Position numbers and translations under genes: made by a program. The notes beneath the pieces are model-generated. The model saw nothing but the letters and a program-made list of their open reading frames with translations, had not been told where the DNA came from and ran no database searches. A stretch of 64,000 nt of DNA from Paenibacillaceae bacterium. GTDB lineage: Bacteria > Bacillota > Clostridia > Lachnospirales > Lachnospiraceae. The DNA lies in contig SVDU01000013.1 of assembly GCA_015057705.1 (NCBI GenBank), positions 62,001 through 126,000 on the forward strand. Reading direction: 5' to 3'. Position 1 is the first letter of the stretch. Each line of letters opens with the position of its first letter. This document shows positions 1 through 64,000 of this stretch, in pieces.

Positions 1-925
1 CGAACGTAGCGCAGACAAATACTTTTCTGGCCTTTCTCCGTTTCAGTTCTTTTGCAACATCAAGCATACTTTCGCCAGAGGAAATCATGTCATCAACAAT
101 GATTACATCTTTGCCTTCTACACTGCTTCCCAGGAATTCATGGGCAACAATGGGATTGCGTCCATTGATAATCTGGGTGTAATCACGACGCTTATAGAAC
201 ATACCCATATCCAGTCCCAATACATTGGCAAAGAATACTGCACGTCCCATGCCGCCTTCGTCCGGGCTGATTACCATCATATGTTCGCTGTCAATATCCA
301 GTTCTTTCTCTTCTTTTAACAAGTATTTGATAAACTGGTAAATCGGCTGAACCGTCTCAAAGCCTTTTAACGGAATAGCATTTTGTACTCTGGGGTCATG
401 GGCATCAAAGGTGATAATATTTTCCACACCCATATTCACAAGCTCACGAAGCGCCAATGCGCAGTCAAGAGACTCTCTTCTGGAACGTTTATGCTGACGG
501 CTCTCATATAAGAAAGGCATAATCACATTAATTCGTCTAGGTTTACCTGCTGATGCAGCGATCACACGCTTTAAATCCTGAAAATGATCATCAGGAGACA
601 TGTGGTTGGTCATCCCGCACAGAGAATAGGTCAGGCTGTAGTTACACACGTCGACCATGATATAAAGGTCATCACCTCGCACAGACTGCTGCAGGGTACC
701 TTTTGCCTCTCCGGTTCCGAATCTGGGGGTGCTGGCACCAATGATGTAAGTATCTCTCTGATAGCCGGAAAAAGCGATGGTAGACTTATGTTCACTTTCC
801 CGCTCCTGTCTCCATGACACCAGGTAATCATTTACTTTCTCTCCCAGTTCCTTGCAGCTTTTTAAAGGAATTAAGCCCAATGGTCCAACCGGAATGGTTT
901 CTATCGTTTTCTCTTCGTAAAGCAT
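1..925 (-). CDS. prs: Ribose-phosphate pyrophosphokinase, 3' end outside window
   Basis: Makes PRPP from ribose 5-phosphate and ATP in the cytosol, feeding nucleotide, His, Trp and NAD synthesis. The first 308 codons are visible from an ATG at 925 behind a GGAGGAG ribosome-binding site; the C-terminus lies beyond the left edge. I read the catalytic FDAHDPRVQ segment at about residue 171 and the PRPP-binding loop VIIVDDMISSGES at about 273-287, which sits later than in the ~315-residue class I enzymes and fits the longer form common in Clostridia (family recollection). It is transcribed leftward, as is the next gene. Confidence 0.93.
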   Translation of the reverse strand, partial: MLYEEKTIETIPVGPLGLIPLKSCKELGEKVNDYLVSWRQERESEHKSTIAFSGYQRDTYIIGASTPRFGTGEAKGTLQQSVRGDDLYIMVDVCNYSLTYSLCGMTNHMSPDDHFQDLKRVIAASAGKPRRINVIMPFLYESRQHKRSRRESLDCALALRELVNMGVENIITFDAHDPRVQNAIPLKGFETVQPIYQFIKYLLKEEKELDIDSEHMMVISPDEGGMGRAVFFANVLGLDMGMFYKRRDYTQIINGRNPIVAHEFLGSSVEGKDVIIVDDMISSGESMLDVAKELKRRKARKVFVCATF

Positions 926-1086
926 TTGTTTCTCCTCCAACGTGTCCTTATGCAATGCAACGGTTCTTTTATAACATTATGTGCCTCTTTAGTCAAGTCA
1001 ATCAGAAGATTTGCCCCTAATTTCTAAAATATCTACTTTATTTATTCAACCTTTTACCATTTATACCAAAACTTAGAAATAAGAAC

Positions 1087-1112
1087 AGCTTCATCCAATA
1101 AATGGAGAAGCT
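1087..1112 (-). terminator. Weak hairpin downstream of the GntR gene
   Basis: AGCTTC and GAAGCT arms with extra inner pairs (TCCA/TGGA) form a hairpin 23 bases after the GntR stop. Read on the minus strand it is followed only by an interrupted T-rich stretch, so termination is plausible but weak. Confidence 0.4.
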
Positions 1113-1134
1113 ATTCCTATACTTATGTCATCAA

Positions 1135-1872
1135 CTAGCCTTTTACCAGACCTCCCAGGAAATCATCACCAAAGATCCTCATCTTACCCTTTTTGGGCAA
1201 AGCTTCAAATAATTCCGGGTACTGTTCCCCAATTTTAATGGCGTTATCGTCAATATCAAGCAGATGCTGGCTTGCAATATGAATCAGAGACTCCTCGTCC
1301 TTCTTTCTAATTGCCTCAATCATTTGACGATGTTCAGAAAGCACGCTTTCCTCATGAGTGGTATCCACACAGATCAGCTGTCGAAGACGCTGGTAATTGC
1401 CCGCATCGCCCCAAATAAGTTCCGCACAATACTGCTTATCCGTTGCAGCAAAAAAATACTTATGGAATTCGTCATCCAGAGACAAAAAAGCCCTGGTGTC
1501 TTTATCCTTAATGGCTTTTTCCTGCTGTTCAATCAGACTGTTTAAATCCGAAATATGTTTTCTTGTATAATTATCAACAAACTCTTTTAAAACGTTTATC
1601 TCAACGCTGTACCTGATATATTGTTCTTTCTGTGCCTTTTCCAGATTGATTTTTGAAATCATTATGCCTTTTTGGGGAAGAGTCATGATAAGCCCTTCTC
1701 TTTCCAGACGAATTAAAGCATCACGTACCGGAGAGCGGCTTACATTCATTTCCTGTGCAAGATCATTGATGGTAAGAATGACTCCCGGCCGAATCCGCAT
1801 TTCGATAATGCTATTGCCAAGTTCACTATAAATATTATCTGCAGTAGTTTTCTTTTCGGGTTTATTCAGCAA
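1135..1872 (-). CDS. GntR family transcriptional regulator, FCD (FadR-like) type
   Basis: A 245-residue DNA-binding repressor/activator. Residues ~10-75 form the GntR winged helix (INDLAQEMNVSRSPVRDAL, then RLEREGLI); residues ~85-215 form an all-helical FCD ligand domain with the expected metal-binding pattern D-x3-H (LDDEFHKYF), HRQMIEAI and HLLDI. The start is TTG at 1872, seven bases after GGAGG; no ATG fits as well. It follows the HExxH gene by 86 bases on the same strand, so it is probably the local regulator of the permease/hydantoinase genes upstream. FCD regulators usually sense small organic acids or related metabolites; the ligand here is unknown. Confidence 0.9.
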   Translation of the reverse strand: MLNKPEKKTTADNIYSELGNSIIEMRIRPGVILTINDLAQEMNVSRSPVRDALIRLEREGLIMTLPQKGIMISKINLEKAQKEQYIRYSVEINVLKEFVDNYTRKHISDLNSLIEQQEKAIKDKDTRAFLSLDDEFHKYFFAATDKQYCAELIWGDAGNYQRLRQLICVDTTHEESVLSEHRQMIEAIRKKDEESLIHIASQHLLDIDDNAIKIGEQYPELFEALPKKGKMRIFGDDFLGGLVKG

Positions 1873-1917
1873 CAGATGTCCTCCTTTTCTATCTTTACTA
1901 TAATTAGGCGTATTTTT

Positions 1918-1929
1918 ACTAATATATTA
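1918..1929. promoter_or_regulatory. Candidate operator upstream of the GntR gene
   Basis: ACTAATATATTA, containing the perfect palindrome TAATATATTA (1920-1929), lies 45 bases upstream of the GntR start. The identical 12-mer occurs at 6111-6122 in front of the permease that heads the cluster. Shared placement suggests a binding site for the GntR protein; both sites are AT-rich, so chance is possible. Confidence 0.35.
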
Positions 1930-1958
1930 ATATACCACATTTGGGGAGAAACGTCAAA

Positions 1959-2594
1959 TTAATTAAGAATGTCATCACTTAAAGCCATGTCAAGTAACCG
2001 TTCATATACGCATGGGTGACAGTCTGATTGGCTCATAAGCCTGGAGAATTCAACTGCCGCTACTTCACTGGCAGCAATGCAGCTGGTATGATAGAAAAAC
2101 ACCCAAAAAAACCGCTTTTTTATCATTCTGGAAGCGGTATATATCTCAGGTGTTATGGTTTCGATATGATGGAATATCTCGTGATACATTGCGATCTGTC
2201 TCATCTCTTCCTCTGCAAACATATCACAAAGATCATTCTGTACAATAAACTCATGAACTTTGTTAAGAGCTTTATGCTGGAGTACAATCGTTTTTTCTGA
2301 AGGGAGATAAAGGGCGATATATCTTTGAATCTCATACTGTTCATAGAAATATCGGTGCTCCACCTCTAAGGAAAGCCGCGCCGGCCATTCCTCAGGGGAA
2401 CAGCCAGCGTAAGCTTTCATGTATTTCTTATACATAACTACAGCAGTCTCAATACTTTTTTCTATTATTTCCTCTTTGCTTTCCTGCGCAAGAGCTGAAG
2501 CGGGTACATATTTATTAAAGGTATATTCCCTCCAGAACTTATCCGGCCGGCTTATATCTTCTAATAACTGCTTTCTTTTTTCATTACAAATCAT
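1959..2594 (-). CDS. HExxH putative zinc-metalloprotease-like protein
   Basis: A 211-residue soluble protein I cannot assign to a named family. It carries a zincin-type motif, MYHEIFHHIE, at about residue 136-145, and further on SEVAAVEFSRLM at about 178-189. A downstream Glu in an E-x2-A-x2-F-x3-L setting is how ImmA/IrrE-type minimal zincins supply the third metal ligand, so I infer a related fold; no transmembrane segment or signal peptide is visible. Its start overlaps the end of the hydantoinase gene by 11 bases, implying translational coupling, and the GntR gene follows. A protease in a hydantoinase operon is unexpected; it could instead be a metal-dependent hydrolase of another kind. 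Confidence 0.65.
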   Translation of the reverse strand: MICNEKRKQLLEDISRPDKFWREYTFNKYVPASALAQESKEEIIEKSIETAVVMYKKYMKAYAGCSPEEWPARLSLEVEHRYFYEQYEIQRYIALYLPSEKTIVLQHKALNKVHEFIVQNDLCDMFAEEEMRQIAMYHEIFHHIETITPEIYTASRMIKKRFFWVFFYHTSCIAASEVAAVEFSRLMSQSDCHPCVYERLLDMALSDDILN

Positions 2595-4710
2595 TTTTGG
2601 CTACCACCAGAATGCACTCTTCATCCGGCTCCCGGTCACAAAGCTCTGCTTCTATCAGACCGGCAACCTGAACAAGTTCCGGCACTCCGGAATAATCAAG
2701 CATCTTGCTTCCTGCAACCACATACACATCTGGATTGATCCGTACCTCTCCTGCAAAGCTGCTGGTTTGATCCCAGATTCCTTTTAACTCCTCCGGAGCT
2801 GATTTTACTGTGGTCTTCATGACATTGCCATTTCTTCTTTGTACCTTAATGAACCCTTTTTTATCAATAACTCTAAGTGCCTGATCTCCATTATTTTTAA
2901 CGGTCATAATAAAGAAGCCGCTGGTTGCTGCCCTCATGGTCACATTGCTTTTTTCTACTCCCACGGATTGAGCTCCTATTTCCACAGCCTCTTCCTCTTG
3001 ACAGTTTTTCATTAAGTCCGTTGTTTTTACCTCTGTGGAACCCATTGCAATTGCAGTAACCTTTTGAGACTGCTCATCAATCTCTACATAAACTTCAATG
3101 GTATCTTCCACTGCGCCGCTGCTCATAGCAAGTTCTTTTGCTTCCTTTTTCAATTCCGCAATGTCCTTCGCTGTGGGGTTAGGAATTGTTCTTTCTACCA
3201 TTTCCCGAACCATTGCAAGCGCGACTCCAATAGAGGAAATAACATCGGCATGCTCTGGAATCTGATATTGAAAATCCATCGTTTGGGCCGTAAATGTAAG
3301 AAGTGTTCCTGCACCTCCTCCTGCACCTACCAGCACCACTTGATCTCGCTCCAGTTTATACTTTGCAATGAGATCTTCAATAACGGGCTGAATCTTTTCA
3401 CAGGCTTTTGTTAATATAGACCTTGCGGCTTCCTCCACCGTCAGGTTTACTTCCTCTGCCAGCAGCTTCATGGCTTTCAGGCTGGATTCATAATTCCCCT
3501 GAGCATAGTCGCCTTCCTTTAAAATACCAAGGACATTGGCTGCACATGTATTTGTGATCGTAACGCTTTCCCCGTTATTTAATCGGATTGCCACATAGTC
3601 TTTTGGATCATTGCTGCGAGGCTGCATGTAATATAGCTTTGCTCCATCAAACAGTTCTGGCGGAGTAAACGCTGCATATCCCATATTGGCAATGTGAGCA
3701 CTTCTCGGCCCCACATCTACAATCTTTCCTTTACAGGCACGTACCATGCTGCCTCCTGCTACGCCTAAGACCCGTACATCAAGAGAGTTTACATACGTTC
3801 TATGCCCGCCGATAATCGAGTAATCTACCGAAGGACGTCCATTTTTAATAACACCAATATTGGTGGAGGTTCCACCAACCTCAAAGTAGATGCCATTGGA
3901 AGCTCTTAAATACATAAGAGCGCCAATTACACTGGCAGCCGGTCCGGAAAGCATGGTTAAAATAGGGCGTTTTTTCATCTCCTCGATTTCCATAACTCCC
4001 CCATCCCCTCTCATGATCATAAGAGGTACTGCCACACCGGTGCTTCTTACACTTGACTCCGTGCTGGTAGCTGTTTCAAGCATTTTGGGGAGGATGCTGG
4101 CATTTAATGCGGCGGTTCTGGTACGTGTTGTCAGACCATACAGCTTTGTAATATCAGAAGCAAGTGTACAGGGCTTTCCCTGACTCTCAGCTTCCTTTGC
4201 TACCTCCTTCTCTTCCGTAAGATCGTCCACTCCAAAGGCCTTACTGGCAACGATTACTCTGGCGCCCTCCTTGATCAGAGCATTTACTTTCTCTTTTATG
4301 GCTTCCTGGGTCATATCTTTGCTCCGGATAAACTCATTGCTTATCTCAATGAATTTCCCTGTCCCCAAATCGATATTTTCAATATGTGTCTGTTTCTTTG
4401 CCATCATGCTCTCTAAGAAGCCTTTTCCAATACCAATAACGCCCACTTTGGCAACATCACCCTCCAAAAGTGCATTGGTGGCCTGTGTTGTGCTATGTGC
4501 AATAAATATCACTTCGTCCGGCTTGATATCATTTTCCATCAGACATTTTTCAAAAGCCTCCACGACTCCTTTTGCAACTCCGCTTTCGTGGAAATGAGTC
4601 GTCATAACAATACCCTTGCCTACTATCTGGTTTGTATCATTGTCAATGGCAACTGCCTTAGTATGAGTACCGCCAACATCGATTCCTATACGAATTGATC
4701 GTCTGCTCAT
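2584..4710 (-). CDS. Hydantoinase/oxoprolinase family protein (HyuA-like)
   Basis: A 708-residue member of the ASKHA ATPase superfamily that couples ATP hydrolysis to opening or carboxylating small cyclic or keto substrates (5-oxoproline, N-methylhydantoin or acetone in characterised relatives). The N-terminal phosphate loop is GIDVGGTHTKAVAID (residues 9-23), a second ATPase motif is EVGGTSTNIGV (~277-287), and a glycine-rich VGAGGGAGTL sits near 470. No HyuB-type partner is present, and ~700 residues is typical of the shorter single-subunit forms in Clostridia. It lies 39 bases after the permease gene and overlaps the HExxH gene. The substrate cannot be told from sequence; import by the adjacent permease is inferred. 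Confidence 0.85.
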   Translation of the reverse strand: MSRRSIRIGIDVGGTHTKAVAIDNDTNQIVGKGIVMTTHFHESGVAKGVVEAFEKCLMENDIKPDEVIFIAHSTTQATNALLEGDVAKVGVIGIGKGFLESMMAKKQTHIENIDLGTGKFIEISNEFIRSKDMTQEAIKEKVNALIKEGARVIVASKAFGVDDLTEEKEVAKEAESQGKPCTLASDITKLYGLTTRTRTAALNASILPKMLETATSTESSVRSTGVAVPLMIMRGDGGVMEIEEMKKRPILTMLSGPAASVIGALMYLRASNGIYFEVGGTSTNIGVIKNGRPSVDYSIIGGHRTYVNSLDVRVLGVAGGSMVRACKGKIVDVGPRSAHIANMGYAAFTPPELFDGAKLYYMQPRSNDPKDYVAIRLNNGESVTITNTCAANVLGILKEGDYAQGNYESSLKAMKLLAEEVNLTVEEAARSILTKACEKIQPVIEDLIAKYKLERDQVVLVGAGGGAGTLLTFTAQTMDFQYQIPEHADVISSIGVALAMVREMVERTIPNPTAKDIAELKKEAKELAMSSGAVEDTIEVYVEIDEQSQKVTAIAMGSTEVKTTDLMKNCQEEEAVEIGAQSVGVEKSNVTMRAATSGFFIMTVKNNGDQALRVIDKKGFIKVQRRNGNVMKTTVKSAPEELKGIWDQTSSFAGEVRINPDVYVVAGSKMLDYSGVPELVQVAGLIEAELCDREPDEECILVVAKNDL

Positions 4711-4749
4711 TTGTCCTCCTAATCTAACTGCTTTATTTCAACTGCTGAA

Positions 4750-6036
4750 TTATCTTGCTATAATCATATACCCTGCCAATAAATTAGCCGCAAAAATCAG
4801 CCAGGACCAGGGGAAGTTCGTGCGAATATAAGTTTTGGGTTCCAGCTTTGCATAACTAATTCCCCACATACTCCAAGACTGAGTAGGGCAGGAGTTTGCA
4901 ACAATTGCAACTGGCGGCACCAAAAACAGAATAAATAAGAATGATTCCGGGAAAAATCCAGTGGCCTGTAAAATAGCAAGTGTAGCCGCACCAGAACCAA
5001 ATACCATAAGAGGTCCTCTGAAAAGTCCCAAAGGCGCACAAATTATAAATACGATTAAGATAATAATGGCCGACTGAGGAATGACTCCGCCTAGAAGCTC
5101 ACTAAGAATGGGAGCTACCTGTTTTGCTGCTGTACTGAAAATATTAACACCATAAAGCATACCAATGAGAAGACCTACATCAGCAATTCCGTCGTACAGA
5201 GTTTTTTGTACCTTTTCAATTGCCAGCTTATAGCTTGTCATATTTCTGGTAAGAAGAAGTCCAAAGAAAATTCCGATGAGGAAAGCTGGAACTGGTTTCC
5301 ACTTAAATATTGCCACCATTAGAATCGGCAAAAAGGGAACAATTGCCGCAACTGCCGGAATTTGCTGCACAGACCCTGAATTCATCACCGCCCAGGCACG
5401 GACCTTTCCCTGACCGCTTTTTCTAAAATGATAGATAATAAATACGAGCATGACAATTACATGGATAATGGTAGCAATTACTGCAAATTTCAAATATACG
5501 TTATCGTAAGTCATATTGGGAAACAGAGCAAGAAGCTGATTTACATACCCAAGATTTAAGTACATTCCTCCTGCAACGGACATCATATAGGCACCTACTG
5601 CTACACGTTTCTCAACCCCAAGAGAAAACAGGATAGGAAGTACTATCATACCGATTGCCATTACAGAACCTACACCAAATGCACTTGTAAAAATAAGAGT
5701 ACAGACAAGAGATACTAAAATAGTTGTTACAAGCGGCTTGTCTCCAGCCATCTCCACCGTCTTTTTAATAATAAAACCAGCGATTCCTGTATCTACAATT
5801 ACCCTGCCAAACCAGCTTCCAAAGACAATAATAGCTATAGTTGGTCCGTAACTTTCCACGGACGACTGAAACACAGTATCTATTACAGTCCGATATGGCA
5901 CCCGTCCCACAAGACACCAGATCAGTGCCATAAAAACGAATCCAACTAGCAGGTTTCCCCCCTTCATACAGTAACCAATAAGTCCTGCAAACGATACGAG
6001 TAGTAAAATACCCGCCACAATAACATAAAGACTCAT
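4750..6036 (-). CDS. Polytopic membrane permease, ion-transporter superfamily-like
   Basis: A 428-residue, very hydrophobic protein with roughly 11-12 membrane segments and two similar halves, and no ATPase or PTS motifs. The pattern resembles secondary carriers of the ion-transporter (CitMHS/GntP/DASS-like) superfamily, but I do not recognise the exact family. Glycine/alanine-rich hairpin regions (TSAFGVGSVMAIG; then NSCPTQSWSMWG near the C-terminus) are the kind that bind substrate in such carriers. It is the first gene of the cluster, with ribosome-binding site GGAGGAAGTGT directly before the ATG. The likely cargo is the hydantoinase substrate (inference from gene order). Confidence 0.7.
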   Translation of the reverse strand: MSLYVIVAGILLLVSFAGLIGYCMKGGNLLVGFVFMALIWCLVGRVPYRTVIDTVFQSSVESYGPTIAIIVFGSWFGRVIVDTGIAGFIIKKTVEMAGDKPLVTTILVSLVCTLIFTSAFGVGSVMAIGMIVLPILFSLGVEKRVAVGAYMMSVAGGMYLNLGYVNQLLALFPNMTYDNVYLKFAVIATIIHVIVMLVFIIYHFRKSGQGKVRAWAVMNSGSVQQIPAVAAIVPFLPILMVAIFKWKPVPAFLIGIFFGLLLTRNMTSYKLAIEKVQKTLYDGIADVGLLIGMLYGVNIFSTAAKQVAPILSELLGGVIPQSAIIILIVFIICAPLGLFRGPLMVFGSGAATLAILQATGFFPESFLFILFLVPPVAIVANSCPTQSWSMWGISYAKLEPKTYIRTNFPWSWLIFAANLLAGYMIIAR

Positions 6037-6110
6037 ACACTTCCTCCTTCTACAAGATATGATTAGTAGTTAAGCCTGCACAAAAAAATTACCTCGCCTT
6101 GATCTGTGCG

Positions 6111-6139
6111 ACTAATATATTACTCACATTAGTATACTA
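6111..6139 (-). promoter_or_regulatory. Promoter/operator region of the permease-hydantoinase operon
   Basis: Part of a 333-base gene-free interval (6037-6369). It holds ACTAATATATTA (6111-6122, identical to 1918-1929) and the perfect palindrome TAGTATACTA (6130-6139). On the minus strand the latter contains a TATACT -10-like hexamer with TAGACT 16 bases upstream as a poor -35. An operator overlapping the -10 would suit repression by the GntR protein. The rest of the interval is the dnaC terminator and AT-rich sequence. Confidence 0.4.
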
Positions 6140-6279
6140 CCATTTCATACCAAGTCTATTGATAAAATAGCCGAAAAGGGACAAATTATTTTGTCTATTT
6201 TTCCTACAGAGAGAAGTAATATATTACAGGAGCTGATCTTGCAAAAAAATGTAAACTATTCTTTAAAGTAAAAAATGTA

Positions 6280-6309
6280 CCTTGAACCGGCTCATAAAGC
6301 CGTTTCAGG
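6280..6309 (-). terminator. Intrinsic terminator after dnaC
   Basis: Read on the minus strand, CCTGAAACGGCT and AGCCGGTTCAAGG pair around a TTATG loop, with a TTTTTT run shortly after. It ends the dnaD-dnaC transcript 60 bases past the dnaC stop. Confidence 0.75.
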
Positions 6310-6369
6310 GCACACCTTTATTTTCTTATAAAGTCATTCTATTGTTATCTCTGATTTATCATAGATCCC

Positions 6370-7374
6370 TTAGTATCGGCCATTAATAGCTCCAGCCTTC
6401 TTCTTAATTCTGATATCATCTCCATATAAAGGAATTACCGTATATCGGCTGATCAGCCTGGAAGTAACACGTTCAGTATATCGATCCCTCAGTTCATTAA
6501 TGGAATGATTGGTAGATATAATGGTTGACTTTGAAGAATTAAGCCGCTCGTTAATACAGTAAAATAGTTCGGAAGAGGTAAAACTGTTATTTAACTCTGT
6601 TCCCAGATCATCAATGATTAAAAGATCACAGTCCAGAATGTACTGATACATTCCTTTCATATCGTCTTCATCCTGATAATCAAACCGGTTTTTGGAAAAT
6701 ACCTCAAAGAGATCGTTAGCGGATAAATAGATCACGGAGTAAAACTTATCGATCAGCTCTTTGGCAATACAATTGGTTAAAAATGTCTTTCCTACTCCTG
6801 TAGGACCTGTAAACAACAAATTTCCATGTTCATTCGGCAGGTTTTTTACAAAACTGCGGCAGGTTTCCGTTACCTGCATCATATACTGCTTCACTGTCCG
6901 GTTTAAAACCGGCATTACTTTTGTATCATCAAAATATTCATAAGAAAATGTATTAAAATTCTCCACTGCAATGATCTGCTCAATGTTGGATTGTGCGTAT
7001 AAATATTTCATCTCTGACTGTCGGAAACAGTGGCACTTTATGCCTTCGGAATACCCCGTATCTTTACAGTCCGCACACAGGTACTGCATCTCCATAAAAT
7101 CAACGGTATATCCGGCAGACTTTAAAAGAACCGCCTTTTGTTCCCTCAGATCTGCAATTTCCTCTCTCAGCTCTTTTAAGGCTTGTTTATCCCCATCCAA
7201 AAGCCTGCGGGCGCAGGAGACTGCTTTTGTACTGATGGAATCATCAAGTTCCTTTATCACAGGTATTTTATTATATACTTGCGCAATCCGCTTTTCCTGT
7301 TCATGCCGGTTCTTTAACTGCTGCTGTCCGTAAGCCCGCATGATGGCATCATACTGTGAATTGCTCAGTGCCAT
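6370..7374 (-). CDS. dnaC: DnaC/DnaI-type helicase loader ATPase
   Basis: A 334-residue AAA+ ATPase that loads the replicative helicase at origins or stalled forks. Walker A is FTGPTGVGKTFL at ~190-201 and Walker B is LLIIDDLGTE at ~252-261, with a sensor-1 segment TIISTNHS near 285. Before the AAA+ core is a cysteine cluster CADCKDTG...CHC (~98-114), like the zinc-binding N-terminal domain of DnaI. The gene follows dnaD by 33 bases, the usual Firmicute arrangement for phage-type and chromosomal loader pairs. The intact operon next to murC suggests a chromosomal gene rather than a prophage one. Confidence 0.9.
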   Translation of the reverse strand: MALSNSQYDAIMRAYGQQQLKNRHEQEKRIAQVYNKIPVIKELDDSISTKAVSCARRLLDGDKQALKELREEIADLREQKAVLLKSAGYTVDFMEMQYLCADCKDTGYSEGIKCHCFRQSEMKYLYAQSNIEQIIAVENFNTFSYEYFDDTKVMPVLNRTVKQYMMQVTETCRSFVKNLPNEHGNLLFTGPTGVGKTFLTNCIAKELIDKFYSVIYLSANDLFEVFSKNRFDYQDEDDMKGMYQYILDCDLLIIDDLGTELNNSFTSSELFYCINERLNSSKSTIISTNHSINELRDRYTERVTSRLISRYTVIPLYGDDIRIKKKAGAINGRY

Positions 7375-7407
7375 AATTACCTCCGTTTCTATTGTGCTTA
7401 TCTATCG

Positions 7408-8442
7408 TTACTTAAACTCTGTCAGCTGTTCAAGAATAAGAGCATCATAATCAATCTCTCTTTGAGGAAAGTTCTGAAACTGGTTCTGTCCGTTCTTCCC
7501 TTTTGCGCCGGCTGATGCCTTCGTACCTTTATCTCCGCTGCTTTTTTTCCGGTCTGCGTGCTGCTCGTCCAGTTTTCGTATGTCCTCCATCGTACGGGCT
7601 CCTGCTTTCTTCCAACCTTCTATAATCTTGTCCGTATAAGGAAAACTGGGAGAATGTGTCGCAGTCAGAGTCCTGCTGCAGGCCTCAATAACCAGCTCTT
7701 TGGTAAATCCGTAAGTACGGAACCACTTATCCATGTATTCCCGTTCTGAATCTCCGGGATTACGGTCGCTCAGCCCAAATGCTCTCATGACTGCAAAGGA
7801 ATCCTTAGAAAATGTAAGTGCATTATTCTTAGCGTCATCAACTGTCTTAAAACCCTTTTCGTGCCAGCTAATTGCCACTGTCTCGATATATCGAATGCTG
7901 GTATGACCACCCTGTACACAATATTCCACAACATACTCTAAAAGCTCTGCAGGCATATGAAGACCATCATACAGATACGCAAATACCTCACATTCTCTCT
8001 GAGTGAAAACTTTATTCATATATTTTTGGGCAATATAAAGCAATTGAGAAAAATCCTCATCTCCTGCCAGCCCGCTGATCTGATCGGGAGTGTAGGATTT
8101 TCTGCTTGCAGATGGTACAGATATCTCCTTTTTCACTGCTTCTGCCGGGCGCCCGGAACATGCAGTCTCCGAAACAGCCGGAGAAACCTCCGGTTTTGAG
8201 ACTGCCGCCTCGCTTAATACTCCCGCTTTTTTCCAATAGGATAAGGCACGGGCTACATCTGCCTCTGTATGGTTTAAGGCATCAGCAATCATGGAAACAG
8301 TAACCTCTTCCCCTTCATGACGCATCAGAAACAGATATTCTTTTATGTATTCACCATTGGCCGAAGCCATAAAATCGTCTATGAATTGATTAGATATTAT
8401 CGTACCATTGATCTTAAAACTGCTCTTAAAGTTCACCGCCAT
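7408..8442 (-). CDS. dnaD: DnaD domain replication initiation protein
   Basis: A 344-residue protein of the DnaD/DnaB primosome family, which remodels DNA and helps recruit the DnaC-type loader. Residues ~25-75 form a winged helix (EVTVSMIADALNHTEADVARALSYWKK in part); two DnaD-like C-terminal helical repeats follow at ~135-205 and ~220-300, the second with the YMDKWFRTYGF segment resembling the family YxxxWxxxxGF motif. A polar linker of ~35 residues (100-133) separates the parts. Ribosome-binding site AAGGTGAGGTT precedes the ATG. Its upstream region is packed with DnaA boxes, so expression may follow DnaA activity (inference). Confidence 0.85.
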   Translation of the reverse strand: MAVNFKSSFKINGTIISNQFIDDFMASANGEYIKEYLFLMRHEGEEVTVSMIADALNHTEADVARALSYWKKAGVLSEAAVSKPEVSPAVSETACSGRPAEAVKKEISVPSASRKSYTPDQISGLAGDEDFSQLLYIAQKYMNKVFTQRECEVFAYLYDGLHMPAELLEYVVEYCVQGGHTSIRYIETVAISWHEKGFKTVDDAKNNALTFSKDSFAVMRAFGLSDRNPGDSEREYMDKWFRTYGFTKELVIEACSRTLTATHSPSFPYTDKIIEGWKKAGARTMEDIRKLDEQHADRKKSSGDKGTKASAGAKGKNGQNQFQNFPQREIDYDALILEQLTEFK

Positions 8443-8505
8443 AACCTCACCTTTTTATCATGTTCCTATCATACCACAGGTCTTTCCAAAAGAAAATAGG
8501 GGCAG

Positions 8506-8578
8506 TTATCCACTAAATCAATTGTGGATATTGTGGATAATGTGGAAACCAAGTATACATAATCTTAGTTTATCCACT
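8506..8578. promoter_or_regulatory. DnaA-box cluster upstream of dnaD
   Basis: Against the 9-mer TTATCCACA I find: 8506-8514 forward with one mismatch; 8523-8531 reverse with one mismatch; 8532-8540 reverse, perfect; 8541-8549 reverse with two mismatches; 8570-8578 forward with one mismatch. Three reverse boxes abut without spacers. Two more perfect reverse boxes (8688-8696 and 8697-8705) lie at the murC end, separated by an AT-rich stretch. DnaA binding here is inferred from the motif. Confidence 0.75.
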
Positions 8579-8644
8579 ATGATCCTGTTGAATTGCTGAT
8601 AAAATCGAGATTTTCTAAATTGTGAGACGATAATTTATGTAAAT

Positions 8645-8694
8645 TAAAAAATCCACATAGTTTCTTAACATAAAATGTTGAAAACTATGTGGAT
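8645..8694 (-). terminator. Intrinsic terminator of murC, built from DnaA-box-like arms
   Basis: ATCCACATAGTTT (8651-8663) and AAACTATGTGGAT (8682-8694) are perfect complements, with more pairing inside (TTAACAT/ATGTTGA). Read on the minus strand the stem is followed at once by TTTTTT (8650-8645). It closes the murC transcript 12 bases after the stop codon. Confidence 0.8.
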
Positions 8695-8705
8695 AATGTG
8701 GATAA

Positions 8706-10085
8706 CTATAAGCCCAACAGCTTTTCTCCCACTTTTACAATGTCTCCGGCACCCATAGTTATCAACAAATCACCGTGTATACAATTTTCTAAAATAAATG
8801 TTTCAATCTCATCAAACGAGGTAATGTAATGCGCTTTTACACCTTTTTTCTCGATTCTCTCCACGATATCTGCAGAGCTGATACCCAGATTGTCGGTTTC
8901 TCTTGCTGCATAAATCTCTGCAAGAATTACCTCATCTGCCAGAGACAGCGCATCTGCAAAGTCGTCAAGAAATGCCTTTGTACGTGTATAAGTATGGGGT
9001 TGGAAAACAACCCACAGTTTTTTGTGTGGATAATGCTGTGCTGTGCTTAAGGTCGCACGGATCTCCTGTGGATGATGGGCATAATCATCAATAATGGTCA
9101 CACCTCCCAGTTCGCCCTTCTTTTCAAAGCGCCTGTTGGTGCCCGTAAAATGTTTCAGTCCCTTCTTCACCTGATCCAATGATATTCCCAGTTCTGCGCA
9201 TACGGCTGCTGCAGCCAGGGAGTTATACACATTATGTTCTCCTGGTACTCCAAGAGTTACTGTATCCACAACAGAGCCGTCAATCTTTAAATGATAGGTG
9301 GCTCTTGCCAGATCATCAAACGCAATCCCTTCCACCTGATATCTGCTTCCGTCTTTCTTACCAAAAGTAATCACCTTACATGGAAGATCCCGAACGATCT
9401 CCTCAATATTTTCGATGTCATTGTTAATCACCAGAAGTCCGTCAGCAGGAAGCTTCTGGGCAAACAGACGGAATGAATTACGAATATCCTTGATATCTTT
9501 AAAGAAATCAAGATGATCTGCTTCTATATTTAAAATAATCTCCACTGTTGGATAAAAGGAAAGAAAACTATTGGTATATTCACAGGCCTCAGTCACAAAA
9601 AGTTCCGGACCGCCTACACGAATGTTCCCTCCTATAGAATTTAATATTCCGCCTACAGAAATAGTGGGGTCTGCATCCGCACAGAGAAGAACCTCTGTAA
9701 TCATAGAGGTTGTGGTAGTCTTTCCGTGAGTACCCGAAATAGCAATCGCATTCTCATAATTCTTCATCATCTGACCAAGAAGTTCTGCTCTGCTTAAAAT
9801 TGGAAGTCCCTGTTCTTTTGCAGCCATAAGCTCCGGATTGTCAGAATGTACAGCAGCCGTATAAACCACCACATCGATTCCTTCTGTAATATTTTCTGCG
9901 CGCTGTCCGTACACAATTTTTGCGCCTTTTGCTTCCAGGTGACGTGTCAGCTCCGATTCATGAGAATCTGATCCGGTCACCGAAAATCCCTCATCCATGA
10001 GAATCTCAGCCAGGCCGCTCATGCTGATTCCTCCAATACCGATAAAATGAACTGCCTGTGGTTTATGAAAATCAATCTGATACAT
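8706..10085 (-). CDS. murC: UDP-N-acetylmuramate--L-alanine ligase
   Basis: Adds the first residue, L-alanine, to UDP-MurNAc with ATP in cytosolic peptidoglycan precursor synthesis. At 459 residues it is of normal length. The N-terminal nucleotide-binding segment HFIGIGGISMSGLAEIL (13-29) is the MurC signature; the ATP loop is SGTHGKTTTTSMI at ~116-128; the central domain has EACEYTNSFL and EADHLDFF; and DDYAHHPQEI at ~350 marks the C-terminal domain. Nothing is missing. It is transcribed alone, from a promoter at about 10140-10168 to the terminator at 8645-8694. Confidence 0.96.
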   Translation of the reverse strand: MYQIDFHKPQAVHFIGIGGISMSGLAEILMDEGFSVTGSDSHESELTRHLEAKGAKIVYGQRAENITEGIDVVVYTAAVHSDNPELMAAKEQGLPILSRAELLGQMMKNYENAIAISGTHGKTTTTSMITEVLLCADADPTISVGGILNSIGGNIRVGGPELFVTEACEYTNSFLSFYPTVEIILNIEADHLDFFKDIKDIRNSFRLFAQKLPADGLLVINNDIENIEEIVRDLPCKVITFGKKDGSRYQVEGIAFDDLARATYHLKIDGSVVDTVTLGVPGEHNVYNSLAAAAVCAELGISLDQVKKGLKHFTGTNRRFEKKGELGGVTIIDDYAHHPQEIRATLSTAQHYPHKKLWVVFQPHTYTRTKAFLDDFADALSLADEVILAEIYAARETDNLGISSADIVERIEKKGVKAHYITSFDEIETFILENCIHGDLLITMGAGDIVKVGEKLLGL

Positions 10086-10139
10086 GCTTTATCCATCCTT
10101 AAATTTATAATTTATTTATGTAACTGTTACTTTCACTTA

Positions 10140-10168
10140 CTTTTACTGCTTTTTTCTTATAAAGTCAA
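10140..10168 (-). promoter_or_regulatory. Candidate sigma-A promoter of murC
   Basis: On the minus strand TTGACT (10168-10163) and TAAAAG (10145-10140) are 17 bases apart, about 55 bases before the murC ATG. The -35 is good and the -10 poor. Confidence 0.45.
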
Positions 10169-10292
10169 TTGCTTTCTTCTTTATTATATAAGAAAAGCAA
10201 AAGAAAATCTACCGGGGAATCCAAACAAGGACGACGCCTGGTAATGAAATGCACCATTTGCAGCTGCAATATAATTCCGTAATTAAAAAAAT

Positions 10293-10324
10293 GCACCTTA
10301 CAGATTCTATGACCTGTAAAGTGC
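10293..10324 (-). terminator. Intrinsic terminator of the 10343-11236 gene
   Basis: GCACTTTACAG and CTGTAAGGTGC pair around a ten-base loop; on the minus strand TTTTTTT follows within two bases. It lies 19 bases past the gene's stop codon. Confidence 0.8.
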
Positions 10325-10342
10325 TATTTATGACACCGAAAA

Positions 10343-11236
10343 TCATGATCCTGATAATGCCAGCTCCGCTCCTGCCGGCAGAAGTCCCCTAAAACCTGGG
10401 GTTCCTGCTGAAGCCTCTGCTACTGATGCAATTAAATAAAGCATTTCCTTATAACTGCGGAACAGCTGCTGCTGCCGTCCCTCTCTCCAGTAGATAATCC
10501 CCTGCCAGGTTGAGTGTTCGTGAAATAATACTTTAATGGAAAAAGAAGCGATCTTTCCTCCTCTTCTGCAAAACGTACAGGCATCACTGGAAATTAGTTG
10601 TCCATAGTTTAGTCCATACTTGGGAATATCATCATTTTTTAATTCATATTCCATAAAAGTACCCAGGGACTTTGCAAGATCCACTGGCTTCATCTGCTGT
10701 TCTAATATCTCAGACGGTATATTCTGATAGTTTCCAGTAAACTTTCCTGAATGGTAGCTGTCAATCGCCACATGACAGGTAGTCATAATATTATTAACCT
10801 GTTCTTTTTTTTCATTACCGCTCAACAGCCGATACATGGAAAGAATTAAATCAAGTTCACTTTCAAATGGTATCTTTACATCTCCTTCGATCCACTTAAA
10901 GTTTCCCTGCCAGCTTGCATAATACCGATACTGTACAAAAACATAAAAAGTAGCCAGTTTACCGGCTCTTTCTTTTTCATTGCTTTTCTTTATTTCCGGA
11001 GATAGATCCCCTATTCCGGAAAACTGCCGCCTCTGAACTGTCTGCTTCGGGCTTCCCAGTTGATCAAAGATCCGATCCATATTAAAAAACATCCCCAGAA
11101 GACTATCAAATAATATTCCTTCCGAGTCCCTGTCATGGAATAAAATTCCTTTAATACTACTATCTTCAAATTCATCTACTGCTATTGTAAAATATCTATC
11201 TCCATTACGAACCACACTCATTCTTCCAACTGTCAT
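10343..11236 (-). CDS. Conserved hypothetical protein with duplicated SWQG module
   Basis: A 297-residue soluble protein of unknown function. A short module occurs twice: YYASWQGNFKWIEG followed by PFESELDLILSMYRLL at ~130-163, and EHSTWQGIIYWREG followed by LFRSYKEMLYLIASVAE at ~235-272. Each looks like a strand-turn-strand with conserved Trp, Gln-Gly and Trp, then a helix. An acidic N-terminal segment (VDEFEDSSIKGILFHD, about residues 20-35) precedes them, and a CTFC pair sits at ~217. I recall similar modules in other Lachnospiraceae proteins but no assigned role. It is monocistronic, with tandem repeats just upstream and its own terminator. Confidence 0.7.
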   Translation of the reverse strand: MTVGRMSVVRNGDRYFTIAVDEFEDSSIKGILFHDRDSEGILFDSLLGMFFNMDRIFDQLGSPKQTVQRRQFSGIGDLSPEIKKSNEKERAGKLATFYVFVQYRYYASWQGNFKWIEGDVKIPFESELDLILSMYRLLSGNEKKEQVNNIMTTCHVAIDSYHSGKFTGNYQNIPSEILEQQMKPVDLAKSLGTFMEYELKNDDIPKYGLNYGQLISSDACTFCRRGGKIASFSIKVLFHEHSTWQGIIYWREGRQQQLFRSYKEMLYLIASVAEASAGTPGFRGLLPAGAELALSGS

Positions 11237-11281
11237 CCCTTCACCATAGTCCTTTGTTTACAAATTTATTATATAAAAAAG

Positions 11282-11303
11282 CGGTTACATATCGGTTACA
11301 TAT
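11282..11303. repeat. Tandem 11-bp direct repeat upstream of the duplicated-module gene
   Basis: CGGTTACATAT occurs twice head to tail (11282-11292 and 11293-11303), with an inverted relative, ACATGTAAC, at 11331-11339. The repeats lie 46-67 bases upstream of the gene starting at 11236, where a regulator would bind; no regulator is identified. Confidence 0.6.
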
Positions 11304-11367
11304 CATTGTTTTAGATAAATATATTTTACCACATGTAACTTAGTATTGAAAGAGAAATTAAATAAAA

Positions 11368-11397
11368 AACTCCTGACTTTTAACTGAGTCAGGAGTT
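11368..11397 (-). terminator. Intrinsic terminator of queT
   Basis: Arms AACTCCTGACT and AGTCAGGAGTT are perfectly complementary around an eight-base loop, followed on the minus strand by TTTTATTT. The queT stop codon lies 21 bases upstream. Confidence 0.88.
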
Positions 11398-11417
11398 ACT
11401 AAGTTTTTGATCTTCTC

Positions 11418-11927
11418 TTAAACCGTCTCGGATAAAAAGCGACCAAATATAATATGTTTATACCTGTTAAGTACGCCCAGCAATATGTTCCCCAATACTC
11501 CAACTGCAAGAACTTCCCCAATGCCAACAGTAACCATCGCATACCAGATCATATCCGGTGAACCGTAAGCATATCGAAGAACCCATGGAATAATAAGAAC
11601 ATTGGACACGATGGGCGGAATACAGACCAGCCATTTATTTCCCCGGAGTTTATATGCTCCAATGGCTCCGATCAGAGTGGCAATACTTCCGAAAACCACA
11701 TCAAGAGCAGCTGCACCGCACAACAAATTGGACAGGAAACAACCGATAAATAATCCTGGAATTGCAGCTGGAGTAAAAAAGGGGAGAATACAAAGCATTT
11801 CGGAAATCCGAAACTGGACAGGTCCAAAGCTGATTGGGGCAAATGCCATGGTCAGCACCGTGTAGATTGCAGCGATAACTGCTGAAAAAACCATGAAATG
11901 GGTTTTCCCTGATGATTTGTAATTCAT
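11418..11927 (-). CDS. queT: QueT family preQ-precursor transporter (ECF S-component-like)
   Basis: A 169-residue membrane protein with about five to six hydrophobic segments, matching the QueT family of substrate-binding components for queuosine precursors. Characteristic stretches are APISFGPVQFRISEMLCILP (~28-47), the following PGLFIGCFLSNLLCG, and DVVFGSIATLIGA. Family knowledge places QueT with the energy-coupling factor system, whose ATPase parts are normally encoded elsewhere; none is nearby. The preQ1-I riboswitch overlapping its ribosome-binding site strongly supports the assignment. The ATG at 11927 follows AAAGGAGAATTAAAT. Confidence 0.9.
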   Translation of the reverse strand: MNYKSSGKTHFMVFSAVIAAIYTVLTMAFAPISFGPVQFRISEMLCILPFFTPAAIPGLFIGCFLSNLLCGAAALDVVFGSIATLIGAIGAYKLRGNKWLVCIPPIVSNVLIIPWVLRYAYGSPDMIWYAMVTVGIGEVLAVGVLGNILLGVLNRYKHIIFGRFLSETV

Positions 11928-11936
11928 ATTTAATTC

Positions 11937-11980
11937 TCCTTTAGTTTTGTTTTAGGTGTGGAAGGTCACGAACACACCGG
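11937..11980 (-). promoter_or_regulatory. preQ1-I riboswitch controlling queT
   Basis: On the minus strand, stem GGTGTG/CACACC encloses TTCGTGACCTTC and is followed by the A-rich tail TAAAACAAAACTAAAGGAG, the compact layout of the type I preQ1 aptamer. The tail, which docks in the ligand-bound pseudoknot, runs straight into the AGGAG ribosome-binding site, so ligand should block translation initiation of queT. The assignment comes from pattern and from the transporter downstream. Confidence 0.88.
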
Positions 11981-11989
11981 TCTTTTTTT

Positions 11990-12034
11990 GTGAAATTCCC
12001 CGTAAGAGAAAGGGTTTCACGGCCTTATTACGGG
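11990..12034 (-). other. Interleaved inverted repeats in the queT leader
   Basis: Between the promoter and the preQ1 aptamer, in RNA order: CCCGTAA, 7 bases, GTGAAA, 9 bases, TTACGGG, 3 bases, TTTCAC. The two complementary pairs are nested out of order, so they would form either a pseudoknot or two mutually exclusive hairpins. The three-base linker makes a full pseudoknot tight, so alternative hairpins are more likely. No T-run follows. Confidence 0.55.
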
Positions 12035-12038
12035 TGAT

Positions 12039-12067
12039 ACTATAGCACAAATCCGGTACAAATGCAA
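12039..12067 (-). promoter_or_regulatory. Sigma-A promoter of queT
   Basis: Minus strand: TTGCAT (12067-12062), 17-base spacer, TATAGT (12044-12039). Transcription would begin near 12032, so the interleaved repeats form the extreme 5' end of the message. Confidence 0.75.
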
Positions 12068-12086
12068 GTCATGCCCAGAATCTGCC

Positions 12087-12875
12087 TTATTCTTTCTGCC
12101 ACCACTCCTTCGGAATGGTCTCCAATTCAATCAGGCAATTGATCTGGTGAGACAGCACGTCTTTTGTCACTTCAAAAATTGCTTTCGTGTCACACAGAAT
12201 GCAGGCAGCATTGCCAAATGTGGTCTTTGCTGCTGCATTTCTGTCATAGAAAGCCTGTTCCAATTTCTTGTAATTTTCTGAGATATGCTCAGTAACGGAA
12301 TTTTCATGCCGGTGCATAAAGCAAGGTTTTATCTGTTTGTCCGGCATTACTATTTTAAAATATGTGGGCTCCTTAGTCAGACGGTCAGGCACATCTAAAT
12401 GCTCTTCCACACAGTGAATAAAGGTATTCCTCTCATGTCCGACACCGAGAAGCAGGATCTTACCTCCTCTTTCCATTAAGCGGTCATAACTTCCGCCTGG
12501 CTGACAAGGGGTTGTACGATTCTCTTCCCCTATAATAAAGGCTTCGCTGTCCTTTCCGTACACCGCTAAGCTATGGGTGGGATGGAGCGAACGAAGAACA
12601 CCTTTCCGTTTCATAAAAAGATTGGGTAAAATCCCTACACAAGCTGGCTCTGTTCGTGGATCATATACATTATGATATTCCGACATGGAATACCATGTAT
12701 GAGTTGGCAGTATAAGAAGACCTTCAGATAAATATTCCATAAATGCATCCAGTACAGTATCCGCTCCACCTTCAACTTCTCCAATTGCTTTCATGGATGA
12801 ATGCACCAATAATGTGTCATCAGGCTGAATTCCCATTTCTTTTAAATTCTGTTTCAGGCTTTGTTTTGTAAACAT
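12087..12875 (-). CDS. AAC(3)-family N-acetyltransferase
   Basis: A 262-residue member of the aminoglycoside 3-N-acetyltransferase (Antibiotic_NAT) family, which transfers acetyl from acetyl-CoA to an amine. Family landmarks are DTLLVHSSMKAIG (19-31), ILPTHTW (~56-62), HPTHSLAVYG (~98-107), and LLGVGHERNTFIHCVEEHL (~146-164) carrying the His/Glu pair. Many chromosomal members in Firmicutes do not confer clinical resistance, so the substrate is open. It is the last gene after a C45-type protein and an AraC regulator; a 108-base gap before it leaves room for its own promoter. Confidence 0.85.
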   Translation of the reverse strand: MFTKQSLKQNLKEMGIQPDDTLLVHSSMKAIGEVEGGADTVLDAFMEYLSEGLLILPTHTWYSMSEYHNVYDPRTEPACVGILPNLFMKRKGVLRSLHPTHSLAVYGKDSEAFIIGEENRTTPCQPGGSYDRLMERGGKILLLGVGHERNTFIHCVEEHLDVPDRLTKEPTYFKIVMPDKQIKPCFMHRHENSVTEHISENYKKLEQAFYDRNAAAKTTFGNAACILCDTKAIFEVTKDVLSHQINCLIELETIPKEWWQKE

Positions 12876-12983
12876 AATATTACCTTTCTTATCCCAAATA
12901 AATTAATAGTTATGTATCTTCTATCATAAGGGAGTGGGGGGGATTTTGCAAGTAAGCCACGTTTATCTCGCCAATCCCATCTA

Positions 12984-13859
12984 TTATCGAATGGGAATAT
13001 ATAAATCCACTTCGGAATCCGGATGATCATAACCCAGAAACCGATTATCGTAGAGTTCAAAATCTTCTCTCAAATCCAATTCCTCTTCCGTTTCCAGAAA
13101 CCAGGTTCCCCATATATATTCAAAGGTCTGAGGAAGCATTGTTAAACTTCCCCTGTGAGTGAAAACAGCACACTTTCCTGCAGGCAGAACTTTTTTTACA
13201 AATTGTGATGGAAGGTCTACAAATGAATCCACTTCAAAACCCGCCACTTCAGTAAATAGAACAAAATCATTCATGGTATACAGAGTATTTTCATTGCAGG
13301 CTTCACAAATTCCAAAACCTCTGCCTCCCTTAACCAGATTGGGTATGTGGCAGCGCATACTGTTTGCATTTTTCCAAAGATCTCTTAGCTTTATATCTGA
13401 GAGTGTGGTTTCCCCCCGTATTCCTGCCACTTTAATTTCTGGCATGGTCACAATTTTGGGATGAACGGTTACGTTTGATATGAGATGTTGTAAAAGTCCC
13501 TGATCCAATCGTTCTTTTGCTCCAACATAAGCATCCAGTCGATTGATACGGTACAACTGAGGACTCACCCGATATACTGCTTTAAATGCCCTGCTAAATG
13601 CTTCTGATGACTCAAATCCACTGTCAATTGCAATATCGATAATACGCTCATCTGTATAGAGCAGCCGCTTTGCTCCATCGGCAAGGCGGCGTTTTTTAAT
13701 GTAGCTTCCTATGGTTTCACCAAGAAGGGAATAAAATTGCCGATTGAGATGATAGTAGGAATAACCGACAGCCTTGGCCACTTCTTCTACACGAATGTCT
13801 TCTCTTAAGTTGGCTTCAATATAAATCACTGCCTGTTCCAGCGACTTCCGGTAATCCAT
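12984..13859 (-). CDS. AraC family regulator with GyrI-like effector domain
   Basis: A 291-residue regulator with the AraC double helix-turn-helix at the N-terminus (residues ~1-105; VEEVAKAVGYSYYHLNRQF, then IIDIAIDSGFESSEAFSRAF and VSPQLYR). Residues ~130-291 form a SOUL/GyrI-type small-molecule binding domain of the BmrR/Rob kind (EIKVAGIRGETT, then an acidic C-terminal strand EEELDLREDFELYD). Such proteins bind drugs or bulky amphipathic compounds and activate neighbouring genes. It starts 16 bases after the C45 gene's stop codon, so the two are co-transcribed. Confidence 0.88.
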   Translation of the reverse strand: MDYRKSLEQAVIYIEANLREDIRVEEVAKAVGYSYYHLNRQFYSLLGETIGSYIKKRRLADGAKRLLYTDERIIDIAIDSGFESSEAFSRAFKAVYRVSPQLYRINRLDAYVGAKERLDQGLLQHLISNVTVHPKIVTMPEIKVAGIRGETTLSDIKLRDLWKNANSMRCHIPNLVKGGRGFGICEACNENTLYTMNDFVLFTEVAGFEVDSFVDLPSQFVKKVLPAGKCAVFTHRGSLTMLPQTFEYIWGTWFLETEEELDLREDFELYDNRFLGYDHPDSEVDLYIPIR

Positions 13860-13875
13860 AACTAATCTCTCCTTT

Positions 13876-14994
13876 TTATAGAATCGGCCGGTACGTATAA
13901 ATATCCGGATCGGCGTTTTCCAAATTCAATCCGATTTCTCTGGCCGTTTCTTTCATGGCATCGCCCACTTGATAACGTTCCCAACCGTTCTCTTCTCTTC
14001 CTCCCCAGCAAATGTCTATTGATTTATCTGTCGGAGATAAAATCATGCTCTTCGTAGTGCCAAAAAACTCTTCGTAATAATGGGTACACAATCCCTCGGG
14101 ATATTTTGACAAAAGCATATGCTTCAACTGGTCTCTTGTAACATTACAGGCGTCGTTCAGGGTTCCTGTAATGTAATCGTAGCGTTTCAAAGAATGGACA
14201 AATGCTTTGGGTTCATAAGGAATTAATTCCGGTAAGACCGGATGATTGGTGGCATGTAAAAACTGTTGAGATGAAGTTGAATCCAGTTTTTTATATGATA
14301 TTCTTCCATCCACCGTTTCTACCAACGCTGCGTTGCCCGCCTGGTCAAGGAGTATTAGATTCAGGTTAAACGCAATTGGCATATCACGAATATACTCAAG
14401 GCCTTCCTTTACATCTTTACAATTCTCCAATAAAGCCCTAATTACAGCCCAGAATTGTAGACCTTTAATTTTTGGTTCCCGCATGTACGGCATCGCCCCC
14501 ACTGGAAATCCACAGGAACTCATGGTCACCGCAAGTCCATGCTCATTAATACCATCATCCCGCCCAAAAAACAGTACGCTGGTTCCAATATGGGCAAACT
14601 TCCCTGTAATATTAGTTTTTACAAGACAAAAATCTTCTACTTCATGATTAAATTCATAGTTCCGGGCAAGAAGCGGCTTTTGTTCTGCCGTAATAGAGGG
14701 CAAAAGTGCAACCTGGCTGCAACGGGGCAACAGATAAGTCATTCCATAGAAATATATCTGTTCCGCCTTGACCTGCAACGCATCCGCAAATCCCTGTATT
14801 TCCTCATTCAGTCCCGGACACCATCGGCTGAACAATGACTGTGCCTCTTCAAAATCTCCTGCTCCAAAACCTTCCACCGATTGGGTATGAAGTGATCTCA
14901 ATTGGGAATTCTTCCCCATAAACTTTCCCGCTTGGTAACCTACTTCATAATTGTTACCTTCCAGATTCATGGTATAAGCTGTTACATGATTCAT
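13876..14994 (-). CDS. C45-family acyltransferase/peptidase-like Ntn hydrolase
   Basis: A 372-residue protein of the C45 family (isopenicillin-N acyltransferase-like), Ntn hydrolases that cleave or exchange amide-linked acyl groups with an N-terminal cysteine released by self-processing. The likely nucleophile is Cys ~92 in LLPRCSQVALLP; the usual ARNYEF motif follows at ~114, then a GxNEHGLAVTMSS-type segment near 150 and LNLILLDQAGNAALVE near 219. No signal peptide is seen. Relatives act on beta-lactams, N-acyl amino acids or bile-salt-like amides; the substrate here is unknown. It leads a three-gene set with the AraC regulator and the acetyltransferase. Confidence 0.8.
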   Translation of the reverse strand: MNHVTAYTMNLEGNNYEVGYQAGKFMGKNSQLRSLHTQSVEGFGAGDFEEAQSLFSRWCPGLNEEIQGFADALQVKAEQIYFYGMTYLLPRCSQVALLPSITAEQKPLLARNYEFNHEVEDFCLVKTNITGKFAHIGTSVLFFGRDDGINEHGLAVTMSSCGFPVGAMPYMREPKIKGLQFWAVIRALLENCKDVKEGLEYIRDMPIAFNLNLILLDQAGNAALVETVDGRISYKKLDSTSSQQFLHATNHPVLPELIPYEPKAFVHSLKRYDYITGTLNDACNVTRDQLKHMLLSKYPEGLCTHYYEEFFGTTKSMILSPTDKSIDICWGGREENGWERYQVGDAMKETAREIGLNLENADPDIYTYRPIL

Positions 14995-15157
14995 ATTATT
15001 ATTCCTCCTGTTCTGTGTTTAGTTTAATCAGAAAGAAGGTATGTTGCATGATATTTTCTGCTCTTTTTATATGCGATAATCAATCATATATAAGAGTGCT
15101 TTTCTAAAAAATGAGTGTCCCACAACCTAACCTATACAATATACCAACTATAATTGT

Positions 15158-15166
15158 ATTATACCA
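15158..15166 (-). promoter_or_regulatory. Extended -10 promoter of the C45/AraC operon
   Basis: Minus strand TGGTATAAT is an extended -10 element (TGn plus TATAAT), about 160 bases before the C45 start. No good -35 is present. It is part of the 477-base gene-free interval 14995-15471, whose other contents are the SOS box and a plus-strand promoter. Confidence 0.5.
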
Positions 15167-15216
15167 TCACCTCGTAATAAATGTTTTTATTCTTCCTTTA
15201 TGTTCTCTCATATTTT

Positions 15217-15229
15217 CGAACATATGTTC
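15217..15229. promoter_or_regulatory. LexA (SOS) box
   Basis: CGAACATATGTTC contains the perfect palindrome GAACATATGTTC, matching the Gram-positive LexA/DinR consensus CGAACN4GTTCG but for the last base. No recognisable DNA-damage gene adjoins it. It sits between the divergent promoters of the C45 operon and the small open frames at 15472. Confidence 0.7.
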
Positions 15230-15297
15230 TTTTCAAATGATAACACTGAAAACATATGAAGTCAATAGTCAATAATATTAAACTTAAAAATCAATAG

Positions 15298-15326
15298 TTG
15301 ACTTTTTGTCTACATTGTGTTATTAT
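15298..15326 (+). promoter_or_regulatory. Sigma-A promoter for the small frames at 15472
   Basis: TTGACT (15298-15303), 17-base spacer, TATTAT (15321-15326). Transcription would start near 15333, giving a leader of about 140 bases. The -35 lies in a short inverted repeat (AGTCAA/TTGACT arms at ~15260 and 15298). Confidence 0.6.
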
Positions 15327-15471
15327 TTGTCCACATCACAATTTAAACTATAACCAAATATACCCTTTTAAAAAATATTCATTTTACTTCCTATATTTCT
15401 TCTCTCCTATTTTAAAATAACTGACGGCAAACTGCCAAAAGATAAAAAAGCAAAAAGGAGAGCCATTCTAT

Positions 15472-15657
15472 ATGAAATCATTTCAAAAACCAACCATACC
15501 AACAAGAGAAGAATTTCACAGAGTCTATGCAGGAGAACTCAGTATTCGCCATTTCTGCACCGAACGTACAAATCAGCGCCATATACCCCCATATACGCCG
15601 GAAGAACGTAAGGTTCAGTCAGAAAAAGCCCAGATGAAGAACAAAAATAATACTTAA
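15472..15657 (+). CDS. Small hypothetical protein, 61 residues
   Basis: Begins with ATG after AAAAAGGAGAGCCATTCTAT, a strong ribosome-binding site, and ends in TAA at 15655-15657. The product is basic and hydrophilic (PTREEFHRVYAGELSIRHFC, then PPYTPEERK), without membrane segments. I do not recognise the family; the style recalls small proteins of Clostridial conjugative elements, a weak impression. The same frame stays open past the stop for another 77 codons. The upstream SOS box and promoter suggest it may be damage-inducible. Confidence 0.55.
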   Translation: MKSFQKPTIPTREEFHRVYAGELSIRHFCTERTNQRHIPPYTPEERKVQSEKAQMKNKNNT

Positions 15658-15891
15658 AACGAAATAATAAGGGGGATTAAACAATTATCCAGAGAACAAT
15701 CCTGTCACAAATTAATATATAAGCTGCAAAGCAAACGTCTTGCCAAGGCTGACTGGAACTTAACACTTCCGCTTCCCGTTGCACTTAATAACAAAAATAA
15801 TTTTCCAGAGGAAGAATTAATCCAGCTCTGTAAACCTACTATGGAAGAGCTGAAAGGTGCCCTCTGGAAGGGGTTCAAATGGAACGCCTAA
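15658..15891 (+). CDS. In-frame open segment after the TAA, possible second small gene or gene remnant
   Basis: Immediately follows the TAA of the 61-residue frame and stays open to TAA at 15889-15891 without any early ATG, GTG or TTG. An AGGGGG run at 15670-15675 sits directly before an ATT codon. The translation looks protein-like: a basic helix (CHKLIYKLQSKRLAKADWN), LPLPVALN, then an amphipathic PEEELIQLCKPTMEELKGAL ending LWKGFKWNA. It is either translated from a rare start (ATT 15676), read through the TAA, or part of one ancestral 139-residue gene broken by a stop. I cannot decide among these. Confidence 0.4.
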   Translation, partial: NEIIRGIKQLSREQSCHKLIYKLQSKRLAKADWNLTLPLPVALNNKNNFPEEELIQLCKPTMEELKGALWKGFKWNA

Positions 15892-15921
15892 ACAATGATT
15901 TTATTAAAGCACCATGATCGA

Positions 15922-15951
15922 TCCCCGATTATAAGTTTTATTATCCGGGGA
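15922..15951 (+). terminator. Intrinsic terminator after the small frames
   Basis: TCCCCG and CGGGGA arms, with AT pairs inside, followed on the plus strand by ATTTATTTA. It closes a transcript covering 15472-15891. Confidence 0.6.
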
Positions 15952-15972
15952 ATTTATTTACATAAACATCTT

Positions 15973-17746
15973 TTAAAAATCAGTATTCAGACGTTTCAAT
16001 CCAACCCTCCCCCCATCTCTCTCAACCCGATAAACCCCAACCTCCCCCGCTACCCCATAATGCTTCCTAAGCAAATACCGCGCCTCCACATCACTCTCCA
16101 CCACCACCAAATTGTCATACCCGCTTAAAAGATTGTCCATATTATCTTCATAGAAAGCGCAGATACCATCCACATGAGGCGCAAAAAGCATATATTTCCC
16201 AATATACTGCAGATAATAATCCGTCACCTGTCCGTCCGCATCCGTTGCATAAAACAAATACCTGCTCTCATCCATCTTCCCATCTTGATACCACCGATCT
16301 CCCGTGACCTGCCGTACCTTATAAGGCAATGTAGAAGTATAAGATTCCTGTATTGTCTTCATACCATTAAACTCCGACATCAGAAGAACAACTGCTAATG
16401 CAATGCAGACAATCACCCCTTAACCGATCCTTGCTATCCACACTTTTAAAAGCCATCAGATCCGGAACCTGTCCGATTCTATAATAAAAAGTCCGTTCCA
16501 AATCCCCGGTTGCGCATAAAACCAGACCTCCCGCAAAAAGAACCACTATACTGGAAGCATAACGTTCAGATCCCGCCAGCCTGATTGCCTCATCAGAAGG
16601 CATGGAAAAGATATACAGACCCAATATACCAGCATAATAAATTATAACTACAACATCCAGTGCAATTAAAGCCTTCCATAGTCTCCAATTCTTTTTCAAC
16701 ACTGCCCAGGCAAATATACTACCTCCCGCTGCCATCAGATTAAACGCCAAAATCCCCATAAACGGTCTGCTTTACAAATCAAAAACTGACTGAATAAACA
16801 GACTTACAATCTGCCTGACTTCCTCCTGAGTTTTCCCACCATATACGGTATCTACCTGCCGTGTCACATCAAACTTATTATCAACTCCCTTAAATGCCGC
16901 CGCCATATGCCAGCTCCACAATAACCAGGGAATCAATGCAACTCCAATGGAAAGAAGTACCGCAACCCCATTCTTAACCAAATCCCTATCCCTGTTTTTT
17001 AACCATATAAATATAAGATAACAAAATCCAATTCCTGCAAAGATCGTTCCAGTACTCTTAATAATCATTAAAAGCCCGGCAACCGGCGCAATTACAAAAC
17101 ATGCCTTTACCAATTGTTTCTCATACCGGTCAACCACTGAAAATAAAACCAACGTAAAAATTGGCAGCAAAAAATCAACCAGCAGATTGCTGATTCTTAT
17201 AGTAATATTAAACACAGAAAGTGTAGAACAGCCTGCCGCTAAAAACGCATAGAGTAAAAACCGTTTTTTTTCCGTTATGACGCCAAACAATGCATAAAAA
17301 CAGGAAAAAATCAATAGTCCCTGAGCAATCAGCATTACTGCCTCTGAATGCCCCGCAAACCGGCAGATAAAATAGATAAACGAAGATGTTCCCAATGGAT
17401 AATTTTTAAAATCAATCAAAGCAGAGGAAGCATCCGGAAATGCATTGGTGCTTAACATCTGCTTTAGAACCACTGCCCAGTGATAAAAATTGTCATAGTG
17501 AATCAGCCTGCTCTTATATAACAGATAAAAAAAGAACAGGCTGCCAGTCACAAACAAACTATTAAATATATTAATCTTTCCATGGATTTTATATTTTTTT
17601 AAAAGAATCCTGACTCCATAAATTCCCGCAAGTAAAACTCCCCCTGCCAGAAGAACCACGGCTCCAGGGTATAAATACCCTGCAAGACCCCCGAAATATA
17701 CCCCACAGGCCAGAGAGGAAAAAACGAGAAGTCCGAGTCTTATCAT
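15973..17746 (-). pseudogene. Degraded polytopic membrane protein gene (nonsense plus frameshift)
   Basis: Three consecutive minus-strand frames appear to be one ancestral gene of about 590 codons. Part 1 (17746-16772, 324 residues, ~9 membrane segments) ends at TAA 16774-16772; the same frame continues through SRPFMGILAF as part 2 (to 16367), so a nonsense codon separates them. Part 2 has more membrane segments and then loses frame near 16420, where a GGGG run lies; part 3 (16416-15973) resumes in the +1 frame, consistent with loss of one G. Part 3 supplies a soluble C-terminal domain (PYKVRQVTGDRWYQDG to LKRLNTDF). The layout resembles glycosyltransferase or polymer-assembly membrane proteins, but I cannot name the family. 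Sequencing error is possible but would need two events. Confidence 0.75.
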
Positions 17747-17924
17747 ATGCAGTTTGCGGCTTTAAGTCAACAGATCTGCGGGCAGGAATCAGTGGATGGG
17801 AACAATGTAACAATGATTCCAAAGAACACCTCCCAATTCTTTTTCTTATATTACAAGGAAATTTCCGTTAAAACTTCCCTAAAACGGGGGGGACCTTATG
17901 CGGAATAATTGTCATTAACTGTTC

Positions 17925-17953
17925 TTGACTAATGTCAATAAACCAACTATAAT
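17925..17953 (+). promoter_or_regulatory. Sigma-A promoter upstream of the first chemoreceptor
   Basis: TTGACT (17925-17930), 17-base spacer, TATAAT (17948-17953): near consensus. The start of transcription, about 17960, leaves a 135-base AT-rich leader with no riboswitch I recognise. No sigma-D (flagellar) promoter was found. This is the main content of the 350-base interval 17747-18096. Confidence 0.7.
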
Positions 17954-18096
17954 ATTGCAATAATACCATATTTTGGATAATGCTAATTCTTACCATTGTT
18001 ATATAATATGTTATAAACGTAGTTATTTTACAATGAGTTTAAGGATTTTTATGGAATAAAGGTATATGAAGAACAAAGGTAAAGAAGGGAAAACAC

Positions 18097-19776
18097 ATGC
18101 TGAAAAAGTTAAAAGTTGGAAAACGGTTATTGCTTACATTTCTTATTGTAGTATTATTTTCTGGTCTTGCAGGAACCATAGGAATCCTGCTCATCCGCAC
18201 CGTTAATCAGGAGTATAGTGCTGAGCTTCAGGATTATGGTTTCGCGCAGGGAGATATCGGAAGCCTTGGGCAGGCATTTCAGGCACATCGCGCAACAGTT
18301 TTATACATAATCTTTTCAGAGGATGCTTCTGAAACGGAAAAACAGAAACAGAATTTAAACACACAGATTGATACTATCAATAAAATGATGAAGCAGGTGG
18401 AGGGTCGAATGAAGACTCCGGCTGAGAAAGAACTTTACAGCCAGCTTGTTGAAAAAATGACCAAATACGAAGGGATTCGAAGCAATACCATAGAGCTTGC
18501 AGGTAAATCCACCCAGGAAGCCATGTCCACTTTCCGCAGCCAGGCAGCCCCTCTGGCAGCTGATATCGCTAACACCATCAATTCAATGCTGGCAAATAAA
18601 TCCAATGAGGGAAATATTAAATCACACAAGTTGGAAGAGCAGACTAATATTTTTATCTTCATTATGATAATTATTATACTCGGATCCATTGCAACCTCTA
18701 TATTCATTGCAATCTATATCACACGCGGTATTATAAAACCCATTGATGAATTAAAAGATGTCGCTGACAAGATGGCTCAGGGTAACTTGAACTGTCATGT
18801 TGAGTACACTTCTAATGACGAACTTGGACATCTTGCCGAAAGCATGAGAACCATGATGGAACGGATTTCCTACTATATGAATTATATTTCGGAAACTACA
18901 CAGAGTATGGCGGACGGAGATTTTAATATTCCTCACGATCCGGAAGAATTTAAAGGTGAGTTTCGGGGTGTTCAGATCTCCATTCAGGATCTTACTTATT
19001 CCCTTAATGATGCTATGAGAAAAATAACCCAGGCATCTGATCAGGTTGCAAGTGGAGCTGAACAGGTTGCAAGCAGTGCTCAGGCGCTCAGTCAGGGTGC
19101 CACAGAACAGGCTTCCTCCATTCAGGAACTGGCAGCAACAATTAATGATATTTCAAGTAATATCAATCAAAATGCTGAAAATGCAAAAGAAACAAATACA
19201 CAGGTTGAAGCGACTTCTGCAGAGGTAGAGTTCGGTAAAACCCGGATGGAACATTTAAATTCTGCTATGGATACCATCAGCGAAGCATCTTCTGAAATCA
19301 GCAAGGTTATAAAGACCATTGAAGACATTGCATTCCAGACCAATATCCTGGCACTGAACGCAGCGGTAGAAGCTGCAAGAGCAGGTGAAGCAGGAAAAGG
19401 CTTTGCCGTAGTCGCAGACGAAGTTCGAAATCTTGCCAATAAGAGTCAGGAAGCTTCCAAGAATACGGCTGTACTGATTGAACGTGCACTGGCTTCCATA
19501 GAATCCGGCAATTACATTGCAAAAGAAACAAAGGAATCCATGGATCGCATTGTATTATCATCCCAGACAGTAGCCAACCTTGTTTACCAGATTTCCACCG
19601 CATCCGAACAGCAGGCCACTGCAGTCAGCCAGGTTACACAGGGCATTGACCAGATTGCAAGCGTAGTTCAGACGAATTCTGCCACTTCGGAAGAGAGCGC
19701 TGCTGCAAGCGAAGAGATGGCAGGTCAGGCTCAGATGCTTAAGTCTCTGATGAAACAGTTTCAGTTACTAGATTAA
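18097..19776 (+). CDS. Methyl-accepting chemotaxis protein
   Basis: A 559-residue chemoreceptor that senses a ligand outside the cell and controls CheA. It has a membrane helix at ~11-33, an extracellular four-helix-bundle-type sensor (~34-180), a second membrane helix (~182-207), HAMP (~208-262) and a long cytoplasmic coiled coil. The signalling tip, [20 protein letters not shown] followed by [20 protein letters not shown], is at ~408-447. Glu/Gln-rich methylation segments flank the tip, and the C-terminus lacks a CheR-tether pentapeptide. It is monocistronic with its own promoter and a bidirectional terminator. The ligand is unknown. Confidence 0.95.
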
Positions 19777-19796
19777 ATTAAGTGATAAGAAGAAAA

Positions 19797-19830
19797 AAGA
19801 AGGTATGCCCGTCAATGTGCATACCTTCTT
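19797..19830. terminator. Bidirectional terminator between the chemoreceptor and oppF
   Basis: AAGAAGGTATGC and GCATACCTTCTT pair perfectly around a ten-base loop, with a T-run on the plus side and an A-run (T on minus) on the other. It serves both convergent genes. Confidence 0.9.
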
Positions 19831-19833
19831 TTT

Positions 19834-20781
19834 TTATTGTTGTAAGAAATCATCGGTCAGCCACCGTTTCACCTCATCAACTGTTCCGAGAACATAATGC
19901 TCACCCTCTACGTGATGCTCCGTCCCCGACAGATAATCAATCCCCATTCCTTTTAGGTCATAGGTAAATGCCGTCCGGCTCCGTTCTGAAACAGGATCCG
20001 GCTTAGGTATTGCGGACAATAAAGATCTTGTATAGGGATGGATCGGCCTTAAGAATATTTCTTCTGTTGTCCCTGTTTCCACCAAATGCCCCAAATGGAG
20101 TACTCCAATCCTGTCAGAAATATATTTTACCATGGATAAATCATGAGCGATAAATAATATGGCTGTTTTCGTCTGTTTTTGAAGCTCTTTCATTAAGTTT
20201 ACAACCTGGGCCTGAATGGAGACATCCAATGCACTAATCGCTTCATCTGCAATAATTAATTCCGGTTCCATAATAAGCGCTCTTGCAATTCCGATCCGCT
20301 GTCTCTGACCTCCTGAGAATTGATGGGGATAACGATTGGCATGTTCCCTGGAAAGTCCTACCATATCAAGAATCCGGTATACTTTTTCCTCTCTCTCCTG
20401 CGGGGTTGTGTACATGTGGTGAATATCCAGTCCCTGGGCAACAATATCCAGAATTTTTTTTCTGGGATTTAAACAAGCCATGGGATCCTGAAAGATCATC
20501 TGCATATTAGTTCTTAAATGCTTTGTATCCTGAGGGGAAAGTTTTCCCGAAATTTTTCTTCCCTGAAACCACACCTCACCAGAAGTGGGCTCATACAGAC
20601 GGATAACAGACCTTCCGATTGTAGATTTTCCACTTCCTGACTCTCCTACCAGACCGTAGGTCTCTCCTGGGTAAATTCGAAAAGAAACTCCATCAACTGC
20701 TTTAATGGAAAACTTCCTGCCAAGCTTAAAATGCTGCTTTAAATCTTTTACTTCCAATAGCGGTTTTCTATTCTCCTCCAA
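19834..20781 (-). CDS. oppF: Oligopeptide ABC transporter ATP-binding protein OppF
   Basis: A 315-residue ATPase powering the Opp-type importer at the inner face of the membrane. Walker A GESGSGKSTIGRSV (~48-61), Q-loop IFQDPMACLNP (~98-108), signature FSGGQRQRIGIARAL (~153-167), Walker B LIIADEAISALD (~174-185) and H-loop IAHDLSM. The C-terminal ~50 residues have the oligo-HPY extension typical of Opp/Dpp ATPases (HPYTRSLLSAIP). It ends the oppABCDF operon and overlaps oppD by 14 bases. Confidence 0.94.
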   Translation of the reverse strand: MEENRKPLLEVKDLKQHFKLGRKFSIKAVDGVSFRIYPGETYGLVGESGSGKSTIGRSVIRLYEPTSGEVWFQGRKISGKLSPQDTKHLRTNMQMIFQDPMACLNPRKKILDIVAQGLDIHHMYTTPQEREEKVYRILDMVGLSREHANRYPHQFSGGQRQRIGIARALIMEPELIIADEAISALDVSIQAQVVNLMKELQKQTKTAILFIAHDLSMVKYISDRIGVLHLGHLVETGTTEEIFLRPIHPYTRSLLSAIPKPDPVSERSRTAFTYDLKGMGIDYLSGTEHHVEGEHYVLGTVDEVKRWLTDDFLQQ

Positions 20782-21850
20782 GCGAATTCACCTCCTCCCC
20801 CATTCTCTTTATCCTTTCCTTTAATGCCTCTGGCATTGACACAGCAGGTGCATTTTCATGAAGAAGCCATGTTGCCGCATAATGAGTCTCCGTCACCTGG
20901 AACATAGGCGGTTCCAGGCGATAATCAATGTTTAATGCAAACCGGTTTCTCTCTGCAAATGCATCACCCTCTGTTTTATTTAACAGATTGAACGGACTTC
21001 CGGGTATGGTATAAAGCACTTCGTCATTGGTATCTAAATCCGGCATGGCAGATAACAATCCCCAGGTGTAGGGGTGTCTGGGATCATAAAAGATCTCCTC
21101 AGAGAGCCCTTTTTCTACCACTTTTCCCGCATACATCACTGCCACATAATCCGCCACCTTTGCCACAACTCCCAAATCATGGGTAATGTAGATGACAGAA
21201 ATTCCTGTTTTCTTCTGAATGTCTTTAATCAGCTCCAGGATTTTAGCCTGAATGGTTACGTCCAAAGCTGTAGTTGGTTCATCACAAATCAATATCTCAG
21301 GATCACAGGACAAAGCAATTGCTATTACAACTCTCTGTCTCATCCCTCCCGAAAGTTGATGGGGATAGCTTTTCATTCTCTTTTCCGGCTCTGTAATCCC
21401 TACCAGATCTAGAAGCTTTACCGCTTTTTCATACGCTTCTTTTCTATTGGTTTTATAGTGATAACGCATTCCTTCCATAATCTGACTGCCAATTGGCATG
21501 GTGGGATTTAAAGAAGTCATAGGGTCCTGAAATACCATGGCGATCCGGCGTCCATTAATCCGGCGGCGCATTTCTTTTTTACTAAATGATAATAGTTCTT
21601 CTTTTATCTCCTCCCCACTCTTACGTGAGGTAAAATCAATGGTTCCGCTCTTTACTTTTCCGTTTCCGCTTAATATACCCATAATTGCCTTTACAGTGAC
21701 TGATTTACCGGAGCCCGATTCTCCTACAATAGCCAGCGTCTCCCCCTGATATAAATCCAGATTGACTCCTCTGATGGCATTTACTTCGCCGGCAGAGGTC
21801 TGAAACGAGATGGATAAATCTCTGATTGACAAAACCTTATCTTTATTCAT
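20768..21850 (-). CDS. oppD: Oligopeptide ABC transporter ATP-binding protein OppD
   Basis: A 360-residue ATPase paired with OppF. Walker A VGESGSGKSVTVKAI (~43-57), Q-loop VFQDPMTSLNP (~111-121), signature LSGGMRQRVVIAIAL (~167-181), Walker B LICDEPTTALDVT (~188-200), and the oligo-HPY tail HPYTWGLLSAMPDLD from ~274. The C-terminus extends beyond the usual end with an acidic/charged tail (~330-360). It sits between oppC and oppF with tight spacing, so the operon is transcribed as a unit. Confidence 0.94.
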   Translation of the reverse strand: MNKDKVLSIRDLSISFQTSAGEVNAIRGVNLDLYQGETLAIVGESGSGKSVTVKAIMGILSGNGKVKSGTIDFTSRKSGEEIKEELLSFSKKEMRRRINGRRIAMVFQDPMTSLNPTMPIGSQIMEGMRYHYKTNRKEAYEKAVKLLDLVGITEPEKRMKSYPHQLSGGMRQRVVIAIALSCDPEILICDEPTTALDVTIQAKILELIKDIQKKTGISVIYITHDLGVVAKVADYVAVMYAGKVVEKGLSEEIFYDPRHPYTWGLLSAMPDLDTNDEVLYTIPGSPFNLLNKTEGDAFAERNRFALNIDYRLEPPMFQVTETHYAATWLLHENAPAVSMPEALKERIKRMGEEVNSLGGE

Positions 21851-21860
21851 AATCTGCCTC

Positions 21861-22922
21861 CTACATCTCTTTCATTTTCGGGTCAAACGCATCTCTGAGT
21901 CCATCTGCCAGCATATTAAAGCTGAGCATAATAACTGCCAGAACGATCACCGGTGATATGATCATATAGGGATGGGTTGTGAAGGACTTAAACGCATCGC
22001 TGATCAGTGACCCAAGAGACGCTAACGGTGCCGGAACCCCCAGGCCGATAAATGCAAGAAATGCTTCCGTAAAGATTGCGTTTGGTATGGAAAACATGGA
22101 CATAATGATCAGCTGACCAAAAATATTTGGAAGTATTTCCTTAAAAATCAAATAGAAATCCCCCGCTCCAAGTGTTCTGGATGCAAGAATAAACTCCTGT
22201 TCCTTCAGCTTTAAAACCTGGGCTCTGGCGACCCGGTTCATACCAATCCAGCCGGTAATTGCAAGTGCCAGAGTGATGGTTGCAAGCCCTGGCTTTAACA
22301 CCAGCATAAGAAGGGTAACAATGACAAGGGTTGGAATACCATTTAAAATCTCCGCAAACCGCTGCATGGCATTATCCACTGCTCCGCCAAAATATCCGCT
22401 GATCAGACCGTAGCTCATGCCAAAGCACATATCAACAAGAACAGCCACCAAAGCAATGTAAAGCGAGATTCTGGTCCCCATAAACGTCCTGGTGAATATA
22501 TCTCTGCCCAGTACGTCCGTACCGAACCAGTAATAAGTATTTTCAAGTCCGGTAGTCTTTTGCGGATCTACATAACGGTTAACCGTAACTTTACCAGTGG
22601 AGGTGCTCATGGTCTCTGATCCATCCATGATCCCCCACTTTTCAAGAACCGGAACTCTTGGAGCGAGATTCTGGTTTGCTATGATCTGTTCATTGTATGC
22701 ATAGCCATTCATATATGGGCCGGCAATAGCCATGAAGATGACAAAAACAATAGCAATAAATCCGGCTGCTGCCCCTTTATTTTTCAAAAAAGAAGATATG
22801 ACATCCTTCCAGTAAGACTGTGCCGGATAAACCCGGTCAATCCCTATCCTTCGGTTATCAGCCATAATAAAATCATCCTGCTTAAATTCAAACGTTACTG
22901 CTTCCCTGTTATGACTGCTCAT
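21861..22922 (-). CDS. oppC: Oligopeptide ABC transporter permease OppC
   Basis: A 353-residue permease. I place the start at ATG 22922, seven bases after AAGGAGG; a longer frame reaches 23009 but its extra part lies inside oppB in another frame and has no ribosome-binding site. A cytoplasmic N-terminus (~45 residues) leads to a first membrane helix, a periplasmic-side loop with a NYWFGTDVLGRD-like segment (YYWFGTDVLGRDIFTR), then five helices. The EAA loop that contacts the ATPases (LASRTLGAGDFYLIFKEILP) is near 240. It overlaps the end of oppB by 14 bases. Confidence 0.93.
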   Translation of the reverse strand: MSSHNREAVTFEFKQDDFIMADNRRIGIDRVYPAQSYWKDVISSFLKNKGAAAGFIAIVFVIFMAIAGPYMNGYAYNEQIIANQNLAPRVPVLEKWGIMDGSETMSTSTGKVTVNRYVDPQKTTGLENTYYWFGTDVLGRDIFTRTFMGTRISLYIALVAVLVDMCFGMSYGLISGYFGGAVDNAMQRFAEILNGIPTLVIVTLLMLVLKPGLATITLALAITGWIGMNRVARAQVLKLKEQEFILASRTLGAGDFYLIFKEILPNIFGQLIIMSMFSIPNAIFTEAFLAFIGLGVPAPLASLGSLISDAFKSFTTHPYMIISPVIVLAVIMLSFNMLADGLRDAFDPKMKEM

Positions 22923-23856
22923 AGTCATCCTCCTTCGCCAGCCTGATCCGTGGATCAATGAGACCATATAAGATATCCACAGCAAGCATGATTCCGATAT
23001 ACATGGCACTGTATATAAATGCCAGAGTTACGATCACATTATAATCATTGGACTGAATGGCTGTGACCAGAAGGCTTCCGATTCCAGGAATGGAGAATAT
23101 TTTTTCCACCACCAGAGAACCGGTCATCAGACTGACAACAAGAGGTGCCAGAACTGTGACAATGGGAATCAGTGCATTTCTTAATCCATGAATCAGTATG
23201 AGCCGCCAGCCGGGAAGTCCCTTGCTTTCTGCAAGAAGCATATAATCGGATCCCAGAACCTCCAGCATTTCCGTTCTGGTAAACCGTGCTACGGTTGCTA
23301 CTGTAAACATGGCTAAGGAGATGGTAGGAAGAACTGATGATTTCACCGCTTCCTGCTGCTGATACAATAAAGGAAACCATTTAAACTGATAGCCAAGGGT
23401 ATAAGACAGCCCCAGTGCAAATACATAAGATGGAAGACTGACTCCAAGAACAGAAATAACCGTTGTCATGGTATCAAAAATCGTATTATGCTTTAAAGCA
23501 GCTATGAGTCCCAATACCAGTCCCACCACAGTTCCAAGTAAAACTGCCTGCCCTCCGATTCTGATGGAAATAGGAAGTCTGGTTGCTAAAAGAGTGGTAA
23601 TAGACGTATTCTTGGAAATGTTATAGGATACCCCAAAGTCACCGGACAGCATGTTCTTCACATAGTTTAAAAACCGTATGAATACAGGTTTATCCAGACC
23701 GTACTTGGCATTTAACAGCGCCACCTGAGACTGGGTTAGTTTCTCATCATTGAACGGGGAACCCGGCATCAGTTCCAGCATCAGAAATAATATAAGCAGG
23801 ATAGCCAGCAAAGTGGCTGCTGAAATGCAGATTCTCTTAACAATATATCGTTTCAC
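22909..23856 (-). CDS. oppB: Oligopeptide ABC transporter permease OppB
   Basis: A 315-residue permease with six predicted membrane helices. It shows the family N-terminus MKRYIVKRICISAATLLAI, the conserved MPGSPFND and LNAKYGLDKPVFIRFLNY segments of the first extracytoplasmic loop, and the EAA loop TRTEMLEVLGSDYMLLAESKG at ~190-210. Together with OppC it makes the transmembrane channel for peptides delivered by OppA. It follows oppA after a 90-base gap containing no clear terminator. Confidence 0.94.
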   Translation of the reverse strand: MKRYIVKRICISAATLLAILLILFLMLELMPGSPFNDEKLTQSQVALLNAKYGLDKPVFIRFLNYVKNMLSGDFGVSYNISKNTSITTLLATRLPISIRIGGQAVLLGTVVGLVLGLIAALKHNTIFDTMTTVISVLGVSLPSYVFALGLSYTLGYQFKWFPLLYQQQEAVKSSVLPTISLAMFTVATVARFTRTEMLEVLGSDYMLLAESKGLPGWRLILIHGLRNALIPIVTVLAPLVVSLMTGSLVVEKIFSIPGIGSLLVTAIQSNDYNVIVTLAFIYSAMYIGIMLAVDILYGLIDPRIRLAKEDDYEQS

Positions 23857-23946
23857 AAACGTTACCCTCCCAAATTAAGCAGCCAGAGGAATAACAGGCA
23901 GGACCTGTAACCCCTCCGGCAGCCAGAATATAAAACTCACAAAGTC

Positions 23947-25629
23947 TTATTTCTTAGTCGTATTCTTAAAATAACGGTTGATCGCGATGGAGTGGAATTC
24001 CACGCCTTCAACACCAGCTTTCTGCATTACTGCATTTCCCTTCTGGTAAACCGGAAAAATCACTGCATTGTCACAAACAATCTTTTCTGCACCAATTAAG
24101 GCTTTCCATCTTGCTGTGGGATCAAGTGCAAGATCCCCTTTCTTAGCAGACTGGATAATGGAATCATATTCAGCATTTGACCAGAAGCCGTAGTTGTTTG
24201 GGCTGTCAGTAATCCACATGTCAAGATAAGTCATAGGATCCGCATAGTCCGGTCCCCAACGGGTAAGACCAAGTTCAAAAGTACCTTCCTGCATCCGCTC
24301 TACACGGTTTTTCTTAGGCATCTGCTCTAAGTTAATGGTGATTCCCGGAAGCGTGGTCTGAATCTCTGACTGAAGGAACTGTGCCACATTAATGGCAGAT
24401 TCCGTATCTTCCACAATCATGGTGTAAGTCAGGCTCTCCACTCCCAGTTCTTTTTTCGCCTCTTCCCAATATTTCAAAGCTTCGGCTTTATCTGTCTTAA
24501 AGTAGTTGCTTCCTGCATCTTCTCTATAATCTTTTCCGTCAGGACCTGTTGCAAGAAGGGTTGGTACTGCAAAATATGCCGGAATCGAACCATCCTTTAA
24601 AATATTTTTGCATACTGCCTCTTTGTCAAAGCAAAGGGACAATGCCTTTCTTAAATTAAGGTTTTCAAGGCCTGCCACTTTGGTATTGGGTGACATATAC
24701 CATAAATATCCAGCCATAATATTCTTAAATTCGGGATCTGCCTGGAACTGCTCCACCTGCTCACCAGAAAGTGTGACTAAGTCCAGATCTCCATTCTGAT
24801 ACGCAAGCATTGCCTGTTGGGAATCCTTAATAACCTGATAATTAATACCATCAAGTTTTACCTTTCCTGCATCCCAGTAATCCGGATTTTTCTCCAGAGT
24901 AATGGTAGTGGCTGCCGGCTCATAGGCGGTAATCTTAAATGGTCCGTTTGACAGAAGCGTATCCGGTGTACTTGCATACTGATCTCCACACTTGGTGAAA
25001 AATTCTTCATTTACTGGATAGAAGGTTGGGAAAGCCATTAAAGATTCAAAAAATGGCACCGGTACGTCAAGTTCTACTTTCAGTGTCTTATCATCAACCG
25101 CAGTTACTCCCAGTTCTTCTAACGGTTTTTCACCAGAAGAAACTGCATCTGCGTTCTTAATTCCTGCTATTCCCACAATAAATGCGTATTCACTTGCCGT
25201 TACAGGATTCACTGCCCTTCTCCATGCAAATACAAAATCCTTAGCTGTAACAGGTGTTCCATTGGACCATTTTGCATCCCTTAAATGATAGGTAAGAGTC
25301 AGCCCATCTGCGCTCTTATCCACACTTTCTGCCAATGCGGGAACCGGATTTCCGTCTGCATCCAGCTCATAAAGGCCATCCGTAGTATCCGCAATTACTT
25401 CGAATGAGGTTCCATCTGTGGCTATCTGGGGGTCCATGGAAGCAACCTCCACATCGATATGTACGTTTAATGCACTTCCTTTTGCTGCTTCCGCCGCCTT
25501 TGTTTCCGCCCCAGCCTGGGTTGTGCCTGAGACCGGAGCCGCAGGTTTGGAGTTCCCGCAAGCGGTTAACGACCAGACCATTAATCCGGAGATCCCCAGT
25601 GACACCATTTTTTTCATGGCTTTCTTCAT
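23947..25629 (-). CDS. oppA: Peptide-binding lipoprotein OppA
   Basis: A 560-residue extracytoplasmic binding protein of the SBP_bac_5 family. The signal peptide MKKAMKKMVSLGISGLMVWS ends in a lipobox (SLTAC), so Cys 24 should be lipidated and anchored to the membrane. An Ala/Gly/Thr-rich linker follows, then the two-lobed fold with the family start DPQIATDGTSFEVIADTTDG and GLTYHLRDAKWSNG at ~110. The C-terminal FEL.LTRWGPDYADPMTYLDM segment is typical of peptide rather than nickel or sugar binders. It is first in oppABCDF and probably made in excess. Confidence 0.93.
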   Translation of the reverse strand: MKKAMKKMVSLGISGLMVWSLTACGNSKPAAPVSGTTQAGAETKAAEAAKGSALNVHIDVEVASMDPQIATDGTSFEVIADTTDGLYELDADGNPVPALAESVDKSADGLTLTYHLRDAKWSNGTPVTAKDFVFAWRRAVNPVTASEYAFIVGIAGIKNADAVSSGEKPLEELGVTAVDDKTLKVELDVPVPFFESLMAFPTFYPVNEEFFTKCGDQYASTPDTLLSNGPFKITAYEPAATTITLEKNPDYWDAGKVKLDGINYQVIKDSQQAMLAYQNGDLDLVTLSGEQVEQFQADPEFKNIMAGYLWYMSPNTKVAGLENLNLRKALSLCFDKEAVCKNILKDGSIPAYFAVPTLLATGPDGKDYREDAGSNYFKTDKAEALKYWEEAKKELGVESLTYTMIVEDTESAINVAQFLQSEIQTTLPGITINLEQMPKKNRVERMQEGTFELGLTRWGPDYADPMTYLDMWITDSPNNYGFWSNAEYDSIIQSAKKGDLALDPTARWKALIGAEKIVCDNAVIFPVYQKGNAVMQKAGVEGVEFHSIAINRYFKNTTKK

Positions 25630-25658
25630 TTAATTACCTCCCAATTCAATTAAATTAA

Positions 25659-25703
25659 AAAAATAAAGGCCTCTGGCAGAATTATTTTCTGTACAGACGC
25701 CTT
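25659..25703 (-). terminator. Terminator-like hairpin in the opp leader
   Basis: On the minus strand, arms beginning AAGGCGTCTG and ending CAGAGGCCTT pair over about 14 base pairs with small interior loops around AATAA, followed by TTATTTTTTTAATTT. It lies between the opp promoter (25721-25749) and the oppA ATG at 25629. It would end or attenuate opp transcription, or act as a 5' stabiliser. Confidence 0.7.
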
Positions 25704-25720
25704 AGTCTTAATTTTCTATA

Positions 25721-25749
25721 ACTTTATGATATTTTTATATATTTGTCAA
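25721..25749 (-). promoter_or_regulatory. Sigma-A promoter of the opp operon
   Basis: Minus strand: TTGACA (25749-25744), 17-base spacer, TAAAGT (25726-25721). Transcription would begin near 25714, only about ten bases before the leader hairpin. This and the two hairpins account for the 302-base interval 25630-25931. Confidence 0.7.
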
Positions 25750-25888
25750 TAGTTTTCAGATCTCATCGCTTATAATAAAATCAATAAGTTAATTTTTGAA
25801 TTACTAACTTAATATAATAAATCATTTTGTTATATTAATTAATATTAGCACCTCATTTTTTATATAAATATGCTGGTACAAATAAAAT

Positions 25889-25919
25889 AAGACGCAGAAT
25901 CTTATCAATTCAACGTCTT
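25889..25919 (-). terminator. Intrinsic terminator after the shikimate-kinase-like gene
   Basis: Minus strand AAGACG and CGTCTT arms with GAAT/ATTC inside, followed by ATTTTATTT. It isolates the upstream operon from opp. Confidence 0.75.
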
Positions 25920-25931
25920 GCTTTCATTCCA

Positions 25932-26465
25932 TTATGTTTCCAAACCGAAACGCTCTTCTAATATACTTCTAAGTACATCAACGATACCGCCAGCATCAAT
26001 TCCGGTCTCATCAACGGTAATATCCGCGTACTGCTCATAATAAGGAACCCGCTCTTCGTACAAATCCTTTAGTGTCATTCCATCTTTCAGCACAACTCCA
26101 CGATCCGTTAAATTACCAAGCCGTTCCTCTACTGCTTCATAACTGAGTTTTAAATAAACCACTGTACTGATCTTTTTAAGATGTTCCATGGCTTCCTTTC
26201 CGTAGATCACACTTCCTCCCGGGGCAATGACACTGTTATGAACCGAAAGCTCTGCATTCACCCTGTTCTCTACATGAAGAAAGCCCTCTTGTCCCTCCTC
26301 AGCAATAATCTCTTTTAGCAACCGTCCCTCCTGTTCCTGGATTACGATATCCACATCAACAAAGGAGTACCCCAGGCGCTTTGCTAAAAGAACCCCTATC
26401 GTACTCTTTCCTGAGGCCGGCATTCCAATTAAGGTAATGTTGTCAAGATTCTGGTTTCTTCTCAT
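25932..26465 (-). CDS. Shikimate-kinase-like P-loop kinase
   Basis: A 177-residue nucleoside-monophosphate-kinase-fold protein most like shikimate kinase, which phosphorylates shikimate in the chorismate pathway. Walker A is IGMPASGKSTIG (~13-24), the DVD pair is at ~36-38, the lid has DRG at ~121-123, and ERVPYYEQYAD (~138-148) matches the family RxPLYxxxAD. Two substrate-site features deviate: the Arg of the usual GFRxxE motif is Leu (GFLHVEN, ~61-67), and the GGG loop reads GGS. The substrate may therefore not be shikimate. Its ATG overlaps the flavin reductase stop by four bases. Confidence 0.75.
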   Translation of the reverse strand: MRRNQNLDNITLIGMPASGKSTIGVLLAKRLGYSFVDVDIVIQEQEGRLLKEIIAEEGQEGFLHVENRVNAELSVHNSVIAPGGSVIYGKEAMEHLKKISTVVYLKLSYEAVEERLGNLTDRGVVLKDGMTLKDLYEERVPYYEQYADITVDETGIDAGGIVDVLRSILEERFGLET

Positions 26466-27100
26466 TTCCTTTTCCTCCTGTCCTTTGACTTCTTATCCGA
26501 TTTTCTTACTGAATAACCAAAAGTGCCCACTTTTTTTCCAAGTTCAAAATACTCACCATGAGAATAAGTAATCAGTTTGGACTGATTCAGATGAAATTTA
26601 TTCTGCTCATCCATATACCGGTTGTCTACCGTTACACCCACTACCTCAGCAAGAAAAAGATCATGACTTCCAAGAGGCTTGATCTCAGTAACTTTACAGG
26701 AGAGAATCACCGGGCTTTCTGCGATTCCCGGCACTTTTATATTTGTTAAAGTACAGGGGGTTAATTTCATATCCGCAAATTTATCCACGTCTCTACCAGA
26801 TTTCACACCGCAGTAATCTGCTGCCCGAACCAGATCTGCAGTCACCAGATTTAAAGCAAACTCACCGGTTTCCTTAATAATATTATAGGAATAGCGCTCC
26901 CGCCTGATGGAAATGGACAGCATTGCAGGAGAAGAACAGATCGTTCCCGCCCAGGCTATCGTAATGATATTGGGCTTTTCTCCCTGGCGCATACAGCTCA
27001 CCATAACTGCAGGTACTGGATAAAGCATATTTCCAGGCTTCCAGTCTGTCTTGCCGGATGGCTTTGCCTGCCCGGACTCTCTGTTATTCTTATCTTTCAT
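26462..27100 (-). CDS. Flavin reductase family protein (flavoredoxin-like)
   Basis: A 212-residue FMN-binding split-barrel protein of the DIM6/NTAB family; relatives reduce flavin or pass electrons to other acceptors in anaerobes. The barrel begins LYPVPAVMVSCMRQGEKPNI (~26-45) with IITIAWAGTICSSPAMLSIS and REFAL-like YNIIKETGEFALNLV segments, and ends in a basic lysine/arginine tail (SDKKSKDRRKRK). It lies 14 bases downstream of the pyrophosphatase and is translationally coupled to the kinase-like gene. Whether the kinase and flavin protein share a pathway is not evident. Confidence 0.85.
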   Translation of the reverse strand: MKDKNNRESGQAKPSGKTDWKPGNMLYPVPAVMVSCMRQGEKPNIITIAWAGTICSSPAMLSISIRRERYSYNIIKETGEFALNLVTADLVRAADYCGVKSGRDVDKFADMKLTPCTLTNIKVPGIAESPVILSCKVTEIKPLGSHDLFLAEVVGVTVDNRYMDEQNKFHLNQSKLITYSHGEYFELGKKVGTFGYSVRKSDKKSKDRRKRK

Positions 27101-27114
27101 GATCCCTGCCTCCC

Positions 27115-28785
27115 TTATTCCTGCACTGCAAGCATAATACCAGGAATCAGCTGCTTTTTCCTGGATACAACACCAGGAAGACTTACCAGATGATCTTCAC
27201 CGCTGTCTGTGGAATCCTCTGCACGGAATGCAGTTGCAATCAGTTGTTTCGCACCCTGTCCCTCACAAAGGAGTTCCGTTGATTCCGTAAGAATACTGGT
27301 CAGCATAAAGAACATCATGTCTACCCCATGCTCCTCTCTTGCCTTTTTCATATAAGGAAGCATTCTCTCTTTTAATTCATCCAGTTCCTTTTGGTTTAAG
27401 GAGCTGATCTGTCCTACTCCAAAGTTCACCTTTCCAAATGTAAACTTCTTAAAGTCCTGATAGAAAATCTCTCCGTCAGTTTTCCCTTTTAAATTGCTTC
27501 CTGCTGCAAACATGGATGAAGCGTATTTTTCCACCTCAATCCCTGCAATGTCTGAAAGATTAAGAGCCGCCCTCTTATCTGCCTCTGTGCAGGTAGGCGA
27601 ACGAAACAACAGCGTGTCGGAAATAATGGCGCTGCATAATAAACCGGCTATCTTAGGTTGTATCTCTACGTGATTTTCCTGATACATCTGGTATATAATC
27701 GTAGCCGTACATCCAACCGGCTGGTTGCGGAAGAATACCGGTGCTATGGTTTCCACAGTTCCAAGTCTGTGGTGATCAATAATCTCCAGCACCTCAGCAC
27801 TTTCCATTCCCTCAACAGCCTGGGACCGCTCATTATGGTCAACCAGAATCAGACGTTTTCCTTTGGCACCAAGAAGGTTTCTACGGGATATCATTCCCTT
27901 GTATTTTCCATTCTTATCAAGAACAGGGAAATCGCGGTGGCGTTTGCTGGCCATTACATCCTTAATATCGTCAATATAATCCTCTACCTCGAAGGTAATC
28001 AGTCCGTCTGTTTTCATAAAATAACTGATGGGAATACTCTGATTTACCAGACGGGCAGCGGTATAGGTATCATACGGAGTGGTCATGACTGCACATCCAC
28101 GTTCCTGGGCAAGCTTCTTGATCGTCATGGATACTGCAGCACCTTCACATACAATAATGCAGGCTGCTTCCATCTCAATGGCACACAGCTGGGATTCATA
28201 CCGGTTTCCTAAAATAACCAGATCACCTTTGGCAATATAGTATTCCATCATGTCAGGATTGGCTGCAGCAATTAATACCTTTCCGTTATTAAAATAATCG
28301 CTGACATCACCAACTACCATATTTCCTTCTAAAGTCTCTACAATGTTGGCATACTGTGTATTGGCTTTTGACAAAATACTGCTGTCATACACGTTCATAT
28401 AGGACTTGGCAATATCACCTACTGTAATTAGCCCCTCTAACATACCATCGTCAGTCACAGCAGGAATGGTCACAGCATTGGCCTCCTGCATCAAATTCCA
28501 GGCGTTTTTCAAAGACAGGTTTTTCTTTACCCCTCTGGTCTCTCTTATCTCAATATCCAGTACCTGGGTCTTTACATTCTCAATCAGCTCCGGAGGTTCA
28601 ACCCCAAAATAATTAAGTACGAACTGGGTTTCTTCATTCACCCGCCCAGCTCTTCCCGGCTGATAGTCTTCCTTGGTCAGCAGCCTTTTTAAATTGGCAT
28701 AACAGACAGCTGAACAAATGGAATCTGTATCCGGATTTTTATGTCCAATTACAATTGTTTTCCTGTTTCTACGGTTCTCTTCCAT
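27115..28785 (-). CDS. ppaC: Manganese-dependent inorganic pyrophosphatase with CBS-DRTGG insert
   Basis: A 556-residue family II pyrophosphatase, which hydrolyses pyrophosphate in the cytosol. The DHH core is split: GHKNPDTDSICSAVCYA (~14-30) at the N-terminus, then VDHNERSQA (~317) and IIDHHRLG (~335), and the DHHA2 part with GQISSLNQKELDEL near 435-445. Between them (~70-300) lies a regulatory insert of two CBS halves around a DRTGG domain, the form in Clostridia that responds to adenine nucleotides. At 556 residues it matches this long class. It heads an operon with the flavin reductase and kinase-like genes. Confidence 0.93.
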   Translation of the reverse strand: MEENRRNRKTIVIGHKNPDTDSICSAVCYANLKRLLTKEDYQPGRAGRVNEETQFVLNYFGVEPPELIENVKTQVLDIEIRETRGVKKNLSLKNAWNLMQEANAVTIPAVTDDGMLEGLITVGDIAKSYMNVYDSSILSKANTQYANIVETLEGNMVVGDVSDYFNNGKVLIAAANPDMMEYYIAKGDLVILGNRYESQLCAIEMEAACIIVCEGAAVSMTIKKLAQERGCAVMTTPYDTYTAARLVNQSIPISYFMKTDGLITFEVEDYIDDIKDVMASKRHRDFPVLDKNGKYKGMISRRNLLGAKGKRLILVDHNERSQAVEGMESAEVLEIIDHHRLGTVETIAPVFFRNQPVGCTATIIYQMYQENHVEIQPKIAGLLCSAIISDTLLFRSPTCTEADKRAALNLSDIAGIEVEKYASSMFAAGSNLKGKTDGEIFYQDFKKFTFGKVNFGVGQISSLNQKELDELKERMLPYMKKAREEHGVDMMFFMLTSILTESTELLCEGQGAKQLIATAFRAEDSTDSGEDHLVSLPGVVSRKKQLIPGIMLAVQE

Positions 28786-28921
28786 GCGTTCCTCCTTTAT
28801 TTCATAATCTGTTTACACAGCGTTCATATTGTGTTCACATGTATTTTTTATACTAATTGTATAGAAATCAAACAAACAAAAACGCTTAAATAGTCAAATT
28901 GCACATAGATTTTTCATAATT

Positions 28922-28946
28922 GCCCCGACTGCCTGGCAGCCGGGGT
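28922..28946. other. Isolated GC-rich hairpin in a divergent intergenic region
   Basis: CCCCG (28923-28927) and CGGGG (28941-28945) enclose CTGCC/GGCAG, a strong stem in AT-rich surroundings, without a T-run on either side. It is the one notable structure in the 406-base interval 28786-29191; the rest is AT-rich promoter sequence for the two divergent operons. Confidence 0.45.
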
Positions 28947-29191
28947 CTCCTCATTTTACAAGGTTTTATTCTTTGTGAAGTATTCCCATTATATCATAAT
29001 TTAGTAAATTGTAAATAAGCGATGACTGCTGTTAACATGCTCTTAGTGAGAACATTTCCCTCTCAGGGCAAATAATGATAATCAAAAGTAAGTCCATTAT
29101 ATGGAGTGTTATTGGAATTACGATAGTAATACCAATGCCTTTATGCTACAATAAATTATTATATTCTAAATCTGCAGGCAGGTGAAATAAG

Positions 29192-29626
29192 TTGAAAATT
29201 GTTATTGAGGAATCACAAGATGGGGAAGAAGACCAAATAATTATTAAATGCCGGGAGATGACTGACGAGTTGATTCATCTACTGGCTATGATTAAATTAC
29301 ATGATGCACTTATTGCTTACGATGGAACTAATATTCACCGTCTTCAGCCGAAAGAGATCTATTACATTGAAGTTGTTGATAATAAAACTTTCCTATATTG
29401 CAAAGATAAGGTGCTTGAATCAAAACAAAAATTATATGAATTAGAAAGCTTTCTTTTAAATAGTGACTTTCTTCGGGTATCAAAATCGGTACTGCTTAAT
29501 TTAAGAAAAATTAATACCCTGAGTCCTGCGCTGAGCGGACGCTTTGAAGCAACTCTTGCCAATAACGAAAAAGTTATTATCTCCCGGCAGTATGTATACG
29601 ATTTAAAGAAAATTCTCGGAATATAG
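29192..29626 (+). CDS. LytTR DNA-binding domain regulator
   Basis: A 144-residue stand-alone LytTR transcription factor without a receiver domain. The first ~40 residues (acidic, EESQDGEEDQIIIKC) are an extra strand region; the LytTR core spans ~50-142: LQPKEIYYIEVVDNKTFLYC, ELESFLL, FLRVSKSVLLNLRKINTL, and a terminal basic SRQYVYDLKKILG. The start is TTG at 29192 after AGGTGA. It is followed 11 bases later by a DUF3021 membrane protein, a pairing common in Firmicutes in which the membrane protein is thought to control the regulator. Confidence 0.9.
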   Translation: MKIVIEESQDGEEDQIIIKCREMTDELIHLLAMIKLHDALIAYDGTNIHRLQPKEIYYIEVVDNKTFLYCKDKVLESKQKLYELESFLLNSDFLRVSKSVLLNLRKINTLSPALSGRFEATLANNEKVIISRQYVYDLKKILGI

Positions 29627-29637
29627 GAGGCGTCAGC

Positions 29638-30072
29638 ATGAATATAGAAAATTTGTTAAAAACAATGTTTCGTTCCTTCTTCATAATAGTAACAGGGATT
29701 ATTGCTTCTATGTACATATTTTGCATGGCATTTCATCCAGATGCCAGCTTTTCACTTCATGACATCGGAGGAATACTAATGATGGCTTTTGTCAGCGATA
29801 TTCCATATCTGCTTTTTTACTCGGGTAAAGAACTCAGCAAAAAGCAGATGTACATTCGTAAAGCAATACACCTGCCAGTACTATTATCCGTAGTTTTGTA
29901 TTTTGCCTGTCTTTGGGACTGGATCAATATTAGCCACACCAAAGAGGTGATGACATTTGTTTTGCAATTTCTATTTGTATATATTATGGTATTTATAACA
30001 TGTAAATATCAAGATAAAAAATTAGCAGACAAGCTAAATCATCGACTTAGAGAGCGTTACCGTTCACAATAG
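29638..30072 (+). CDS. DUF3021 family membrane protein
   Basis: A 144-residue integral membrane protein with four predicted helices (~10-30, ~42-62, ~77-95, ~107-126) and a basic C-terminus (KYQDKKLADKLNHRLRERYR). The size, topology and position directly after a LytTR regulator match the DUF3021 family. Its role is probably to hold or sense for the LytTR partner (inference from co-occurrence). A terminator hairpin follows 13 bases after its stop codon. Confidence 0.8.
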   Translation: MNIENLLKTMFRSFFIIVTGIIASMYIFCMAFHPDASFSLHDIGGILMMAFVSDIPYLLFYSGKELSKKQMYIRKAIHLPVLLSVVLYFACLWDWINISHTKEVMTFVLQFLFVYIMVFITCKYQDKKLADKLNHRLRERYRSQ

Positions 30073-30084
30073 AATATTACTATA

Positions 30085-30118
30085 AAGATGGAAGGCTATT
30101 TACAGCTTACCATCTTTT
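30085..30118 (+). terminator. Intrinsic terminator after the DUF3021 gene
   Basis: AAAGATGG and CCATCTTT arms followed by further T residues. It separates the regulator pair from the ABC exporter, which has its own promoter. Confidence 0.75.
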
Positions 30119-30136
30119 TTTTACATCTTACCATTT
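30107..30136 (+). promoter_or_regulatory. Candidate LytTR direct-repeat site
   Basis: TTACCATCT (30107-30115) and TTACCATTT (30128-30136) are near-identical and start exactly 21 bases apart, the spacing expected for LytTR proteins binding two successive turns. They end 28 bases before the -35 of the ABC exporter promoter. The first copy overlaps the terminator stem. Confidence 0.45.
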
Positions 30137-30163
30137 ACTATTCACAGCATACCCTTAGACCCA

Positions 30164-30192
30164 TTGCCGGCACTGCATTGTTCTGGTACAGT
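30164..30192 (+). promoter_or_regulatory. Promoter of the ABC exporter genes
   Basis: TTGCCG (30164-30169), 17-base spacer, TACAGT (30187-30192). Both hexamers are imperfect, as expected for an activator-dependent promoter. Confidence 0.5.
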
Positions 30193-30216
30193 GATTACCA
30201 AGAGAGGTGACTAAAA

Positions 30217-31122
30217 TTGGATAAAATTATTGAAGTATCAAATTTACAAAAAAATTACTCAAATCTATGTGCCGTGAAAAATATTAGTTTTTATGTTGAG
30301 CGAGGAAAACTTTTTTCATTTCTAGGTAGTAACGGTGCCGGTAAATCAACGACAATTGACATCTTATGCACATTAATGAATTTTGACGGCGGTGAAGTTA
30401 CCATAGATGGGCTTAATCTTTGCCATGACAGACAATCTATAAGAAGTATAATTGGTGTGGTTTTCCAGGACAACGTACTCGATCCGTTGCTTACTGTACG
30501 GGAAAACCTCCTAATAAGAGCAGAATTCTATCAGTCGGACAGATCATTGATTCAAAAATCCGTCTACGAGGCTGCTCAGACAACCGAATTAAATGAATTT
30601 ATTGATCAACCCTATTGTAAGCTTTCAGGAGGACAGCGCCGCAGAGCGGATATTGGGCGGGCACTGATTAATACACCTAAAATCCTTTTCCTCGATGAAC
30701 CCACAACCGGCCTGGATCCGCAAACACGAAAAAGCATTTGGAATTCAATTAAACTGCTTCAGAAAAAAACAGGAATGACAGTATTTCTTACAACCCACTA
30801 CATGGAAGAAGCTGCCGAATCGGACTATGTAATTGTACTGGACCACGGAGAAATCGCAGCAAAGGGGACGCCTGTTGAATTAAAATCAAAGTATGCCACC
30901 GATTGTTTAAGGCTTTCCGTATCAAATGAATACGCATTACGTCAGATCCTGATGGATTTTAAGCTTAATTTTACCATTTCAGCAGGGGAGTTTATTATAA
31001 ATCTGCCTGATACTATGAAAGCCTTGCCTGTATTGGAAAAATGCAAATCCTGCATCAGCAGTTTTCAGGTTCTACAAGGTACTATGGATGATGCTTTTAT
31101 TGGTATTATGGGGAGGGAATAA
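30217..31122 (+). CDS. ABC exporter ATP-binding protein (NatA/drug-resistance type)
   Basis: A 301-residue ATPase of the DrrA/NatA group. Walker A is LGSNGAGKSTTIDIL (~37-51), the Q-loop is VVFQDNVLDP (~84-93), the signature is LSGGQRRRADIGRAL (~138-152), Walker B is ILFLDEPTTGLDPQT (~159-173) and the H-loop is TTHYMEEA. A C-terminal ~80-residue DrrA-like extension follows. The start is TTG at 30217 after AGAGGTG. The permease gene begins five bases after its stop codon. Substrate classes for such pairs include drugs, bacteriocins and sodium; no immunity or toxin gene is adjacent. Confidence 0.92.
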   Translation: MDKIIEVSNLQKNYSNLCAVKNISFYVERGKLFSFLGSNGAGKSTTIDILCTLMNFDGGEVTIDGLNLCHDRQSIRSIIGVVFQDNVLDPLLTVRENLLIRAEFYQSDRSLIQKSVYEAAQTTELNEFIDQPYCKLSGGQRRRADIGRALINTPKILFLDEPTTGLDPQTRKSIWNSIKLLQKKTGMTVFLTTHYMEEAAESDYVIVLDHGEIAAKGTPVELKSKYATDCLRLSVSNEYALRQILMDFKLNFTISAGEFIINLPDTMKALPVLEKCKSCISSFQVLQGTMDDAFIGIMGRE

Positions 31123-31126
31123 GGAA

Positions 31127-31984
31127 ATGAATATTTTAATCAAGCGGAATTTAAAAATCTTTTTTCGCGATAGAAGCGCAGTATTATTTTCCCTGCTTGC
31201 TATTTTTATCATTATCGCATTATACGCAGTGTTTTTAGGCGATGTGTGGCTGGATGACTCCATGCAGAATATAAAAGGCACCATTTATTTAATGAATACC
31301 TGGCTTTTAGCAGGCCTTCTTGCAGTCGCGTCTATCACAACAACTATGGGTGCATTTGGCATTATGATTGACGATAAAGTCCGTAAAATCAACAAGGATT
31401 TTTACTCTGCTCCAATTAAAAGCAGCCAGATCACAATTGGATATATTGGCAGTGCATTTTTAATAGGTGTAATATTATCGATCATTACGGTTTTTGTATC
31501 GGAAATATATATTGTATCTCGTGGAGGAAGGTGGATGACGCTTATTGGACTTTTAAAAGTCATATTACTTGTGATTTTCACAACAGCAACAAATACTTCT
31601 ATTGTCTGCTTTATTGTTTCCTTTTTCAAAAGCCACAGCGCATACAGTACTGCCAGCACAATAATAGGGACTTCGATTGGATTTTTAACAGGCATCTATC
31701 TCCCTATCGGCGGTCTGCCCCAATCCGTACAAGTTGTCATAAAATTATTTCCTGTATCCCACGCTGCTTCACTCTTACGCCAGGTACTTATGGAAGATGC
31801 CATGAAGGCTTCATTTTCAGAAATACCAGCAAATCATCTAAATGAATTTAAAGAGTATATGGGAGTTACATTCCGCTTTGGTGACTCTGTTGTCCCGTGG
31901 TGGCTCAGTGTTTTCATTCTGGTCTTCACAGCAACTTTATTTTATGGTCTGTCAATAATTAATCTATCAAAAAGAATTCAATAA
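31127..31984 (+). CDS. ABC exporter permease (ABC-2 type)
   Basis: A 285-residue ABC-2 permease with about six membrane helices; the N-terminus MNILIKRNLKIFFRDRSAVLF is the usual cytoplasmic anchor helix followed by the first membrane span. I start it at ATG 31127 behind GGGAGGGAATAAGGAA; an upstream ATG at 31088 lies inside the ATPase gene without a site. The family segment GTSIGFLTGIYLPIGGLPQSVQ is at ~184-205. It forms the exporter with the preceding ATPase, under the LytTR/DUF3021 pair (inferred). Confidence 0.88.
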   Translation: MNILIKRNLKIFFRDRSAVLFSLLAIFIIIALYAVFLGDVWLDDSMQNIKGTIYLMNTWLLAGLLAVASITTTMGAFGIMIDDKVRKINKDFYSAPIKSSQITIGYIGSAFLIGVILSIITVFVSEIYIVSRGGRWMTLIGLLKVILLVIFTTATNTSIVCFIVSFFKSHSAYSTASTIIGTSIGFLTGIYLPIGGLPQSVQVVIKLFPVSHAASLLRQVLMEDAMKASFSEIPANHLNEFKEYMGVTFRFGDSVVPWWLSVFILVFTATLFYGLSIINLSKRIQ

Positions 31985-32006
31985 TAGTATGAAGCTACTT
32001 CTACCT

Positions 32007-32049
32007 TAAAAGACCCCATTCCCAGATGATTGGAAAATGAGGTCTTTTA
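32007..32049. terminator. Bidirectional terminator between the ABC permease and glk
   Basis: AAAAGACC-CATT and AATGAGGTCTTTT arms pair with one mismatch; A and T runs on either side suit both convergent genes. Confidence 0.8.
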
Positions 32050-32089
32050 TAGACATATTTAATTTATAATATAAATATATAAATGGTCA

Positions 32090-33034
32090 TCAGTCAAGAA
32101 TCAGTCTTGCTGCCCCGAAAATACCTGCATCGTTGCCAAGTGTTGCAAGAACGATTTTGCTCTTGCTTTTTGATATAGGGGTAAATTCATCATAATGGCG
32201 ATAAATCTCATCAATCAGAAATTGTCCTGCCTTTGATACGCCTCCGCCTATAACAAATACTTCCGGATCAATGACCATGGTAATCTGAGCCAGTGCAAGA
32301 CCAAGATAATGACCCACGATATCGATCACAGTCTTTGCCAGTTCATCTCCAGCCTTTGCCGCATCCAATACTTCCTTTGCAGTTACGCTATCTCCGAACT
32401 CCCGCAATGCAGAAGGAATATCCGTAGAAGCCATCTTGCGTCTTGCTTCCCTCGCAATACCGGTAGCACTTGCAATCTGCTCCACACAGCCTACACCCCC
32501 GCAGTTACAATGTTCTGTCTCTTCATCCCTGATATGGATATGACCTATTTCACCTGCCAGTCCGTGCTTGCCAGCGATAATCTTCTCTCCCAGGATTACG
32601 CCTCCGCCCACGCCTGTGCCCAGGGTAACCATAACAATGTCTTCGTAGCCTTTACCACCGCCCTGCCACATCTCGCCCAGGGCAGCCACATTGGCATCAT
32701 TACCGCACAGCACCGGAATTCCGTCCAGCCGGCTGCTCAGTTCTCTGCCCGGATATAAATCACGCCAGCCTAAATTAACGCAGACCTCCACATATCCATC
32801 CGGCATAACCGGTCCAGGAACTCCCATTCCTATGCCTTTGATCTCATCAAGAGAGAGATCAAGCTTTTTAAGTGTTTCCAGAATGGAAGCAGATACATCA
32901 TCCAGAATGTATCTTCCGTTCTCTTCCGTTCTGGTACCAACCTCCCACTTATGAAGAAGTTCCCCTGTTGTTTCAAATATTCCGATCTTAACAGATGTTC
33001 CTCCCACGTCTATGCCAACACACTTTTTTCCCAT
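32090..33034 (-). CDS. glk: ROK family glucokinase
   Basis: A 314-residue sugar kinase that phosphorylates glucose with ATP as the entry step to glycolysis. ATP loop GIDVGGTSVKIGIF (~7-20), catalytic Asp in GNDANVAALGE (~106-116), the ROK signature GTGVGGGVILGEKIIAGKHGLAGEIGH in part (~136-162), and zinc-binding cysteines in HCNCGGVGCVEQ (~172-183). I take ATG 33034 as the start; an upstream extension to 33067 lacks a ribosome-binding site. It lies 46 bases after tkt, so it may share its transcript. Confidence 0.93.
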   Translation of the reverse strand: MGKKCVGIDVGGTSVKIGIFETTGELLHKWEVGTRTEENGRYILDDVSASILETLKKLDLSLDEIKGIGMGVPGPVMPDGYVEVCVNLGWRDLYPGRELSSRLDGIPVLCGNDANVAALGEMWQGGGKGYEDIVMVTLGTGVGGGVILGEKIIAGKHGLAGEIGHIHIRDEETEHCNCGGVGCVEQIASATGIAREARRKMASTDIPSALREFGDSVTAKEVLDAAKAGDELAKTVIDIVGHYLGLALAQITMVIDPEVFVIGGGVSKAGQFLIDEIYRHYDEFTPISKSKSKIVLATLGNDAGIFGAARLILD

Positions 33035-33080
33035 ATCCAGATACACTCCTTTATGCTTTTGTACCACAGAAGCAGTTTAA

Positions 33081-35060
33081 TTATAAGGATTTTGCCACTT
33101 CTGCTACATGCTCAGGCGTAAATCCAAAATGGTCAAATAACAGATTAGCAGGACCGCTTGCTCCGAATCCGGTCATGGTCACATAAGCGCCGTCAAGACC
33201 CACATATTTGCCCCAGCCGAAATCGCTTAATGCTTCCACTGCCACACGTTTTCTAACTGCCTTTGGAAGTACGGATTCCTTATACTCCTGGCTCTGCTCC
33301 TCAAATAAATCCATACATGGCATGGAAACTACACGGACTTTCTGATCAGGAATAAGTGCTTTTGCCTTTACAGACAGTTCTACTTCCGATCCGCTGGCAA
33401 TAAGAATCAGATCTGGTGTTCCTTCACAGTCATCAATTACATAGCCACCCTTTAATGCCTCTTTGCTGCTTCCTGGCATAGGTGTCAGATTCTGTCTGGT
33501 AAGAACCAGAGCTGTCGGTGTCTTTTTGGAAGTCAGTGCAGAGTACCATGCTGCTTCTGTCTCTGTTTCATCACAGGGACGGAATACATGGAAGTTTGGT
33601 AATGCGCGTAACATGGCAAGCTGCTCGATTGGCTCATGAGTCGGACCGTCTTCACCAACACCAATACTGTCGTGAGTGAATACGAAGGATAACGGTACTC
33701 CCATTAATGCGGAAAGACGTGCCATCGGTTTTGTATAATCACTGAAAACAAAGAAAGTAGACACATAGGTACGAAGTCCGCCGTGAAGCATCATACCGTT
33801 TCCTATGGCTGTCATTCCAAGTTCCCTGACTCCGAAATGCATGTTTCTGCCAGCAGGATTCTCCTTGCTGTAATCTCCCATATCCGACATATTTGTCTTA
33901 TTGGAAGGTGCTAAATCAGCAGAACCGCCGATTAAGTTAGGCATATATGTCTTGATTCTGTTTAAAATCTGTCCGGATAAATTTCTGGTTGCATCTGCCT
34001 TCTCCGGCTTTTTCCAGAAATCAGCGCATGCTTCGATGGATTTTTCTCCTGCATCCGGATCATGGTAAGCATTCCAAAGTTCTTCCATATCTGGATACTC
34101 CTGGCAGTAAGCAGCGAACATTACATTCCATGCTGCTTCTGTTTCAGCCTTTTCCTCAGCAAGCTTTCTGTAATGGCTGTAAACTTCCTCCGGAACATAG
34201 AATGGTTCCATAGATGGCCAGCCTAAATTTTCCTTTAATGCAGTAATGTTATCAGCACCCAGAGGTTCCCCGTGAGCGCTTGCCTTACCCTGCTTTGCAG
34301 GACAGCCAAAGCCAATCTGTGTCTTTATGGTGATAAAGGAAGGATGCTCTGTATCAGCCTTTGCCTCTTCGATTGCACGACCGATGGCTTCTAAATCATT
34401 CCCATCCTCAACCGTAATAATCTGGAAACCAAATGCTTCCATACGTTTTTGTACATTCTCTGTAAATGCAATATCTGTACTTCCTTCAATGGAAATTTTA
34501 TTGGAATCATAAAATACAATTAACTTACCAAGACCAAGAGTTCCTGCAAGAGAAAATACTTCGGAGGAAATTCCTTCCATCATACAGCCGTCTCCACCCA
34601 AAGCAAAGGTATAATGATCAACTACCGGATAGTTGTCCTTATTAAATACAGCAGCAAGATGACTTTCGGCAATTGCCATACCGACTGCCATACCCATACC
34701 AGCTCCAAGAGGACCTGTAGTTGCCTCAACGCCTACCGTATGGCCATACTCCGGATGTCCAGGAGTTTTAGAACCAATCTGGCGGAAATTCATCACATCC
34801 TCTTTGGATAAATTACCATATCCAAACAGATGAAGCATAGAGTACAACAGCATGGATCCATGACCTCCAGACAGGATAAAACGGTCTCTGTTGGCCCATG
34901 TTGGATCTGCCGGATTATGATTCATGTGATTTGCCCATAATTCATACGCAGCAGATGCGCAGCCTAAAGGAAGTCCCGGATGTCCGGAGTTGGCTTTCTG
35001 GATTGCATCGGCAGAAAGGATGCGGATTGCATTAATTGACATAGTATCGATGTTGCTCAT
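33081..35060 (-). CDS. tkt: Transketolase
   Basis: A 659-residue thiamine-diphosphate enzyme that transfers two-carbon units between sugar phosphates in the pentose phosphate pathway. Conserved parts: [15 protein letters not shown] (~27-41), the ThDP/metal motif [14 protein letters not shown] (~155-168) ending in DSNKIS, the [14 protein letters not shown] loop (~460-473) and the transketolase pyrimidine domain with [15 protein letters not shown]. Full length with nothing missing. Its start overlaps the end of the DUF5711 gene by four bases, implying co-translation, and glk follows. Confidence 0.97.
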
Positions 35061-36331
35061 TGGTATTGTCCTCCTATTTGTAATCTTATTTCTTTCATGT
35101 TCTGGGGTCCGGATACGATCAGGGTATTGGGAAATCTGCCGTTTCGGATTTTTGTTATGGGAAAATCAAATGTACCGGAAAATTTAAGCCTTCCTGACAT
35201 GTTATAGACTCTGCAAGAGTCTTCATTATACAAAATTACCAGGTTTCCGTCAATATCGGCATGGGTGTACTGATATTGGAAACCACTGGTAAACATCAGG
35301 TTCCCATTGGATTTATATACAGAAAGCTTATAAGGATTTTCCCCCTCAGGGTTATTGGTAATCATTCCTGCATACTTGTCCGAATAAAATACACTTTTTA
35401 TCTCATCTTCAGCCGGAATCTGCTTAATCAGCTCCGGCGAAAGTGCATTCTTTGTGGAATAAAACGAAATACCATTATCTGCAAACGCACAGGAGTATGT
35501 GTCATCAAGAAACTTTACCTGCGCTACAAATGTTGACTCATAAGGTTCATCAAATCCACCCACAAGCCTGTCCGGAACACTTTTACCGATTTCTGCAAAA
35601 TTATGAAAGGCAACTCTTCCATTCATTGTTCCATTCTTTAAAAATGCATAAGATCCAATCAGCTGTGTTCCATCAGGAGATAAGCTGATATCCACCGGAT
35701 AACCGGAATCTCCTCCTAATAAAGCTTTGATCTTCACATCCAGAGAACTTCCATCCCGATTATAAAAATACACATAATTTGAAGTAGTATCTTCTAAGAT
35801 CGCGGCCACCACTCCGTGGGCTGATACAGACGCCTTTATAATAGGCAGTACCGTGTTTGCCACTCCGGTATTACCCGTCTTATCAAAGACATAGATGGAA
35901 TTACCCTGTTGATCCGCAATGACCGCATAAGAGCCATTGACACTGGCAACCGGTGATTTCATCTCATAGCTCTGTATCCATACCTCTTTCCCCTGGTTAT
36001 CAATATAGGAAGCTCCATCCTTGCTATACTTTAACACATTGGTCCCAAAGTCCAAATATCCAACGTAGCTTCCTTCATTGAGCGATTTTTCCCAGAGGAC
36101 GCTGTATCCAGTATACTGATAATAATTCAAATATGTATACAGACTGACTGCACCAGCAGACAGGATAAAAAGCACCACGAGAAAAATCTTTAACTTTTTC
36201 TTTTTAACCTTTGTGCGGGCTCTTTTTATGATTTCATTGCTGTCCTCGTCCTTTTGCGGTGAAGCCGGGACAATCTGACGCCGCAGCTGGTCTTTCTTTA
36301 TCTCTCTGTTCATAGAGTTCATATCGCTCAT
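35057..36331 (-). CDS. DUF5711-like membrane-anchored beta-propeller protein
   Basis: A 424-residue protein with a basic cytoplasmic N-terminus, a single membrane helix at ~50-70 (KIFLVVLFILSAGAVSLYTYL) and a large extracytoplasmic domain of short beta-sheet repeats (GSYVGYLDFGTN, DGASYIDNQGKEVW, NGSYAVIADQQGN, and so on), most consistent with a propeller. It resembles DUF5711 proteins of Clostridia, whose function is unknown. I start at ATG 36331, seven bases after AGGAG, rather than an upstream ATG at 36355. Coupling to tkt by a four-base overlap is probably positional rather than functional. Confidence 0.75.
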   Translation of the reverse strand: MSDMNSMNREIKKDQLRRQIVPASPQKDEDSNEIIKRARTKVKKKKLKIFLVVLFILSAGAVSLYTYLNYYQYTGYSVLWEKSLNEGSYVGYLDFGTNVLKYSKDGASYIDNQGKEVWIQSYEMKSPVASVNGSYAVIADQQGNSIYVFDKTGNTGVANTVLPIIKASVSAHGVVAAILEDTTSNYVYFYNRDGSSLDVKIKALLGGDSGYPVDISLSPDGTQLIGSYAFLKNGTMNGRVAFHNFAEIGKSVPDRLVGGFDEPYESTFVAQVKFLDDTYSCAFADNGISFYSTKNALSPELIKQIPAEDEIKSVFYSDKYAGMITNNPEGENPYKLSVYKSNGNLMFTSGFQYQYTHADIDGNLVILYNEDSCRVYNMSGRLKFSGTFDFPITKIRNGRFPNTLIVSGPQNMKEIRLQIGGQYQ

Positions 36332-36403
36332 GCAGTTTCTCCTAAAAATGCCCATATGTAATTGTAGTATACATCAAATTAGAGAGAAACGCATTAAGTT
36401 TTT

Positions 36404-37654
36404 CTAAGGAAGACGCAATTTCTGGCCCGCAACTATCTTATTTTCATCTTCCAGTCCATTAAGTTCACAAATTTCCTTTAATTTATTAACGCTCTTATAT
36501 TCAGCAATACAAATCCCATACAGTGTTTCTCCTTCTAACACGGTATGAATCCGTTGACCATCCGTGGCTGCTGCCTGGGTTGCAGGTGGTGTCTCAGGTT
36601 TGGCTGCCTGTGTCACCTTCTCTTCTACTACCTTCTGTGCTGCTGGCTCTGTCTCAGCGGCTGCCGCTGTCTCACCGACTGTCTCACCCGCTGACTCGCC
36701 AGCCTGGGCCGCTGTCTGCGCCTGTGTGGCTCCCGGCATGGTTTCAGACATGGTTTCCTTGTTGACTGCAGAGGTGGGATAAACTTCTCCATCTGCTTCC
36801 TCTACCACTACTCCCGATTCCTTTTTTTCACCCTTTTGCTGGGTCTTATCACCCAGGAGAATTTTTTCTGCCTTGGCTGGAATTGCAGAGACTACCACAC
36901 TTTCCATGCTTTTCATACGCTCATAGTTGTTAAACATAACAATTCCGCCAGCTAATACGACAACTGACATGGCCATGCACATGCCCCGGAGAAGTCCGAC
37001 AGTCTGATGCCTGTCCACCGCTTCTTCCTTGTTCTCGCCCATTCGCTTGCGGAATTCTTCAATTACCTTATCATTTGTATCGGTTTCGATACGTTTTACA
37101 TCCTTGCGCAGTACCATATAATCCTGCATCATTTGATTGCGTTCATAATAGATACTGTACCCCTGAAGCTTATAAAAACCATCTTCCGAGGTTACATAAA
37201 TTGTTTCATCCCCCTCTGTTCCACAACTTAGATACATTAGTTTGTTGGGACCTCCAAAATACTGCATGTGCTGCTTCCAGTAATTTAAAGGACTTAAGTC
37301 CTCTCCGGGACTTCCACATATAAACCAGCCCTGTATGGATCTTTTTGGAAAAAGCTGGTCCATGTTTTGGGAAGCTCTTTTCCATGACAGTTCTGTAAAG
37401 GACACCTTCAGGCCTTCTTCCGTCACATCTTCCATCTCCAATGCTCCGTCGATAAAGATATACGGCGTCCCGTCACTTAACTCCATACTGCCAAGCAAAA
37501 GTCCGACCCGCAGTCTTTGTCCACTTACAGGAAAAAGACGTTTTAAATATGTGTTAACATAATCCTCTACATATAATTTTACGATTTCATCCCGTTCCCC
37601 AATCTGCCTGATGTTTTTGGGCAGCTTCGGGAACGGATTGTATAATTCATCCAT
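36404..37654 (-). CDS. Membrane-anchored LysM domain protein
   Basis: A 416-residue protein. The N-terminal ~200 residues are a globular cytoplasmic domain I cannot name (MELSDGTPYIFIDGALEME, WFICGSPGEDLSPLNYW, IYYERNQMMQDYMVLRKDV); its GxxxG..FIDGA and WFxxxPG segments loosely recall the MPN/JAB fold. A single membrane helix follows at ~222-243 (MCMAMSVVVLAGGIVMF), then a low-complexity Thr/Ala/Glu/Gln linker and a C-terminal LysM (~370-416, HTVLEGETLYGICI to IVAGQKLRLP) that would bind peptidoglycan outside. It lies between the spore gene yyaC and the DUF5711 gene and may have an envelope or spore-coat role. Confidence 0.75.
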   Translation of the reverse strand: MDELYNPFPKLPKNIRQIGERDEIVKLYVEDYVNTYLKRLFPVSGQRLRVGLLLGSMELSDGTPYIFIDGALEMEDVTEEGLKVSFTELSWKRASQNMDQLFPKRSIQGWFICGSPGEDLSPLNYWKQHMQYFGGPNKLMYLSCGTEGDETIYVTSEDGFYKLQGYSIYYERNQMMQDYMVLRKDVKRIETDTNDKVIEEFRKRMGENKEEAVDRHQTVGLLRGMCMAMSVVVLAGGIVMFNNYERMKSMESVVVSAIPAKAEKILLGDKTQQKGEKKESGVVVEEADGEVYPTSAVNKETMSETMPGATQAQTAAQAGESAGETVGETAAAAETEPAAQKVVEEKVTQAAKPETPPATQAAATDGQRIHTVLEGETLYGICIAEYKSVNKLKEICELNGLEDENKIVAGQKLRLP

Positions 37655-37716
37655 TGGATCACCCCGCTATTCTATTTAATCCAATGAATCATAGCATAAG
37701 GCTTTTGAAAAACGTG

Positions 37717-38316
37717 TCAAAGAAAGTACGAGTTTTCCCATAACTTTTCGACAAGACAAATACTGCGGCTGATGCAGTCTGCCATACGCATGACAACAGA
37801 AAGCCGGATACTCTGGAGCATAAGCGGATCGTAATTTCCGCAGCTTCCCACAATACCTGTAATAAAAATATCCCCTACAGCCCGAAGCTCTTTACTGACT
37901 CCAAGGCCTGGTTTTAACGCCCCTTTTCCAAGGGTGACATAACCAATGTGCTCTATATTTCCAACCGAGGCATCCACGGCTACCACTACATGATTGGGAT
38001 ATTTCAGCTTCAAAATAGTCTGATAGGTATCTAAATTCATGGCGTGGACCGGACGCTCTAACGTGCCCAGTAACTCCAAATGCTCCAGTCCCATTTCATT
38101 TAGCTTATAACCAATTAAGGGCCCAAGGCTGTCTCCCGTGGAACGGTCGGTGCCGATACATAAAAACAGCACACCTGACGATTTTCCATTCTCCTGTTCC
38201 GAGCATATCATGCTGTAAAGTCTGGACGCAAACTCCTCTGCTTCAAAGGTCTGCCTGGTGTCATAATAAAAAACATCCCGATTTCCCCGGATTGCAATTC
38301 TTTCCCATAATTTCAT
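37717..38316 (-). CDS. yyaC: YyaC-type sporulation protein
   Basis: A 199-residue member of the YyaC family, related to the germination protease fold. Characteristic segments are LFLCIGTDRSTGDSLGPLIGYKL (~50-72) and YPNHVVVAVDASVGNIEHIGYVTLGKGALKPG in part (~106-137), with FITGIVGSCGNYDPLMLQSIRLS near 150-172. The family is restricted to spore formers; its molecular role is poorly known. It supports assignment of the organism to an endospore-forming lineage. It is transcribed leftward ahead of the LysM gene after 62 bases. Confidence 0.85.
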   Translation of the reverse strand: MKLWERIAIRGNRDVFYYDTRQTFEAEEFASRLYSMICSEQENGKSSGVLFLCIGTDRSTGDSLGPLIGYKLNEMGLEHLELLGTLERPVHAMNLDTYQTILKLKYPNHVVVAVDASVGNIEHIGYVTLGKGALKPGLGVSKELRAVGDIFITGIVGSCGNYDPLMLQSIRLSVVMRMADCISRSICLVEKLWENSYFL

Positions 38317-38412
38317 AATATACTGCCCTGCTGTCCTTATTTTTCTCTGTTCTATTATAAGCCGGGTTCCCTGGAATTATTCACCTCATTCCTCTGGAAA
38401 AATGCAAAAAAA

Positions 38413-38449
38413 GTACAGGCCTGCCGGTTAAACCGGCTGGTTCCTGTAC
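38413..38449 (-). terminator. Intrinsic terminator after the coiled-coil membrane gene
   Basis: GTACAGG/CCTGTAC outer arms and CCGGTT/AACCGG inner arms, followed on the minus strand by a TTTTTTT run. It lies eight bases past the gene end. Confidence 0.85.
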
Positions 38450-38456
38450 CTTTATT

Positions 38457-39548
38457 TTAGTCTTTTATGCTATTATAAATTTCCTTGGCTTCACTAATGG
38501 TTTGTGCCTTTCCCATCCGTATCATATCTGCCAGTTCATCAAGCTTTTCAGGTATCATATATTCAGATCCGATATAAGAGGCATAATTATCATTGATAAA
38601 CAGCGTCTGCTCCTTAACCCGTATCTGAGCTTCTTTCCAGTTATTAACCGCCGCTTCGTGCTCCTTCTCAAGCTGTGAGATCTTTTCTCTCTTACTGCTG
38701 GCGATTTCATCAGAAATAATCGTACTCGTCACCTTATCAAATGTATTTAATGCATCCTGTTTTTTATCCGCAATATCAGCAAGATCCTGTTCTGTTTTTG
38801 CAATCTCATCATCGAACTTCTCCAGATTATAGACCTTCTCGTTACGATCTTTTTTTATAGAACGGATAATGGCACGAAGCTTTCTCCGATTGGATTTTAT
38901 TAAATTTTTAATAGCTCTTCCCTTTTTTAAAGCCTCTGGATGTCTGACTCTTGTCCGGTTGTTTATCAGGATATAAATCCCTCCAAAAAGCAGGATGGAG
39001 ACAAAATAAATACCCGCCAGATAAAATGATTTTCTTTGGGGTATGAGAAAATAAATCCCGCAGGGTATGGCAAGAAAGAAAATAAGTGCGGTAAAAAGCA
39101 GGATAATGATTTCAGAAAACCCTCTGGTGAAAAACAGTGCATAATACCAGGTGCTCCTGCAGTAAGTTGGAACATGATCCCGTTTAAAAACAGATTTTAA
39201 CTCAGTTAACAGCTCTTTGTTTTTATCCTTAAGCTCCTGAGTCTCCTCTTCAATCCGTTCCTTAATTCCCTGGGTTTTGGCTTTTTCCCGTTTGTTTCTT
39301 AAACGCTTTAGATTATCCTGTTCTTTCGCGATCTCTCTGTCATAGGTATCGTTAATTTCCTGTACCCTTTTTTTCACCGTAAGGCTGATGGCATCGGTCA
39401 CAGCCTTTCTCTCTGCTTCCAGTTCTCTAAAAAGACTCTTTTCTTCCAGACGGTATTTTTCAAGCAAACTCTTGCTTACCGATAGTTCCTGAACGGCTCT
39501 GCATGCCTCTCCAAGAAATCCAACCTGATCTTCTATAGGCTGTGCCAT
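38457..39548 (-). CDS. Coiled-coil membrane protein of unknown function
   Basis: A 363-residue protein starting at ATG 39548 after GGAGGAAGACAAAAG. Residues ~25-120 are a long charged coiled coil (KKRVQEINDTYDREIAKEQ..., rich in Lys/Glu/Arg), two adjacent membrane helices follow at ~140-185, and a second coiled coil runs ~215-330 (KSNRRKLRAIIRSIKKDRNEK to KISQLEKEHEAAVNNWKEA). The C-terminus is a small helical domain ending ISEAKEIYNSIKD. No catalytic motif is visible. The layout suits a scaffold or partition-type protein in the inner membrane. It is divergent from the 88-residue gene at 39716, separated by 167 bases. Confidence 0.7.
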   Translation of the reverse strand: MAQPIEDQVGFLGEACRAVQELSVSKSLLEKYRLEEKSLFRELEAERKAVTDAISLTVKKRVQEINDTYDREIAKEQDNLKRLRNKREKAKTQGIKERIEEETQELKDKNKELLTELKSVFKRDHVPTYCRSTWYYALFFTRGFSEIIILLFTALIFFLAIPCGIYFLIPQRKSFYLAGIYFVSILLFGGIYILINNRTRVRHPEALKKGRAIKNLIKSNRRKLRAIIRSIKKDRNEKVYNLEKFDDEIAKTEQDLADIADKKQDALNTFDKVTSTIISDEIASSKREKISQLEKEHEAAVNNWKEAQIRVKEQTLFINDNYASYIGSEYMIPEKLDELADMIRMGKAQTISEAKEIYNSIKD

Positions 39549-39715
39549 CTTTTGTCTTCCTCCTTCGGTTTTTCCTCTCACAATTTTATCATAGGTTGAT
39601 TTGTTTTACAATGTCCTGAATTTCTTCCTTGCCATATTCGTACACATAATGCTATAATCGTTTCATCAAATGACTGCCGGTCACCGAAATTTGTCAGATA
39701 GAAGGGAAAATTATT

Positions 39716-39982
39716 ATGTTTCGTATGTGGGCAAAATTAATAACCAATACCCGGATCGTTAAAGATACCGTCATCTGTATCTCCGATTACAGTCTGTCCA
39801 GAACTTCCATGGTGTTTCAGTCTCTGGAGGAGATCTGCTATCAGTTTGATCTTGGAAAGCCCATATGGCTTGATTCTACTGTAAAGGATTTTAAAGTTCA
39901 TTCAAAAGCACGATTTACTCAGGATAATTTTATAGAACCCATTGATTTTGATTTTCTGGAGATACAGATTATAGAAGAATAA
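39716..39982 (+). CDS. Small conserved-looking hypothetical protein, 88 residues
   Basis: Starts with ATG after AGAAGGGAAAATTATT. The 88-residue product has a strand-helix pattern (NTRIVKDTVICISDYSLS, SLEEICYQFDLGKPIWLD, FIEPIDFDFLEIQIIEE), no cysteines that could bind metal in pairs, and no membrane segment. I have the impression that it recurs in Lachnospiraceae genomes but cannot name it. It is alone on the plus strand, ended by a shared terminator. Confidence 0.65.
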   Translation: MFRMWAKLITNTRIVKDTVICISDYSLSRTSMVFQSLEEICYQFDLGKPIWLDSTVKDFKVHSKARFTQDNFIEPIDFDFLEIQIIEE

Positions 39983-39994
39983 TAGTTAATGGTT

Positions 39995-40034
39995 TAAAAA
40001 AAAGTCCTCCATTTACATGGCAGGACTTTTTTTA
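39995..40034. terminator. Bidirectional terminator between the 88-residue gene and pgi
   Basis: AAAAAGTCCT and AGGACTTTTT arms, with A- and T-runs outside, around a CCATTTACATGGC-type inner loop that itself can pair (CCAT/ATGG). Confidence 0.88.
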
Positions 40035-40045
40035 TTTAAATCAGA

Positions 40046-41392
40046 TTATAATCTCTTTAAAAGCTCTTCTCTTTCCTTCTCAAATCCAGGCTTTCCAAGG
40101 AGAGCAAACATATTCTTTTTATAGCTTTCCACACCCGGCTGGTTGAATGGATTCACTCCCAGAATATAGCCGCTTACACCACAGGCATATTCAAAGAAGT
40201 AAAACAGCTGTCCTAAGCTGAATTCATCCTGATCTGGAATGTTCACCATCAGATTGGGGACATCTCCGTCACTGTGCGCCAGAATGGTTCCATTCATTGC
40301 ACTCTTGTTCACGAAGTCCACGCTCTTTCCCGCCAGATAGTTCATTCCATCAGTATCAACCTCTTCTTCCTTTAAGAGGATCTCTGCCGGAGATTCTTCT
40401 ACATTTAATACAGTTTCAAACATAATTCGGGACCCGTCCTGAATAAACTGTCCCATAGAGTGCAAGTCTGTGGTTAAATCCACTGCTGCCGGAAAAATAC
40501 CTCTCTGATCTTTTCCTTCGCTTTCTCCAAACAGCTGTTTCCACCACTCGGAAACATAATGAAGGCTTTGCTCATAATTTGCCACGATCTCGACCGTCTT
40601 TCCCTTTCTAAGGAGAATGTTGCGGACCGCTGCATACCGGAGTGCACCATTTGATTCATAAGGTGTGTTTACTGCCTCCTCTCTGGCTGCTGCCGCGCCT
40701 TCCATCAATTTATCAATATCAGCACCGGATACTGCAATCGGAAGAAGGCCGACTGCCGTAAGCACTGAGAAACGTCCTCCCACATCATCCGGAACAACAA
40801 ACGTCTGATAACCTTCCTGGTCCGCTAAATTCTTTAACGCACCCTTCGCCTTATCCGTAGTGGCATAAATCCTTTTATTTGCCTCTTCACGTCCATACTT
40901 TTCGATCAGCAGATCCTTAAATACACGGAATGCAATTGCAGGCTCTGTGGTTGTACCGGATTTGGATATAATATTAACGGAGAAATCTTTTCCTTCCAGC
41001 ACGTCCTTTAAATCCTGAATATACTTGCTGCTAATGCTGTTGCCGACGAAATAAATCTCCGGAGTTTTACGCTTTCCTTTTGGTAATACGTTATAAAAGC
41101 TGTGGGATAAAAATTCGATCGCTGCTCTTGCACCAAGATAAGAGCCGCCGATCCCGACAACAAGCAGTACATCAGAATCACTCTGAATTTTTTCTGCTGC
41201 CGCCTTTATTTCCTGGAATTCTTTTTTATCATAATTGACTGGTAGATCAATCCACCCCAAGAAATCGTTACCCGCACCAGTTTTGTTCATCAGCACATCC
41301 TTCGCACACAGTACTGTGGCTTTCATGTTATCCATCTCTTCTGCTGATACAAATCCTGCTGCTCTGGAATCATCAAAAACTATATTTCCCAT
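40046..41392 (-). CDS. pgi: Glucose-6-phosphate isomerase
   Basis: A 448-residue sugar isomerase interconverting glucose 6-phosphate and fructose 6-phosphate. Landmarks: [17 protein letters not shown] (~80-96), the phosphate-binding [13 protein letters not shown] (~140-152), [14 protein letters not shown] (~205-218), the catalytic Glu region [15 protein letters not shown] (~290-304), and the C-terminal [12 protein letters not shown] (~424-435) with the active-site Lys. Length fits the bacterial short form. It is transcribed separately from the glk/tkt genes. Confidence 0.97.
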
Positions 41393-41503
41393 TGCTAATA
41401 TTCTCCTTTTCCTATTATGTCAGGTTCCTGTCTGCCTGTTTAGGAAAATTATATCATAGAACTCATCGAAATGCGACTTTATTTTCTTCTGCCCTCCGAA
41501 CGT

Positions 41504-42421
41504 TCATGTTAAATATTCCTGGAGAATTTCGCCAATCAGCTTTAATTCTTCCGGATTTAAATCCTTAAGCCAATCCTCTCCCTGTCTGTTTCCACGCTCC
41601 TTTTCCCTGCTTGCTGCAATCTGTTCCAGACTCTTTTTTAAATAGTCCACATCACGGACGGAACCTTTTACTTCCGATACATCCATGGATTCTCCTCTCA
41701 TTGGCAAACGCTCCATTTCATCAGAATATTCCTCCGCCTGCTTTTGAGGACGGTTGCGCACCCTCTGTCTGGTGCTCCTTCTGTCAGCCTTTCGCTCCGG
41801 CTCCACTTCCGGTTCTGCTGCAACTCTCGACTGAGTGGCATAGATAGAGCGGATATTTTCACGAGGCTCCAGCCGCGGTCCCGACATGGAAGCTGATTCC
41901 TCCCGTTCCTGATCCAGTCTGTAGATCAGGGTATTCTCCAGATAATTGTCCAGTGCTGCAAACAGCTGCTGGCGTTTTTCTGTAACTCCTGCACCATGAT
42001 CCACCAATATGGTAAACAAACCTGCCATGATCCCTACCGAACCATATAAAACTATGTAATAAGGATCCGTCCGGTACCAGTAAGAACCAAATGCGGCTGC
42101 ACCACCCGCTAAGAAACACCACAGTGTCATTTGATTTGATAACATGTTCCAGCCATGGAGTGTAATACCCATATGTTTAAAATCATACATCTGTCTTTCT
42201 AAATAAGGCTTGACCCTGGGAATCCCCTGGTTCATTTGATAAGTTGATTCGGTCTTCTGTTTAAATGCACGAAGGTTCCTGTTTTTAGTAAGTGTCAGAT
42301 TGTCTGATTCTTTAATCAGTCTTTTGTAGAGGTTACGTGTCAGCCATCTGGTAATAATGCCAATGCCGCAGAAAACTGCCATCACGTATAACGCTTTGCC
42401 TGTCTGTAAAAATTCCAGCAT
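41504..42421 (-). CDS. Membrane protein of unknown function with charged C-terminal tail
   Basis: A 305-residue protein. ATG 42421 is chosen as start, eight bases after GGGGAG; an open extension to 42523 has no ribosome-binding site. A membrane helix at ~10-28 (LYVMAVFCGIGIITRWL), a basic linker (KNRNLRAFKQKTESTYQ), two more helices at ~105-150 (WCFLAGGAAAFGSYW; YIVLYGSVGIMAGLFTILVD), then a ~130-residue Arg/Glu-rich disordered tail ending in a helix ELKLIGEILQEYL. I see no catalytic motif. It stands between mtnN and pgi, 27 bases from mtnN, so co-transcription is likely. Confidence 0.65.
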   Translation of the reverse strand: MLEFLQTGKALYVMAVFCGIGIITRWLTRNLYKRLIKESDNLTLTKNRNLRAFKQKTESTYQMNQGIPRVKPYLERQMYDFKHMGITLHGWNMLSNQMTLWCFLAGGAAAFGSYWYRTDPYYIVLYGSVGIMAGLFTILVDHGAGVTEKRQQLFAALDNYLENTLIYRLDQEREESASMSGPRLEPRENIRSIYATQSRVAAEPEVEPERKADRRSTRQRVRNRPQKQAEEYSDEMERLPMRGESMDVSEVKGSVRDVDYLKKSLEQIAASREKERGNRQGEDWLKDLNPEELKLIGEILQEYLT

Positions 42422-42548
42422 AATAATAGCTCCCCTTTCTTCCCGGCATCTCCGGGTGATAGGTTTATTATAAACACCCGGACTGCCTTTGGGAAGATGA
42501 GAGAGCCTAGAATCGTTCGTCAAATCCTGCCAGAATTCGATTATTAAG

Positions 42549-43247
42549 TTAATCTGAATATTTTTCTGCCATAGCTAAAATAAGGTTCACAGAAGCTTTT
42601 ACAGCCTTTTGTTCAAACTCGCTATAGTCCATATTTGCGCTGTCATCCGCCTTATCTGAGATGGCTCTGATAATGAGAAATGGTATGTGGTTTAAGTGAG
42701 CGGTCTGTGCAATGGCAGCCCCCTCCATCTCTGTACAAAATCCCTGAAATGTATCAGAGATCCAGGTCTTTTTAACCCGGTCAGAGACGAACTGATCCCC
42801 TGAAACCACTCTTCCTTTAAAAATTCCAACTTCAGGATTCACCTCTTTGCAGCAATTCTCAGCCAGATTGCGGAGTTTTTCATCTGCATGAAATGAAAAT
42901 TCCTTCATCTGGGGGATCTGTCCTGCCGGATAACCAAAGCCTGTTGCATCCATATCATGATGTACTACATCTGTGGAAAGCACCACATCTCCAATATTGA
43001 TCTCATTCTTTAAAGAACCGGCAATTCCTGTATTAATGACTGCAGTCACATGATAATGATCCGCCAGAATCTGGGTACAAATGGCTGCATTGACCTTTCC
43101 TATCCCGCACCGGACTACAACTGCCTCCAGTCCTTTTAATGTTCCTTTATAAAAATCCATTGCCGCTATGGTTTCAACCGTAACATCCTTCATGGATTCT
43201 TTTATTTCTGCAACTTCCACATCCATTGCTCCGATAATCCCTAACAT
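42549..43247 (-). CDS. mtnN: 5'-methylthioadenosine/S-adenosylhomocysteine nucleosidase
   Basis: A 232-residue hydrolase that removes adenine from methylthioadenosine and S-adenosylhomocysteine, salvaging by-products of polyamine synthesis, methylation and autoinducer-2 production. Family segments: MLGIIGAMDVEVAEIKESM, VVRCGIGKVNAAICTQIL (~45-62), INTGIAGSL, VVSGDQFVSD (~147) and the purine-binding CTEMEGAAIAQTAHLNHIPFLIIRAISDKAD in part with catalytic Glu and Asp near 171-199. Length is standard. Ribosome-binding site AAAGGAGGACTGCT; promoter at 43292-43320. Confidence 0.96.
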   Translation of the reverse strand: MLGIIGAMDVEVAEIKESMKDVTVETIAAMDFYKGTLKGLEAVVVRCGIGKVNAAICTQILADHYHVTAVINTGIAGSLKNEINIGDVVLSTDVVHHDMDATGFGYPAGQIPQMKEFSFHADEKLRNLAENCCKEVNPEVGIFKGRVVSGDQFVSDRVKKTWISDTFQGFCTEMEGAAIAQTAHLNHIPFLIIRAISDKADDSANMDYSEFEQKAVKASVNLILAMAEKYSD

Positions 43248-43291
43248 AGCAGTCCTCCTTTATGTTTTATCGTTTCATCGACTACCGTATT

Positions 43292-43320
43292 ATTATAACG
43301 GAAAACGGAGCAATTGTGTA
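43292..43320 (-). promoter_or_regulatory. Promoter of mtnN
   Basis: Minus strand: TACACA (43320-43315), 17-base spacer, TATAAT (43297-43292). Perfect -10 and moderate -35, about 45 bases before the start codon. Confidence 0.6.
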
Positions 43321-43327
43321 ATTAATT

Positions 43328-45142
43328 TCAATATTTTCCGGACGCAGAATCAAAGGCTGCAGATTGCTTCATCTCCGGTTCCGCAAATCTGGGAGCAAAC
43401 GGCTCATTTCCTGTGCTGACAGATACACTTGTAAGTTTAAATTTTGAAATCTGCTCACGCAGTATCTGTGCCTGTGCAGCCAGTTCCTCACTGGAAGCAG
43501 AGCTTTCTTCTGCAGTTGCAGCATTGGTCTGTACGACAGCAGAAACCTGGGAAAGCCCCTGGTTAATCTCCACAATGGAATTTGCCTGATCCTGGGTATC
43601 GGACTCGATCTGTTTAATTGCTTTTTCCACCATTGAAGACTTTTCAGCTACATCATCTAAAAGCCTTAAGCTTTCGTTTGCCATTCGCTCACCTTCTGCT
43701 ACTTTATCTGTAGATTTCTGTACCAGATCTGCTGTCTGTTTGGCTGCTTCCGCTGATTTTGCGGCCAGATTTCTCACTTCATCCGCAACTACAGCAAAAC
43801 CCTTTCCGGCCTCACCAGCTCTTGCTGCTTCTACTGCTGCATTTAATGCCAGAATGTTTGTCTGGAAAGCAATGTCTTCCACTATCTTTGTTACCTTGGA
43901 TATTTCTTCTGAAGAATGGCTGATTTCTTTCATTGCTTCATTCAGGAGTTTCATCCGGTTATTACTTTCTCCTACTCCCTGACCAGCCTGGAATACCGAC
44001 TCTGTTGCATTACGAACAGATACTGTATTCTTTTCCGCTTTTTCCGTTACGCTGTGAATGGAAGCAGTCAGCTCTTCAATGGTTGCCGCCTGCTCGGTTG
44101 CTCCTGATGCTAATGCCTGAGAAGCATCAGAGACCTGTCCTGCTCCGGAGTTTACCTGCTCAGCTGCTGAATGGATCACCTGCATCGTTGCATTTAATGA
44201 GGCAATTGTGCTGAGTAAAGACTGTTTGATTGCCGAGTAATCACCAACATAATCCAGATCAACGGTAAAACTCATGTTACCCTGAGAAAGCATAGTGAGT
44301 TTTGAAATAATATCTTCAATATAAGTAATAAGTCTTGCATTGGTGGAACGAATGCTTTCCGCCATACGTCCCAGTTCATCGCGGCTCTCATAGTGAATTT
44401 CTGAACGAAGATTTCCTACCGCCATGTCTTTATACACTTCTTCTATTTCTTTAACAGGTTTTAATATCGCCCGTGTCAGTACAATTATAATAGAAAGGGT
44501 AGCTAAAACAGATGCCATCAGTACCACCAGAAGTATTACCCATGACTCTGCTATAACGCTTTTTGCTGTCTGCTTCTGTACATCCGCTTTTTGTGCACCA
44601 ACCACATTCATCTGTTCCATTATATCTGTGATCTGATTAAAGGGCGGTAAAAATTCTTCCTGAAAAATAGTATAGGCTGCTGATGCATCTTTTTTGGATG
44701 GATCGTTTAGCAGATCAAGAATTTTATTACGGGCTACTTCCGCCTCCTGTACATGCTGATTTACATCTGCTATGTTTTTATCATTTGCTTTACTTCTCTG
44801 GTTTTTGGCAAATTTATCAAAAACCTCCATAAAATTTTGTGCGCTTTTACTGGACATGTCAAGAGAGGCCTGATAATCTTTTCCTGATTCTTTTTCAAGA
44901 AGCGCCATTAGTAAAAATCTCTGTACTGACACAGCTTCCCTCTGGGCTTCCAGGTTGTTGGAGGTAAGAGGATAGGTGAATTTTGAATATAATTCTACCT
45001 GGTTTCCAATTTTGGATATACTGCTAGCAGATGTACCCAGCGAAATTAATAATATTAAAAATAATATACCGAACCCAATTGATAACTTCCATTTAACCGA
45101 TAAATTTGTAATCCATACCTTAAACCCTTTCTTGTCACTCAT
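43328..45142 (-). CDS. Methyl-accepting chemotaxis protein
   Basis: A 604-residue chemoreceptor from ATG 45142, after GGGAGG. Membrane helix ~20-40 ([17 protein letters not shown]), a four-helix-bundle-type sensor domain (~45-205), a second helix at ~207-230 ([21 protein letters not shown]), HAMP (~231-285) and a cytoplasmic signalling rod. The tip [20 protein letters not shown] is at ~415, nearly identical to the other receptor in the window. Compared with that one it has a longer, charged C-terminal tail ([18 protein letters not shown]). The ligand is unknown. It lies beside the aromatic-acid decarboxylase cluster, but no link is demonstrated. Confidence 0.94.
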
Positions 45143-45210
45143 AAGTGTACCTCCCATTAAGTATTTATTTTAAAGCCAATCTATCTCTGAACAGCGAAAA
45201 ATCCAGGTCA

Positions 45211-45735
45211 TTACCCTGGTACTTTTCCGCTCATCAGTTTTCTAATAACCATAGGTGCTGCAGTTAAAAACCACACCGTATACTGTTCCGGATTTTGCAG
45301 CATGCTTTCAGACAAATCAGCTATTTCCATCCATTTCAGATCCATAATCTCTTCCGGATCCGGACTGATTTCTCCATAATACTGACCTATAAACACGTGG
45401 TCATATTCATACTCAAACATTTCATTATGAAACTTATGATAATAAATAAAAGAACCTGCTTCTTCACAGTTTAAGACGACTCCAAGTTCCTGATAAAGAC
45501 GCCTTTTAACTGCTTCCTCTAAAGATTCCTGATATCGGGGGTGAGAGCAGCATGCATTGGTCCATAAACCTCCGGAATGGTATTTTTCCAATGCACGCCG
45601 CTGAAGCAGCAATTTCCCCTCATGATACAAAAATACCGAAAAAGCCCTGTGAAGCAATCCTTTTTGATGACACTCTTCTTTGGTCGCTTTCCCTATTTCC
45701 CGATCCAGTATGTCAACGCAAATCAAATGGTCCAT
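45211..45735 (-). CDS. idi: Isopentenyl-diphosphate delta-isomerase, type I
   Basis: A 174-residue Nudix-fold enzyme interconverting IPP and DMAPP. The catalytic Cys sits in LWTNACCSHPRYQ (~57-69), the acidic active-site Glu in the FEYEYDHVF segment (~107-115), and metal-binding His residues in HQKGLLHRAFSVFLY (~23-37). Type I is less usual in Firmicutes than the flavin type II. It starts 11 bases after the LpdD-like gene's stop codon in the UbiX/UbiD operon. UbiX needs a dimethylallyl donor, so I infer it supplies DMAPP for prenylated FMN. A small hairpin (CCAGG/CCTGG) around its stop codon may end the operon. Confidence 0.9.
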   Translation of the reverse strand: MDHLICVDILDREIGKATKEECHQKGLLHRAFSVFLYHEGKLLLQRRALEKYHSGGLWTNACCSHPRYQESLEEAVKRRLYQELGVVLNCEEAGSFIYYHKFHNEMFEYEYDHVFIGQYYGEISPDPEEIMDLKWMEIADLSESMLQNPEQYTVWFLTAAPMVIRKLMSGKVPG

Positions 45736-45746
45736 AATTACTCCAA

Positions 45747-46127
45747 TCAGTCCTTTTTTAGATACTCTTTCAAAAATAAATCTGCTGCAGCTTCCACATT
45801 ATCACACAGAAGTTTAATCTCATCCATTGTGGCATGTTCAACATGAACGCCAAGACTTACAGATACCGGTTCTCCCAGCGCAGTGCAAAGCTTTTTTGCA
45901 ATTTTTTGTGCCAGCTGTGCATCCTTATGTCCGGGTACTGTCAGAGTCCACAAATCGCAGCTGGAAAGTTGCTGTCCATCAATCTCTGCACCGGGGGAGG
46001 CCAATGCCACTCCCCCAAGATGTGGTCTTTCACCGCCGCTTATAAAAACTGCCAGCCCGTTTCCCGTTGTCACATGGACACTCATACTTACCCCATACTT
46101 TCCGGTTCCGCAGGTTGTGCTTATCAT
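45747..46127 (-). CDS. LpdD-like prenylated-FMN chaperone / decarboxylase accessory protein
   Basis: A 126-residue protein from ATG 46127 (seven bases after GGAGAGA); a longer frame to 46208 overlaps ubiX and has no such site. It resembles LpdD, encoded beside ubiX in the Lactobacillus gallate decarboxylase locus: AVFISGGERPHLGGVALAS (~25-43) matches the LpdD VTGGTNPHIGDV region and SLGVHVEHATMDEI (~90-103) matches its GIHVNQIT region, both from memory. LpdD is thought to help hand prenylated FMN from UbiX to the UbiD subunit. Position directly after ubiX agrees. Confidence 0.8.
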   Translation of the reverse strand: MISTTCGTGKYGVSMSVHVTTGNGLAVFISGGERPHLGGVALASPGAEIDGQQLSSCDLWTLTVPGHKDAQLAQKIAKKLCTALGEPVSVSLGVHVEHATMDEIKLLCDNVEAAADLFLKEYLKKD

Positions 46128-46161
46128 AACATCTCTCCCTTTTTTATTTCCTTTGCCGCTG

Positions 46162-46725
46162 TTAATCTGCACCAGTCCATGGAACAAATTTTTTATAATC
46201 AAGTCCAAACTGCATCAGGATCTTTCCAACCACATGGTTAATCTGATCATCCAGGGAATTAGGACCATTATAAAATGTAAGCATAGGAGGAATTATGGTA
46301 CAGCCTAAATCTGCTGCTGCCATCATGTTGCGAAGATGAACCTTACCAAGAGGCATTTCTCTTGTACACAGAATCACTTTCCGGTTTTCTTTCATGCAGA
46401 CGTCAGCTGCACGAATCAGGAGATTATCGGTAAAACCATTTACAACTCCTGACAGAGTCTTCATACTGCATGGCAGTATAATCATTCCGTCTGTCTGATA
46501 AGAGCCGCTTGAAATTGCTGCCGCCAGGTTATGTACATCATAATAATAATCCGCCTGTTCAATCAGCTTCTCAAAGGGATAATCGGTTTCTAACTCCCAG
46601 GTTTTTCTGGCACAGTCCGATACCACCAGATGGACTTCACAGTCCTTAACACTTTTCAGCGCTTTCAGCAGATAAAGACTCATGACCACGCCGGTTGCTC
46701 CTGATACTCCTACAATAATTCTCAT
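46162..46725 (-). CDS. ubiX: UbiX-family flavin prenyltransferase
   Basis: A 187-residue enzyme that joins a dimethylallyl group to reduced FMN, making the prenylated FMN cofactor of UbiD decarboxylases. The N-terminal IIVGVSGATGVVMSLYLLKAL (3-23), the SGSYQTDGMIILPCSMKTLSGVVNG stretch (~72-96), CTREMPLGKVHLRNM (~119-133) and the closing PPMLTFYN are diagnostic. Length is standard. It lies 23 bases after the DASS permease gene and 34 bases before the LpdD-like gene. Confidence 0.95.
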   Translation of the reverse strand: MRIIVGVSGATGVVMSLYLLKALKSVKDCEVHLVVSDCARKTWELETDYPFEKLIEQADYYYDVHNLAAAISSGSYQTDGMIILPCSMKTLSGVVNGFTDNLLIRAADVCMKENRKVILCTREMPLGKVHLRNMMAAADLGCTIIPPMLTFYNGPNSLDDQINHVVGKILMQFGLDYKKFVPWTGAD

Positions 46726-46748
46726 TTAAACACCTCTCTTATAAACAG

Positions 46749-48131
46749 TTATACAATGCCAATAACTGCAAACCACGCTACGGCAAATCCAACTGTCAGG
46801 AAAATCGGAATAAGCAGCGGAACCCCCATCTTAATGGTTTCCTTTTGTGTATACATTCCGTTTTCCTCTCCCTGTCCCACCAGGATATTAAGGTGATGGA
46901 ACGGAAGAATATAATGGCCGGAAATAGCCAGATAAATAACAAAAATTACTGCCAGCTCATTAATTCCCAGTGCATTGGTACAGACTAAGATCGCCGGAAT
47001 GGCAACTCCCATAACTGCAATCACAGAACCCATAAACATATGAATCAGAATCGCAATTGCTGCAATCATAATGGCCAGTACCAGTATGTTTCCCGGCATG
47101 GTTTTGGGAAGCAGAGTAGCTGCAATCCATTCATTCATACCAGTTACTGCTCCAACCTTACCAATAGCAATGGCAGAAGTTAAAAATACCAGAACATGAA
47201 CGGGAACATCACTCCACTCTTTTACCGTTAAAACATTACCGATTACAGGCAGAGCCATGCACATGGCTACCGCCAGTGTAACCCAGCCTACATCAAGACC
47301 GGTTATGCCGTTGGTAAGCCAGAGACCAATTGCTATCATGATCCAGATTAAAGTCCTCTTCTCTTTTTCTGTCATTTTACCAAGCGCAGACTGAGCGGTA
47401 CGCACCTCATCGAAATTAACTTCAACTGCCTTCGATGGTTTAAACAAAATCAGGATTAAGATCAGGGTGGTAATGCTTAAAAACAGAGCTGGGGGTCCCA
47501 TAATCTGAAACCAGCGTACAAAATTAATGCTTTCTGTTGTACAGTAAGTCACTACCAGCGGGTTAATAACAGAATCTCCAGTCAGGAAAATAAGTGAAAC
47601 CGGAACCGACGCTGCAAACACCGTAAATCCCACCTTAACCGCATCCTCCTTTGGCATATTCGCAGCTTTAATCACTACGGACATAACCGACATGATTAAG
47701 AATGCCCGGGGCCAGGGGTGAGGAATAAATAAGGATAAAATAAAAGTCAATACAAAAATGCCGATAATAATGCTCTTCCATGATCTTACAAATTTCAGGA
47801 TGTAGGCATAAGAGATCCGTTCCCCTAATCCTGACTTTTTAACTGCCGCTGCAATCATGTAAGCACCGATAACCAGCCACAGGGTTGAAGTTGTCCAGCC
47901 TGCAAATACCACTTTTGTATCAGCAAGCTTTAAAAGACATACGGAGACCAGATAGAATCCCCCCACGTAACCTGACTGGGCAACCTGTGCAGCCCACCAG
48001 ACTACGGTCATTAGTGTTAATCCAAGACAGATCTGTCCTTCTCTGGACAGGCCGTCAAGGGGAAGAAGTAGGACAAGAACAAAAATTATAATACCGATTA
48101 AAAAGCCTGATTTCTGTTTAGTGAATGTCAC
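46749..48131 (-). CDS. DASS/SLC13-type anion permease
   Basis: A 460-residue secondary transporter with about 12 membrane segments, of the divalent-anion:sodium symporter group that carries di- and tricarboxylates and some aromatic or sulfonated acids. Features include SGYVGGFYLVSVCLL, the loop FIPHPWPRAFLIMSVM, TGDSVINPLVVTYC (~190) and the C-terminal AISGHYILPFHHLNILVGQG. I take GTG 48131 as start (AAAGGAG eight bases before); an upstream ATG at 48161 lacks a site. Within a UbiD/UbiX operon it is the likely importer of the aromatic acid substrate (inference). A 12-bp hairpin separates it from the upstream subunit D gene. Confidence 0.82.
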   Translation of the reverse strand: MTFTKQKSGFLIGIIIFVLVLLLPLDGLSREGQICLGLTLMTVVWWAAQVAQSGYVGGFYLVSVCLLKLADTKVVFAGWTTSTLWLVIGAYMIAAAVKKSGLGERISYAYILKFVRSWKSIIIGIFVLTFILSLFIPHPWPRAFLIMSVMSVVIKAANMPKEDAVKVGFTVFAASVPVSLIFLTGDSVINPLVVTYCTTESINFVRWFQIMGPPALFLSITTLILILILFKPSKAVEVNFDEVRTAQSALGKMTEKEKRTLIWIMIAIGLWLTNGITGLDVGWVTLAVAMCMALPVIGNVLTVKEWSDVPVHVLVFLTSAIAIGKVGAVTGMNEWIAATLLPKTMPGNILVLAIMIAAIAILIHMFMGSVIAVMGVAIPAILVCTNALGINELAVIFVIYLAISGHYILPFHHLNILVGQGEENGMYTQKETIKMGVPLLIPIFLTVGFAVAWFAVIGIV

Positions 48132-48182
48132 TGAAGCTTCTCCTTTCGTGATTAGAATCATTAAGCTAATCTTTTTTAGGAT

Positions 48183-48212
48183 CTCTTAAGGCTTGGGGGA
48201 AAGCCTTAAGAG
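48183..48212. other. Perfect 12-bp hairpin within the decarboxylase operon
   Basis: CTCTTAAGGCTT (48183-48194) and AAGCCTTAAGAG (48201-48212) pair around a GGGGGA loop. No T-run follows on the minus strand, so it is more likely an RNA processing or stability element than a terminator. Confidence 0.65.
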
Positions 48213-48228
48213 TCAGGAGCTATGTATA

Positions 48229-48435
48229 TTATTTATCGAGGGGCGGAATGGGGGGTATTACCTGTAACGTATCAATCTGTTCTTTTTTCAGTTTAAATTT
48301 ATCATGAATATGGGGCGTCTCAGTAGACCTCCAGGAATAAAAGCAATCCATACATTCATAAACTTCCCAGACATTTCCAACAGGAGAGGTTGCAATCACT
48401 TCAATTTTATTTCCGTCGCAGCGTGGACATTTCAT
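48229..48435 (-). CDS. VdcD/ShdD-like zinc-ribbon subunit of hydroxyarylic acid decarboxylase
   Basis: A 68-residue protein with a CPRC...CMDC zinc ribbon (residues 3-6 and 28-31), EVIATSPVGNVWEVYECMDC in the middle and a C-terminal KKEQIDTLQVIPPIPPLDK. This matches the small D subunit of non-oxidative hydroxyarylic acid decarboxylases (VdcD, ShdD), recognised from memory by MATSPVKxVWxVYxC and the final PPL motif. Its role in the complex is not established. It lies 27 bases downstream of the large UbiD-type subunit. Confidence 0.88.
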   Translation of the reverse strand: MKCPRCDGNKIEVIATSPVGNVWEVYECMDCFYSWRSTETPHIHDKFKLKKEQIDTLQVIPPIPPLDK

Positions 48436-48462
48436 AGTTTCAATCTCCTTTCGTTATAGAGC

Positions 48463-49902
48463 TTACATCTCAGACATCAGTTTACGAATCAAAGCCTCAT
48501 ACTTTTCATAGCCAGCCGGCGGCTCTAAAAGTTCAACTTCTCTTGGATTAGGTTCCGGATCCTTTGGTGTCGTCGCATCTATAATCAGTTTGGAATGCAT
48601 TCCAGCAGGATATGAGGAGGGATCAAGAGGCATACCCGGACAGTTTGGAATCACCACAACGTCCTTATCCGGTCTCACACGGGTAGTCAGTGCCCACATA
48701 ACCTGAGGGAGGTTAAACGGATCAACAAATTCATCAACAATAATAATAATCTTACTGTACGAACCGCCATGAGGGGTGGAAAGAAGGCGGAATGCCACTT
48801 CTTTACCAAAACCGCCGAACCGTACCTTTGTGGAAATAATACAGCCGATACCATGAGTATACATGGCATTAACTGCCTGTACTTCAGGGAAATCCCGTTT
48901 GATCTGCTGGTAAAGAGGAACTGATGTATTTAAAGCCATAAGATAATCGATTTCAGTCCACGGAATACCCAGATAAAGGTTTTCAAAAATAGGATTTGTT
49001 CTATGGGTTACATGAGTTATTGTAATCACACACTGGCGTCTGGAACCTGAGTAGGAGCCCGGAAATTCTCCGAACGGGCCTTCTACCTCACGTACCCTTG
49101 GCTCAATATAACCTTCTAAAACAACTTCTGAACCAGCTGGAACATACAGATTTTCATAAAGATCGGACTGAACAATCTGTGTGGGAACGCCATCCTGGAG
49201 AGCACCTACAAATTCATACTCATTTTGAGTATACATAACAGGCGTAGATGCCATATAGGTTACCAGAGGACTGTTTCCAACTGTAATACAGATTGGAACC
49301 TTTTCATTCTTTCTCTCAGCAGCTTCCAACTGGATTGCAATGTCATGAAATGCCAGCGCCTGGATTCCTACGCGATTCTTTCCCTTAACCTGAATGCGGT
49401 ATGTACCAACATTTAACTTGTCAAAATTATCGGGCTCGTTGGGATCTGCCGTGATAATAGACGCTTTGGAAAGGAAGAAACCGCCATCCTGATCATTGAT
49501 TCGGTATAAGGGAAGGAGTTCAAACAGGTTGATATCCTCCGCTTTATCAATGGTGTTTTCCTTACAGGGTGCTTCTTCTCTTTTCAGAATTTCAGGCTTA
49601 ACCGGGAATCGGTCCCATCTGCGGTTAATCTCATGGAACTGCTCTTTGGTAGATGCCGTTTTATCCATGCCAAGCATCAGAGCATGATTGGCCCATGAAC
49701 CATGCACATTGGTAACTACGCTGTAAGGATATCCTTTTACCTTTTCAAATAAAACCGCCGGACCACTCTCTATGTTTGCCGCTGCTCTGCCTGCCGCCGC
49801 AATATCCGGTTCTGGATTAACCTCCTCCTTAATTCGTACTAACTGACCGTTTTCTTCCAGAGTGGAAAGGAAACTGCGCAAATCCTGATAAACTTTTGCC
49901 AT
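48463..49902 (-). CDS. UbiD-family hydroxyarylic acid decarboxylase, large subunit
   Basis: A 479-residue prenylated-FMN-dependent decarboxylase. Conserved features: N-terminal DLRSFLSTLEENGQLVRI, cofactor-binding TYRIQVKGKNRVGIQALAFHDIAI in part (~166-190), and the catalytic EGPFGEFPGSYSGSRR region (~273-288) holding the Glu/Arg pair used for decarboxylation. With the VdcD-like subunit it fits the class that reversibly decarboxylates 4-hydroxybenzoate, vanillate, 3,4-dihydroxybenzoate or gallate; the exact acid is not readable. It is the first gene of a LysR-controlled operon, with GGAGGAAAATTT before its ATG. Confidence 0.92.
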   Translation of the reverse strand: MAKVYQDLRSFLSTLEENGQLVRIKEEVNPEPDIAAAGRAAANIESGPAVLFEKVKGYPYSVVTNVHGSWANHALMLGMDKTASTKEQFHEINRRWDRFPVKPEILKREEAPCKENTIDKAEDINLFELLPLYRINDQDGGFFLSKASIITADPNEPDNFDKLNVGTYRIQVKGKNRVGIQALAFHDIAIQLEAAERKNEKVPICITVGNSPLVTYMASTPVMYTQNEYEFVGALQDGVPTQIVQSDLYENLYVPAGSEVVLEGYIEPRVREVEGPFGEFPGSYSGSRRQCVITITHVTHRTNPIFENLYLGIPWTEIDYLMALNTSVPLYQQIKRDFPEVQAVNAMYTHGIGCIISTKVRFGGFGKEVAFRLLSTPHGGSYSKIIIIVDEFVDPFNLPQVMWALTTRVRPDKDVVVIPNCPGMPLDPSSYPAGMHSKLIIDATTPKDPEPNPREVELLEPPAGYEKYEALIRKLMSEM

Positions 49903-49973
49903 AAATTTTCCTCCTGATATTCTTCATATGATGCTGATACGGTTCCCAGCTGGATTATTTTTCCAACATGGTT

Positions 49974-50040
49974 AAATTATAATCAATTACAATTTTCGTG
50001 GCAATTCGATTAAATTCGCGCAACTATTCCATTATGGAAT
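49974..50040. promoter_or_regulatory. Candidate LysR operators in the divergent ubiD-lysR region
   Basis: Two dyads lie in the 412-base interval 49903-50314: an imperfect 22-bp palindrome at 49974-49995 (AAATT...AATTT arms) and a perfect one, ATTCCATTATGGAAT (50026-50040), which fits the T-N11-A pattern of LysR boxes. They sit 72-138 bases upstream of ubiD, as expected for an activator. The rest of the interval is AT-rich with no further feature I trust. Confidence 0.5.
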
Positions 50041-50314
50041 TAAAAAAGCTTTATATTTTTCAATTATGATTCATAGCAAACCAGAAACCCAAAACAAACC
50101 AATTATAAATACGCATTTTAATGCACTTCATCAGTAAAATGATAGTTAATTTTATATTTTTTTAATATTTAAAAGTATTCTAAAATGTCATGACAAAATA
50201 GTATAAACATATTTTCCTTCTCATCATTCTGTATTATAATAGTGATAATGACAAAACGTACATCTGAGCTTTAATTTTTACGATTTATTAGTAACTTAAG
50301 GGGGCTATTTGATT

Positions 50315-51217
50315 ATGACAAAATGGATTGATGATTTCTTAGCATTGGCAAAGTACAAAAATTTTTCTACCGCTGCCGAAAGCATTTATATTTCCCAGTC
50401 TGCTTTATCAAAACACATTAAGGCAATTGAGATTGAGTTGGGAATTGTACTGTTTATTAGAAGTAATACAAAGGCAGAACTGACAGAAGCAGGCAATGTC
50501 TATCTGGAATATGCACTAAACATCAGAAAGTGTACTCAGGACTTAAGAACCAAATTGGAAAAGTTTGGTTCCTCCTGTTATGTTACAAATCTGACACTGG
50601 GAACGATTCCCTGTCTGGCTGAAAGCGGGATCATGCAGATGCTTCTTGACTTTCAGGAGAAATTCGGCAATTATTCTATCGAAATTGTAGAAGATGATCA
50701 GTCAAATCTGCTTAAGATGCTTTCTCAGCAAGAGATTGATGCTGCTATCTGCCGCACTGACTTAATGACTGATCCCGAATATGATACTGTTTCTCTGGTC
50801 TCAGATGAGATGGTCCTGATTTGCAGCAAAAATGTATTCCCGTTCGAACAAGGCAGTGAGATTGATTTAAATGGCTTTAAATTTGATAATATCTACACCA
50901 TTGCCAAGGAGTCTGATATTTACCGGCTGACAAAAAAACAACTTTATGATATTGGATACACAGGCAGTATTGCAGGGACATTTCCCCGGCATATGATGCT
51001 TCTATCTTTTTTGTCTCAAAAAGGCGGCTGCGCCATTTTACCCAGACAGCTTGCTAATCTACAGATGTTTCCTAACCTTACATATTACAGAATCAGAGAT
51101 TCGGTTAAAACAAATATTGGTTTTGCCAAATTATCCTCCAACTGTATCAATCCCCAACTAGTCGACAAATCCAATATGTTGTATGAATATTTAAAAGAAC
51201 AGAAAGAACTTTTGTAA
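50315..51217 (+). CDS. LysR family transcriptional regulator
   Basis: A 300-residue regulator, read from ATG 50315; a TTG at 50309 is an alternative start closer to the AGGGGG site. The N-terminal winged helix (WIDDFLALAKYKNFSTAAES, ISQSALSKHIKAIEIELG) is followed by a two-lobed effector domain from ~88 (VTNLTLGTIPCLAESGIMQML), with IDAAICRTDL and GGCAILPRQ near the usual positions. It is divergent from the aromatic-acid decarboxylase operon and is most likely its activator, sensing the substrate acid. Confidence 0.92.
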   Translation: MTKWIDDFLALAKYKNFSTAAESIYISQSALSKHIKAIEIELGIVLFIRSNTKAELTEAGNVYLEYALNIRKCTQDLRTKLEKFGSSCYVTNLTLGTIPCLAESGIMQMLLDFQEKFGNYSIEIVEDDQSNLLKMLSQQEIDAAICRTDLMTDPEYDTVSLVSDEMVLICSKNVFPFEQGSEIDLNGFKFDNIYTIAKESDIYRLTKKQLYDIGYTGSIAGTFPRHMMLLSFLSQKGGCAILPRQLANLQMFPNLTYYRIRDSVKTNIGFAKLSSNCINPQLVDKSNMLYEYLKEQKELL

Positions 51218-51344
51218 GTATACTGGCTGCGTGATGCTTCCTGTTTCTTCCTTTTATGATCTATTGACACTTGCCATGGAATTCGTTATAATTCTTTAAA
51301 GTTCCAGTTGAGGTAAGCGTTACAATTATACGGAGGTATGAATG

Positions 51345-51593
51345 ATGAAATATAAAACACACGGAGTCTGTTCCCAGGAAATCAATTTTGAAATAGAAGG
51401 AAGTAAGGTTGGTCATGTACAGTTTGTAGGCGGTTGCTCAGGAAATACACAGGGCGTATCAAGACTGGTAGAGGGCATGGAGGTTGATGATGCCATTCGC
51501 CGTCTGGAAGGAATCAAATGCGGCTTTCGTCCTACTTCCTGCCCGGATCAGCTGTCCAAAGCATTAAAAGAGTATAAGGAAAGCAAACAATAG
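51345..51593 (+). CDS. TSCPD domain protein (TIGR03905 type)
   Basis: An 82-residue protein with the YKTHGVCSQEINFEIEG start, the VQFVGGCSGNTQGVSRLVEGM core and the closing LEGIKCGFRPTSCPDQLSKAL, which names the TSCPD family. The conserved cysteines (C-S-Q, GGC, IKC, SCPD) suggest metal binding; TSCPD domains also end some B12-dependent ribonucleotide reductases. Stand-alone forms have no established function. ATG 51345 follows CGGAGGTATGAATG. Monocistronic. Confidence 0.87.
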   Translation: MKYKTHGVCSQEINFEIEGSKVGHVQFVGGCSGNTQGVSRLVEGMEVDDAIRRLEGIKCGFRPTSCPDQLSKALKEYKESKQ

Positions 51594-51606
51594 TTTTTCA
51601 TACATG

Positions 51607-51660
51607 AAAAAAAGCATATAGAGATGACGAGTATACCCGATCATTTCTATATGCTTTTTT
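51607..51660 (+). terminator. Intrinsic terminator after the TSCPD gene
   Basis: Long arms AAAAAAGCATATAGA and TCTATATGCTTTTTT, extended by ATGA/TCAT, around a short loop; T-run on the plus strand. Confidence 0.88.
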
Positions 51661-51741
51661 CTTATTTATATTCTATTCACCTGATAATTATAGTATTATT
51701 TATGACATTTTGGAATAATTTGATAATCCCTTTCTTTTTTA

Positions 51742-51770
51742 TTGACAATTGTTTTTTACTATTTTAGTAT
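51742..51770 (+). promoter_or_regulatory. Sigma-A promoter of the pectate lyase gene
   Basis: TTGACA (51742-51747), 17-base spacer, TAGTAT (51765-51770): a perfect -35 and fair -10. Transcription would start near 51777, shortly before the leader hairpin. Confidence 0.75.
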
Positions 51771-51789
51771 CTAATTATAGTTTATGTAG

Positions 51790-51827
51790 CTAGAAATACC
51801 GGGCCAAATAACTGGCACGGAATCTAG
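51790..51827 (+). other. Structured leader element of the pectate lyase gene
   Basis: Nested arms: CTAGA/TCTAG outside, CCG/CGG and GCCA/TGGC inside, around an AATAAC loop with a few unpaired bases between. It starts about 13 bases after the predicted transcription start and ends 22 bases before the ATG at 51850. It does not match a riboswitch class I know; it may be a stabilising stem or, as DNA, an operator. Confidence 0.5.
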
Positions 51828-51849
51828 ATAGAATGAAAGGGGATAAAAA

Positions 51850-52872
51850 ATGAGAAATGGAAAAAGAATCATCAGTATCATCACAACCTGCTTTATGGTC
51901 ACCAGTTTATGTGTCATGAGTCCCACACCAGCGCATGGTGCTTCAAAGGAGTACTATGTTTCTGCAAGCGGCAGCGACTCCAATAACGGACAGTCGAAAG
52001 ACAAGCCTTATAAGACCATTGATAAGGCATTAGGCAACGCTTCCGCAGGTACTACCATCTATTTAATGAATGGGACCTACAAATCATCTAATACCTACAA
52101 ATTAAGCAAAAGCGGTACTTCCGGTTCACCAATCCGGATTATGAATTACAGCGGTCACAAGCCAGTTGTTGATTTTTCAACCCAGCCATATGCTGACAGC
52201 TCAAGAGGCTTCCAGATTACAGGAAACTATTGGGTTATATCCGGTCTTACCATTCAGAACGCGGGAGATAACGGAATACATATCAGCGGAGGCAACAACA
52301 AGATTACTGACTGCTTCATTACTAAATGTGGAGACACCGGCCTTCAGATGAGTAACGGGGCGTACAATAATGAAATCACCCGTGTTACCTCTACTTATAA
52401 CTACGACTCCAAAACCAACGGAGAGAATGCAGATGGCTTTGCGGCCAAGTTAAGCATCGGAAGCGGCAATGTATTTAGAAACTGTAATGCTCTTAACAAT
52501 TCTGATGACGGCTTTGACTTCTATTCTGCAGGCAATGCAGTTAAATTATACAACTGCGAAGCCTCTTACAACGGAAAAGGCAATGGAAACGGACAGGGCT
52601 TTAAAGTAGGTGGAAATTATACCAGCGACAACCATTATCTGGAAGGCTGCATTGCCATTGGCAATAAAAAAAGAGGATATGACCAGAATAACAATACCGG
52701 TTATATCACTCTCAAAAATTGTACAGCAAAGAATAACAACGTTAATTTCTACTTCCCAAAAGCTCCTTCCTCAGGAACTCATAAGTTTTCAGACTGCATC
52801 TCCAGCGGCGGTGCAAGTAAAGATGTCATTGTAGGCGCTACAGTCGTCAACTGCTCTTTTAACACCAAATAA
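51850..52872 (+). CDS. Secreted PL9-type pectate lyase-like beta-helix protein
   Basis: A 340-residue exported protein with a signal peptide (MRNGKRIISIITTCFMVTSL..., cleavage near PTPAHGA at ~32) and a right-handed parallel beta-helix. The PL9 calcium/active-site layout is present: Asp in ENADGFAAKL (~195), then NSDDGFD (~216-222), keeping the 24/25/28-residue spacing of the four calcium-binding Asp residues I recall from the Pel9A enzyme; GQGFKVGG (~248-255) supplies the likely catalytic Lys. It would cleave polygalacturonate or a related glycan outside the cell. Ribosome-binding site AAAGGGGATAAAAA. Unlinked to other carbohydrate genes. Confidence 0.88.
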   Translation: MRNGKRIISIITTCFMVTSLCVMSPTPAHGASKEYYVSASGSDSNNGQSKDKPYKTIDKALGNASAGTTIYLMNGTYKSSNTYKLSKSGTSGSPIRIMNYSGHKPVVDFSTQPYADSSRGFQITGNYWVISGLTIQNAGDNGIHISGGNNKITDCFITKCGDTGLQMSNGAYNNEITRVTSTYNYDSKTNGENADGFAAKLSIGSGNVFRNCNALNNSDDGFDFYSAGNAVKLYNCEASYNGKGNGNGQGFKVGGNYTSDNHYLEGCIAIGNKKRGYDQNNNTGYITLKNCTAKNNNVNFYFPKAPSSGTHKFSDCISSGGASKDVIVGATVVNCSFNTK

Positions 52873-52881
52873 TTACAAATC

Positions 52882-52918
52882 GCCGGTTCTCCAATCGTCT
52901 GGAGGACCGGCTTTTTTT
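52882..52918. terminator. Terminator after the pectate lyase gene
   Basis: GCCGGTTCTCC (52882-52892) and GGAGGACCGGC (52901-52911) form an 11-bp stem with one mismatch, followed by TTTTTTT on the plus strand. It also lies just beyond the convergent spmA gene. Confidence 0.88.
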
Positions 52919-52932
52919 AGTCTTATAAGATA

Positions 52933-53550
52933 TCACCGGTCAAGCAGCTTACACAAGGCAACGCCGATTACCGTTGAAAACAAGGTTGCTGCAATGGCCG
53001 GCCCAACAATTGCTGTTGGATCAGGACTGCCATACTGGCTTCTGTAAGCAATCATATTGACAGGAATTAACTGGAGCGACGATATGTTAATAATCATAAA
53101 CGTGCACATCTCATTATTGGCAGTACCATCGGAAACCGGTTTGGGGATCTTCTTTCCCTGAGAATACTCTTTTCTTCTGGTCTCCTCTAAATCCTTTAAC
53201 GATTCCATTGCCTTCAGACCAGCAGGTGTCGCTGCCCATCCAAGGCCCAGAATGTTTGCAATGATATTGGTAGAAATATACTCCAGGGATGGATGCTTTT
53301 CAGGTATCTTTGGAAACAAAAAATGAAGCACTGGCCCCATTTTGGCTGACAACCGTTCAATCAGCCCTGATTTCCTCCCGATTTCCATCAGTCCGGTCCA
53401 GAAAGACATAATTCCAAGCATGGTAATACACAGCATCACCGCTTCCTTTGCAGAAGTTAAAGCTCCGTCTGTTACAGCACTTAAATTTCCATGAAGTGCT
53501 CCCCAGATAACTCCTATCAATAACATAAATGCCCAGAGATAATTTAACAT
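52933..53550 (-). CDS. spmA: Spore maturation protein A (nucleoside-recognition domain)
   Basis: A 205-residue membrane protein of the SpmA type, with about five membrane helices and the Gate/nucleoside-recognition segment ILGIMSFWTGLMEIGRKSGLIE in part (~45-66), TNIIANILGLGWAATPAGLKAM in part (~93-114) and FMIINISSLQLIPVNMIAYR in part (~150-169). In Bacillus SpmA and SpmB together help dehydrate the spore core. No spmB gene is adjacent on either side, which is unusual. The gene is monocistronic or follows the NMO gene after 64 bases. Confidence 0.88.
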   Translation of the reverse strand: MLNYLWAFMLLIGVIWGALHGNLSAVTDGALTSAKEAVMLCITMLGIMSFWTGLMEIGRKSGLIERLSAKMGPVLHFLFPKIPEKHPSLEYISTNIIANILGLGWAATPAGLKAMESLKDLEETRRKEYSQGKKIPKPVSDGTANNEMCTFMIINISSLQLIPVNMIAYRSQYGSPDPTAIVGPAIAATLFSTVIGVALCKLLDR

Positions 53551-53614
53551 CCATCACTCCACATTTCTATGTTTTCTTTTTATCCTATTCCTAAAAAGAA
53601 GAGTTTATGAAATG

Positions 53615-54736
53615 TTATTCTCCAAAAACAAGATCTTTCATTACTTCATCAACCGTTTCCATCTTCTCTGCCCGGTAAGCATTGCTGCCGCAAAATACCA
53701 GTCCATCTTCGGTTCTTCCTTCCGCCGATGAGATTAAAGCTTTTGTAATGCAGTAGGGTATGGTTTTTCTGTCACACTTCTCCAGACAATCGTAGCAGTG
53801 ATCCAGTTTAAAGGGGGTATTGGCCACATGATCCAAAAACGGATTTTTTATTGCTCTGCCTGGCATTCCAACCGGACTTTTTGTAATTACAATATCCTCT
53901 TTGGATGACTTTATATAAGCTTTCTTAAATTCTTCTGGAGCATCGCATTCCTGAGTTGTGACAAACCTGGTTGCAACCTGGACACCGTCAGCACCCAGAT
54001 CAATCTGATGCATAACATCCTCATGGGTATAGATACCGCCAGCAGTCACTACCGGTATTACTTTATTATACTTTTCCCCGTACTCTCTTACAAGCCGGAT
54101 AATACCCCTTACCTCTTCGTCATATTTCGCCTGTTGAAAGGTGTGTTCCACATCCGCGGTATCAACACCCAGTTCTGATAAGTCTTCTCTGGAAAATCCC
54201 AGATGGCCGCCTGCCAGGGGGCCTTCCACAACAACCAGATCCGGAGCCTGGTTAAATTTACGGTCCCACATCTTACAGATAACCATAGCAGACTTTACAG
54301 TAGAAACAATGGGGGCAATTTTTGTTTTCAGTTTAATACCAGCTTCTTCTGCAGCCTCCGCCACATACTCTGGAAGACTTACAGGAAGACCGGCTCCTGA
54401 AATGATGATATCAGCACCTGCTATCACCGCTTTTTTCACATAGCTTGCATAATTCTTGGTGGCAACCATAATATTAAAGCCTATAATTCCCTCTGGAGCA
54501 ATCTCCCTGGCCTTCTTCATTTCCTCACCAATCGCACGTAAATTGGCTTCCAGAGGATTCTTAAGGAAATCGGGCTGTTTAAAACCAATCTGAGCCGTTG
54601 AAATAATACCAACCCCTCCTGCCTTAGCCACAGCTCCTGCAAGAGAGGAAAGGCTGATTCCAACTCCCATTCCACCCTGAATTACCGGATATTTTGCCAC
54701 CAGATCTCCTATTACCAATGGTTTTAATGTTCCCAT
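53615..54736 (-). CDS. Nitronate monooxygenase-family flavoenzyme (FabK relative)
   Basis: A 373-residue FMN-binding TIM-barrel protein. It begins PLVIGDLVAKYPVIQGGMG, has VTAGGIYTHEDVMHQIDLGA (~230-249) with DGVQVATRF directly after for FMN phosphate binding, and a C-terminal cysteine-rich stretch HCYDCLEKCDRKTIPYC (~319-335) absent from FabK. Family members oxidise nitronates, but this Clostridial subgroup may act on other enoyl or nitro compounds. Its ATG shares a base with the accDA stop codon, so it is translated with the fatty acid operon. A role there, such as enoyl reduction, is possible but unproven. Confidence 0.85.
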   Translation of the reverse strand: MGTLKPLVIGDLVAKYPVIQGGMGVGISLSSLAGAVAKAGGVGIISTAQIGFKQPDFLKNPLEANLRAIGEEMKKAREIAPEGIIGFNIMVATKNYASYVKKAVIAGADIIISGAGLPVSLPEYVAEAAEEAGIKLKTKIAPIVSTVKSAMVICKMWDRKFNQAPDLVVVEGPLAGGHLGFSREDLSELGVDTADVEHTFQQAKYDEEVRGIIRLVREYGEKYNKVIPVVTAGGIYTHEDVMHQIDLGADGVQVATRFVTTQECDAPEEFKKAYIKSSKEDIVITKSPVGMPGRAIKNPFLDHVANTPFKLDHCYDCLEKCDRKTIPYCITKALISSAEGRTEDGLVFCGSNAYRAEKMETVDEVMKDLVFGE

Positions 54737-56460
54737 CACATTCTCCTAAATCTATCATATCTTTGATTTGTCAGTTCTTCTTTCGTCATGGTAAGGTATC
54801 TGGCAAAAAACTCTATCATTGCCCGGTCCATTTCCTTAGCAATCTCCGGAATATTTTCTGCACAGGCAGGCTCTTCCTCCGGTATCACCCGTTCAATAAG
54901 ACCAAGATCCATCAGATCCTTAGCCGTGATCTTCATGACTCTGGCTGCATCATTTGCTTTTTTACTGTCTTTATACAATATAGAGGCAAAGCCTTCCGGA
55001 GACAGAATGGAATAAATAGAGTTCTCCATCATCCAGACTTCATTTCCAACTGCCATGGCAAGAGCACCTCCGCTTCCGCCCTCTCCAATCACAATAGAAA
55101 GAACCGGTACTGTTAAATCTGCCATTTCAAATAAGTTTCTGGCAATGGCTTCTCCCTGTCCCCGCTCCTCTGCCTCAAGACCGCAGAACGCACCCGGCGT
55201 ATCCACAAAACAGATAATGGGGCGGTTAAAGCTCTCTGCCTGTTTCATCAGCCTTAAGGCTTTTCTATAACCTTCTGGTGAAGGCATACCAAAATTACGT
55301 CTGATGTTATCCTTTGTATTCTTACCTTTTTCCTGCCCGATCACAGTGACAGGCATTCCATGAAAGGATGCAATTCCGCCTATAATTGCTCCGTCATCTT
55401 TAAAGTAACGGTCTCCGGCAAACTCCATAAAATCATCAAAGAGCTGACGAATATAATCCGAAGCTACCGGGCGGTCCGCACTTCTTGACAGCTGCACCGT
55501 ATCCCATGGGCTTCGTTTATTCTTTTTGGGCCAGAACCCACTCTTTTTTCCACAGGCATATTCATTTGCTTCCTGGTTATCCACACAAAAACTTTCCTTG
55601 TTGTGGGGATTGTGGAGCTTTAAGATAGATGTTAATATATCCTTCATCTCTTCTCTTGGAACGATCTTATCAACAAATCCATGTTCCAGTAAAAATTCAG
55701 CCCTCTGAAAGCCTTCCGGCAGTTTCTGGCCAATTGTCTGTTCAATGACCCGGGGGCCCGCAAAACCAATTAAAGCCCCTGGTTCAGCCAGAATAATATC
55801 TCCAAGCATTGCGAAGCTTGCGGTGACACCACCAGTTGTTGGATCAGTAAGAACACTGACATAAAGCTGCCCTGCCTTATGATGGCGTTTTAATGCTGCA
55901 GAAGTTTTCGCCATCTGCATTAAGGACACGATTCCCTCCTGCATTCTGGCTCCACCAGAACAGGCGAATAAAATTACAGGAAGTTTCTCAACAGTCGCAC
56001 GCTCAACAGCTCTGGCGATCTTTTCTCCTACTGCATGCCCCATGCTGCTCATAATAAACCCGGCATCACAGACGCCAAGCACAGCTTTCTGGCCGCTAAT
56101 TTCACAGACACCTGTCACAATTGCTTCTGACAGTCCTGTTTTTTCTCTGGCTGCCGCAACCTTCTTTTCATACCCCGGGAAATCAAGAGGATTCTCAAAT
56201 TCCATCTCTTTATCCCATTCTTCAAAGGTTCCTGCATCTGCTGTCATTTCAATTCTCTGAAAGGCATGAATTCTGAAGTATCCCTTACACTTTGGACAAA
56301 CGTAATGATTATTTCTTACATCCTCCGCATAGATTGGCTGACAGCATTTATTGCACTTTTTCCAAAGTCCCTCCGGAATATTTGGTTCTCCGGTTTTCTC
56401 CACTGTCCTGTATTTGCTGTCAATCAGGGTATAAGTTTTCTTAAACATTTCTTTTAACAT
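54736..56460 (-). CDS. accDA: Acetyl-CoA carboxylase carboxyltransferase, fused beta-alpha
   Basis: A 574-residue fusion of AccD and AccA, which together move the carboxyl group from biotin to acetyl-CoA to make malonyl-CoA. The AccD part (1-~290) has a zinc ribbon CNKC...CPKC (~35-60), [12 protein letters not shown] (~164-175) and [16 protein letters not shown]. The AccA part (~310-574) has RDR-equivalent [52 protein letters not shown] in part and [16 protein letters not shown]. Most bacteria encode two separate subunits; here one frame is intact throughout, without a stop or shift at the junction. Confidence 0.95.
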
Positions 56461-56481
56461 AAGATCTGCTCCTTTCCCTGT

Positions 56482-57834
56482 TTACCGGACATAATCCGGG
56501 AAGAATTTGGGAATAAAGTCTGTATCCACATCACCATCCCGATATGCATCATGACTTAATATATCAAACTGAAAATCTATATTAGTTTCAATTCCTTCGA
56601 TAATAAGCTCCCCAAGGGCGCTTCTCATCTTGGCAATGGCTTCCGTACGGTCTTTCCCATGGACGATCAGCTTCATCAGCATGGAATCATAATTTGCAGG
56701 AACCTTATAATCATTGTAAATATGGGTATCAATTCGTACACCATTGCCTCCCGGCACGTGAACATTTTTAATAAGACCAGGACATGGCATAAAGTTTTTT
56801 GATGGATTTTCCGCATTAATTCTGCATTCAATGGCATGGCCGGAGATTGTTATATCAGACTGTGATACACTAAGAGGTTCACCAGCTGCAATGCGGATCT
56901 GTTCTTTTATGAGATCCAGTCCGGTTACCATTTCTGTTACCGGATGCTCCACCTGAATTCTTGTATTCATCTCCATAAAATAAAAATTCTTATCCTTATC
57001 CAGCAAAAATTCAATGGTACCTGCATTCACATAGCCTACTGCCTTTGCTGCACGTACTGCAACCTCGCCCATCTGATGGCGAAGCTCCTCAGAAATTGCA
57101 GCTGAAGGGGATTCCTCCAGAACCTTCTGGTGACGCCTCTGAATCGAACAATCCCGTTCTCCCAGATGAATGACATGCCCCATCTGATCTGCAAGTATCT
57201 GAAATTCAATATGTCTTGGCTTTTCAATATATTTCTCAATGTACATGGTATCGTCGGAAAATCCTTTTACCGATTCCATCTGTGCATTTTTAAAATTGGC
57301 TTCAAAGTCTTCCATACCCCTTGAAATACGCATCCCTTTTCCGCCGCCCCCTGATGAGGCCTTGATCATAACCGGAAAACCGATCCGCTCTGCCATTTGT
57401 CTGGCTTCTTCCACGTGATGAACGGCTTCCTTTCCGCCTGGTACTACCGGTACGCCTGCTTCCATCATGGTTTTTCTGGCTTCCGATTTATTTCCCATTT
57501 TATTGATAATTCCGGCATCTGGTCCGATAAATGTAATGTTGCATTTCTGACAGAGTTCTGCAAATCGGGCGTTCTCAGAAAGAAATCCAAATCCCGGATG
57601 AATTGCGTCTGCTTTCATGGCTACGGTAGCAGTGAGAATCCGTTCCATATTTAAATAGCTCTGAGTGGACGGTGCCGGTCCGATGCAGATGGCTTCATCT
57701 GCCAGAAGGGTATGAAGGCTTTCCCGATCTGCTTCCGAGTATACAGCAACCGTTTTAATTCCCATCTCCCTGCATGCTCTTATGATTCTTACCGCAATCT
57801 CACCGCGGTTGGCAATTAAAATCTTATCAAACAT
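56482..57834 (-). CDS. accC: Acetyl-CoA carboxylase, biotin carboxylase subunit
   Basis: A 450-residue ATP-grasp enzyme that carboxylates the biotin on AccB. Landmarks: MFDKILIANRGEIAVRIIRA at the start, ATP loop KASSGGGGKGMRI (~159-171), catalytic EMNTRIQVEHPVTE (~287-300) and the C-terminal ANYDSMLMKLIVHG. ATG 57834 is chosen because it begins the conserved sequence after GGTGGAG; a longer frame to 57852 overlaps fabZ. It is part of the fab/acc operon between fabZ and accDA. Confidence 0.97.
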   Translation of the reverse strand: MFDKILIANRGEIAVRIIRACREMGIKTVAVYSEADRESLHTLLADEAICIGPAPSTQSYLNMERILTATVAMKADAIHPGFGFLSENARFAELCQKCNITFIGPDAGIINKMGNKSEARKTMMEAGVPVVPGGKEAVHHVEEARQMAERIGFPVMIKASSGGGGKGMRISRGMEDFEANFKNAQMESVKGFSDDTMYIEKYIEKPRHIEFQILADQMGHVIHLGERDCSIQRRHQKVLEESPSAAISEELRHQMGEVAVRAAKAVGYVNAGTIEFLLDKDKNFYFMEMNTRIQVEHPVTEMVTGLDLIKEQIRIAAGEPLSVSQSDITISGHAIECRINAENPSKNFMPCPGLIKNVHVPGGNGVRIDTHIYNDYKVPANYDSMLMKLIVHGKDRTEAIAKMRSALGELIIEGIETNIDFQFDILSHDAYRDGDVDTDFIPKFFPDYVR

Positions 57835-57844
57835 CGGTCTCCAC

Positions 57845-58270
57845 CTATCCAATCATAAATGTCAGTTCAGCGCTGGCAGCGATTTTACCGTCTACAGTGG
57901 CAACCGCTTTCCCAACTCCTACTGGACCCTTTCTTCTAATAATTTCACAGTCCAGTTTTATCTTACTTCCAGGATATACTTTCTGTTTAAATTTAGCCTT
58001 GTCAATCGCTCCGAAATAAGCAATCTTTCCCTTATTCTCTTCTAAGCTTAATATTGCAACCGCTCCAACCTGAGCCAGCGCTTCAATAATTAAAACACCT
58101 GGCATAACCGGTTCTTCCGGAAAATGACCCCGGAAAAAGGACTCATCATAAGTGACACATTTATATCCCACAGCCTTCTCTCCAGGTACCAGTTCTTCAA
58201 TGCAGTCTACCAATAAAAACGGATGTCTGTGTGGAATAATCTCCTGAATCTCTTTTATACCTAACATCAT
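57845..58270 (-). CDS. fabZ: 3-hydroxyacyl-ACP dehydratase
   Basis: A 141-residue hot-dog-fold enzyme that removes water from 3-hydroxyacyl-ACP. The catalytic His lies in IIPHRHPFLLVD (~12-23) and the Glu in PGVLIIEALAQVGA (~58-71), separated by FFRGHFPEEPVMPG. Length is standard. No FabA/FabN isomerase is seen in the operon, so any unsaturated fatty acid synthesis would need another enzyme. A perfect 11-bp hairpin lies between accB and this gene. Confidence 0.96.
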   Translation of the reverse strand: MMLGIKEIQEIIPHRHPFLLVDCIEELVPGEKAVGYKCVTYDESFFRGHFPEEPVMPGVLIIEALAQVGAVAILSLEENKGKIAYFGAIDKAKFKQKVYPGSKIKLDCEIIRRKGPVGVGKAVATVDGKIAASAELTFMIG

Positions 58271-58289
58271 ACTATCTCCTTATGTTCAA

Positions 58290-58317
58290 AAGAGAGGTCC
58301 GACCCTGGACCTCTCTT
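58290..58317. other. Perfect 11-bp hairpin between accB and fabZ
   Basis: AAGAGAGGTCC (58290-58300) and GGACCTCTCTT (58307-58317) pair exactly around GACCCT. On the minus strand only TTTT follows, so it may attenuate transcription or mark an mRNA processing point rather than end the operon. Confidence 0.7.
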
Positions 58318-58332
58318 AGATTTTACAATCGT

Positions 58333-58806
58333 CTACCGGATACGGAACAGAGGCTGACCGTATTCCACCACATCTTCATTTCCAACCAGAACGGCTTCTA
58401 CCACACCATCGTATTCACATTCAATCTCATTCATCAGCTTCATTGCTTCGATGATGCCAAGAGTCTGCCCTTTCTTAACCGTATCTCCCGCCTTTACAAA
58501 CGGTGCGCTGTCCGGAGAAGAAGCGTTGTAAAAGGTTCCTACTAAGGGAGAGGATATTACATTATCAGTAGCAAGCGCTTCCGTCTTAGCTTGATCCATT
58601 CCGCTCTCCAGCGCTGGAGCTGTCGTATTGGAAACGGCATAAGAAGGAATCTCCATACTTCTCTTTACATAATCGCCTTCTGCCGCAATTACCATCTGTT
58701 TTTCTTTCTTAATGGATAACTTAAAGTCACCCTCTTCCAGCTTAAAACTGGTGAGACCCTGCTGTGAAACGGCCTCCATCAGTCTGATCACATCATTGAT
58801 TTCCAT
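58333..58806 (-). CDS. accB: Biotin carboxyl carrier protein
   Basis: A 157-residue carrier of the acetyl-CoA carboxylase. The biotinyl domain spans ~85-157 with the attachment Lys in GIIEAMKLMNEIECEYDG (~118-135, Lys in EAMKL) and ends VEYGQPLFRIR. A variable Ala/Ser/Thr-containing linker (~45-80) precedes it, and the N-terminal MEINDVIRLMEAVSQQGLTS is the usual AccB start. Twelve bases separate it from fabF. Confidence 0.95.
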   Translation of the reverse strand: MEINDVIRLMEAVSQQGLTSFKLEEGDFKLSIKKEKQMVIAAEGDYVKRSMEIPSYAVSNTTAPALESGMDQAKTEALATDNVISSPLVGTFYNASSPDSAPFVKAGDTVKKGQTLGIIEAMKLMNEIECEYDGVVEAVLVGNEDVVEYGQPLFRIR

Positions 58807-58818
58807 TATGACTGCCTC

Positions 58819-60057
58819 CTACTGTTCATACTTCTTTACAAGAATGCTGGCATTATGACCACCAAAGCCCAGGGAATTACTGATGGCATAAGTTACGTCA
58901 CAGGAAACACCCTCACCCTTTGTATAGTTTAGGTCACAACCTTCGCCTTCTTCTTCCAGCCCGGCAGTGGCATGAATAAATCCATCCTGAATGGATTTCA
59001 CACAGGCAATGAACTCCACACCGCCTGCCGCGCCAAGAAGATGGCCAACCATGGATTTTGTAGAACTGATTCTTACATTTTTTGCATGATCGCCTAAAGC
59101 AGCTTTAATTGCCATAGTTTCAAATAAGTCGTTGTGATGGGTGCTGGTTCCATGAGCATTGACATAATCAAGATCTTCCGCTTTAATGCCGGCATCTTTA
59201 ATCGCATCAGTCATGGCTCTCGCAGCACCGCTTCCGTCCTCTGCAGGAGAGGTAATATGGTATGCATCACAGGTAGACCCGTAACCAACTACTTCTCCGT
59301 AGATAACGGCATTTCTGGAAAGCGCGTGTTCCAGTTCTTCCAATACCACAACGCCAGCACCCTCACCCATAACAAAGCCACTTCTGTCCTTATCAAATGG
59401 GATGGAAGCACGGAGCGGATCATCAGAAGTAGTAAGTGCAGTAAGAGCCGTAAATCCGGCCACACCGATTGGTGAAACGCTTGCTTCTGCACCTCCTGCC
59501 ACCATCACATCCACTTCCCCATACTGGATGGATCGGAACGCCTCTCCGATGGAGTGGGTTCCCGTAGCGCAGGCCGTAACCACGTTAATGCACTTGCCCT
59601 TTAATCCGAACTGAATCCCCACATTTCCTGCTGCCATATTGGATATCATCATGGGTACCAAAAGAGGATTGACTCTGCCCGGACCTTTCTCTAATAACTT
59701 TTTATGTTCCCGCTCTAAGGCCTGTAAGCTTCCAATCCCGGAACCTACACTAACGCCCACGCGATAAGGATCTTCTTTTTCCATATCAATTCCTGACATT
59801 TCAAGAGCTTCCTTTGTAGCTGCAACTGCAAACTGTGCAAAACGTTCCATTCGTTTGGCTGCCTTGGGATCCATATACTCTTTAGGATCAAAATCCTTAA
59901 CTTCTGCAGCCAGTGTAGCTTTATATTCTGTTGTATCAAACTGAGTGATCGGCGCGATTCCCACCTTTTTTTCCTTCAGACCGTTCCAGAAACTTTCTAC
60001 ATCCTTGCCAATAGGAGTTATTGCTCCCATACCGGTTACTACCACTCTTCTATTCAT
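58819..60057 (-). CDS. fabF: 3-oxoacyl-ACP synthase II
   Basis: A 412-residue condensing enzyme that elongates acyl-ACP with malonyl-ACP. The active-site Cys is in NVVTACATGTHSIGEAFR (~160-177), the catalytic His residues in VNAHGTSTHHND (~301-312) and STKSMVGHLLGAAG (~335-348). I start at ATG 60057 (GGAGAAAAACGGT before it), which begins MNRRVVVTGMGAITPIG; the extended frame to 60093 overlaps fabG. It is the only KAS I/II enzyme in the operon. Confidence 0.96.
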   Translation of the reverse strand: MNRRVVVTGMGAITPIGKDVESFWNGLKEKKVGIAPITQFDTTEYKATLAAEVKDFDPKEYMDPKAAKRMERFAQFAVAATKEALEMSGIDMEKEDPYRVGVSVGSGIGSLQALEREHKKLLEKGPGRVNPLLVPMMISNMAAGNVGIQFGLKGKCINVVTACATGTHSIGEAFRSIQYGEVDVMVAGGAEASVSPIGVAGFTALTALTTSDDPLRASIPFDKDRSGFVMGEGAGVVVLEELEHALSRNAVIYGEVVGYGSTCDAYHITSPAEDGSGAARAMTDAIKDAGIKAEDLDYVNAHGTSTHHNDLFETMAIKAALGDHAKNVRISSTKSMVGHLLGAAGGVEFIACVKSIQDGFIHATAGLEEEGEGCDLNYTKGEGVSCDVTYAISNSLGFGGHNASILVKKYEQ

Positions 60058-60073
60058 ACCGTTTTTCTCCTTT

Positions 60074-60814
60074 TTACATAGCCATTCCGCCATCTACACT
60101 GATGACCTGACCTGTGATATAACCAGCTGGTTCCGATGCAAGAAATACAACCGCAGCAGCAATATCTTCCGGCGTTCCAAACCGTTTCATCGGGATCTGA
60201 TCAAGAGTTGCCTCTTTCACAGAATCAGACAGCACATCTGTCATATCTGTCTGAATGTAGCCAGGTGCTATGGCATTTACAGTGATTCCTCTGCTGGCAG
60301 ATTCTCTGGCAAATGATTTTGTCATTCCGATGACCCCTGCTTTTGCCGCACAGTAATTTGCCTGACCTGCATTCCCAAGAATTCCGGATACGGATGAAAT
60401 GTTGATAATTCTGCCGCCTCTTTGTTTGATCATCTGACGGGAAACATGCTTCATACAGTTAAATACCCCTTTTAAGTTGGTATTGATGACTGCATCAAAC
60501 TCTTCTTCTGACATTTTCATAAGAAGATTATCTCTTGTTATACCTGCATTATTAATGAGAATATCCAGCTTACCATATTTCTTTATGACTCCTTCAAGGA
60601 ATACTCCACAAGCTTCATAATCCGATACGTTACAGGCAATCGCCTCAGCTTTACCGCCATTTTCTTCAATCTCTGTTACTACCTGAAGTGCTTTTTCTTC
60701 TGATCCATTATAATTAACGATTACAGTGGCTCCTTCCAGTCCCAGCCTTAACGCTATTGCTCTTCCGATTCCTCTGCTGGCACCAGTAACCACCGCTATT
60801 TTTCCATCTAACAT
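60074..60814 (-). CDS. fabG: 3-oxoacyl-ACP reductase
   Basis: A 246-residue short-chain dehydrogenase using NADPH. Cofactor loop [12 protein letters not shown] (~10-21), [11 protein letters not shown] (~87-97), catalytic Ser in ISSVSG (~139), Tyr-x3-Lys in [10 protein letters not shown] (~152-161), and PGYIQTDM. All catalytic residues are intact. Seventeen bases after fabD. Confidence 0.96.
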
Positions 60815-60830
60815 ATCCTGTCACCTCCCC

Positions 60831-61748
60831 TTAAATTTCCGTTAGCTTTTCTATATCTTCCAGTTTTTCTATATTAAAGACTTTCACATCTCTCGTGATC
60901 TTCTTAATAAACCCTGCCAGTGTTTTTCCTGGTCCTATTTCTATAAATGTATCCACTCCGTCTTTTATCATGGCTTCCACACTTTGCTGGAAACGCACGG
61001 AAGAAGATACCTGTCGGATCAGTAAAGGCTTAACTTCATCTGCCTCTGACACATACTGGGCTGTTACATTTGCTACATAGGGAATCACAGGTTTATGAAT
61101 CTCTATATTCTCAAGCACGGCACCAAGTTTTTCACCTGCCTGCGTCAGCATGGCTGAGTGAAACGGGCCGCTTACATTTAAGCCAATGACTCTCTTTGCT
61201 CCTGCTGCCAGAAGCTTCTCACCAGCTTCCTCAACAGCTTCTTTCTTACCTGATATAACAATCTGTCCGGGGCAGTTATAATTTGCAATCTGAACTCCTT
61301 CGATCTGGCTTAAAACCTCTTCAATTTTAACCGCATCCAAAGAAAGAACGGCTGCCATTGCTCCCAGACCGGCAGGAACTGCTTCCTGCATAAGAATTCC
61401 TCTCTGTCTGACAGTTAAGATTGCATCCCTGTCACTCATAACTCCTGCTGCTGCAAGCGCGCAATATTCTCCCAGACTTAAACCAGCCGTCACATACGGT
61501 CTGATTCCTGTTTTTTCTTCCAGCACTCTCATCATGGCGATCCCTGTGGTCACCATGGCAGCCTGCGTATATTCTGTAATATCCAGACGGTCATTCTTCT
61601 CAAAGCAGAGTTCCGGCAGGGAAAACCCTAAAAGTCCGGAAGCCATATCAAAAATTTCTTTTCCAGTTGCTGTCTGCTCAAAAAAATCCTGGCCCATACC
61701 GCAGTACTGTGCGCCCTGGCCTGGGAAAATAAATGCGATCTTGCTCAT
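60831..61748 (-). CDS. fabD: Malonyl-CoA:ACP transacylase
   Basis: A 305-residue acyltransferase that loads malonyl onto ACP. It starts MSKIAFIFPGQGAQYCGMG at ATG 61748, nine bases after GAGGAG. The nucleophile Ser is in AGLSLGEYCALAA (~89-101; the usual GHSLGE reads GLSLGE here), the catalytic His in NVSGPFHSAML (~192-202), and GPGKTLAGFIKK near 275. The change of His to Leu before the nucleophile is minor and does not remove a catalytic residue as far as I know. Confidence 0.95.
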   Translation of the reverse strand: MSKIAFIFPGQGAQYCGMGQDFFEQTATGKEIFDMASGLLGFSLPELCFEKNDRLDITEYTQAAMVTTGIAMMRVLEEKTGIRPYVTAGLSLGEYCALAAAGVMSDRDAILTVRQRGILMQEAVPAGLGAMAAVLSLDAVKIEEVLSQIEGVQIANYNCPGQIVISGKKEAVEEAGEKLLAAGAKRVIGLNVSGPFHSAMLTQAGEKLGAVLENIEIHKPVIPYVANVTAQYVSEADEVKPLLIRQVSSSVRFQQSVEAMIKDGVDTFIEIGPGKTLAGFIKKITRDVKVFNIEKLEDIEKLTEI

Positions 61749-61764
61749 AGTCATAAACTCCTCT

Positions 61765-62688
61765 TTAACGGCCAAGAAGTTTCCCGGCCTGCTCCATCAT
61801 TTCTTCAATCATTTCCTTACAGGTTTGTTCCTTACTGATCATACCTGCAATCTGTCCGGCCATAACCGTGCCGTTGATAACATCTCCCTCTAAAACCGCA
61901 TTACGAAGGGTTCCAAGGGTTAAGTATTCCAATTCTTCAAAGGATTTTCCTTCCTCTTCCAGTTTCGTATACTCTCTGGTCATCTGATTTCTTAAAGATC
62001 TTACCGGATGGCCGTGTGAACGTCCTGTTACTGCAGAATCAATATCCTTTGCTTTTATAATTCTCTGTTTGTAATTGTCATGTACAATGGATTCTTTGGA
62101 AACCACAAATCTGGTTCCGATCTGGACAGCCTCTGCACCAAGCATAAATGCTGCTGCGATTCCTCTGCCGTCACCAATTCCTCCAGCTGCTATAACAGGT
62201 ATGGAAACAGCGTCTGCCACCTGGGGAACCAAAGTCATGGTGGTCTGCTCTCCAATATGTCCTCCGGACTCGCACCCTTCCGCTACTACAGCATCCGCAC
62301 CATAGCGCTCCATTCTCTTTGCAAGTGCTACGGAAGCAACAACTGGAATTACCTTAATTCCTGCTGCCTTCCACATCTCCATATATTTTTCAGGATTACC
62401 GGCTCCGGTGGTTACCACCTTAATGCCTTCCTCAACGATTACTTTTGCCACATCATCAGCATGAGGGCTTAAAAGCATGACATTGACACCGATTGGCTTG
62501 CTGGTCAGCTTCTTTGCTTTGCGGATTTCCTCACGCACCACTTCGCCCGGTGCATTGGCTCCGCCAATCAGTCCAAGACCACCAGCTTCCGACACGGCTG
62601 CTGCAAGATGATGTTCCGCAACCCATGCCATGCCGCCCTGTATGATGGGATATTCAATTCCCAAAAGTTGGGGGATTCTGGTATTCAT
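61765..62688 (-). CDS. fabK: Enoyl-ACP reductase II (FMN-dependent)
   Basis: A 307-residue flavoprotein catalysing the last step of each elongation cycle with NAD(P)H. It begins PQLLGIEYPIIQGGMAWVA, has VVAEGCESGGHIGEQTT (~134-150; the His is catalytic in the NMO/FabK family) and AAGGIGDGRGIAAAFMLGA (~166-184) for FMN binding. FabK replaces FabI in many Firmicutes and is insensitive to triclosan. The ATG shares one base with the acpP stop codon (TAATG), implying coupled translation. Confidence 0.96.
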   Translation of the reverse strand: MNTRIPQLLGIEYPIIQGGMAWVAEHHLAAAVSEAGGLGLIGGANAPGEVVREEIRKAKKLTSKPIGVNVMLLSPHADDVAKVIVEEGIKVVTTGAGNPEKYMEMWKAAGIKVIPVVASVALAKRMERYGADAVVAEGCESGGHIGEQTTMTLVPQVADAVSIPVIAAGGIGDGRGIAAAFMLGAEAVQIGTRFVVSKESIVHDNYKQRIIKAKDIDSAVTGRSHGHPVRSLRNQMTREYTKLEEEGKSFEELEYLTLGTLRNAVLEGDVINGTVMAGQIAGMISKEQTCKEMIEEMMEQAGKLLGR

Positions 62689-62921
62689 TACGCTTCCACG
62701 CCCTTTGCTTTTAAATAGTCCATAACCTGTGAAACGGTTGTTAATTTCTCTAAATCTTCGGATGGAATCTCAACTGAGTACTCATCTTCAAGAGCCATAA
62801 CCAGTTCAAATAAATCAAGGGAATCTGCCCCTAAGTCCTCTTTAAAAGAGGATTCCGGTTTTACGATTGCTGCATCCACATTTAACTGCTCTGCTATAAT
62901 TTCCTGCATTTTCTCTAACAT
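62688..62921 (-). CDS. acpP: Acyl carrier protein
   Basis: A 77-residue acidic helical protein carrying acyl chains on a phosphopantetheine arm. The attachment Ser is in [20 protein letters not shown] in part (~29-48, Ser of DSL at ~36). It starts at ATG 62921 after AAAGGAGATTAGA. It is the second gene of the operon, and a FabT-like palindrome lies 42 bases upstream. Confidence 0.97.
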
Positions 62922-62962
62922 CTTCTAATCTCCTTTTGCTTCCTCTTAATCATTTTTATATG

Positions 62963-62989
62963 CTAGTACTTTGATTTTCAAAGTATTAG
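62963..62989. promoter_or_regulatory. FabT-like operator between fabH and acpP
   Basis: Arms CTAGTACTTTGA and TCAAAGTATTAG match at 11 of 12 positions around TTT; the core ACTTTGATTTTCAAAGT resembles the Streptococcal FabT box (consensus with TTTGATTATCAAA). FabT is a MarR-family repressor that uses acyl-ACP as corepressor. No fabT gene is inside the window; it may lie upstream of fabH, beyond the right edge. Confidence 0.7.
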
Positions 62990-62998
62990 ATCCATTAT

Positions 62999-63964
62999 TT
63001 ACCACTCCATAAGAGTGGCTCCCCAGGTAAGACCTGCCCCAAATCCGGCAAGTACAATCTTATCTCCCTGCTGCAGCTTCCCGGCTTTGTTTAATTCATC
63101 TAACAAAATCGGAATCGATGCTCCCGATGTATTTCCATACCGTTCTAGATTGGTTGGAAACTTCTCCATGGGTACTTTCAGTCTCTTTGCAATCGATTCA
63201 AAGATCCGGTAATTCGCCTGATGCAGGATAAAATACTTAATTTCACTTAAATCCGTTCCGCTCTCTGAAAGCACCTCTAAGATTGCTTCCGGAACGGTTT
63301 TAACTGCAAACCGGAACACCTCCTGGCCATCCATGGTCATATAACCTGTTTCTGGTTCATGACCAGTAAGAAAATTACCAGTGGTCCGTGATACGCAGTC
63401 CAGTGCATTTCCTCTTGTGCCATCAGCACCCATGGTCATGTAAAGCGTTCCTTTATCCTGGGTCCGTACTACCGCGGCTCCCGCTCCATCCCCAAAAAGT
63501 ACGCAGGTTCCTCTGTCTTTCCAGTCAATTAACTTGCTTAACGTATCGGCTCCGATGATCAGACCTGTTTTATAGATACCTGCCTGAAAAAATGCGGAGA
63601 TTGTATGAAAGCCGTAAACAAAGCCAGAACATGCAGCGCTTAAATCAAAAGCGATAGCCCTGTGGGCACCGATTGCCGCCTGTACTTCACAGGCTCCGCT
63701 TGGAAAACAGCGGTCAGGAGATGAAGTAGCCAAAACAATAATGTCCAGTTCATCCGCCGATACACCCGAATCCTCCAGTGCGGCCATAGCTGCCTTTATA
63801 GCAAGATCCGTGGTACCGGACTGGGCATCAGCAATCCGCCGTTCCCTGATACCAGTCCTTGACTGGATCCATTCATCACTGGTATCCACGACCTTAGCCA
63901 GATCGTCATTGGTCACCACCCGGTCCGGAGCTGCAGACCCTGTTCCAATTATTTTTGTTGTCAT
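62999..63964 (-). CDS. fabH: 3-oxoacyl-ACP synthase III
   Basis: A 321-residue condensing enzyme that starts each fatty acid chain from acyl-CoA and malonyl-ACP. The catalytic Cys is in FDLSAACSGFVYGFH (~106-120), His in YFILHQANYRI (~237-247) and Asn in ERYGNTSGASIPI (~270-282). ATG 63964 follows GGGGGAAATAT; the frame remains open to 63994 but that extension lacks a better site. It heads the visible part of the operon, and upstream members may lie outside. Confidence 0.96.
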   Translation of the reverse strand: MTTKIIGTGSAAPDRVVTNDDLAKVVDTSDEWIQSRTGIRERRIADAQSGTTDLAIKAAMAALEDSGVSADELDIIVLATSSPDRCFPSGACEVQAAIGAHRAIAFDLSAACSGFVYGFHTISAFFQAGIYKTGLIIGADTLSKLIDWKDRGTCVLFGDGAGAAVVRTQDKGTLYMTMGADGTRGNALDCVSRTTGNFLTGHEPETGYMTMDGQEVFRFAVKTVPEAILEVLSESGTDLSEIKYFILHQANYRIFESIAKRLKVPMEKFPTNLERYGNTSGASIPILLDELNKAGKLQQGDKIVLAGFGAGLTWGATLMEW

Positions 63965-64000
63965 ATATTTCCCCCATTCATGTTTCTGTTCCATTCTGGT

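Follow-up and report, generated by a model that had tools for sequence, protein, structure and literature searches.

DnaA is a known transcription factor (PMC8203912, PMC4447404), and several described systems share features with the locus analysed here. The B. subtilis sda promoter, which is activated by DnaA, likewise carries a box cluster upstream of a promoter outside oriC and is regulated directly by DnaA, but its target is a sporulation inhibitor where the target here is a replication loader (PMC4447404). Neither dnaD nor dnaB is among the high-affinity DnaA regions of B. subtilis named in the passages covered from that paper (PMC4447404). The DnaA-box clusters (DBCs) of B. subtilis are likewise dense, outside oriC and origin-proximal, and initiation was strongly affected only when six clusters outside oriC were removed (PMC5295017). 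Unlike those DBCs, the present locus has a conserved spacing between boxes and promoter and is in most cases associated with helicase-loader genes. For E. coli, titration near the origin has been argued (PMC12371093), and DnaA favours close pairs of boxes, as in the double DnaA box (PMC11317965); a 3-bp spacer occurs here too, in the window before a degenerate box, but the main spacer here is 0 bp, with runs of 2-4 boxes. Caulobacter DnaA likewise acts as a transcription factor on a gene of a later initiation step, dnaB (cited in PMC8203912), although this gene encodes the replicative helicase and not the loader and belongs to another phylum; the likeness concerns the target gene. Control of replication initiation in Clostridia is little known, and a paper on the C. 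difficile oriC states that how this species regulates DnaA activity is unknown (PMC7561715). Among the titles and abstract openings searched, with subscription papers mostly outside the search, we found none on DnaA boxes upstream of dnaD in Lachnospiraceae.

The locus lies in a stretch of 64 kb (hereafter the window) from a source genome of 4.53 Mb in 36 contigs, in which dnaA is on another contig than the array. The gene order on the minus strand is murC, a 263-bp gap, a DnaD-domain gene and a DnaC/DnaI-type AAA+ ATPase gene. The upstream neighbour murC (8706..10085, minus strand; UDP-N-acetylmuramate--L-alanine ligase) is an ORF matching TIGR01082 with E=4.5e-146, and the dnaD-like replication initiation gene (7408..8442, minus strand) matches PF07261 (E=5e-36) and TIGR01446 (DnaD_dom). 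The AAA+ helicase-loader gene follows dnaD by 33 bp (6370..7374, minus strand; NF005304, PF01695, PF00308); its match to NF005304 (ATP-binding protein) has E=1.9e-115, and there are also matches to the DnaC and DnaI models, with scores under the cut-offs. A terminator-like hairpin of 13 pairs is also present upstream of murC, at 10293-10324 on the minus strand.

The preliminary description of this DNA had reported a DnaA-box cluster between murC and dnaD, and every box that it listed is present: three perfect TTATCCACA boxes (8532-8540, 8688-8696 and 8697-8705, minus strand) and three one-mismatch boxes (8506-8514, plus; 8523-8531, minus; 8570-8578, plus) in the 263-bp gap, with 8688/8697 and 8523/8532 abutting head to tail without a spacer, as it had also stated. 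The boxes form two arrays. In array A, perfect box 1 (8697..8705, minus strand) directly follows the murC stop codon, perfect box 2 (8688..8696, minus strand) abuts box 1 and forms part of the 5' arm of the terminator stem that follows murC, and a degenerate third box with 2 mismatches, TTTTCAACA (8676..8684, minus strand), stands 3 bp after box 2. In array B, a 2-mismatch box, GTTTCCACA (8541-8549), precedes the perfect box (8532..8540, minus strand), which itself abuts the promoter-proximal box ATATCCACA (8523..8531, minus strand), 49 bp from the -10 hexamer. The sequence TTATCCACT occurs twice on the plus strand, as a one-mismatch box between arrays A and B that is found in 9/24 genus loci (8570..8578) and as an inverted box between array B and the promoter (8506..8514). 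Two boxes are additional to those described earlier, the murC-internal box TTATCAACA at the 3' end of murC (8759..8767, plus strand) and a further perfect box deeper in murC (9025-9033).

The dnaD promoter is predicted by motif match from a -10 hexamer TATGAT with an extended-10 TG (TGGTATGAT; 8468..8473, minus strand). At the -35 place stands CTATTTTCTTTT (8488..8499, minus strand), an element conserved by position-wise information with a poor match to TTGACA; being kept across genera, it may be either an unusual -35 or the site of another protein. Seven genus genomes (L018, L020, L021, L023, L024, L027, L029) carry an inverted-repeat-like insertion of 50-150 bp between the -10 and the dnaD start.

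The boxes in the gap are above chance, since none of 2000 dinucleotide shuffles contained more than one perfect box, against the 3 observed in 263 bp. Across the 64 kb, 6 perfect boxes are found against 0.70 expected from shuffles (maximum 3), and the whole 4.53-Mb genome contains 112, against 34 for the reversed control motif. Box density at the locus is thus higher than the genome background. In the same genome, the dnaA-dnaN intergenic region holds 2 perfect and 1 one-mismatch boxes in 231 bp, and the DNA upstream of dnaA holds 1 perfect and 6 one-mismatch boxes in 455 bp; with 3 + 3 in 263 bp, the array is at or above oriC in density.

Conservation was analysed among relatives. A dnaD gene was matched in 112/116 genomes, source genome included, upstream DNA was read for 110 dnaD loci (30 + 80; G088 and G095 left out), and counts were made on the 108 of them whose upstream DNA reached 300 bp (24 from the genus, 45 from the family and 39 from the order). 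All 24 genus loci have two or more perfect boxes in the 500 bp preceding dnaD, as do 27 of the 45 family loci and 13 of the 39 order loci. The density of perfect boxes in these 500 bp is 6.5, 4.27 and 2.26 per kb for genus, family and order; the reversed motif occurs 0, 1 and 0 times upstream of dnaD in the same 108 loci, and murC coding DNA contains 0, 0.07 and 0.08 perfect boxes per kb, respectively. A contiguous pair, each box having at most one mismatch, is present in 79/108 loci. In a set of named organisms, which overlaps with the 116-genome set, at least two perfect boxes were observed in 72/78 dnaD loci, taken from the best 80 of 574 matches after 2 of the 80 loci were dropped as too short.

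The murC-internal box is also kept in relatives. A forward box lies 62 bp from it in 24 cases from the genus, 20 from the family and 11 from the order. Its Ile codon is ATA in 33/40 among 43 non-genus loci, and is thus kept at synonymous positions, ATA being used at three other Ile positions of the same murC stretch in 6/35, 6/27 and 5/19 in those loci. This codon count covers 43/94 murC-upstream loci, the 24 genus loci having been excluded deliberately and 27 lost to the strict motif. When 391 genomes of the class were searched blindly for the murC box with a perfect box at 62 bp, 6 matches were obtained: 5 at the murC end, all from the 16 genomes of the family that the search covered (the source genome among them), and 1 at another place. 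With the reversed control there was 1 match.

The array does not always follow dnaD. Among 13 genomes checked in which dnaD is not after murC, boxes are kept at the murC end in 3 (G081, G100 and G111, those of G111 being one-mismatch only), followed in G081 and G100 by a gene that we take, from reading its sequence, to be efp-like. No perfect box is found near dnaD in 14/16 loci without a detected upstream murC, some of which have short upstream DNA, nor in 5/5 loci whose murC-dnaD gap is shorter than 80 bp. Since these loci have no perfect box there and the three genomes above keep boxes at the murC end, the array marks a spaced murC-dnaD junction and not dnaD as such. In G054, another gene lies between array A and dnaD and the tandem pair follows murC; in G075, murC adjoins dnaD, though this genome is absent from the adjacency count.

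We then considered tandem boxes genome-wide. The exact 18-mer made of two contiguous perfect boxes occurs in 62/116 genomes (reversed control, 0) at 124 places: 68 are at most 2 kb upstream of dnaD, counting G054 with its intervening gene, 40 are at most 2 kb upstream of hpf, and 16 are elsewhere. Four of these 16 were identified, namely 2 in G040 and 1 in G103 upstream of dnaA, and 1 in G094 upstream of hpf, at about 2.6 kb. A match to hpf is present in 108 genomes, and in 28 of the 30 loci that match best, two or more perfect boxes stand upstream of the gene. The source genome itself contains a second contiguous DnaA-box array, between the divergent secA and hpf (G000:C25:16546-16675; L004 6547-6674).

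The position of the boxes relative to the predicted promoter was then measured. Within the genus, 16/24 loci have 49 bp between the end of array B and the -10, and this distance is kept in 6/7 genus loci with the 50-150 bp insertion before the ATG. In 7/24 genus loci, array B is not tandem by the rule used because its second box is too degenerate, so that the measured distance, 213 bp, runs from array A; in 1/24 no -10 was recognised. Pooling the sets gave 185 loci with 500 bp upstream, of which 129 have a tandem and an extended -10, reduced to 65 by thinning to dissimilar loci. The last tandem lies within 100 bp of the -10 in 46/65 thinned loci, and 19/65 do not fit. The distances fall at 46-50 bp (10 loci), 58-60 (6), 66-72 (21), 77-81 (8) and 88 (1); the first four clusters have means of 48.8, 58.67, 68.95 and 79.0, with a slope of 10.09 bp per step. 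The Rayleigh R of these distances is 0.74 at a 10-bp period and 0.49 at 9 bp, and a jitter null reached a maximum R of 0.48 in 10000 sets against the 0.74 observed, the genomes being related and not independent, so that every P value is weakened. Measured from the nearest perfect box (50 thinned loci), R peaks at 0.59 at 9.5 bp and is 0.57 at 10 bp (null at most 0.46), and when a single mismatch is allowed in the nearest box (67 loci) it peaks at 0.58 at 10 bp (null at most 0.43). In contrast, the -10-to-ATG distance has no stepping of about 10 bp in the thinned loci (R at most 0.17). The 9-bp box unit could cause part of the stepping; a 9-bp register is unlikely to be its sole cause, the cluster means fitting about 10 bp better than 9.

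Array A behaves differently from this pattern. Its distance to the -10 has no clear periodicity (R at most 0.41, 29 loci), and the start-to-start distance from A to B, which is 162-167 bp in 17/17 genus loci with two tandem runs, falls in this range in only 11/26 non-genus loci. Strict phasing between A and B was thus rejected, and we do not claim a rigid DNA loop because the A-B spacing is loose outside the genus and the A-to-promoter distance is not periodic.

The boxes of array B, contiguous or 3-bp-spaced, are mostly found at distances stepped by about 10 bp upstream of a conserved extended -10 with a poor -35. The best -35 match is 3 or 4 of 6 in 57/65 loci, yet above shuffled. Many activator-dependent promoters have a poor -35, and a protein contacting RNA polymerase from one face would need its distances to change by whole helical turns, one per step. 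As would be expected of a member of a DnaA regulon, the locus has consensus boxes at a promoter above chance, positioned relative to that promoter and kept in relatives (46/65 thinned loci). The earlier suggestion that DnaA may control the genes for its own loading factors gains support from the conservation, from the spacing being set to the promoter and not to the start codon, and from the periodicity of about 10 bp. We consider it likely, judging from the sequence, that the array is a DnaA operator of the promoter of dnaD-dnaC (helicase loader), with regulation of some sign by DnaA. Given such regulation, activation seems the reasonably probable sign, and contact-dependent repression also fits the phasing.

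Another explanation could be that the array is an origin-proximal titration cluster that soaks up DnaA and delays re-initiation, as proposed for the B. subtilis clusters, its neighbour genes being incidental. As with titrating clusters, these boxes are grouped outside oriC; dnaD is 103-171 kb from dnaA in the 10 genus genomes with both genes on one contig (G024 taken as circular), the end of murC still carries boxes in the 3/13 genomes mentioned above with dnaD elsewhere, and in B. subtilis the loss of six clusters leads to early initiation (PMC5295017). However, titration needs no fixed promoter spacing, and the spacing is stepped in most loci; boxes also remain where dnaD is far from dnaA (about 471 kb in G113), and in G002 a distance of about 610 kb separates dnaA from the second array, the one at hpf. 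Titration as the whole explanation is thus unlikely, and the array may titrate DnaA as a side effect of its role as an operator.

The spacing of the boxes among themselves bears on whether they are bound by DnaA or by some other regulator recognising a 9-bp direct repeat. Between same-strand boxes at most 40 bp apart in the 65 thinned loci, a set chosen for having a 9-bp pair, the commonest spacings are 9 bp (115 cases) and 12 bp (31); sums of 9 and 12 are also frequent, with 18 bp (21) and 21 bp (28), and other distances are rare. In 38 cases in these loci, the last box of a run is followed at 12 bp by a box with two mismatches or fewer. The predominance of 0-bp over 3-bp spacers, 115 cases against 31 in a set so chosen, would suit another regulator, as E. 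coli DnaA prefers spacers of 2-3 bp (PMC11317965). But the repeated unit matches the DnaA-box consensus exactly, contiguous copies are also located upstream of dnaA in G040 and G103, and the 3-bp spacer is the second preferred nearest distance: the 12-bp register, corresponding to the E. coli-type spacer of 2-3 bp, is the second commonest in the relatives, the 3-bp-spaced third box of the window being degenerate. We consider binding by such a regulator quite improbable.

The preliminary description had placed one perfect box within the murC terminator. This is the case: in the terminator (8646..8694, minus strand), box 2 is the basis of a perfect stem of 13 bp (8651-8663/8682-8694), after which comes a T run, and the fold z-score is -3.06. 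A terminator-like hairpin with a DnaA box follows murC in 24/24 genus and 23/42 family loci, and in 0/23 order loci. Box-containing murC terminator stems are present in many Lachnospiraceae, with stem extensions that differ among genera. It could be argued from the box in the stem in these genus and family loci, and from the fold z-score, that the TGTGGATAA repeats are kept as terminator stems, at the RNA level, and not for DnaA. Yet the boxes conserved outside the stem include those of array B, the one in murC and box 1, and none of the 23 order loci has a box-overlapping terminator when 13/39 order loci keep at least two perfect boxes. Boxes thus remain where the overlapping terminator is absent, so that, with the density above background, neither of the two outcomes named as refuting the preliminary description was observed. 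A pure terminator or RNA element is rejected for the whole array; this reading, slightly less probable again than another regulator, can hold for box 2 only. The terminator counts indicate that box 2 doubles as RNA structure and that the other boxes are kept without it, so that it is possible that one sequence serves twice, as DNA operator and as RNA terminator.

A secondary replication origin, also raised in the preliminary description, or an ancestral one, apparently favoured by dense DnaA boxes beside helicase-loader genes at a density at or above that of oriC, is hardly credible and is rejected because, in the 320 kb read of G002 (a single contig), the cumulative GC-skew minimum is at 3,607,316, beside dnaA, with no sign change at the array and dnaD 109 kb from dnaA in this one genome, and because the dnaA-dnaN region contains a DnaA-trio, TAGTAGTAG, whereas no trio (TA[GA]) is found in the array and one occurs in only 2/65 relatives, the same as in the shuffled control.

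Returning to the operator, we propose that DnaA would bind array B cooperatively and that the bound DnaA would touch RNA polymerase from one DNA face, most likely as an activator, so that the supply of helicase-loading proteins would depend on how much (ATP-)DnaA is available. Insulation of dnaD from murC read-through would come from array A together with the terminator, and array A may in addition contribute cooperativity or looping. A more specific model, which we hold tentatively and at rather less than even chances, is that the DnaA of Lachnospirales acts as a class-I-like activator, from one helix face and at stepped distances, on the operon of its own downstream loaders, and perhaps on hpf, in a feed-forward circuit whose operator would be a contiguous 9-bp/12-bp array, with its upstream half doubling as the murC terminator and reaching into murC coding DNA. 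As far as sequence comparison can tell, the locus is probably a conserved promoter of the helicase-loader operon that is activated by DnaA. If this is true, the initiator itself determines how much of its loaders is made, an arrangement widely kept in Lachnospiraceae, and the box grammar described here could be used to look for DnaA regulons in the order, with hpf as a second candidate.
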